Part shown: one piece after another, positions 1 through 21,142 of the stretch
Layout: each line of letters opens with the position of its first letter
Numbering within the stretch: position 1 is the first letter of the stretch
IMG/VR virus record: IMGVR_UViG_3300042541_000664
Location: 1 to 21,142 of that record
Origin: a virus
Direction: 5' to 3' (one strand)
Length of the DNA: 21,142 bases
Position numbers and translations under genes: made by a program
Notes under the pieces: model-generated
Databases searched by the model: none
The model's input: the letters and a program-made list of their open reading frames with translations, nothing else
Told to the model about the DNA's origin: nothing

Positions 1-867
1 ATTGAGTTCTCCTTGATATTGTTTACACCACTTGCTGACTCCGCAGAAGTTTCCTGCGCATCTGACTGGTTCGCCTTTTCTTTCCTCGACATAGCCTTTT
101 TCCTTTTCTGCCAACTCTGTGGCTTCCTCTATGGTTTTAAATACACGGATCGCAGACTTGCGTCCCTCTCTCTTTACTGCGTAGATGGTTTCACTCATCC
201 ATCTTTCTTCATCGGTACAGGGTTGTAGTTCCTCTCCGAATTCTTGGGCTTGCTTGGCAAAGCGGTGCATGTCCAAGCGTTGGCGTACATAGGTCTCGGT
301 GGTGACCGAGTCCCACATTGGGATATCAATCATCACTGCCTCTGCCTCGGGATAGTTCTCCTGATTGGCATGGGGCGAGTAATCTTTAATGATTGCGCAG
401 ATCTTCAGACCGCAGACCTTTTGCTTCTTGACTGTCTCAATTAACCATTTGTAGATGTTCAGTTGGGTAACCCATTCGTCCTTGTTACTTGCCAAGGCTT
501 GCATGGCTGACCAAGCCTTAACAAACTTGTAATCGATGATTACAACCCCGTCCTTTGTGTGTTCCTGTAAATCAATAGCACCGCTGATGGTGATCCCGTC
601 AATAGAATGAAAGATGCGCTCCTCGTTGGTGTAGCCCTCAATGGCCTTGCCCTCAAGCTTTGCATGCATGAATGTGCCTAGCTGAGAAGCAATCAACTTG
701 GTAACATCAATCTCCATCTCGTCATCGTACTGTTCTCTCATTCTGCGTATCTTTGGTGGCGACATTAACTCTGTTACGCTATACTGAGAAGCACCCTTTG
801 TGTAGAAGTCTCTTGCAAGCAAAGCCACGTATGGTGCGGGTAAGCCTTGTTTGTTGGTGATGATCAT
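1..867 (-). CDS. PD-(D/E)XK nuclease, RecB/Cas4-like, with C-terminal Cys cluster (3' end cut by window edge)
   Basis: I translated this frame by hand. It starts at an ATG at 867 (SD AAGGAG 7 nt upstream) and stays open for 289 codons to the window edge, so the stop lies outside. Residues 96-100 read GAIDL, 110-114 read IIDYK and 135-139 read QLNIY. Together these give the D...D-x-K...QxxxY signature of PD-(D/E)XK nucleases of the RecB/Cas4 group. Near the end C270, C275 and C281 form a C-x4-C-x5-C cluster, as in the Fe-S-binding C terminus of Cas4/AddB-like enzymes; no cysteine is seen ahead of D99, so the fourth ligand is unclear. In phages such proteins act in recombination or DNA end processing. 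It is divergent from RusA with only 20 bp between the two starts. The family call is firm; the exact substrate is unknown. Confidence 0.8.
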   Translation of the reverse strand, partial: MIITNKQGLPAPYVALLARDFYTKGASQYSVTELMSPPKIRRMREQYDDEMEIDVTKLIASQLGTFMHAKLEGKAIEGYTNEERIFHSIDGITISGAIDLQEHTKDGVVIIDYKFVKAWSAMQALASNKDEWVTQLNIYKWLIETVKKQKVCGLKICAIIKDYSPHANQENYPEAEAVMIDIPMWDSVTTETYVRQRLDMHRFAKQAQEFGEELQPCTDEERWMSETIYAVKREGRKSAIRVFKTIEEATELAEKEKGYVEERKGEPVRCAGNFCGVSKWCKQYQGELN

Positions 868-887
868 GTACTCTCCTTAAGGTTTTT

Positions 888-1325
888 ATGAATCCAGACC
901 TCTATAATAGCGATGATGTAACACAATTGCAAGCGCTATCACAAATTATTTTTGGTGAGCCAGCTTCAAAAGCAAATTCCCGTAGAGTTGTACGCTATGG
1001 TGGTATGTCTAGACTGATTAAGTCTGCTAAAGCATTAAGTTACTCTGATGCATTTAAGCAACAATGCAAGCCATTGGCTACCCTAATGACGGGTGATCTG
1101 CGGGTTACTCTGCATATTTTCTATGCATCAAGGCGACCCGACTTGGATGAGAGCCTGATCCTAGACCTGATGCAGGGTCTTATATATGAGAACGACCGAC
1201 AGGTTAAAGAGCGTCATTGCTACTGGGGGCTAGACCCTGACAACCCCCGCTCTGAGATCATCATTGAAAAGATCCCTGAGATTGCTCCAAAAAAAAGCCC
1301 CTCCAAGCGAACTAGGAAGGGCTAA
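888..1325 (+). CDS. rusA: RusA-family Holliday junction resolvase
   Basis: This 145-residue protein carries the RusA acidic signature: RRPDLDES at residues 82-89 supplies D85 and D87, then D93 and an ENDRQV segment at 101-106 supplies D103. These match the catalytic Asp-x-Asp and later Asp of E. coli RusA, which cuts four-way junctions symmetrically as a dimer. The length is slightly above the usual 120 or so residues, and the C-terminal tail (KKSPSKRTRKG) is basic, as expected for DNA contact. The start at 888 has only a weak SD (AAGG). The gene stands alone on the plus strand, back to back with the PD-(D/E)XK gene. Its last codons double as a hairpin/T-tract terminator for the opposite strand. 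The likely role is resolving recombination or replication intermediates before packaging. Confidence 0.88.
   Translation: MNPDLYNSDDVTQLQALSQIIFGEPASKANSRRVVRYGGMSRLIKSAKALSYSDAFKQQCKPLATLMTGDLRVTLHIFYASRRPDLDESLILDLMQGLIYENDRQVKERHCYWGLDPDNPRSEIIIEKIPEIAPKKSPSKRTRKG
1289..1323 (-). terminator. Intrinsic terminator for minus-strand transcription, inside the 3' end of rusA
   Basis: Read on the minus strand, arms 1315-1323 and 1296-1304 form a 9-bp stem with a 10-nt loop, followed by eight T residues (1296-1289). The 1301/1318 pair is a C-A mismatch on the plus strand but a G-U pair in minus-strand RNA, which favours use on the minus strand. No recognised minus-strand gene lies upstream, so it would end transcripts from the 1326-2108 gap. 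Confidence 0.65.
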
Positions 1326-1379
1326 ATCTCACAAACGGAGAGAGGAGAGTACCGGCAACTGCAGGTTGCGGTGTGTGAA

Positions 1380-1524
1380 GTTTAAACTAAAAATACAACA
1401 GGTGCAAAGAATACTGCTGTTGGTTCCCGGCGGTGTGTTTAAACAAAAAATGCTATCCCGGGCGCGCCGCAAACGTTTAAACGCCCCAAAATGCTCCGCC
1501 GGGTTGAGTTTTTAATGTTTAAAC
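1380..1524. repeat. Cluster of four GTTTAAAC palindromes in the intergenic region
   Basis: GTTTAAAC occurs at 1380-1387, 1437-1444, 1475-1482 and 1517-1524. In all four the flanking bases extend the palindrome to 10 bp (A..T, T..A, C..G, T..A). An 8-bp inverted repeat, CCCGGCGG at 1426-1433 and CCGCCGGG at 1496-1503, brackets the middle two copies. A direct repeat AAAATGCT occurs at 1447 and 1488. I see no gene here. The cluster could be a protein-binding array, a secondary origin or a regulatory region. Confidence 0.7.
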
Positions 1525-1601
1525 ATATCCAGCAGCAGAAAAAAAGGGAAGAATTTTGCTAGCCATCGCTAAGTTATTTTCTGTCTTTTTTTTGATATTG
1601 C

Positions 1602-1632
1602 TTGACACAACCTGAAAAGATGTGCTTATAAT
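1602..1632 (+). promoter_or_regulatory. Sigma70-type promoter (TTGACA, 19 nt, TATAAT)
   Basis: A perfect -35 (1602-1607) and a perfect -10 (1627-1632) are separated by 19 nt. The spacing is longer than the optimal 17, but a TG at 1623-1624 with TTATAA at 1626-1631 gives an extended -10 reading with 18 nt. Start of transcription is expected near 1639, just ahead of the hairpin RNA. Confidence 0.65.
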
Positions 1633-1638
1633 TAAGTG

Positions 1639-1744
1639 TTGCCGTGAGAAGCGACAGATTTAGGCCACTTAATTCTACTCTCGCCCTTGGTTTTTGCCGC
1701 AGGGTTCTCACCGAGGGTAGAGCTAAGTGGCTTTTTCTGTTTTT
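1639..1744 (+). ncRNA. Putative short structured RNA, or transcription attenuator, ending in a T tract
   Basis: This begins just downstream of the consensus promoter. Arms 1664-1671 (GCCACTTA) and 1724-1731 (TAAGTGGC) form a perfect 8-bp stem. Inside it, 1674-1683 pairs with 1712-1721 (10 bp with one G-U), separated from the first stem by a 2x2 internal loop. Inside that, 1684-1690 pairs with 1697-1704 with one bulge. The outer stem is followed by TTTTTCTGTTTTT (1732-1744). The shape, a long hairpin running into a T tract right after a promoter, fits either a free small RNA of about 105 nt or an attenuator in the leader of the 2109 operon. No family is recognised. Confidence 0.55.
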
Positions 1745-1833
1745 GAGACTAGGACTGTGCAATGGGTTAGCGCCATTGTGAACGTTACCTATGTTTTGAA
1801 ACACACTGCTTTATGTGAAGCAGTCCTAGTCTC
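1745..1833. other. Perfect 13-bp inverted repeat enclosing further hairpins
   Basis: GAGACTAGGACTG (1745-1757) and its exact complement CAGTCCTAGTCTC (1821-1833) enclose 63 nt. Within it, CAATGG/CCATTG (1760-1765/1773-1778) forms a 6-bp hairpin with a 7-nt loop, and CTGCTT/AAGCAG gives an alternative stem overlapping the right arm. It has a cloverleaf-like outline but no T-loop consensus, so I do not call it a tRNA. It may be an RNA domain or a protein-binding site. Confidence 0.55.
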
Positions 1834-2108
1834 ACCCCCTCCTACGACAACCGTACTCCAGACGTTACTAAGGGGTAGATATCTGCCTGCGTGGAAGCAA
1901 AGGGTTACGTGGTATGCGCAAGCTAGGGGGCAGTTCCCGAATAATCCACGGTGCTGGTCGTATCTGCAAGCACAGGGGTCAACTAACGTTGACATGCAGA
2001 AGCCTTGATAAGGCGGTGAAACCATCCCTCTCTACTCCTTGGGGTAGGGGGGTCTATGGGTGAAAATTATCATAAGCCCCGCCAAGGGGCGTTTATAAGG
2101 AGAGAGAG
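1834..2108 (+). ncRNA. Gene-free tract rich in hairpins; putative structured RNA or operon leader
   Basis: Successive perfect or near-perfect stems can be drawn: TCTGCA 1963-1968 with TGCAGA 1995-2000, enclosing GTCAAC/GTTGAC (1978-1983/1988-1993); GCCTT/AAGGC (2002-2014); a 12-bp stem at 2027-2052, with G-U pairs, closed by a CTTG tetraloop; and GCCCC/GGGGC (2076-2090). The last hairpin ends 18 nt before the ATG at 2109, the same geometry as the minus-strand leaders at 11.5-13.5 kb. Open frames here have unnatural composition. The tract could be the 5' leader of the 2109 operon or part of a large phage RNA. Confidence 0.45.
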
Positions 2109-2480
2109 ATGAGAAGTAATTTTAGGGTCGGTAAGACTATCGCAGGGTTTGCATATTCAGTTGCAAGACCCGACAGTCCAAACGCAAGGGTTCTATTTGA
2201 TACTTTTGCCAAAACTCAAGACAAGGCTACGCAAAAACTAAAGAGCAGTAAGAAGTATTTTTTCAGCAATGGCGATGGGATCTACAGGCTGTATTCCATC
2301 CACATGACCATCATGCGGGAGTTGGAATTTAATTTGGACGAGGGCACAGAAGGCTTCCCTTGTTTGGATGATGACGAAGAGATTGAGCCGGAAGTCAAAA
2401 TGATCAAGGGGCGACTTGTTGTTGAGGATGCCTTTGATTTAAAGAACCCAATGACAACAACACGCAGGAGAAAAGCATGA
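2109..2480 (+). CDS. Hypothetical phage protein, first gene of the replication operon
   Basis: This 123-residue protein is not recognised. The start is well supported by AAGGAGAGAGAG directly upstream. The N-terminal half is basic with several aromatic residues (KKYFF, YRLYS); the C-terminal half holds an acidic stretch (CLDDDEEIEPE, about 92-102) and ends in a basic TTTRRRKA tail. There is no signal peptide or membrane segment. It overlaps the next gene by 4 nt (ATGA), so the two are translationally coupled. As the first gene of a run that leads to nucleases and the primase-helicase, it probably belongs to early DNA metabolism, but no function can be assigned. Confidence 0.75.
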   Translation: MRSNFRVGKTIAGFAYSVARPDSPNARVLFDTFAKTQDKATQKLKSSKKYFFSNGDGIYRLYSIHMTIMRELEFNLDEGTEGFPCLDDDEEIEPEVKMIKGRLVVEDAFDLKNPMTTTRRRKA

Positions 2481-2680
2481 AGCAACGTGTTTACACGATA
2501 GGCGTAGGTGATCAGGTTAGGCTGATCCGTGCATCCAACCGCAGACAAGCGATAGCGCATGTGTCATTAGGGATTATGACAATACGAGTCGCCACACAGG
2601 AAGATATTATTAACCAACTAGATAAGGGAATACCTATTGAGAACTACACACCGCCCGAGCAAATAGAACTAGAGCTTTAA
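2477..2680 (+). CDS. Small hypothetical phage protein
   Basis: A 67-residue soluble protein starting in an ATGA overlap with the preceding stop. It has a basic N-terminal half (MKQRVYTIGVGDQVRLIRAS) and an acidic C terminus (PPEQIELEL). The RASNRRQAIAHV segment, a short strand then a helix, resembles small phage proteins in which residues such as R-A-S-N-x-x-Q-A form a helix start. No catalytic motif is visible. Its position between 2109 and the nuclease-like gene at 2699, with 18 nt to the latter, puts it in the same operon. Function unknown. Confidence 0.75.
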   Translation: MKQRVYTIGVGDQVRLIRASNRRQAIAHVSLGIMTIRVATQEDIINQLDKGIPIENYTPPEQIELEL

Positions 2681-2698
2681 TAAAAACAGGAGAGAGAG

Positions 2699-3211
2699 AT
2701 GGACACAGAAAACAAACAAGAATGGTGCGATTATGGGGATGACGCAGAAAGAACATTTGCCGCAGGGCGGCTATTCCAATTAGGGCTTGGTGGGCACATC
2801 AACCCGCAGAAAAAAACAAATCCTTACGTGCATGATTTGTATGTTCAATTCCCATCAGATTTAAAAACTGTTCGCACACCTCTGTTTAAATCAATGGAGT
2901 TGTACGGGATTGATCCACAGTACGCAGTCACTTTTAACCACAAAGATGCAGAGAGATACAAGGATTTATACCCTAACATCATTGTAATTTTTGACATTCT
3001 TTGGAATGAATGCCATAAAGAATTTGGTGGTGTCAAGTACCAAGTCGCAGATATGCACCTAACTGTTGCGGGATTTTTATCCGATATTCGCAACGCAATT
3101 ATCAAATCAGGGTCGCACCGTATTGATTACGCCCGTAGGGTCGAGGATACTAGCGGAAATGCCAAATCAAGTTGGGTTTTTGATGCCCGACATCTTCAAC
3201 AAATTTCTTGA
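2699..3211 (+). CDS. Hypothetical protein, possible PD-(D/E)XK nuclease fold
   Basis: This 170-residue protein has a consensus SD (CAGGAGAGAGAG) upstream. The segment at about residues 40-60 reads NPYVHDLYV...SDLKTV, an Asp followed about 10 residues later by D-L-K. It then has a hydrophobic strand (NIIVIFDILW, about 93-102). That order (acidic residue, strand, D-x-K, strand) is what PD-(D/E)XK restriction-like nucleases show, and the sequence has the feel of a substrate-specific endonuclease. I cannot confirm the fold by eye, and the QxxxY motif is missing. Its neighbour downstream is an HNH-like protein and then the primase-helicase, consistent with DNA processing. Unassigned hypothetical is the safe alternative. 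Confidence 0.6.
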   Translation: MDTENKQEWCDYGDDAERTFAAGRLFQLGLGGHINPQKKTNPYVHDLYVQFPSDLKTVRTPLFKSMELYGIDPQYAVTFNHKDAERYKDLYPNIIVIFDILWNECHKEFGGVKYQVADMHLTVAGFLSDIRNAIIKSGSHRIDYARRVEDTSGNAKSSWVFDARHLQQIS

Positions 3212-3220
3212 AAGCACTCA

Positions 3221-3460
3221 ATGACACGCAATTTTAAGCAAGAGTACAAGACCCAACAAGAACGAGGCGAGCATGAGAACCGAATGGAACGCCAACGTGC
3301 CCGTAGAAAATTGGACGCTAAGGGAGTGACCCGACAAGGTAAAGACGTAGCCCACGTCAAGGCTTTGAGCAAGGGTGGATCCAACGCAGATGGTGTGAGA
3401 CTGGAACCTCCCAGCAAGAACCGCTCGTTTAAACGCAAGTCAGATGGTTCAATGAAATGA
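3221..3460 (+). CDS. Small HNH-nuclease-like protein
   Basis: The 79-residue, very basic protein contains DVAHVKALSKGGSNADG (about 42-58) followed by VRLEPPSKNRSFKR. This pattern (D-x-x-H, a G-G-x-N turn, then N-R after about 15 residues) matches the core of HNH endonucleases and related small phage proteins. The zinc-binding cysteines of longer HNH enzymes are absent. It may be a minimal DNA-nicking or DNA-binding protein. A GTTTAAAC copy lies in the codons for SFKR. The start has a weak SD, and the stop overlaps the primase-helicase start by 4 nt (ATGA), so it is probably coupled to it. Confidence 0.65.
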   Translation: MTRNFKQEYKTQQERGEHENRMERQRARRKLDAKGVTRQGKDVAHVKALSKGGSNADGVRLEPPSKNRSFKRKSDGSMK

Positions 3461-5139
3461 ATCAACGCATCGCTGATTTCGTCAGTGAGTTCCACTTCAA
3501 CGAATCTACTCGGGTAGCTTGCCCGTACTGTTCTGCTGAACGCAGAAAATCAAATCAAAAAGACATGACGCTAACCCGCAAAGCAGACGGGGCGGTCGTG
3601 TTTCATTGCCATCATTGTCAGACTAACGGCTCAGTCCAACCACAACAGGAGAGAATTTTGTCAGCCGTACCCAACCCAACTATTGTTTCAAACAAACTGC
3701 AAGATCAACATTACGCATGGTTAGCCACTCGGGGCATATCACATCAGACCGCAGACAAAATGAAGTTGTTTGCCTCTGAGAAGTACTTTGGCAAACTGGG
3801 CAAGACCGCAGATGCCATCGGCTTCCCCTACTACAGGAATGGTGCATTGGTAGCCGCCAAGTACCGATCATTCCCTGAGAAGGATTTCACGCAAGACTCA
3901 GGCGGTGCGCATGATTTCTTTGGGATTGATTTAATTCAAAAGGATCAGCCACTTATCATCGTTGAGGGCGAGATAGACTGCCTGTCACTCATGGAGATGG
4001 GCTTTGATAACGTCGTAAGTGTTCCATCGGGTGCGCCAATCAAAGTCGCAGATGGAAAGGTTCTGCCCTCTGAAGATAAGAAGTTTGCCTATGTATGGAA
4101 TGCTCGGGAGATACTGGACGCAGTTCCTTACATCATCCTAGCCACTGACCAAGACACTGCGGGTCAAGCGTTAGCCGAAGAGTTGGCAAGACGGATTGGC
4201 AAAGAAAAATGCAGGCTGGCTAAATTTGAAAAGAAAGATTTAAACGAGGTCATGCTTGATGACCCGACAAAGCTAGGGGCGCTACTGGCATCGGCTGTGC
4301 CATACCCCGTCTCGGGGATCTCCGATGCAGGCTCTTATTACGAGCGTTTAAACGAGTTGTATACGAAGGGAACGGGCAAGGGATACTCAACGGGGTACAC
4401 CTCAGTCGATGAAATATACACTGTCGCCCCCGCCCAGTTGACTGTTGTTACGGGTTACCCATCATCGGGCAAGTCCAACTTTGTTGATCAGATTATGGTC
4501 AACCTAGCCGACAAGCACGATTGGAAGTTTGCCGTTTGTTCATTTGAGAATCAGCCTGAGATACATATCAGCCGACTCATGGAAATCTATACCAAGCGTA
4601 GGTTCTTTGATGGCAAGGATCGGATGTCAGAGACCGACAAAGAGATTGCGTTTAAATTCGTTAAAGAGCATTTCCTGTTCATCGATACAAACGGGGAAGA
4701 GCCATCAACACTTGACTCAATATTGGAACGGGCAAGGATTGCCGTTAAGAGGATGGGGGTTCGGGGGTTGGTCATTGACCCGTATAACTACATAGAGTTA
4801 CCGAGGGGTGACGGGACTGAGACAAGTGCCATCAGCGACATGCTGACTAGGGTTCAGAAGTTTTGTAAGGCACATGACGTGCATACATGGTTTGTTGCTC
4901 ACCCATCTAAGATCACCCGACAAGGTACTGAACAGCCCCGCCCTGATGGGATGTCCATCGCAGGGTCGATGGCTTGGTGGGCTAAGACGGATTGCGGTCT
5001 GACTGTCCACAGGAAAGACCATCACGTAGAGATTGCAGTTTGGAAATGTAGGTACAGATGGGTCGGCACTCAGGGTGAGACAACAATGATCTACAACAAG
5101 ACCGCAGGGACTTACTCGGAGAACTTAGATGCCTTCTAA
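3457..5139 (+). CDS. Replicative primase-helicase (zinc ribbon, Toprim, DnaB/RecA-like helicase)
   Basis: 560 residues with the domain order of T7 gp4-type proteins. A zinc ribbon has C22-x2-C25 and C51-x2-C54. A Toprim domain has VEGEID at 169-174 (catalytic Glu) and ATDQDTAG from 229 (the D-x-D metal site). A RecA-like hexameric helicase domain has Walker A GYPSSGKS at 333-340, a Walker B strand ending VIDPYNYIE, then WFVAHPSK and the SIAGSMAWWAKTD segment typical of DnaB-family helicases. It synthesises RNA primers and unwinds DNA at the phage fork. The start lies in an ATGA overlap with the HNH-like gene, and the end overlaps the next gene by 11 nt. One GTTTAAAC copy (4346) falls in the linker between Toprim and helicase. 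Confidence 0.93.
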   Translation: MNQRIADFVSEFHFNESTRVACPYCSAERRKSNQKDMTLTRKADGAVVFHCHHCQTNGSVQPQQERILSAVPNPTIVSNKLQDQHYAWLATRGISHQTADKMKLFASEKYFGKLGKTADAIGFPYYRNGALVAAKYRSFPEKDFTQDSGGAHDFFGIDLIQKDQPLIIVEGEIDCLSLMEMGFDNVVSVPSGAPIKVADGKVLPSEDKKFAYVWNAREILDAVPYIILATDQDTAGQALAEELARRIGKEKCRLAKFEKKDLNEVMLDDPTKLGALLASAVPYPVSGISDAGSYYERLNELYTKGTGKGYSTGYTSVDEIYTVAPAQLTVVTGYPSSGKSNFVDQIMVNLADKHDWKFAVCSFENQPEIHISRLMEIYTKRRFFDGKDRMSETDKEIAFKFVKEHFLFIDTNGEEPSTLDSILERARIAVKRMGVRGLVIDPYNYIELPRGDGTETSAISDMLTRVQKFCKAHDVHTWFVAHPSKITRQGTEQPRPDGMSIAGSMAWWAKTDCGLTVHRKDHHVEIAVWKCRYRWVGTQGETTMIYNKTAGTYSENLDAF

Positions 5140-5497
5140 TCGTTTAAACATTTTGACTGGTAGCTCACCAGATGAGCTTGGTAGCTCAGAGCGTTTAAAC
5201 GCAGAGAGCTTACCGCACGAGCTTCAACCCAGTTTAAACATCAGGGAGGAACTTGCAGGTGAGTGGGACACAGAACTTCTTTTCTTAAGTGAGGAGGAGT
5301 TTGACGAGGCAATCATCGGGGTTGCTGAACGCATAGGCGAAGAGCCTGTGGTTGCTTATGACACTACAAAAATTGTAGAGGTATTGAGTCGATCCATGAC
5401 AGTGGATGAGGCTTACGAATATTTTGAGTTCAACATTCTTGGAGCGTATGTTGGACTTAAGACTCCGCTATTTATAACAACAGCGTTTAAACAGTGA
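5129..5497 (+). CDS. Hypothetical acidic protein at the end of the replication operon
   Basis: 122 residues, acidic, not recognised. The start overlaps the primase-helicase by 11 nt. The N-terminal third (about 40 residues) is low in secondary-structure signal and is largely written by GTTTAAAC-containing codons: RLN at 5-7 and 22-24, SLN at 35-37. A further copy codes FK just before the stop. From residue 41 on the sequence looks like an ordinary small folded domain (EELAGEWDTELLFLSEEEFDEAI ... LKTPLFITTAFKQ is the overall span). Possibly the N-terminal region carries a DNA element that the protein merely tolerates. The convergent terminator follows 50 nt downstream. Confidence 0.7.
   Translation: MPSNRLNILTGSSPDELGSSERLNAESLPHELQPSLNIREELAGEWDTELLFLSEEEFDEAIIGVAERIGEEPVVAYDTTKIVEVLSRSMTVDEAYEYFEFNILGAYVGLKTPLFITTAFKQ
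5142..5239. repeat. Three GTTTAAAC palindromes plus direct repeats inside the 5129 gene
   Basis: GTTTAAAC at 5142-5149, 5193-5200 and 5232-5239, with a direct repeat GGTAGCTCA at 5159-5167 and 5180-5188 between the first two. Two more copies follow at 5485-5492 and 5519-5526. That is five copies in 385 bp, one of the two densest places in the window, directly after the primase-helicase gene. The layout is iteron-like. Confidence 0.6.
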
Positions 5498-5541
5498 ACG
5501 CAGCTTGCTGCTGGATGCGTTTAAACGTTAAGGTTTAGACC

Positions 5542-5567
5542 AAAAAAAGGGAGCGCAATGCTCCCTT
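5542..5567. terminator. Bidirectional intrinsic terminator between convergent operons
   Basis: Arms 5547-5554 (AAGGGAGC) and 5560-5567 (GCTCCCTT) form a perfect 8-bp stem with a 5-nt loop. On the minus strand it is followed by seven T residues (complement of 5548-5542). On the plus strand a weaker TTAAATTT follows. It closes the plus operon ending at 5497 and the minus operon whose last stop codon starts at 5566. Confidence 0.88.
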
Positions 5568-5799
5568 AAATTTGTGCCACTCGGACAGCTTGGATTATGT
5601 TTGGATACTTTCCACAATAACGTGGTACTCGGTCTCTGCCCATGCGATACACCGACCAAGCCTTGGCTTGATAGGTGATGTATTTCTCGGCAGGGTTGAC
5701 AAAGCGTTCATGGTTTACAAGGTTGATTAGGTTGTCATAGTAGTACGTGGTTTTGAGAAAGGTTGGGTCTGATTGAGTGATGGCTTTAACCTTCCTCAT
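5566..5799 (-). CDS. Hypothetical protein, last gene of the minus operon
   Basis: 77 residues, basic and rich in tyrosine (TTYYYDN, EKYITYQAKAW, PRYCGKYP). Not recognised. I place the start at the ATG at 5799, which shares its first base with the TGA of the upstream gene (TGATG). It has GAGG at a good distance. A frame three bases longer would need a TTG start. The stop codon is built into the arm of the shared terminator. No membrane segment or signal peptide. Its context (tail of a long run of small phage genes) suggests an accessory function. Confidence 0.7.
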   Translation of the reverse strand: MRKVKAITQSDPTFLKTTYYYDNLINLVNHERFVNPAEKYITYQAKAWSVYRMGRDRVPRYCGKYPNIIQAVRVAQI

Positions 5800-6047
5800 C
5801 AATGCACCTCATCAGACCTAGGACGCATTGAACGCTCCATGTCATAGGTAACCGACACAACCTCCAGTATGTCCTCCTTGGGTAGGTTATTGGTCACGGC
5901 TAAGGCTATAGCGGCTTTTACCAATAGACCGAGGGTCTCTTGCCCGTCCACTTCATTCTTGCCGATCCACTCAATCAAGCCCCCATAGGCTTGATACAGG
6001 CGGTCATAGTCAATGTCTCTTTCTCTTTTAATTGCCTTGATCTGCAT
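5799..6047 (-). CDS. Hypothetical protein
   Basis: 82 residues, apparently all-alpha: a basic start (MQIKAIKRERDIDYDRLYQAYGG is the opening span), then an Ala/Leu-rich helix (LLVKAAIALAVTNN, about 41-54) and an acidic helix around PKEDILEVV. Not recognised. SD GGAG lies 7 nt before the ATG. The gene begins inside the end of the preceding one (20-bp overlap) and shares its stop with the next start, so all three are probably made together. Confidence 0.7.
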   Translation of the reverse strand: MQIKAIKRERDIDYDRLYQAYGGLIEWIGKNEVDGQETLGLLVKAAIALAVTNNLPKEDILEVVSVTYDMERSMRPRSDEVH

Positions 6048-6303
6048 AATCAGTCTCCTTTTCCATGTAACGAACTAATGCCTTGGCATCCTCACTCTGC
6101 ATCTTTTGAATGATCTCATACATCTGCGGGGCAATGGCAATCAGTCGGGCATTCGCCCGTTGGGTAGCCGTAGGAGAGTCTTTGCCGTGGCACTCAGCAA
6201 CTAAGGGGATGCCGTAATCATTCTCATACCCCCACACTGAGGTTGTAGTTTGAATGCCACGTCTGCCAACAGTCCAAGGGTGCGGTGTTATGTGTTTAAA
6301 CAT
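6028..6303 (-). CDS. Conserved small phage protein (HPWTV ... ANARLIAIAPQM family)
   Basis: 91 residues. The opening MFKHITPHPWTV and the later ANARLIAIAPQMYEIIQ (about 50-66) match a widespread phage protein whose members read HTPGPW near the start and ANARLIAAAPELL in the second half. Its function is not known to me. The ATG is the first codon of ATGTTTAAAC, so the start codon abuts a GTTTAAAC palindrome. It overlaps the stop of the 30-residue membrane peptide by one base (TAATG), giving translational coupling. The C terminus is acidic. Confidence 0.8.
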   Translation of the reverse strand: MFKHITPHPWTVGRRGIQTTTSVWGYENDYGIPLVAECHGKDSPTATQRANARLIAIAPQMYEIIQKMQSEDAKALVRYMEKETDYADQGN

Positions 6304-6395
6304 TAAGGTCTCCAGTAAAACAAGTCAAGCAGTAAAACGATCATGCCGATGAGCAGTAAGACCCGCTCAAGTTTTTGCCATTGTGTGTGATTCAT
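6303..6395 (-). CDS. Very small single-span membrane protein (30 aa)
   Basis: I found this frame by reading the minus strand. It starts at 6395 after CAGGAGAGAAAAA and encodes 30 residues: a short polar N terminus (MNHTQWQKLERV) followed by one hydrophobic span (VLLLIGMIVLLLDLFYW) and a charged end (RP). Its ATG overlaps the stop of the upstream gene (ATGA), and its TAA overlaps the ATG of the downstream gene (TAATG). Double coupling plus a good SD make it very likely real. It would sit in the inner membrane. A role in holin-like, superinfection or membrane-sensing functions is conceivable, but nothing shows it. Confidence 0.72.
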   Translation of the reverse strand: MNHTQWQKLERVLLLIGMIVLLLDLFYWRP

Positions 6396-6604
6396 TTTTT
6401 CTCTCCTGTGATTGCTCTGCCTACTGCATCCCTGATGCTTCGTTCATCTTTGCTGTATTTGGTTGCCTTCAGAACACTCTTTGCAAACTCCACGTCCAGT
6501 ACTAGATGCTCAACCCATGAGCCATCATCGATGTAGCGGTCAGCGGATAAGGTCAGGTTCTTTAGTGCCCCCGTAAGGTAAACGATTCGTTCTTTGTCAT
6601 CCAT
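6392..6604 (-). CDS. Hypothetical protein
   Basis: 70 residues, helical and mixed charge, no membrane segment; not recognised. A strong SD (GAGGAGG, 6 nt before ATG) lies inside the end of the upstream gene, with an 8-bp overlap. The stop TGA is part of the ATGA that starts the 30-residue membrane peptide. The helical pattern around ERIVYLTGALKNLTLSADRY suggests a small regulatory or structural protein. Confidence 0.7.
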   Translation of the reverse strand: MDDKERIVYLTGALKNLTLSADRYIDDGSWVEHLVLDVEFAKSVLKATKYSKDERSIRDAVGRAITGEKK

Positions 6605-6785
6605 TGGTCACCTCCTCGGTGCTTACGATGTCCCAATCACCATTTTGAATAATGCCCTGATCGAGCGGGATAAACTCTGCCCCATCCATTGCAAGGGCTT
6701 TGTCCCATGCCTCATCGCTATCGGATGCCTCTATAAAAGCGTAGTAATGTGAAGTTGACTTTGCCCATACCTTGTAAGTTTTCAT
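6597..6785 (-). CDS. Small DpnD/PcfM-like phage protein
   Basis: 62 residues. The start at 6785 (MKTYKVWAKS) is chosen because CAGGAGAGAACCA sits right before it. The frame runs 19 codons further upstream, but that part is the out-of-frame reading of the overlapping gene. The sequence, a short strand (KTYKVWAKS), a strand-helix unit (AFIEASDSDEAWDKALAM) and an acidic end (GDWDIVSTEEV), resembles the small DpnD/PcfM-like family, in which a repeated A-x-S-x-x-E-A motif follows a beta strand. The role of that family is not established. The overlap with the next gene upstream (6718-6921) is 68 bp. Confidence 0.65.
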   Translation of the reverse strand: MKTYKVWAKSTSHYYAFIEASDSDEAWDKALAMDGAEFIPLDQGIIQNGDWDIVSTEEVTNG

Positions 6786-6921
6786 TGGTTCTCTCCTGTA
6801 TGTTTTTTCTAACGATGTAACGAGCATCGGGTCTGCTTGCAAACCACTTGCTCAATCCTGAGTCATCATCTTGGAGGAGACCGACAGGGTAGCCAGTCTT
6901 GCCTCCTTGTTTAAACGTCAT
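6718..6921 (-). CDS. Hypothetical protein with a long out-of-frame overlap
   Basis: 67 residues from the ATG at 6921, chosen because it forms an ATGA with the upstream stop and has GGAG at 8 nt. An ATG two codons earlier has its SD too close. The first 45 residues (KQGGKTGYPVGLLQDDDSG ... DARYIVRKN) look like a normal small protein. The last 20 or so are also read in another frame as the start of the 6597-6785 gene. GTTTAAAC lies in codons 2-4 (TFK). Not recognised. A stop-codon loss that lengthened an older, shorter gene would explain the overlap. Confidence 0.55.
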   Translation of the reverse strand: MTFKQGGKTGYPVGLLQDDDSGLSKWFASRPDARYIVRKNIQERTNENLQGMGKVNFTLLRFYRGIR

Positions 6922-7163
6922 GTCCATTTCTCCACGTCTGCGACAGATTTCTCGGTCACCACAATGTTGATGTTGCTGTCATTGAATATTTCCATAGCCT
7001 GATCAACTGCCTTGGATCGGCTAGTAGCCTCAACATCGATCTGCACAAAGCCCTCTACAGCCACTGTAATGGTGTATTTGGCAGTGGGTGTACCCTCTGC
7101 CTCCCTGCGCTCATTGGCAACCCATATCGCAGAAAAATGATTGTCTAATCCTTGCATGGTCAT
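6918..7163 (-). CDS. Hypothetical protein with DpnD/PcfM-like core
   Basis: 81 residues from 7163, in an ATGA overlap with the preceding stop; an ATG at 7157 has the better SD spacing (AGAGG, 6 nt) and could be the true start. The core AKYTITVAVEGFVQIDVEA (about 28-46) is two alternating strands followed by a helix (SRSKAVDQAMEIF). This is again similar to the small DpnD/PcfM-like proteins and to the neighbour at 6597, suggesting an old duplication within the operon. Function unknown. Confidence 0.65.
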   Translation of the reverse strand: MTMQGLDNHFSAIWVANERREAEGTPTAKYTITVAVEGFVQIDVEATSRSKAVDQAMEIFNDSNINIVVTEKSVADVEKWT

Positions 7164-7354
7164 CCTCTTTTCAAAAGAGCCACTGGAATAATGTGCGTGT
7201 CAAACACATTGCCTTTGCTGTCGTACACATAAATGTGCAGTTCGCTGTTCTCCATTGTTTTGTCAATGTATGCTTCAACGTAGCCGTTGTTTTTGCCGAT
7301 GTTGATCACGGCAGACTGAGTGAAGTTATCCAAGGTATCGACTGTCAATTTCAT
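7160..7354 (-). CDS. Hypothetical small protein
   Basis: 64 residues, beginning MKLTVDTLDNF. The ATG at 7354 is preceded by GAAGGAGAAACATA, a good SD. The 21 additional codons upstream are rejected because they run through the SD and the GTTTAAAC at 7369-7376. The protein alternates short strands (GYVEAYIDK, SELHIYVYDSKGN, THIIPVALL), so a small beta-rich fold is likely. It ends LLKRG, and its TGA overlaps the next ATG. Not recognised. Confidence 0.68.
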   Translation of the reverse strand: MKLTVDTLDNFTQSAVINIGKNNGYVEAYIDKTMENSELHIYVYDSKGNVFDTHIIPVALLKRG

Positions 7355-7370
7355 TATGTTTCTCCTTCGT

Positions 7371-7628
7371 TTAAACGTAAAGTGGATCAATCTTTGTGAG
7401 GGATAAGCCTGACGCATACTTCACGTTAAGCTTGGAATCACTCTGCACAAGGGCAACGATCTGAGGTTCATCCTCAGCGAGCCAGTGAGAGTTGTTGGTC
7501 AGGAACTTGTCGAGTGCCCGTTGAATTCTTGATAAAGCAGGGAATGCTTTTGAGGTGTATCTAAGGTCAACGTCAAGGGTGAATGTCGAGCCACTTGCGT
7601 TGGTGCTGAGTATTAATGTGGTGTTCAT
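7371..7628 (-). CDS. Hypothetical small protein whose stop codon lies in a GTTTAAAC
   Basis: 85 residues. A strong SD (GAGGAGAG) precedes ATG 7628. The N terminus is strand-like (TTLILSTNASGSTFTLDVDL), then a helix (FPALSRIQRALDKFL), then strands with acidic residues. Not recognised. The final codons read GTT TAA and fall inside the GTTTAAAC at 7369-7376, so the palindrome supplies the stop. An 87-bp gap upstream separates it from the VWA gene. Confidence 0.7.
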   Translation of the reverse strand: MNTTLILSTNASGSTFTLDVDLRYTSKAFPALSRIQRALDKFLTNNSHWLAEDEPQIVALVQSDSKLNVKYASGLSLTKIDPLYV

Positions 7629-7699
7629 AACCGCTCTCCTCTACTGGTCTCATTTGTTGAATGATAGTGTGGACAGTGCCACAACGATATTGTATCACA

Positions 7700-7716
7700 A
7701 GGGGGGAAGCCCCCCT
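7700..7716 (-). terminator. GC-rich hairpin right after the VWA gene (weak terminator or processing stem)
   Basis: GGGGGG (7701-7706) and CCCCCC (7710-7715), with A7700-T7716, form a 7-bp stem with a 3-nt loop that begins at the stop codon of the upstream gene. No T run follows on the minus strand, so it is probably a partial terminator or an mRNA-stabilising hairpin. Just downstream, GTGG/CCAC arms form a small operator-like inverted repeat near 7660-7675. Confidence 0.5.
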
Positions 7717-8387
7717 CATACAGCAAGCTTCAGCTTGTCAAACGCTACAGTGCCCATGTCCTCAAGCTTCTCGATGGTTACAGCGTTGTTGTAAATGTGG
7801 GTCACGTCCGAGCGGATGCCAACCCCGATAGTGGTGATGCCAAGGTTCTCACCCGACAGTGCTTGTTCTCTGCAAGCATCAGCATTGCCGATGCCATCGG
7901 TAAGAAAGAAGCAAACCTTGCGCTCCTCCTGACGATTCAACAGCAACCCGTGGGCATATGACAGGGCGGTGAAGTCCTGAGTACCGCCCCCTGACTGAAG
8001 CCTCTCAAGCATCGGTCTGACACGTTGATAGGGCACGTTGAAGTCTTTGAGCAATGAGACCTCGCACCCGAATGTCACGACACTGGTTGCAACCCCTGCC
8101 TTGGACAGGGTGTCCAGTAGGGCATAGGTTGCTAGGATGGCATGGTACATCTTGGAGTCCAAGGGCTTGGCAGGGCGAAACATTGAGCCTGACACGTCAA
8201 GCACAATGGTCACCGCAGAGTCGATGCCGTCATGTTCTTTCCTACGTTTAAACAGGCGGTCATTGTGAGCCATAGTCGGGAGTGCCCGAACATTCAGCAC
8301 CCCTGACTTGCGGTTGTTTTGGAATTCTTCAAAGCCCGAATTCTCAAACAGCTTTCTGACTGTATAGCGTAACTTGGCGGGAATCAT
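7716..8387 (-). CDS. VWA-domain protein, partner of the MoxR-type ATPase
   Basis: 223 residues with a single von Willebrand factor A domain. The metal-ion-dependent adhesion site is complete: D64-x-S66-x-S68 in LDVSGSM, T136 in GGGTQDF and D164 in FLTDG. The N terminus (about 55 residues) is basic. VWA proteins beside MoxR/CobS-type AAA+ ATPases (NorQ-NorD, CbbQ-CbbO, RavA-ViaA, CobS-CobT) act as the substrate-binding arm of a remodelling complex. Here the usual CobT-like arrangement is split, with the N-terminal part encoded by the gene just upstream. A very strong SD (AAGGAGG) precedes the ATG. A GTTTAAAC copy lies in codons near LFKRR. Confidence 0.88.
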   Translation of the reverse strand: MIPAKLRYTVRKLFENSGFEEFQNNRKSGVLNVRALPTMAHNDRLFKRRKEHDGIDSAVTIVLDVSGSMFRPAKPLDSKMYHAILATYALLDTLSKAGVATSVVTFGCEVSLLKDFNVPYQRVRPMLERLQSGGGTQDFTALSYAHGLLLNRQEERKVCFFLTDGIGNADACREQALSGENLGITTIGVGIRSDVTHIYNNAVTIEKLEDMGTVAFDKLKLAV

Positions 8388-8396
8388 AAGACCTCC

Positions 8397-9401
8397 TTAA
8401 AAGTCGATTGGGAAAGTACGGGGGTTGTCAGCCCTTGTGTGATACCCAGTGCGCATCACGTCATCGGTGCTGTAAGAGCCTCCTGATCCTGCACCCTCGG
8501 GAGGGTTGGCGGTAGGCTCAACCTCACGGGCTTTGACTGTCTCGCCATCCTTTGTAGGAGGCTTCGCAGGGTCAGGCTTGGGGGTAGGTGCATCACCGCC
8601 CTGATCGCCTCCTGTAGGCTGTTCTGAGTCCCCTCCTGAGCCATTCTCATCATCACCCTCACCGCCATCTTGATCACCGCCCTGATCACCCTCATCATCA
8701 CCCTCATCATCGGAGGGAGGGGTTGGGTTGGTTGGCGGTTGGATTGGCTCATCCTCGGGCTTGGTGTTCACATTGTTAAGCTGATCAAACACCCACTTGG
8801 CAACCTCCAAGGTATCCCAAGAATTACCGCAAGTGTTTAAACGTTTGACAGCCTCGGCAAAGATCGGCTCAAGCCCAAGGGCGAGAGGCACTTTGATCTT
8901 TGCGTGTTTACGTCCGTAGACAGCGAGAACAAAGGGGTACTGGACAGGGTCTGACCAGTCGATTGCCTCACCTCTGCGATTCTTGTAAGCCAAGCCCTCG
9001 GCAACCATGCCGTTGATCAGGGCACTGAGCAACTCCTCGATGTTGCCTGTCAGCCCTGCCTTGATGCCCTTGCCCTCGATCCACGCATCCTCTAAGGCAT
9101 TGTGCAACTGGGCAATGTACTGCCCGTGCGCATAGGCTGAGTGGACAGCATCAAAGTCGGTATACATCCAGTGCAACAACTCATGCACTGCCATGCCGAC
9201 ATAGCGCATCAGGTCACCCTGAGTCAGCACTGCATCATCCTTAACGTTGGCAAGTATGACACTGCCACTCTTGTTGATACAGGCGGTTTGTGTACCCGCA
9301 TCCCAACGAACCTCGACAGGACGCAAGCCAAGGTCAGAGCAGATTTTGTGAATGCCGATCACTACGGCACGTTTAAACTGATAGCCATGATAAGTTTTCA
9401 T
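8397..9401 (-). CDS. CobT-like / putative metallopeptidase protein with acidic linker
   Basis: 334 residues in three parts. Residues 1-215 are a folded domain with H73-E-L-L-H77 (HExxH zinc motif) and, 24 residues on, NALEDAWIE (101-109), the N-x-x-E-D-x-x-x-E stretch shared by phage CobT-like proteins. Residues about 223-300 are low-complexity, rich in Asp, Glu, Gly, Pro and Gln. A short C-terminal tail follows. In longer relatives a VWA domain follows the acidic linker; here it is a separate downstream gene starting 10 nt after this one ends. Together with the ATPase upstream this forms a three-gene MoxR/CobS-CobT-like module. Whether the zinc site cuts peptides is unknown. SD GAGG lies 5 nt before the ATG. 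Confidence 0.82.
   Translation of the reverse strand: MKTYHGYQFKRAVVIGIHKICSDLGLRPVEVRWDAGTQTACINKSGSVILANVKDDAVLTQGDLMRYVGMAVHELLHWMYTDFDAVHSAYAHGQYIAQLHNALEDAWIEGKGIKAGLTGNIEELLSALINGMVAEGLAYKNRRGEAIDWSDPVQYPFVLAVYGRKHAKIKVPLALGLEPIFAEAVKRLNTCGNSWDTLEVAKWVFDQLNNVNTKPEDEPIQPPTNPTPPSDDEGDDEGDQGGDQDGGEGDDENGSGGDSEQPTGGDQGGDAPTPKPDPAKPPTKDGETVKAREVEPTANPPEGAGSGGSYSTDDVMRTGYHTRADNPRTFPIDF
8570..8735. repeat. Degenerate tandem repeats coding the acidic linker
   Basis: Short units such as TGATCACC and CATCATCACC recur many times on the plus strand, encoding the D/E/G-rich linker of the 8397 gene in the opposite direction. This type of repeat changes length easily by slippage, so the linker length should vary between related phages. 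Confidence 0.6.
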
Positions 9402-9408
9402 GTTGACC

Positions 9409-10833
9409 TCACAGATATTTTGCTAGAACGCTAGCGTTGATGTAAGCCGACTTGATTGCATCAAGTGCGACACGGCTCTCCTCGGGTTGACGGGAGGTAA
9501 TGGTTGATTCCCATGCCTCATCAACTGAGAGAATGTCCAATGCCCGAATGAAAGCGAGGGCAGAGCGGATAGAGGGGGCGTCGATCACGTCCCCTGTAAT
9601 GACCTTGGCACGGCAAGCACTGATGGCATTGACTACGTGTTCAGCCAACATTTTGTGGCAACCAGTGTGCAAGGTCAGAGCAATAACCTCTTGCTCTTTA
9701 CTCAGGTACTTGAACTCAATCACACGGGCAAAGCGGTCAACCAGTGCGGAATTCATGTTCTGAGTCTTGGCATAGCGTCCTGATGTATCACCATTGGTCA
9801 GGGTGTTATCAGCCGAAAAGACCAAGACACCCTCTGCCCTGCGGTGAACAAAGCCCCCGTAGTTGACTGCACTGTTCGGCTCAAGAAAGCCGTTCAGAGT
9901 AGCCAACTCACCCGCATCTGCCATGCTGATTTCATCGAGCAAAACCACTGTAGACGGGGAAGTGAAAGCCTCCAAGAAAGCACCTTTCTTGAACACTGTC
10001 GCACCATTCTCAAGACCGACAGCACCCGCATAATCATCGGCTGTCGTGTACTTGTGAAAGTTGATACGGGTGTAAGAACGTCCAGTGCGACTAGCAAACT
10101 GTCTTGCAGTCTCTGACTTACCAGTGCCCTTAGCACCGCCAAACCACAGGTTCTCGCCTGTCTTTTGTGAGAGGAGCAAGTGCTTCAGAATGTCCTCTTG
10201 CCACACAAAGTTGGGATCAACATCGGGGCTGTCAGGGGCATCCCAAATGTCAACCATGACAGGGTCACCCTTGGGGTTGCGAACGTCAACACCGAACACA
10301 TCGAGCGCAGATTTGCGATCAATGATCGTTGCCTTGGTAGCGTTAGCCACGACAGCCTCTGCCTTGGCATCTTTGACAGCTTGCGCAAAGGGTTTAAACG
10401 CCTTGGCAATGGCACTGGCAACCTCTGCATTGATCTTGTCCTCATCGAGGTTGGATTGTGATGCAGTAGCAATCTTTTGAACCTGAGCCACAACGTCATT
10501 GACCTTGCTCATAAGGTCACTTGCGCTATCAATGGCAAGCTTGGATTTTCCGAGGGCATCGAGGGCAACCGCCTCGGCACGTACAGCAACTGAGGCTGTA
10601 GCATCAAGCTTGGCGGTGTCTACACTGCTCACATTGTCAGCGACAGGTGAGCAATTCTTGATGTAGTCAAAGTCAGTCAAGCCCTGCTCGATCAGGTCAC
10701 CGAGCCAGTTTAAACGCACCATTTTGTCTTTGTCCTGACGGATATGGTCAGGGGCTTTGAGGGCTGAAACAGCCCCGTTGATAACGAACTTGTCGAGGGT
10801 TGACAAGGTTTTAATTGTGTTCATGGAAGCCAT
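9409..10833 (-). CDS. MoxR-family AAA+ ATPase, CobS-like
   Basis: 474 residues. Residues 1-165 are an extended helical region rich in Ala, Lys and Asp (probable coiled coil). The ATPase core follows: Walker A G-G-A-K-G-T-G-K-S at 232-240, Walker B TVVLLDE at 295-301 (D300, E301), sensor-1 N343 in FSADNTL, and an arginine-finger segment ALVDRFAR at 363-370. The sequence around the core has the character of CobS/MoxR (AAA_5-type) ATPases. Such ATPases form rings and drive a VWA partner; the partner is encoded downstream. A true cobalt chelatase role is unlikely here because no other cobalamin gene is present. SD AGGAGAG lies just before ATG 10833. Confidence 0.9.
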   Translation of the reverse strand: MASMNTIKTLSTLDKFVINGAVSALKAPDHIRQDKDKMVRLNWLGDLIEQGLTDFDYIKNCSPVADNVSSVDTAKLDATASVAVRAEAVALDALGKSKLAIDSASDLMSKVNDVVAQVQKIATASQSNLDEDKINAEVASAIAKAFKPFAQAVKDAKAEAVVANATKATIIDRKSALDVFGVDVRNPKGDPVMVDIWDAPDSPDVDPNFVWQEDILKHLLLSQKTGENLWFGGAKGTGKSETARQFASRTGRSYTRINFHKYTTADDYAGAVGLENGATVFKKGAFLEAFTSPSTVVLLDEISMADAGELATLNGFLEPNSAVNYGGFVHRRAEGVLVFSADNTLTNGDTSGRYAKTQNMNSALVDRFARVIEFKYLSKEQEVIALTLHTGCHKMLAEHVVNAISACRAKVITGDVIDAPSIRSALAFIRALDILSVDEAWESTITSRQPEESRVALDAIKSAYINASVLAKYL

Positions 10834-10857
10834 GTTGTTCTCTCCTAGGTACTGGTT

Positions 10858-11469
10858 TCAAATCAAAGCGAGGGTGTCGCCCTCATTGGGGCAGATCGGC
10901 AAGTTGAGGTTGCCTTTCTTGTATGCCCACTTGGAGGTGAGCCGAACTGCATATCCGCATGATGGGCACTGAGCAAGCAACATCCGAGTGCCTTGCTTTT
11001 TGCCAATCGAGGCTGACAACTCAGCGTGGACGTATGCACCGAGCGAGTCGATGATCTGCTGATAGGCTTGAACGAATGCACCGCCATGAGTCACCGACTT
11101 GTAACGGGCTGACTGAGTGCCGTTGGGTAACAGCAACATGGCATCGGCTATCTTTTGATAAGGCTTGCCGTGATTGAGCGCACCCTTGGCGGTATGGCAC
11201 AACATGGCAATGAGGGTCTCAAAGACCTTGACGGGATCGGCAAGCACAGGGCTGATGAAAATCTCATAGTGAGCGTCAGCACTGTTCGTACTAGGGAAGC
11301 ACTCACCAACTGACTTGAAGTTGGTACGCTTGGCATTGGAGGGCAGAGCGCATGACACTCTGATTCTGTCGCTGATGGACACGCCATTGATAAGAAAGAA
11401 CGGCTTCAACTCGGTGATAGCACCATTGAGCCAATCTTCACGGGTAGAGTAAATGACAGGTAGTGACAT
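10858..11469 (-). CDS. SprT-like protein with degenerate active site
   Basis: 203 residues. The middle (residues 63-110) reads SADAHYEIFISPVLADP, then LIAMLCHTAKGALNHGK, the layout of SprT-like proteins (IFISP...HExxH...HG). The HExxH positions here read A88-M89-L90-C91-H92, so the first histidine and the catalytic glutamate are gone, while H92 and H100 remain. A C-terminal zinc-ribbon-like part keeps C168, C171 and C193 but shows no clear fourth ligand. It is therefore probably a non-peptidase relative, perhaps a DNA-binding or scaffolding protein. It begins the ATPase/CobT-like/VWA cluster, has its own promoter and leader (11470-11572), and may work with that module. Confidence 0.72.
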   Translation of the reverse strand: MSLPVIYSTREDWLNGAITELKPFFLINGVSISDRIRVSCALPSNAKRTNFKSVGECFPSTNSADAHYEIFISPVLADPVKVFETLIAMLCHTAKGALNHGKPYQKIADAMLLLPNGTQSARYKSVTHGGAFVQAYQQIIDSLGAYVHAELSASIGKKQGTRMLLAQCPSCGYAVRLTSKWAYKKGNLNLPICPNEGDTLALI

Positions 11470-11537
11470 AGTAGGTCTCGGTTGAAGTGGGAATTTCCAC
11501 TGGTGAACCCCGTAAGGCTCACCGCTAAAAATTCAAC
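11470..11537 (-). ncRNA. Leader A: two-hairpin 5' leader of the SprT-like gene
   Basis: In minus-strand RNA a 22-nt hairpin (11502-11523; stem GGTGAGCC/GGTTCACC-type with a UACG tetraloop, one G-U) is followed directly by a second hairpin (11486-11501; AGTGG/CCACT). After it come 16 nt holding a weak GAGA SD and the ATG. A third helix, 11481-11486 with 11532-11537, closes the pair into a three-way junction. The same order recurs at 12659-12698, 13130-13166 and 13510-13543. GAGACCTACTATG is shared with leader C. Confidence 0.7.
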
Positions 11538-11543
11538 AACGCA

Positions 11544-11572
11544 AGTGTAAACGATAACGATATCTTTTGCAA
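11544..11572 (-). promoter_or_regulatory. Sigma70-like promoter for the SprT-like/ATPase/CobT-like/VWA genes
   Basis: TTGCAA (-35, 11567-11572) and TACACT (-10, 11544-11549 as complement) with exactly 17 nt between. Expected start is near 11537, which is also the base of leader A. Tandem ACGATA repeats and two GCAAGTG copies (11541, 11569) overlap it and could bind a regulator. Confidence 0.5.
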
Positions 11573-11591
11573 GTGGGTATCGCTATCATGT

Positions 11592-11891
11592 TTAAACAGT
11601 CGCTTGATATTGCGCTGTCAGGGCTTCCAACACCTTGATGCGTTCAGAAGCAAGGGCGAAAGCCTCACTCATCACCTCCGCAAGTTGGAGGGTTGTTGTC
11701 TCTGCAACCACGCCCCCTGCCCCGTAGTGGAGCGTGATTGTCGGGGGCTTGCGGTTGCCGTAATGCTCAAACTTAATGAAGCAAATCCCATCACTGCACC
11801 AGTGTGTCGGTGAGTGGTACTCATAACGAATCTGCCCGTAAACACCGCCTTTTTCAAGACGGGCATTGTCAATGATCTTTTCTGTGATCAT
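11592..11891 (-). CDS. Hypothetical protein
   Basis: 99 residues, starting MITEKI at 11891 with AGGGG 6 nt before; a longer start five codons up lacks an SD. The N-terminal half (YGQIRYEYHSPTHWCSD, GICFIKFEHYG) looks like a small beta-sheet; the C-terminal half is a long helix (LQLAEVMSEAFALASERIK, about 74-92) ending in a Gln/Thr tail. Not recognised. The stop TAA is inside a GTTTAAAC (11590-11597). It is downstream of the 51-residue membrane protein by one base. Confidence 0.7.
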   Translation of the reverse strand: MITEKIIDNARLEKGGVYGQIRYEYHSPTHWCSDGICFIKFEHYGNRKPPTITLHYGAGGVVAETTTLQLAEVMSEAFALASERIKVLEALTAQYQATV

Positions 11892-11892
11892 G

Positions 11893-12048
11893 TTATTCCC
11901 CTGCAAAGTAGAAAATTAAAGAGGCAACCAACGACATGATGGCTACCCAAAACAAGAGCAGTGAGTCACTGCCCAAGACCATGACACTCGCCAAAAACCC
12001 TGTCATGCAGACCAAGGTTTTGAGAATGTAGAACTGATAGATTTTCAT
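11893..12048 (-). CDS. Small two-span membrane protein (51 aa)
   Basis: Found by reading the minus strand: ATG at 12048 after AGGAGATCTT, 51 residues, TAA at 11895-11893 one base before the next gene's start. It opens MKIYQFYILKTL, followed by two hydrophobic stretches (LVCMTGFLASVMVLG and LLLFWVAIMSLVASLIFYF) separated by a short SDS turn. It ends GE. It is almost certainly an inner-membrane hairpin protein. A holin-like or pinholin-like role is possible from size and shape only; no lysis gene is nearby. A GTTTAAAC lies just upstream of its SD. Confidence 0.7.
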   Translation of the reverse strand: MKIYQFYILKTLVCMTGFLASVMVLGSDSLLLFWVAIMSLVASLIFYFAGE

Positions 12049-12060
12049 AAGATCTCCTGT

Positions 12061-12642
12061 TTAAACCCAACCGAAACGCTTTGCGCAGACAGGGCCGATG
12101 CCCAGTGCTACGCTCTCAGGATCTGACAGATCCCTGTTACAGACTGAACACTTGCCGAATGTTTTGCCATAGGCAATGGCTGAACTACGGGGGTCAGCAA
12201 GCACCTCGCTGATCTGACTTGCACTCTCAGAGGAGGCATCACGGGAGGTGAACAACTTACCGCCTGTCACCTTGCCGAGGTAAACACCCTCGGACTTGAC
12301 GTAAATTGAACCCGCATTCTTGCCTGTCACTGGGGCAGGGCTGAATACGAAAGCACCAAGCCGTAGCTTGGGGTAGGACAGACCCGAATCCTTAGCCTTG
12401 CTAAAGGCAACCTCGATAGGGGACACGTCAACCTGAGCGGAGGGGACAGGCTCAGGGCGAGGGGCAGAATCCTTAGCCACGCAACGCTGAATAGCTGACA
12501 GTTGGTTAGGGGTTAGATTGCCATATCTGTGAAGCGCAGACAGCACAGAGGAGGCAAAGGAGAAAGAGGGGGATTTGGCAACAAGCCACTCATACTCGGC
12601 AGGGTTTGCCTCGATGAACTGCTTGATACGTTGAACATTCAT
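12061..12642 (-). CDS. DUF6011-like zinc-ribbon protein
   Basis: 193 residues from MNVQRI at 12642, chosen because GGAGACCTACT precedes it; a start 24 codons earlier would translate leader C and is rejected. The C terminus (about 160-193) reads GKCSVCNRDLSDPESVALGIGP and then VCAKRFGW. This is the C-x2-C ... G-I-G-P-x-C-A zinc ribbon of the DUF6011 type, common in phage and mobile-element proteins. The middle (KLRLGAFVFSPAPV ... VYLGKVTGGKLF) looks like strands of a small beta domain that often precedes it. The N terminus is helical. The biochemical function of the family is unknown. The TAA stop sits inside GTTTAAAC (12059-12066). Confidence 0.78.
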   Translation of the reverse strand: MNVQRIKQFIEANPAEYEWLVAKSPSFSFASSVLSALHRYGNLTPNQLSAIQRCVAKDSAPRPEPVPSAQVDVSPIEVAFSKAKDSGLSYPKLRLGAFVFSPAPVTGKNAGSIYVKSEGVYLGKVTGGKLFTSRDASSESASQISEVLADPRSSAIAYGKTFGKCSVCNRDLSDPESVALGIGPVCAKRFGWV

Positions 12643-12713
12643 AGTAGGTCTCCGATGGAGTGCAACATTGCACTGCAATGCTCCCGAGCGGGGAGCATCA
12701 CGCTGTAATGTCA
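12643..12713 (-). ncRNA. Leader C: two-hairpin 5' leader of the DUF6011-like gene
   Basis: A perfect 8-bp hairpin ATGCTCCC/GGGAGCAT (12678-12685/12691-12698, loop of 5) is followed by AGTGCA/TGCACT (12659-12674, 4-nt loop), then 16 nt with GGAG and the ATG. The second hairpin and its edge (CAGTGCAATGTTGCAC) are identical to leader B. It starts immediately after the TGA of the 43-residue gene with TGACATTACAGCG, closely matching TGACATTTCAGCG in leader B. Confidence 0.68.
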
Positions 12714-12842
12714 TGCGGTAACAAATTTCTTGTTTAAACAGTCCTGATAACTGCCAGTGAAAAAGATGCGGTAGCCGTTACGCTCCCGATCACCTTTGCA
12801 AACAATGATGTTGCCGAACCTGTCAATCTGTGCTGTATACAT
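12711..12842 (-). CDS. Small hypothetical protein (43 aa)
   Basis: Found by reading the minus strand: ATG 12842 after AAAGGAGACTAGT, TGA at 12713-12711. The protein begins MYTAQIDRFGNIIVCKGD and continues with GYRIFFTGSYQDC and LNKKFVTA: two or three short strands, basic overall, with two cysteines. It resembles short beta-hairpin phage proteins but is not recognised. A GTTTAAAC copy provides its LN codons. The gene lies between the 12854 gene and leader C. Confidence 0.68.
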   Translation of the reverse strand: MYTAQIDRFGNIIVCKGDRERNGYRIFFTGSYQDCLNKKFVTA

Positions 12843-12853
12843 ACTAGTCTCCT

Positions 12854-13111
12854 TTAGATTTTGTAAACACCAACCTCACCCGCATTGATCCACTCTGCAA
12901 GGAAGCCGTACTTTTTGAGGGTTGCGTCAAGCTTGGGGTGAACACCGAAAATCCAGTCTGAACGCTGATAGCCAGTGTGGTAGTCAACCCATTTGTAAGA
13001 CTCAGGCTCTTCTGCGCTGATTTGGAATCTGCCGTTCATGTCGTCCCGAACGTAGACAGGAACTCCCATTTTCTTGAGAGCGTTAAAGGCTTTGATGTAT
13101 TCACGTTTCAT
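12854..13111 (-). CDS. Hypothetical protein
   Basis: 85 residues beginning MKREYIKAFNALKKMGV at 13111, preceded by AGAGGACACAAC. A longer frame to 13246 would translate leader B and is rejected. The N terminus looks like a helix followed by a strand (PVYVRDD), then NGRFQISAEE and an aromatic-rich stretch (YKWVDYHTGYQRSDWIFG), with a C-terminal half ending VGVYKI. It shares its general helix-then-strand start with other small phage proteins that pair with the 13176 gene. Not recognised. Confidence 0.7.
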   Translation of the reverse strand: MKREYIKAFNALKKMGVPVYVRDDMNGRFQISAEEPESYKWVDYHTGYQRSDWIFGVHPKLDATLKKYGFLAEWINAGEVGVYKI

Positions 13112-13178
13112 GTTGTGTCCTCTGTAGCCGTGCAACATTGCACTGGTCAACCCCGTAGGGCTGACCGCTGAAATGTCA
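13112..13178 (-). ncRNA. Leader B: two-hairpin 5' leader of the 12854 gene
   Basis: A 22-nt hairpin at 13145-13166 (stem GGTCAGCCC/GGGTTGACC with a cUACGg tetraloop and one G-U) is followed by GTGCA/TGCAC (13130-13143, 4-nt loop), then 18 nt with AGAGGA and the ATG. Compared with leader A the fourth pair of the first hairpin is C-G instead of G-C and the loop-closing pair is C-G instead of U-G, a compensating change. It begins at the upstream stop as TGACATTTCAGCG. Confidence 0.72.
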
Positions 13179-13490
13179 GTCTGCTCTCGATCCCATGTAA
13201 GCAGGAATGCCGTTGCTTCTGAGTACTTGAGCAAACGCTCTAGCACCCGCTTCTTTCACGTCCATTGACTGAGTGAAGTTGGCACTGGGATTCCAAATCT
13301 GCCAACCTTTTTGCCAGTGCTTTTTGCCAACGTTGTTTTTTCTAGCCCAGTTAACGAAAGGGTCTCTGCCGTTGGAAATGTCAACCCAAGCAAAACCGCA
13401 ATACATCGGCTCGCCATACTGGGCAATGAAGTCTGCTTCTGCTTGCTGTCCCGCCTGTACAGCTTGCTCATAAATTGCTTTGTAGTCCAT
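13176..13490 (-). CDS. Hypothetical protein, first gene of the minus operon
   Basis: 104 residues, starting MDYKAIYEQAVQAG at 13490 with AGGA 7 nt before. The N-terminal helix is Ala/Gln/Glu-rich (QQAEADFIAQYG), followed by MYCGFAWVDISNGRDPFVNW and a basic section (ARKNNVGKKHWQKG) and NPSANFTQSMDVKEAG. Such proteins with CGFAWV near residue 30 occur as small conserved phage proteins of unknown role. It is promoter-proximal, with a structured leader of about 230 nt (13491-13723). Confidence 0.72.
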   Translation of the reverse strand: MDYKAIYEQAVQAGQQAEADFIAQYGEPMYCGFAWVDISNGRDPFVNWARKNNVGKKHWQKGWQIWNPSANFTQSMDVKEAGARAFAQVLRSNGIPAYMGSRAD

Positions 13491-13570
13491 GTTGTTGTCC
13501 TAGATAGCAGTGCGAAAATGCACCCCGTAGCCCTAGGGGCTACAGGCTGAACTCTAGCTAGAGGGGCAGG
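13491..13570 (-). ncRNA. Leader D: structured 5' leader of the minus operon
   Basis: GTAGCCC/GGGCTAC (13527-13533/13537-13543, 3-nt loop) followed by GTGC/GCAC (13510-13523), then 19 nt with AGGA and the ATG: the same two-hairpin order and spacing as leaders A-C. Upstream of it is a perfect 12-bp palindrome CTCTAGCTAGAG (13552-13563), and further up are GTTGG/CCAAC and CTAGG/CCTAG stems, so the whole leader is folded. Confidence 0.58.
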
Positions 13571-13680
13571 GGGATTTCAAACGTTTTACGTACCTGATTA
13601 GTCCCTGCCTCAAGACTCTTGTTGGTGTCCCCAACTCTGTCTCACTAGGACTTTGATCAGTAGCCTAGAACTTATCCCCT

Positions 13681-13725
13681 TTGTCGGTTGGCGGGGAAAA
13701 CATCTAAAGAACAATCAACCGACAA
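13681..13725. promoter_or_regulatory. Operator-like inverted repeat over the minus-operon start site
   Basis: Perfect 10-bp arms TTGTCGGTTG (13681-13690) and CAACCGACAA (13716-13725) with 25 bp between. The right arm overlaps the predicted +1 near 13723. It could bind a repressor or form a leader hairpin. No DNA-binding protein is assigned to it. Confidence 0.5.
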
Positions 13726-13729
13726 CTGA

Positions 13730-13757
13730 ACTTTAACAGAATGATAGTGCCTGTCAA
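13730..13757 (-). promoter_or_regulatory. Sigma70-like promoter of the minus operon
   Basis: A perfect -35 TTGACA (complement of 13752-13757) with TAAAGT as -10 (complement of 13730-13735) at 16 nt. The first minus gene starts at 13490, so the leader would be about 230 nt. Confidence 0.6.
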
Positions 13758-14063
13758 TACACCTAATATTTATCCGAGTAAACTGTAGGGTTATTAGATT
13801 GTGGGTTGGCGGTGGGTTTAGGACATTCTTTATTAGTAGGAACACGTTTTCAGTGTTGAACTACAAAGTATTCATTTCACTATAAAAGTAACACTCGGGT
13901 CAAAAGTATTAAAAAACGCTCAGAACGGCTCAGGATCGACGATCAGGGAGGAGGTAAGGGGGTAGGTGCTTGGAGGTCTAAAACGGCTCAAAATCGATTC
14001 TGATGCGTTCTAGAGCCATGTATCTTTATACAGTTCGCGCTTACATTTGAGTATTACGTTAGA

Positions 14064-14094
14064 ACCAAGGTACTCAGTTCTTGGTGTTGTTTTT
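14064..14094 (+). terminator. Possible intrinsic terminator upstream of the origin
   Basis: ACCAAG (14064-14069) and CTTGGT (14080-14085) form a 6-bp stem, followed by GTTGTTTTTA. If a plus-strand transcript starts near 13893, it would end here after about 200 nt, just before the DnaA boxes. Such a transcript could be a primer or regulatory RNA. Confidence 0.4.
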
Positions 14095-14100
14095 ATGCAC

Positions 14101-14223
14101 TGTATAAGAAATGTATAACATATGTATAAGCTGTGGATAACTCGGGTGGTGTGGATAAGCTGTGGATAACATCCTGTGGATAACCTTTGACTTACGCACA
14201 GGGTGTGGATAAACTGTGCATAA
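14101..14223. other. Putative replication origin: five perfect DnaA boxes
   Basis: TGTGGATAA, the complement of the consensus DnaA box TTATCCACA, occurs at 14132-14140, 14150-14158, 14161-14169, 14175-14183 and 14204-14212, all in one orientation. A one-mismatch copy TGTGCATAA is at 14215-14223, and three TGTATAA sequences lie at the left (14101-14130). The adjoining sequence is AT-rich (possible unwinding element). The cluster sits at the point where minus and plus operons diverge. I infer an origin that recruits host DnaA; no phage initiator is visible in the window. Confidence 0.75.
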
Positions 14224-14296
14224 TACGAACAGTGTGTTTCCCTGCGTTGGTGCGTGGGAAATGTGTGGTACTTATATATAGATGGAGCGTTTAAAC

Positions 14297-14965
14297 ATGA
14301 GCAAGACAAGTCAGGCTGAGTACAGGGCGGAGTTGGATCAGGCAATGGCGGAGGAGGAGAACTGGGGCGAGGATGTAGACCTAGAAGACCTTAGCGAAGC
14401 GGAACAGTTAGCCCATCTCGCAGAGAAACCTATAAGGAGAAAGGATGGTGAACATAGAGGGTCAGATATAAGAAGACCTAAGCCTCTAAGCCCACGGCAA
14501 GCATTGTTCTGTCAGAGGGTAATACTAGGAGATAGCCTTAGATCAGCATACCGATCAGCCTATGCTAACGATACAGGATCAGATGCAAGTATCAGCGCAT
14601 CAGCTAACAAGCTGATGAAAGATCCAAGGATCAAACACATACTAGAGGAAGCTTGGGAAGAGACAGCGGAACACCTGAGTGAGGATCTGTCAGCGTCTAA
14701 AAGATATGTGTTGAAGGGACTGCTTGCACTAAGCAAGAAAGCCAAGCAAGAGGGTACTAAACTAAAAGCACTGGAACTGATGGGCAAAGCTTGTGGGCTG
14801 TTCACCCCGACAGACGTACAAGACAAGGCAGTGATCACCGCAGATCAATTGAAGCGGGAACTGTCAGGGCACATGAAGTTACTAGAGCAAGCCAAGGCAT
14901 CAGTCCTAGACGTAGACGCAAAGCGTTTAAACGAGAGGATACCAGTAGCGCAGGAGGGCGTGTAA
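14297..14965 (+). CDS. terS: Terminase small subunit
   Basis: 222 residues from MSKTSQAEY at 14297. GGAG at 14284-14287 is 9 nt upstream, and a GTTTAAAC fills the space between SD and ATG; a start at 14282 has no SD. Residues about 65-120 (PLSPRQALFCQRVILG, SLRSAYRSAYAN, ASISASANKLMKDPRIKHI) are the DNA-binding helix-turn-helix domain of Terminase_2-type small subunits, with the usual P-R-Q-x-x-F start. The C-terminal half is helical and mediates oligomer formation. It recognises phage DNA (pac/cos) and hands it to the large subunit. Another GTTTAAAC (14925) lies near the end. The gap before the large subunit is unusually long (about 390 nt before the LexA-like gene). Confidence 0.88.
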   Translation: MSKTSQAEYRAELDQAMAEEENWGEDVDLEDLSEAEQLAHLAEKPIRRKDGEHRGSDIRRPKPLSPRQALFCQRVILGDSLRSAYRSAYANDTGSDASISASANKLMKDPRIKHILEEAWEETAEHLSEDLSASKRYVLKGLLALSKKAKQEGTKLKALELMGKACGLFTPTDVQDKAVITADQLKRELSGHMKLLEQAKASVLDVDAKRLNERIPVAQEGV

Positions 14966-15184
14966 ACGTGGGCGTGGGCGTGACCCACCCGCCCCCGACC
15001 CCCACTTGTGGCGAGCCGACACCCCTCCCGCGTATACGCTCTATTCCACTCCCCCAAATACATTCCACAGGAAAGCCCCCCCCTTGTCTTTCCAATCGTC
15101 CACCCCCGGGGGTATATATATTTTCAGAAAAGGTATTGCGAACGTTCGTGTTTGCGTTTAAACTGTGTGTAAGTGCTAACACGC
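14966..15184. other. Gap with quadruplex-forming C-tracts, palindrome and TATATATA
   Basis: No gene is supported. Right after the terS stop, GTGGG/CCCAC arms give a GC-rich hairpin. CCC-A-CCC-G-CCCCC-GA-CCCCC (14984-15003) gives a canonical G-quadruplex pattern on the minus strand. A run of eight C (15074-15081) and a perfect palindrome ACCCCCGGGGGT (15102-15113) follow, abutting TATATATA (15113-15120), then GTTTAAAC (15156-15163). It could hold a packaging site or late promoter; neither is shown. Confidence 0.5.
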
Positions 15185-15310
15185 ATGGAGATTGAGGCAA
15201 AGGCCCGTAAATTATATTTTGCGAATGCTGGTCAAATAAAGAGTGTGAATGCCTGTTCTCTGACTACAGTCTCCAGCCGTGTTGGTTATATGAAGGCACA
15301 TTGTGGTTGA
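15185..15310 (+). CDS. Possible small protein (41 aa)
   Basis: ATG at 15185, TGA at 15308-15310. The opening MEIEAKARKLYFANAGQIK followed by SVNACSLTTVSSRVGYMKA has a helix-turn-helix look. No SD is seen before the ATG, and no neighbour couples to it, so this is tentative. Its stop lies in an inverted repeat (TGGTTG-A-CAACCA, 15304-15316), which could be an operator for the LexA-type gene downstream. Confidence 0.3.
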   Translation: MEIEAKARKLYFANAGQIKSVNACSLTTVSSRVGYMKAHCG

Positions 15311-15316
15311 CAACCA
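15304..15316. promoter_or_regulatory. Operator-like inverted repeat upstream of the LexA-type gene
   Basis: TGGTTG-A-CAACCA, perfect 6-bp arms with a one-base centre, 43 bp before the ATG at 15359. It is followed by CACTG/CAGTG (about 15338-15349). Size and placement suit autoregulation by the LexA-type HTH protein. It is not an E. coli-type SOS box (CTGT-N8-ACAG). Confidence 0.4.
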
Positions 15317-15358
15317 AACCGGAGCAGTTAGTCGCCGCACTGGGCAGTGTGCCCTCAT

Positions 15359-15589
15359 ATGAGCAAACGCAGACAGTTAGTTCTAGACTTCATCCGTGCA
15401 TACATTCGGTTGCATGGTGTGTCTCCGTCTTATGAAGTTATAGCTCGGGGTATTGGATTGAAATCTAAGTCAAACATCCACAGGATCGTCCATCGCTTAA
15501 GAGCGGATGGACACATTGTGACCAAGCCTTATAAGTTCCATGCTATTAAGCTTGTAGATGCAAGCGTACGTGATGTGGTACGTCTATGA
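15359..15589 (+). CDS. LexA-type winged-helix DNA-binding protein, no protease domain
   Basis: 76 residues from the ATG at 15359 (a GTG at 15347 is the alternative). SKRRQLVLDFIRAYIRLHG, then VSPSYEVIARGIGLKSKSNIH and RIVHRLRADGHI, fit the N-terminal DNA-binding domain of LexA step by step (R-Q-x-x-L-D-F-I, G-x-S-P-S, G-L-K-S-x-S, L-x-x-x-G-H-I). The S24 autoprotease half is missing, so it cannot be cleaved by RecA stimulation. It may regulate late genes or bind host LexA sites. It lies between the terminase genes and overlaps terL by ATGA, an unusual place for a regulator. No SD is evident. Confidence 0.82.
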   Translation: MSKRRQLVLDFIRAYIRLHGVSPSYEVIARGIGLKSKSNIHRIVHRLRADGHIVTKPYKFHAIKLVDASVRDVVRL

Positions 15590-17085
15590 GTCTACTGACC
15601 CACGCAGAGATTAAGAATTATCTGGAGATGGCTCCCAAGGCTTCTCCAGAGAACCGTGCAAAGATTCAGGCTTTGCTGGAGATGGATAAGATAGAACGCA
15701 GCAAGGAGTCCTTTCTGTACTTCGTGACGCAGATGTGGCCTATCTTCATTTCGGGTTCCCATCACAAGATCATGTCTGATGCTTTTGAGCGGGTAGCTAA
15801 CGGGGAGCTTAAGAGATTGATCATCAACATGCCTCCCCGGCATACCAAGTCTGAGTTTGCTTCCTTCCTGTTGCCTGCGTGGTTTCTGGGGAAGTTTCCT
15901 CAGAAGAAGATTATCCAGACTGCCCATACAGCAGAGCTTGCCACAGGATTTGGAAGGAAGGTTAGGAACCTTGTCTCATCAGAACATTATCAGAAGGTGT
16001 TTTCTACAAAGCTATCGAGCGATTCAAAGGCCGCAGGTCGCTGGAATACTAATGTGGGTGGCGATTACTTTGCTATCGGTGTTGGCGGCGCTGTTACAGG
16101 TAAGGGCGCAGATCTCTTAATCATTGATGACCCCCATTCTGAGCAGGAAGCTAAACAAGCTAACCCTGCCGTGTTTGATGGGGTCTATGAATGGTTCACT
16201 TCCGGCCCTCGTCAGCGTTTACAGCCCGGCGGAGCCATCATTATTGTGATGACTCGGTGGTCTAAGCGAGATTTAACCGGTCAGATCCTTAAAAACTCCG
16301 ACAAAGATGGCGTAGATCAGTGGGAAGTCATCGATTTCCCGGCGATTATGCCCAACGGGAACCCTTTGTGGCCCGGATTCTGGTCTAAAACCGCTTTAGA
16401 AGCCCTAAAAGCCGAGCTTCCAGTCTCTAAATGGGAGGCTCAATACCAACAGAATCCCACATCCGAGGAAGGCGCAATCATTAAGCGTGAACATTGGATG
16501 ATTTGGGAAGAAAAACGACCCCCAGAATGCGAATACATCATCCAATCTTGGGATACTGCGTTTGAAAAGAATAACCGCGCAGATTATTCTGCGTGTACGA
16601 CGTGGGGTGTCTTCCAGCATCCCAACAAGAATGGTGATTTGAAGGCAAACATCATCCTCTTGGACGCATTCAAGGAACGCATGGAGTTCCCTGATCTAAA
16701 ACGCAAGGCTTTAGAGATTTACAGGGAATATGAACCCGACACTTTAATCGTTGAGAAGCGGGCAGCAGGCGCTCCGTTAATCTACGAGATGAGAAAGATG
16801 GGAATTCCGGTCGCGGAGTATACGCCGGGCAAAGGAAACGATAAGATATCGCGTGTAAACGCTATCTCTGCTTTGTTTGAATCTGGCATGGTGTGGTGTC
16901 CTGATACCCGATGGGCTGAAGAAGTGATGGATGAGTTAGCTTCTTTCCCTAATGGAGACCACGACGACCTTGTTGACTCAAGCAGTCAGGCTCTGATGCG
17001 GTTTCGCTTGGGAGGCTTTATCACCATCGATTCTGATGAAGAAGATGAGCCTTTTTACACCCGTAGAAAAGTAGAGTACTACTAA
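15586..17085 (+). CDS. terL: Terminase large subunit
   Basis: 499 residues, the normal size for a phage packaging motor. The N-terminal ATPase has a Walker-A-like NMPPRHTKSE (81-90, K88) and Walker B DLLIIDDP (D181, D182), with a coupling segment MTRWSKRDL (222-230). The C-terminal RNase H-like nuclease has D323 in QSWDTA, E390 in VEKRAAG and D460/D461/D464 in HDDLVDS, the three acidic metal-binding positions. It pumps DNA into the prohead and cuts the concatemer. It starts in an ATGA overlap with the LexA-type gene and is followed 8 nt later by the portal. Confidence 0.95.
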   Translation: MSLLTHAEIKNYLEMAPKASPENRAKIQALLEMDKIERSKESFLYFVTQMWPIFISGSHHKIMSDAFERVANGELKRLIINMPPRHTKSEFASFLLPAWFLGKFPQKKIIQTAHTAELATGFGRKVRNLVSSEHYQKVFSTKLSSDSKAAGRWNTNVGGDYFAIGVGGAVTGKGADLLIIDDPHSEQEAKQANPAVFDGVYEWFTSGPRQRLQPGGAIIIVMTRWSKRDLTGQILKNSDKDGVDQWEVIDFPAIMPNGNPLWPGFWSKTALEALKAELPVSKWEAQYQQNPTSEEGAIIKREHWMIWEEKRPPECEYIIQSWDTAFEKNNRADYSACTTWGVFQHPNKNGDLKANIILLDAFKERMEFPDLKRKALEIYREYEPDTLIVEKRAAGAPLIYEMRKMGIPVAEYTPGKGNDKISRVNAISALFESGMVWCPDTRWAEEVMDELASFPNGDHDDLVDSSSQALMRFRLGGFITIDSDEEDEPFYTRRKVEYY

Positions 17086-17093
17086 GGAACAAT

Positions 17094-19577
17094 ATGAGTA
17101 TTGAACAATCACTGAGCCAAGCTCCATTAGGTTTAAACGCTTTGGAGATGGACGATACCCCTGTCATGGAGATTGAGATTGTCAACCCTGAAGGTGTCAA
17201 GATTGGCATTGACGGCATGGAGGTTGACCTCATGCCAGAGAATGAAGAAGAAAACTTCTCAGACAATCTTGCAGAGTACATGGATGACAGTGAACTCCAG
17301 AAGATTGCCAGCGATTTGATTGAAATGGTAGACACAGACGTTAACTCCCGAAAAGACTGGGTAGAGATGTATGTCAAAGGTCTTGATGTATTGGGGATGA
17401 AATATGAAGAAAGAACGGAACCTTGGCTTGGGGCTTGTGGAGTCTTTTCTACGGTGCTCACCGAGGCCGCTGTTCGGTTCCAGAGTGAGACTATCATTGA
17501 AACGTTTCCTGCTCAAGGCCCGGTTAAGACGGAAATCATTGGTGCTATCGACAAGCTTAAGGAAGAAGCTGCGGAGCGTGTCAAAGATGACATGAACTAC
17601 AGACTGACAGAAGGTATGCCTGAGTATCGACCAGAGCATGAACGCCTTCTGTATTCTCTAGGTCTGGCTGGCGCAGCATTTAAAAAGGTTTATTACGATC
17701 CTTCTTTGGGACGGCAAGCTTCCATCTTCATCCCCGCAGAAGATGTAATCATCCCTTATGGTGCTTCTAGTGCCATGACATCTGAGCGTGTGACTCACAT
17801 CATGCGCAAGACAAAAAATGACATCCGCAAGCTTCAAGTCTCAGGTTTTTACTTAGACAAAGAACTTGGAGAACCTCTTCAGTTCTACACCGACGTAGAG
17901 AAAAAGAAAGCCGAAGACCAAGGCTACAACCTCAATGATGATGACCGCTACCAGATCTATGAGATCCACGTAGACTACGACCTGCCCGGTTACGAAGATG
18001 AAGACGGGATTGCTCTTCCTTACGTCATTACCTTAGAGCGCGGTACAACTGAGATTCTCTCCATCCGCAGAAACTGGGGTGAAGACGACAAACATAAACT
18101 CAAACGTCAGCACTTTGTGCAATACACCTACGTGCCCGGCTTTGGAGCTTATGGTTTAGGTTTGATCCACCTGATCGGTGGTTATGCCCGTGCAGGTACA
18201 TCTATTATTCGTCAATTGGTGGACGCAGGTACGCTGTCTAACCTACCCGGCGGTTTAAAGACCCGAGGACTGCGAATCAAGGGAGATGACACCCCTATCC
18301 AACCGGGTGAGTTCCGTGATGTGGATGTTCCTAGTGGTTCCGTCAGGGACAACATCATGTCTCTGCCATACAAAGAACCATCACAGGTTCTCTTGGCTCT
18401 GCTCAATCAAATCACAGACGAAGGCAGAAGACTTGGCTCCATCGCAGATATGAACATCAGCGATATGTCTGCCAACGCTCCCGTCGGTACAACCTTGGCG
18501 TTGCTTGAGAGACAACTCAAGACAATGAGCGCAGTGCAGGCTCGTGTTCATTACTCAATGAAACAAGAGTTTAAACTGCTCAAAGAAATCATCCGCGACT
18601 ACATGCCGGAAGATTATGACTACATGCCTGTGTTTGGTACACCCCAAGCCAAGCGTGCAGACTATGACATGGTGGATGTTATTCCCGTGTCTGATCCCAA
18701 CTCGGCGACGATGGCTCAACGGATCATGCAGTATCAAGCTGTCATCCAATTAGCTCAGGGCGCTCCGCAGATCTACAACCTTCCTTTGCTGCACCGCCAG
18801 ATGATTGAGGTTCTTGGAGTGAAGAACGCAGACAAGCTTGTACCTATTGACGATGACATGACACCACGGGATCCAATCTCAGAGAATATGTCGTTCTTGA
18901 CAGGTAAACCTACCAAAGCATTCATTTACCAAGATCACGACGCACACATTGCTGTACATACATCAATGATGCAGGATCCTATGGTCATGGGTCAGATGGG
19001 ACAAAACCCAATGGCTCAACAGATGCAGGCTGCAATCATGGCTCACGTAGCTGAACACATTGCGTTCCAGTACAGAACCAAGATTGAGCAACGCCTTGGC
19101 GCTACTCTTCCCCAGCCAAATACTGAGATGCCCGAGGACGTAGAAGTTCAGTTGTCTAAGCTCGTTGCGCAGGCTGCAAAACAATTGCTGGATATCAACA
19201 AGAACCAAGTAGCACAACAACAAGCCCAGCAGCAAATGCAGGATCCTGTTGTACAAATGCAACAAGCAGAACTGCAGATCAAGCAACAAGAAGCACAAAC
19301 CAAAGCACAGAAAGTTCAAGGCGACTTGGCTATCAAGCAGGCAGAGCTTCAACTCAAAGCGCAGCAAATGCAAAGCTCACAAGGAGAAGATCCTTCTATT
19401 GCAGCACAACGCCAGCAACAAGAAATTGCTATGGAAGCCATGAAGAAGCAAGCAGAGATGCGCATGGCAGAGCAACAACATCAGCAGCAGTTGGAACATA
19501 GCCAACAAACGCAGGATATGCAATCTAAACAACAACTTCTTCAAATGCTTTTAAACGCGAAGAACAAAGGTGAATGA
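17094..19577 (+). CDS. Portal protein
   Basis: 827 residues; by position after terL and by sequence this is a portal. The N-terminal 50 residues are acidic. The central body includes LGMKYEERTEPWLGACGVFST, AAFKKVYYDP and VIIPYGASS, which resemble the large portals of SU10-type podoviruses. The last 140 residues are Gln/Met/Ala-rich (for example QQQAQQQMQDPVVQMQQAEL), suggesting a long helical barrel or coiled coil, as in P22-like portals. It forms the dodecameric ring through which DNA enters. SD TAAGGAAC precedes ATG 17094. GTTTAAAC copies are at 17131 and 18569. Confidence 0.85.
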   Translation: MSIEQSLSQAPLGLNALEMDDTPVMEIEIVNPEGVKIGIDGMEVDLMPENEEENFSDNLAEYMDDSELQKIASDLIEMVDTDVNSRKDWVEMYVKGLDVLGMKYEERTEPWLGACGVFSTVLTEAAVRFQSETIIETFPAQGPVKTEIIGAIDKLKEEAAERVKDDMNYRLTEGMPEYRPEHERLLYSLGLAGAAFKKVYYDPSLGRQASIFIPAEDVIIPYGASSAMTSERVTHIMRKTKNDIRKLQVSGFYLDKELGEPLQFYTDVEKKKAEDQGYNLNDDDRYQIYEIHVDYDLPGYEDEDGIALPYVITLERGTTEILSIRRNWGEDDKHKLKRQHFVQYTYVPGFGAYGLGLIHLIGGYARAGTSIIRQLVDAGTLSNLPGGLKTRGLRIKGDDTPIQPGEFRDVDVPSGSVRDNIMSLPYKEPSQVLLALLNQITDEGRRLGSIADMNISDMSANAPVGTTLALLERQLKTMSAVQARVHYSMKQEFKLLKEIIRDYMPEDYDYMPVFGTPQAKRADYDMVDVIPVSDPNSATMAQRIMQYQAVIQLAQGAPQIYNLPLLHRQMIEVLGVKNADKLVPIDDDMTPRDPISENMSFLTGKPTKAFIYQDHDAHIAVHTSMMQDPMVMGQMGQNPMAQQMQAAIMAHVAEHIAFQYRTKIEQRLGATLPQPNTEMPEDVEVQLSKLVAQAAKQLLDINKNQVAQQQAQQQMQDPVVQMQQAELQIKQQEAQTKAQKVQGDLAIKQAELQLKAQQMQSSQGEDPSIAAQRQQQEIAMEAMKKQAEMRMAEQQHQQQLEHSQQTQDMQSKQQLLQMLLNAKNKGE

Positions 19578-19771
19578 TGACTCAACTTCTTGATGCTTTA
19601 AACAAAAGACTTGATGAACACATCAAGGAGTTGGTCACTGTTGTCAGTGAAGGTGGTGCTAAATCCCACGATCACTACAAAGAACTGTGCGGGACGATCC
19701 GAGGTCTGCAAACCGCTCAGTATGAACTTGCCGATCTCGTGCGAAAAACCAAGGACTATGAAGATGACTGA
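19574..19771 (+). CDS. Small coiled-coil protein after the portal gene
   Basis: 65 residues; the ATG at 19574 overlaps the portal stop (ATGA), and a second ATG follows at 19577. The sequence is a charged helix (LLDALNKRLDEHIKELVTVV, then HYKELCGTIRGLQTAQYELADLV), likely a coiled coil. Small genes of this kind sit between portal and co-chaperonin in related phages; I do not know their role. Overlap with the next gene is 8 bp. Confidence 0.72.
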   Translation: MMTQLLDALNKRLDEHIKELVTVVSEGGAKSHDHYKELCGTIRGLQTAQYELADLVRKTKDYEDD

Positions 19772-20168
19772 ATTTGATGTCAGCGCGGTTGATCTAAGTG
19801 GAGTGCTTAACACCTCCCCTGAAGAGAAAGCCAAACAAGTACCCGATCCGGTTACTTACCACCTCCTCTGTATGCTTCCCAAAGCAGAGGATGAGTACAG
19901 CGAAACAGGGATTCTTAAATCCGCTACCGCTATACAACACGAGGAGCTTCTTTCCCCCGTGCTGTTTGTGGCAAAGATTGGCCCTGATGCATTTAAAGAT
20001 GCAGCCCGATTTCCCTCTGGAGCAGCCTGTCAGGTTGGAGACTTTGTGTTAGTGCGTCCTAACACGGGAACCCGCATGAAGATTCATGGCACGGAGTGGA
20101 GGTTAATTAATGACGACTCTGTTCAGGCAGTTGTGCAAGACCCTCGCGGCATCCAGCGACCTAACTAA
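19764..20168 (+). CDS. GroES-like phage co-chaperonin
   Basis: 134 residues from MTEFDVSA at 19764 (ATG 19758 is the alternative; AAGG is 9 nt upstream of the chosen start). The sequence SETGILKSATAIQHEELLS, VLFVAKIGPDAFKD, CQVGDFVLVRPNTGTRMKI and EWRLINDDSVQAVVQDP follows the GroES fold: conserved G-I-L start, a mobile-loop-like stretch, V-x-x-I-G, then C-x-V-G-D-x-V-L. Like T4 gp31 it would cap host GroEL and help fold the capsid protein, which fits its position between portal and scaffold. Family assignment is confident by motif order. Confidence 0.82.
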   Translation: MTEFDVSAVDLSGVLNTSPEEKAKQVPDPVTYHLLCMLPKAEDEYSETGILKSATAIQHEELLSPVLFVAKIGPDAFKDAARFPSGAACQVGDFVLVRPNTGTRMKIHGTEWRLINDDSVQAVVQDPRGIQRPN

Positions 20169-20177
20169 GGAAAAATC

Positions 20178-21131
20178 ATGGCTGAAATTGAAAAAACAGA
20201 ATTTGAGTTTCCTGATGAAAAGGAAGAGAACCTTCGTAAGGGTGGGAAAGTTGTAACTCCGCAGGAAGACACTCCCGAAATTGAGGTTGTAGACGATACC
20301 CCGGAAGAGGATCGCTATCGCACTCCAATGAAGGAAGCCCCGCAGGATCCTACAGAAGAAGAGTTAGCAACCTACTCCGAGAGCGTCAAGAATAGGTTTA
20401 AACACTTTACCAAGGGATATCACGAAGAACGCAGAGCCAAAGAGTCTGCCGAACGTGAAAAAGATGAAGCTCTTCGCCTTGCTCAGGCAATGTTTGAAGA
20501 GAACAAAAAGCTTAAAGGCTCCGTCAATCAAGGTCAGACTGTCCTCTTGGAACAAGCCAAGAAGGTCATTAACTCCGAGATTGAAGAAGCTAAACGGCTC
20601 TATAAAGAAGCTTACGAGTCTGGGGATGCTGATAAGTTGTTAGATGCTCAGGAAGCACTCACTACCGCCAGAATCCGCGCAGATAAAGTAAATAATTTTA
20701 GACCTGCCCCTTTACAGGAACGAGAAACTCCTGTACAAATAGCACCACAACCTCAACAGGCAGCGCCCGTTGACGACAAACTACTAGCGTGGCAAGACCA
20801 AAATCAGTGGTTTGGAAGCAACAAACGCATGACTTCATATGCTTTAGGGCTACATGAGGAACTGGTTGAGAATGGTATTAGGGTTGGCAGTGACGAATAC
20901 TATCGTCGTATCGACACTGACATCCGTGAAAGATTCCCCGACCAAGTTGGAGCCGGAGAATCCGTTGATGCGAAACCTCAACGAACCAAGTCCAATGTCG
21001 TTTCACCGGCTACACGTAGTACAGCGCCAAGAAAAATCGTACTTACGCAGACGCAAGTGAATCTCGCCAAGCGGTTGGGAGTTCCTTTGGAACTGTACGC
21101 CCGTAAGGTTGCTGAAGAAATGAGGAAATAA
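20178..21131 (+). CDS. Capsid scaffolding protein
   Basis: 317 residues, highly charged and mostly helical: acidic first 60 residues, a helical core (about 60-165: NRFKHFTKGYHEERRAKESA, EEAKRLYKEAYESGDADKL), a Pro/Gln-rich linker (about 175-195) and a basic helix at the end (LAKRLGVPLELYARKVAEEM). This composition, together with its place just before the gene starting at 21134, is typical of phage scaffolding proteins that guide capsid assembly and leave the prohead. A GTTTAAAC copy lies at 20396. SD AAGGAAAAATC precedes the ATG. Confidence 0.8.
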   Translation: MAEIEKTEFEFPDEKEENLRKGGKVVTPQEDTPEIEVVDDTPEEDRYRTPMKEAPQDPTEEELATYSESVKNRFKHFTKGYHEERRAKESAEREKDEALRLAQAMFEENKKLKGSVNQGQTVLLEQAKKVINSEIEEAKRLYKEAYESGDADKLLDAQEALTTARIRADKVNNFRPAPLQERETPVQIAPQPQQAAPVDDKLLAWQDQNQWFGSNKRMTSYALGLHEELVENGIRVGSDEYYRRIDTDIRERFPDQVGAGESVDAKPQRTKSNVVSPATRSTAPRKIVLTQTQVNLAKRLGVPLELYARKVAEEMRK

Positions 21132-21133
21132 TT

Positions 21134-21142
21134 ATGGAAAAA
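21134..21142 (+). CDS. Start of the next gene, probably major capsid protein (3 codons)
   Basis: Only ATG GAA AAA (Met-Glu-Lys) is inside the window. GAGG lies 8 nt upstream, good for initiation. Gene order (portal, co-chaperonin, scaffold) makes the major capsid protein the natural expectation; the sequence itself cannot show it. Confidence 0.4.

Follow-up and report, generated by a model that had tools for sequence, protein, structure and literature searches.

A modular noncoding RNA is encoded on the plus strand of a gene-free tract in a freshwater phage. It is predicted to be transcribed rightwards from a sigma-70-type promoter, and its main module, B, is exchanged in related phages for one of two other structured RNAs, D and E. 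The three replace one another at the locus, with one in each genome examined, and each contains a short variable word twice, the two copies varying in step. The tract (1745-2108) is part of a 21-kb virus record (here the window, that is, the whole stretch of DNA analysed) and was read on both strands and folded; we consider its RNA nature near certain. At least four structured RNA families without an Rfam entry occur at one place in an abundant freshwater phage group.

The features are collected in Table 1. Relatives of the window were fetched by protein queries (ORF 2109-2480; RusA 888-1325) and by DNA patterns, and are phage contigs from freshwater and other aquatic sources, many of them of 57-65 kb.

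Table 1. Features of the RNA locus and of its surroundings in the window.
Feature	Positions	Strand	Description
Palindrome GTTTAAAC, four copies	1380-1524 (1380, 1437, 1475, 1517)		Just upstream of the promoter
Sigma-70-type promoter	1602-1632	+	TTGACA 1602-1607, 19-nt spacer, TATAAT 1627-1632
Module A	~1638-1739	+	5' hairpin 1638-1655; pseudoknot 1644-1650/1705-1711; terminator-like hairpin 1664-1731 and T-run
Module C, optional RNA	1744-1834	+	Outer stem 1744-1757/1821-1834; conserved GGGTTAGCGCC loop; ACTGCTTTATGTGA(A)GC hairpin
Module B, main structured RNA	~1851-2069	+	11 helices, one pseudoknot
Word, copy 1 (GGTGAAA)	2015-2021	+	Predicted unpaired, between helices of B
Word, copy 2 (GGTGAAA)	2059-2065	+	3' boundary of B
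First protein gene 3' of the RNA	2109-2480	+	123 aa; start of the operon leading to the primase-helicase
Primase-helicase gene	3457-5139	+	In the operon after the RNA; phrog_239, E 1.6e-88

Structure of the RNA

The first-pass annotation had described 1745-2108 as a gene-free tract packed with inverted repeats. These are real, but the feature is larger than was claimed and the limits do not hold: the transcript is expected to start at about 1638, the part at 1745-1834 can be set apart as a module of its own, and about 2069 marks the end of the conserved element. Folded as RNA, 1741-2110 gave z = -3.16, and none of 100 shuffles was equally stable. The suggestion of a long structured RNA is strongly supported by covariation, by strand-specific wobble pairs and by the conserved promoter. 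In 27 of the 41 homologues of B, every reading frame across the module is interrupted. Furthermore, 246 of the 265 indels among B homologues are not multiples of three, and no conserved open frame was observed in B across the 41 homologues.

The alignment of these homologues contains 50 pairs in 11 helices, with 95.4% of the cells paired, a value that drops to 39-48% when the partner is slid. Covarying pairs are present, both sides having changed in 26 of the 50 pairs, and none of 500 shuffles was as good. The pseudoknot is formed by 1951-1955/1969-1973, which crosses 1963-1968/1995-2000, and its helix reads TCTGCA/TGCAGA in the window and ATCATCA/TGATGAT in others. Wobble cells comprise 197 G-U and 6 A-C, and this excess of G-U indicates that the functional strand is the transcribed one. 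Some copies are followed by their own terminators (B in L017; E in L175, L185 and L188), so the unit can stand as a noncoding gene complete in itself. We regard B as best explained as the effector module. In some phages an extra domain of ~150 nt is present within the middle of B (L006:2135-2302, L010, L013 and L099). A scan of species genomes for the 3' motif of B returned none.

The individual repeats reported before fared differently. The hairpins at 2002-2014 and at 2027-2052 are real and conserved, the latter being placed here at 2026-2052. The two-part stem at 1963-2000 was recovered as an outer helix (1963-1968/1995-2000) around a hairpin at 1978-1993, with the addition that the outer helix also takes part in the pseudoknot. 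The hairpin at 2076-2090 exists, but it is part of the next gene's leader and not of B: L005, which lacks B, has it ahead of the homologous gene as well. The 13-bp repeat (1745-1757/1821-1833) proved to be a perfect repeat of 14 bp (1744-1757/1821-1834), the longest inverted repeat of the tract, and forms the outer stem of module C. In 18 relatives, C has outer stems of 10-15 bp that differ in sequence around constant inner motifs. C was also found apart from the A-B junction (L092:3377-3494, L094:4929-5046 and L175:11067-11184), and the L092 copy has a T-run after its stem, as in a terminator.

Promoter and module A

The promoter has a spacer of 19 nt, the length with the best score in 34 of 46 distinct regions upstream of module A. 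In most of these 46 regions hairpin A starts 6 nt past the -10 box, so that the expected transcript opens with the hairpin. The 19-nt spacer of the window promoter (1602-1632) carries a dyad (CACAAC...GTTGTG in many relatives), and both resemble promoters that are activated by DNA-twisting MerR-type regulators.

In module A, the 7-nt loop of the 5' hairpin pairs with a bulge of the terminator-like hairpin, forming a 7-bp pseudoknot that is perfect in 44 of 44 distinct relatives and exists in 16 sequence versions. When the loop of one version was compared with the partner of another, none of 660 combinations matched. The fold of 1625-1745 is more stable than all 200 shuffles (z = -5.24). Module A may best be explained as a pseudoknotted attenuator that would set how much transcription passes on. 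It resembles leader attenuators, such as the antisense-controlled plasmid leaders, in that it looks like a pseudoknot-coupled transcription terminator just past a promoter, but it leads into another noncoding RNA and not straight into a gene.

Modules other than A also occur upstream of the element in relatives. At least two more families made of a promoter plus a terminator hairpin stand in for A (before D in L121, L122 and L140; before E in L177 and L193), and at L044:1150-1950 an open frame with an HTH-like start has apparently been inserted between RusA and module A.

Interchangeable families at the locus

Relatives without B carry D or E. Among the 54 RusA-linked loci with enough sequence, we identified 39 with B, 10 with D, 4 with E and 1 with none; exactly one family was thus found in 53 of the 54 and two in none. 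The near-complete genomes contain exactly one element in six of six cases, and a single match to the B of the window was obtained in 11 of 15 records, the other four having D or E. The linked loci were sampled through RusA, some further D and E loci having been gathered otherwise, and the sequences share ancestry, so that sequence counts overstate the number of independent events.

D and E are folded RNAs as well: the consensus fold of D reaches -102, compared with -65 +/- 5 for shuffled alignments, and that of E -109, compared with -66 +/- 3, the proportions of G-U to A-C cells being 173:16 in D and 73:11 in E. A coding reading, including an apparent ATG frame across part of D, was rejected as the frames are not conserved. 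In Acidovorax phage AP1, E comes directly after the primase gene and is not preceded by A. In MW202545 (L214:3600-3730), tRNA-like genes lie directly upstream of the promoter of the E unit.

A coupled direct repeat

We noticed that B, D and E each contain a short variable word twice, once in an internal segment predicted to be unpaired and once at the 3' end of the element. The word is 4-10 nt long. In B it is GGTGAAA in the window and GGTTGAAA, GGTGGAA, GGGTGAA or GGGTAAA elsewhere, and the two copies vary in step in 40 of 41 homologues. In D the word comes after GGCTCC and CACC, in E after CTCC (or related) and CACC, and new E words were found in complete genomes (GGGTATC in MW202545, GAGCAGA in phage AP1). 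We counted 19 distinct word pairs in B, 19 in D and 11 in E; the match sums between own copies (131, 154 and 68, respectively) exceed the shuffled maxima (120, 122 and 58), and in each family none of 2000 shuffles was as good.

Near-identical loci in which the word is the sole difference allowed us to exclude that A, C or B contains a third RNA strand complementary to it. L026 shares the A module of the window, yet both of its word copies differ in step, and L003 has a C module and a B core almost as those of the window, yet again both copies differ in step. These comparisons mean that no complementary strand inside the RNA explains the coupling. In cis, the one constant complement of the word is the template strand of the DNA. 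A further reading, in which ribosomes hop from one copy to the other, was rejected because the frames are not open.

Genomic setting

Among the proteins of the window are a PD-(D/E)XK exonuclease (minus strand), RusA, a primase-helicase, and terminase and portal proteins. The 123-aa protein encoded directly after the RNA has no match in Pfam or PHROGs, and the first gene downstream of the element differs widely among relatives. Across phage types, the neighbours of the elements are genes for a replication initiation protein (phrog_9474), primase (phrog_2249), RusA, RuvC, NinB, Erf and a RecE-like exonuclease, and in AP1 the element comes after the helicase and primase genes. An exception is D in L153, where the near neighbours resemble, by eye, ParB-type and terminase genes. 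Family A DNA polymerases were not found in 15 relatives, nor those of families B and C in 6 relatives. By eye, the region of Synechococcus phage MinM2 that holds RusA and primase has no comparable element.

At the element GC skew turns from negative to positive, where gene direction also turns, and in most genomes the global minima of GC skew are not at the element. As proof of an origin, GC skew was discarded, being confounded by gene orientation.

Elsewhere in the window (7716-10833, minus strand), a VWA-domain (CobT-like) gene stands beside an AAA ATPase related to a PHROG named porphyrin biosynthesis, the two forming a cobaltochelatase-like or MoxR-like pair. Among the deposited genomes, OQ594354, OL906435 and PP438419 are phages reported from different cyanobacteria, all 65,014 long and with identical match scores, and may be one phage deposited three times.

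Comparison with known RNAs

Neither at the gathering threshold for the window nor at permissive thresholds for the window and its relatives did Rfam return anything credible, and blastn of the tract against 50,697 phage records gave no match. Published descriptions of these RNAs were not found in narrow literature searches. Group I or II intron, HDV-like, tmRNA and tRNA-like readings found no support by eye. GOLLD, ROOL, HEARO and OLE had been put forward for comparison, and none of the 4227 Rfam models matched 1300-2130 on either strand at E ≤ 5; judged by these models, the element is none of the four. GOLLD and ROOL resemble it in being large pseudoknotted phage RNAs known from metagenomes; they measure ~660 to >800 nt, are often near tRNA islands and form RNA nanocages (PMC12286853). 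The RNA described here is shorter, lies in a replication/recombination cluster and matches no Rfam model, and in the window there is no tRNA gene that would correspond to the tRNA-island setting of GOLLD and ROOL.

A parallel is offered by ColE1 RNA II, which likewise is a structured transcript from a sigma-70 promoter, measures several hundred nt, lies next to replication functions and relies on host polymerases. Masukata and Tomizawa are said to have described, in 1990, how a G-rich loop of the ColE1 RNA pairs with template DNA near the origin, at a C-rich stretch. Similarly, B, D and E each contain an RNA segment with the sequence of the non-template strand close to their 3' edge. The element differs from RNA II in occurring in phages, in three interchangeable families and with a word that varies between genomes, and its part in priming is putative. 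No plasmid similarity was found by blastn (72,556 records, E ≤ 1), and thus no homology to ColE1-type replicons; by this measure the element is not a ColE1 homologue, although it may work in a similar manner. For a counterpart of antisense RNA I, a promoter-like site was seen on neither strand, in a scan whose settings exclude a spacer of 19 nt and which did not pick up the forward promoter either. ColE1 priming proceeds from a persistent RNA-DNA hybrid, the trigger of which has been called speculative (PMC5043065).

Phage T4 provides a further parallel, since at oriF and oriG promoter transcripts form R-loops that prime leading-strand synthesis, and the transcripts of the present element would likewise be promoter-driven phage RNAs that may act as R-loop primers. 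The T4 R-loops are independent of specific sequences, the rules of their formation are listed as an open question, and the passages of the review consulted mention neither a conserved folded RNA nor coupled repeats at these origins (PMC3016281).

Possible roles of the element

We hypothesize, tentatively and at somewhat less than an even chance, that the element is a transcript that acts in cis by holding on to its own template DNA, and so becomes an R-loop primer of replication regulated by module A. Copy 1, left unpaired in the fold of the nascent transcript, would pair with the template DNA at copy 2, and this pairing would keep an RNA-DNA hybrid behind the host RNA polymerase. The persistent hybrid would then open the duplex and prime phage DNA replication with host enzymes, as in the case of ColE1 RNA II, while module A would regulate the primer supply. 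That the element has a replication role is possible, in our estimation, and likewise somewhat below an even chance. The 3' edge of the element is purine-rich (0.65-0.75, compared with 0.55), which suits a stable RNA-DNA hybrid. Further points in favour are the folded RNAs themselves, the single element per genome, the coupled words, the replication and recombination genes nearby, the polymerases not found in relatives, the GTTTAAAC sites centred near the element, and the precedent of R-loop priming in ColE1 and T4 (PMC5043065, PMC3016281). The shortness of the word, the E of AP1 that stands without A and the missing plasmid similarity count against a primer, and a terminator-like hairpin ahead of the effector would be odd in a constitutive one. 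If the hypothesis is true, the word is free to change provided that both copies change together.

A trans-acting structured noncoding RNA, a scaffold or a word-guided one in which copy 2 is a matched site or a 3' processing end, would account for the complex pseudoknotted fold, for the terminators after some B and E copies, as in a stand-alone RNA, and for the variable words, which suit a guide; one copy per genome also fits an essential trans RNA. We nevertheless deem it unlikely, though worth serious attention, because such an RNA needs no in-step repeat of the word beside the gene in three unrelated families, and because the steady setting is that of replication genes, with no recombinase or nuclease gene constantly attached. 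Somewhat less credible is a cis-regulatory leader, in which A, alone or together with C and B, responds to a signal by adjusting how far the early replication operon is read through or translated. The position ahead of the operon in the window, the conserved terminator-like hairpin and the promoter with its 19-nt spacer speak for such a leader, but in several phages E follows the primase gene and has a terminator at its end, the gene that comes first after the element differs greatly between relatives, and neither the coupled repeats nor the exchange of B, D and E is explained; for A alone, a leader function is a serious rival and may hold.

The replication setting, the single copy and the GTTTAAAC sites centred on the element would also agree with an element acting at the DNA level and folded as single-stranded DNA (single-strand initiation hairpins, a recombination site or a packaging site). 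This we regard as very improbable, given the strand-specific wobble pairs of B, a promoter start point that coincides with the first base of hairpin A and the T-run that ends A. Ordinary gene-free sequence with chance inverted repeats, for which only the lack of annotation speaks, has a negligible probability, being refuted by the covariation in A, B and C and by the consensus folds of D and E, which surpass those of shuffled alignments by a wide margin.

Returning to the priming transcript, the three unrelated phage RNA families might have converged on an exposed word by which each RNA recognises its own DNA at the 3' edge, amounting to an RNA-programmed, self-addressed origin carried as a swappable cassette; we put this forward as speculative and rather doubtful. 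If the word does address the RNA to its own DNA, the element would be a sequence-defined and testable case of a transcript kept on its template for the start of replication.

The palindrome GTTTAAAC

The palindrome upstream of the promoter occurs on average 2.0 times per 420 nt upstream of A, against a background of 0.37, and relatives contain 35-49 copies per 60 kb, whereas the 8-mer palindrome next in frequency has 5-6. In five genomes the centre of the GTTTAAAC distribution lies 1.1-3.6 kb from the element, and the sites are densest around the RNA element. The copies are possible protein-binding sites, possibly for an initiator, for partition or for a repressor; they could also be operator sites of the early region, which counts against reading them as part of an origin. 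The window itself contains 28 sites in its 21 kb, with fewer than one expected (1380, 1437, 1475, 1517, 3427 and 23 more).

Follow-up and report, generated by a model that had tools for sequence, protein, structure and literature searches.

What does a dense cluster of host-type DnaA boxes do in a tailed phage that encodes its own primase-helicase? The window analysed here is the whole of a linear virus record of 21,142 b (positions 1-21,142). PHROG and Pfam annotation identified genes for an exonuclease, RusA, a primase-helicase, MoxR/CobT-like proteins, the terminases and a portal, and from this gene content the minus-strand and plus-strand sets are presumed to be early and late, respectively. 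About 790 b of intergenic DNA separate the start of the last minus-strand ORF from that of terS, and the boxes lie within this divergent junction, where the sequence-only reading of the locus had placed them. A MoxR-type AAA ATPase with CobT/VWA-like partners is encoded on the minus strand at 7716-10833, and the small LexA-domain protein between terS and terL is, at 80 aa, too short for a peptidase domain. An Rfam search gave 0 matches, a tRNA scan of 12 sources found none, and no relative of TerL was found in genome contigs when the host was sought by homology. The features of the junction and the genes around it are collected in the table.

Table. Features of the divergent junction and its gene context, in window coordinates. 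Those marked "added" were overlooked by the sequence-only reading.
Feature	Position	Strand	Basis or remark
Bifunctional primase-helicase (Toprim + DnaB_C)	3457-5139	+	phrog_239; PF13155, PF03796
Minus-strand ORF, last before junction	13176-13490	-	starts at 13490; no Pfam match
Direct repeat AACGGCTCAGGATCGA	13924-13939	+	second copy 13982-13997, 88%
Palindromic block with counterparts in noncoding DNA of certain phages, T5-like ones included	13977-14034		palindrome 13977-14014, 82% complementary; added
LexA/SOS-box-like site ATGTATCTTTATACAG, candidate	14018-14033		matches CTGTN8ACAG at 7 of 8 fixed positions
Least stable 50-bp step window of whole contig, candidate DUE	14090-14140		nearest-neighbour energy
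TGTATAA repeat 1	14101-14107	+	sequence match
TGTATAA repeat 2	14112-14118	+	sequence match
TGTATAA repeat 3	14123-14129	+	sequence match
DnaA box 1, exact	14132-14140	+	sequence match
DnaA box 2, exact	14150-14158	+	sequence match
DnaA box 3, exact	14161-14169	+	sequence match
DnaA box 4, exact	14175-14183	+	sequence match
Degenerate reverse box TTACGCACA	14192-14200	-	TTATGCACA or TTGTCCACA in relatives; added
DnaA box 5, exact	14204-14212	+	sequence match
DnaA box 6, one mismatch, TGTGCATAA	14215-14223	+	identical variant in most type A relatives
-10-like CATAAT, then conserved GAACAGT	14219-14233	+	added
Inverted repeat, possible hairpin at 5' end of terS transcript	14237-14260		7 pairs; just after -10-like element
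terS, terminase small subunit	14282-14965	+	phrog_51, E 7e-12
Small protein, LexA-type DNA-binding domain	15347-15589	+	PF01726, E 1e-9
terL, terminase large subunit	15586-17085	+	phrog_38, E 2e-107

The 9-mer TGTGGATAA, which we take to be exactly the R1-type DnaA box of E. coli, occurs five times within 81 b, always on the plus strand, and a search of both strands of the window found no further exact copy. Five exact boxes were reached in 0 of 100 dinucleotide shuffles, in which the maximum seen was three. The elements reported earlier from the letters alone, five identical boxes in one orientation together with a one-mismatch copy and TGTATAA repeats, were thus all confirmed. The TGTATAA units number three and stand immediately left of the boxes with a period of exactly 11 b. 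A terminator-like hairpin at 14064-14085 was discarded as a feature; judged by eye, it is absent from the alignment of type A relatives, defined as those with a window-like layout. Upstream of the palindromic block, a G-rich tract seen by eye at 13940-13970 of the window and in many relatives (e.g. L062) may form a G-quadruplex.

Relatives were collected as viral contigs matching TerL or the primase-helicase, and distant relatives are under-sampled because the best 80 of each scan were taken. This yielded 107 loci with terS, from which 14 with a short upstream region (among them L008, with a truncated terS) and 16 with identical upstream DNA were left out, giving 77 distinct relatives whose terS starts were extrapolated from tblastn. 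Exact boxes in the 450 b preceding terS number at least one in 75 of the 77, at least two in 66 and at least three in 54; the exceptions are one locus without any box (L077) and one with relaxed matches only (L346). Box counts were 276 in 34,650 b upstream of terS compared with 13 in 1,016,855 b elsewhere, an enrichment of about 623-fold, and a reversed-letter control gave 0 in both compartments. Across relatives, 245 boxes point the same way and 31 the opposite way. The exact boxes form 40 distinct layouts, loci with fewer than two boxes being counted as one class, which indicates that the array persists while single boxes come and go. This wide variation in layout points to selection acting on the boxes themselves.

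The pattern of substitution was examined in 17 type A loci. Variation per column pair, uncorrected for kinship, was 0.019 at the six box sites and 0.152 in spacers, an 8-fold difference (p 0.0003), with 0.074 in the TGTATAA units and 0.306 in the surrounding DNA. Within TTATCCACA, positions 3 and 5 carry most of the mismatches (45 each); position 2 has one and position 8 has none. DnaA tolerates variation at the positions where these mismatches cluster, and the distribution fits the DnaA consensus. The array is therefore real, selected, beyond chance and not private to this contig. Its signal weakens with distance: some distant clade members keep one or two boxes, and a same-strand pair within 100 b is present in 10 of 17 long records and missing from 7. 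Whole-record searches of four named relatives (TerL 50-58%) found exact boxes in none, so that the comparison with related phages, proposed earlier as a check, favours the boxes in the 77-locus set and goes against them in these four. No description of such an array in this clade appeared among the papers listed in searches of an open-access library.

In type A loci the boxes are accompanied by unstable DNA. The least stable 50 bp of the contig directly adjoin the first box, on the same side as the DUE of E. coli oriC. Across the clade, the weaker 45 b lie on this oriC-like side in 49 of 62 loci with at least two forward boxes. In layouts other than type A, the weakest DNA often lies at least 200 b from the boxes, and the adjacent AT-rich element is weaker or absent. 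The idea that unstable DNA generally lies on the oriC-like side in other phages was rejected: 99 unrelated three-box phage loci show no preference (51 of 99 on the oriC side), and the counts at three window sizes were 51/99, 46/97 and 38/93. Cumulative GC skew, also proposed as a check, gave a divided answer. The detrended minimum lies near the boxes in one of four long records (G001, minimum 8721, boxes 9078) and elsewhere in three (G002, G003 and G004, minima 1512, 35892 and 38059, boxes 44843, 47144 and 42280, respectively), in records that may be incomplete. GC skew mostly tracks gene strand, and it was set aside as proof of an origin.

Replication genes were searched in seven clade records. 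PolA was found in none of the seven, nor in any of 19 long clade records in a wider search; these records may be fragments, and some but not all of the 19 were seen to carry the array. PolB, Pol III alpha and DnaA genes were each found in 0 of the 7. A primase-helicase with a DnaB_C domain is present in 5 of the 7, and a T7-like replisome, with a family A polymerase of its own beside the primase-helicase, was therefore not seen. The clade may possess a divergent polymerase; in G002, several large proteins matched no family. PolA was found in all four named relatives, which are of the HTVC023P type, and in 6 of 12 sister-group records. A strict rule that boxes occur only where PolA has been lost did not survive: the sister-clade record G024 carries both a five-box array and PolA, thus array and PolA are not mutually exclusive.

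As the relatives keep the boxes and no polymerase gene was found, the virus probably borrows the start machinery of its host. Our leading, still tentative, explanation from these comparisons is that 14090-14223 most likely serves as a replication origin opened by host DnaA. Host DnaA would bind the head-to-tail boxes, and a DnaA filament would spread leftward and melt the TGTATAA segment at 14090-14131, which is rich in AT. Either the phage's primase-helicase or DnaB of the host would then load onto the exposed strand, and the host replicative polymerase, proposed as the copier because the clade shows no polymerase gene, would copy the phage DNA. A promoter-like element of terS overlaps box 6, hinting that this DnaA complex might in addition restrain transcription of the packaging genes. 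If the origin reading is true, replication in a large clade of tailed phages from the environment is started by host DnaA, through a hybrid replisome start that combines host DnaA with the phage's own primase-helicase and no polymerase of its own, and phage growth would be tied to the host cell cycle. The earlier suggestion of an origin dependent on host DnaA is in this way upheld in part. Conservation, variation at tolerated positions, the unstable flank and the lack of a detectable polymerase speak for it; it is weakened by the skew minima lying elsewhere in three of four records, by the four named relatives without exact boxes and by a block, described below, that is common to T5-like noncoding DNA, T5-like phages being ones whose DnaA boxes are discussed in connection with DNA transfer, a non-replicative role.

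Known systems resemble the window in part. Bacterial oriC likewise has several strong DnaA boxes of one orientation next to AT-rich DNA containing three short repeats, and in PMC4980987 E. coli oriC is described with R boxes and three 13-mers. Unlike oriC, the window belongs to a phage with its own primase-helicase, its TGTATAA repeats have an 11-b period in place of 13-mers, and GC skew lends it no clear support. A copy of a host or plasmid origin was rejected, as genome contigs gave 0 matches to the exact spacing of three boxes and the region was unmatched in plasmids. DnaA sites also occur at the phage-borne origins oriR and oriL of phage P1 (PMC4980987, PMC9948254), and mutating DnaA sites had no significant effect on a P1 repL reporter (PMC9948254). 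P1 uses phage initiators, whereas no initiator gene was identified in the window. Cyanopodoviruses of the MPP-C group, like the window clade, keep a primase-helicase without a polymerase, and recruitment of the host polymerase has been proposed for them (PMC9860041); as a difference, the text of that paper makes no mention of DnaA. The HTVC023P-type podoviruses (pelagiphages) are similar in TerL (50-58%), portal (43-45%), a GroES gene and gene order. They differ in having PolA in 4 of 4, as part of the core genome according to PMC9599517, and an exact R1 box in 0 of 4 whole records.

The earlier idea that dense arrays are less usual in phages found no support: at least 120 viral-contig stretches contain three-box arrays compared with 10 for a reversed-letter control, and only about 5 of the 118 three-box loci examined are close kin of this clade. 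A DnaA gene above the cut-off was found in 0 of 37 three-box records searched, so these records are not simply host origins.

The main alternative to an origin is a transcription control junction that would have no part in starting replication. There, host DnaA, alone or with the help of a LexA-like repressor, would repress or time the terS/terL operon and might do likewise for the divergent minus-strand operon; we regard this alternative as possible but on balance unlikely. It draws on the terS side of the array, where in 60 of 77 relatives the -10-like element with GAACAGT adjoins the last box and GAACAGT lies nearly always 51-60 b before terS. The inverted repeat that follows covaries: in 26 sequences, 90.1% of cells are paired and the covariation score was reached by 0 of 500 shuffles, while two measures that count pair types were unexceptional. 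CTGTN8ACAG is the LexA/SOS-box consensus, and a near match lies at 14018. T5-like relatives of the left-hand block likewise stand at divergent promoters. Joint repression by DnaA and LexA is described for E. coli uvrB in PMC6015884. Against this explanation, no canonical -35 conserved upstream of the -10-like element was found in relatives, and the distance from the last box to that element ranges from overlap to more than 40 b, so there is no fixed promoter geometry. In our judgement five or six strong boxes also exceed what a promoter switch needs, and the unstable segment is left unexplained.

The palindromic block to the left of the array is 79-87% identical over about 54-61 b to sequence in Kamaji, phiR2-01, Slocum, River4 and FBKp34, the matches to T5-like phages as a whole covering about 41-61 b, with E values of 1e-9 to 4e-3 for the matches to Demerecviridae noncoding DNA above chance level. 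A search with the copy from Kamaji matched 88 phage records at E 1e-3. The block, 55-60 b of palindromic noncoding DNA, is also seen in Stephanstirmvirinae-type Klebsiella myophages and a Vibrio phage. Its exact 14-mer AATCGATTCTAGAG lies near terS in 25 of the 77 relatives, with no copy in the 983,460 b outside, and the window's own block carries a variant of it. In T5-like phages, which judged by TerL matches are otherwise unrelated to the window phage, the block stands at the divergent pre-early junction, with R1 boxes about 0.1-0.8 kb away in most cases. T5 itself has R1 boxes in this junction, at 6121 and 6194, and a further one at 9510, within the injection stop signal annotated at 9140-10149, and perfect SOS-box-like CTGTN8ACAG sites at 6213 and 9411 beside the DnaA boxes of both regions. 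T5 carries its own replisome, and DnaA boxes at a phage junction therefore need not mean an origin. This shared block makes an old question testable, namely the role of DnaA boxes at phage junctions.

The window could combine these elements in a portable host-state module, a scenario we consider distinctly unlikely. The palindromic block and LexA-like box, exchanged between unrelated phage families, would be joined to an oriC-like array at which host DnaA opens the duplex and passes it on to the phage primase-helicase and host polymerase, and the host initiator would time both replication and the early/late switch. Also distinctly unlikely is a DNA-transfer element of the T5 type, in which repeats, palindromes and DnaA boxes would hold the entering DNA at the border of early and late genes, a role proposed for the injection stop signal of T5. 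The window has all these marks together, which PMC13250531 gives as those of the T5 injection stop signal, at a divergent junction and beside a LexA-box-like site, and 13977-14034 is the stretch that resembles Demerecviridae noncoding DNA. However, T5-like elements have 1-3 exact boxes scattered far apart and perfect SOS-type boxes, whereas in the window five boxes are packed tightly and the SOS-like site matches at 7/8 positions. The myophage FBKp34 has the block without R1 boxes in the stretch covered, so block and boxes are separable, and no A1 or A2 homologue is among the genes annotated in general family searches. The readings as origin, transcription junction and T5-type transfer element need not exclude each other.

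It is very improbable that TerS or some other phage protein binds the repeats to mark where packaging begins and that their match to the DnaA box is incidental. Packaging sites often lie directly upstream of terS, as the array does in this clade, but the core 9-mer does not change even where TerS identity has dropped to about 40-50%, is an exact DnaA R1 box, and forms arrays enriched in many unrelated phages. The least probable explanation is a role as a decoy, like datA, in which the array would titrate host DnaA and block initiation of the host chromosome. Many strong boxes on an element that replicates would bind a large amount of DnaA, but for a decoy neither the constant position next to terS nor the unstable repeats alongside would be necessary.

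Other repeats were noted outside the clade. The GC-rich cousins Pag-Yong1, MinM2 and Pra-JY27 share their gene order with the window, as seen in Pag-Yong1, in which no R1 or TTTTCCACA box was found in 50,000 b. In this phage without DnaA boxes, repeated TGTCATACA units lie downstream of the equivalent junction, at 41220-41560. In the sister-clade loci L256 (7890-7990) and L294 (6007-6080), dense TTATCCACAGG arrays adjoin very AT-rich DNA.
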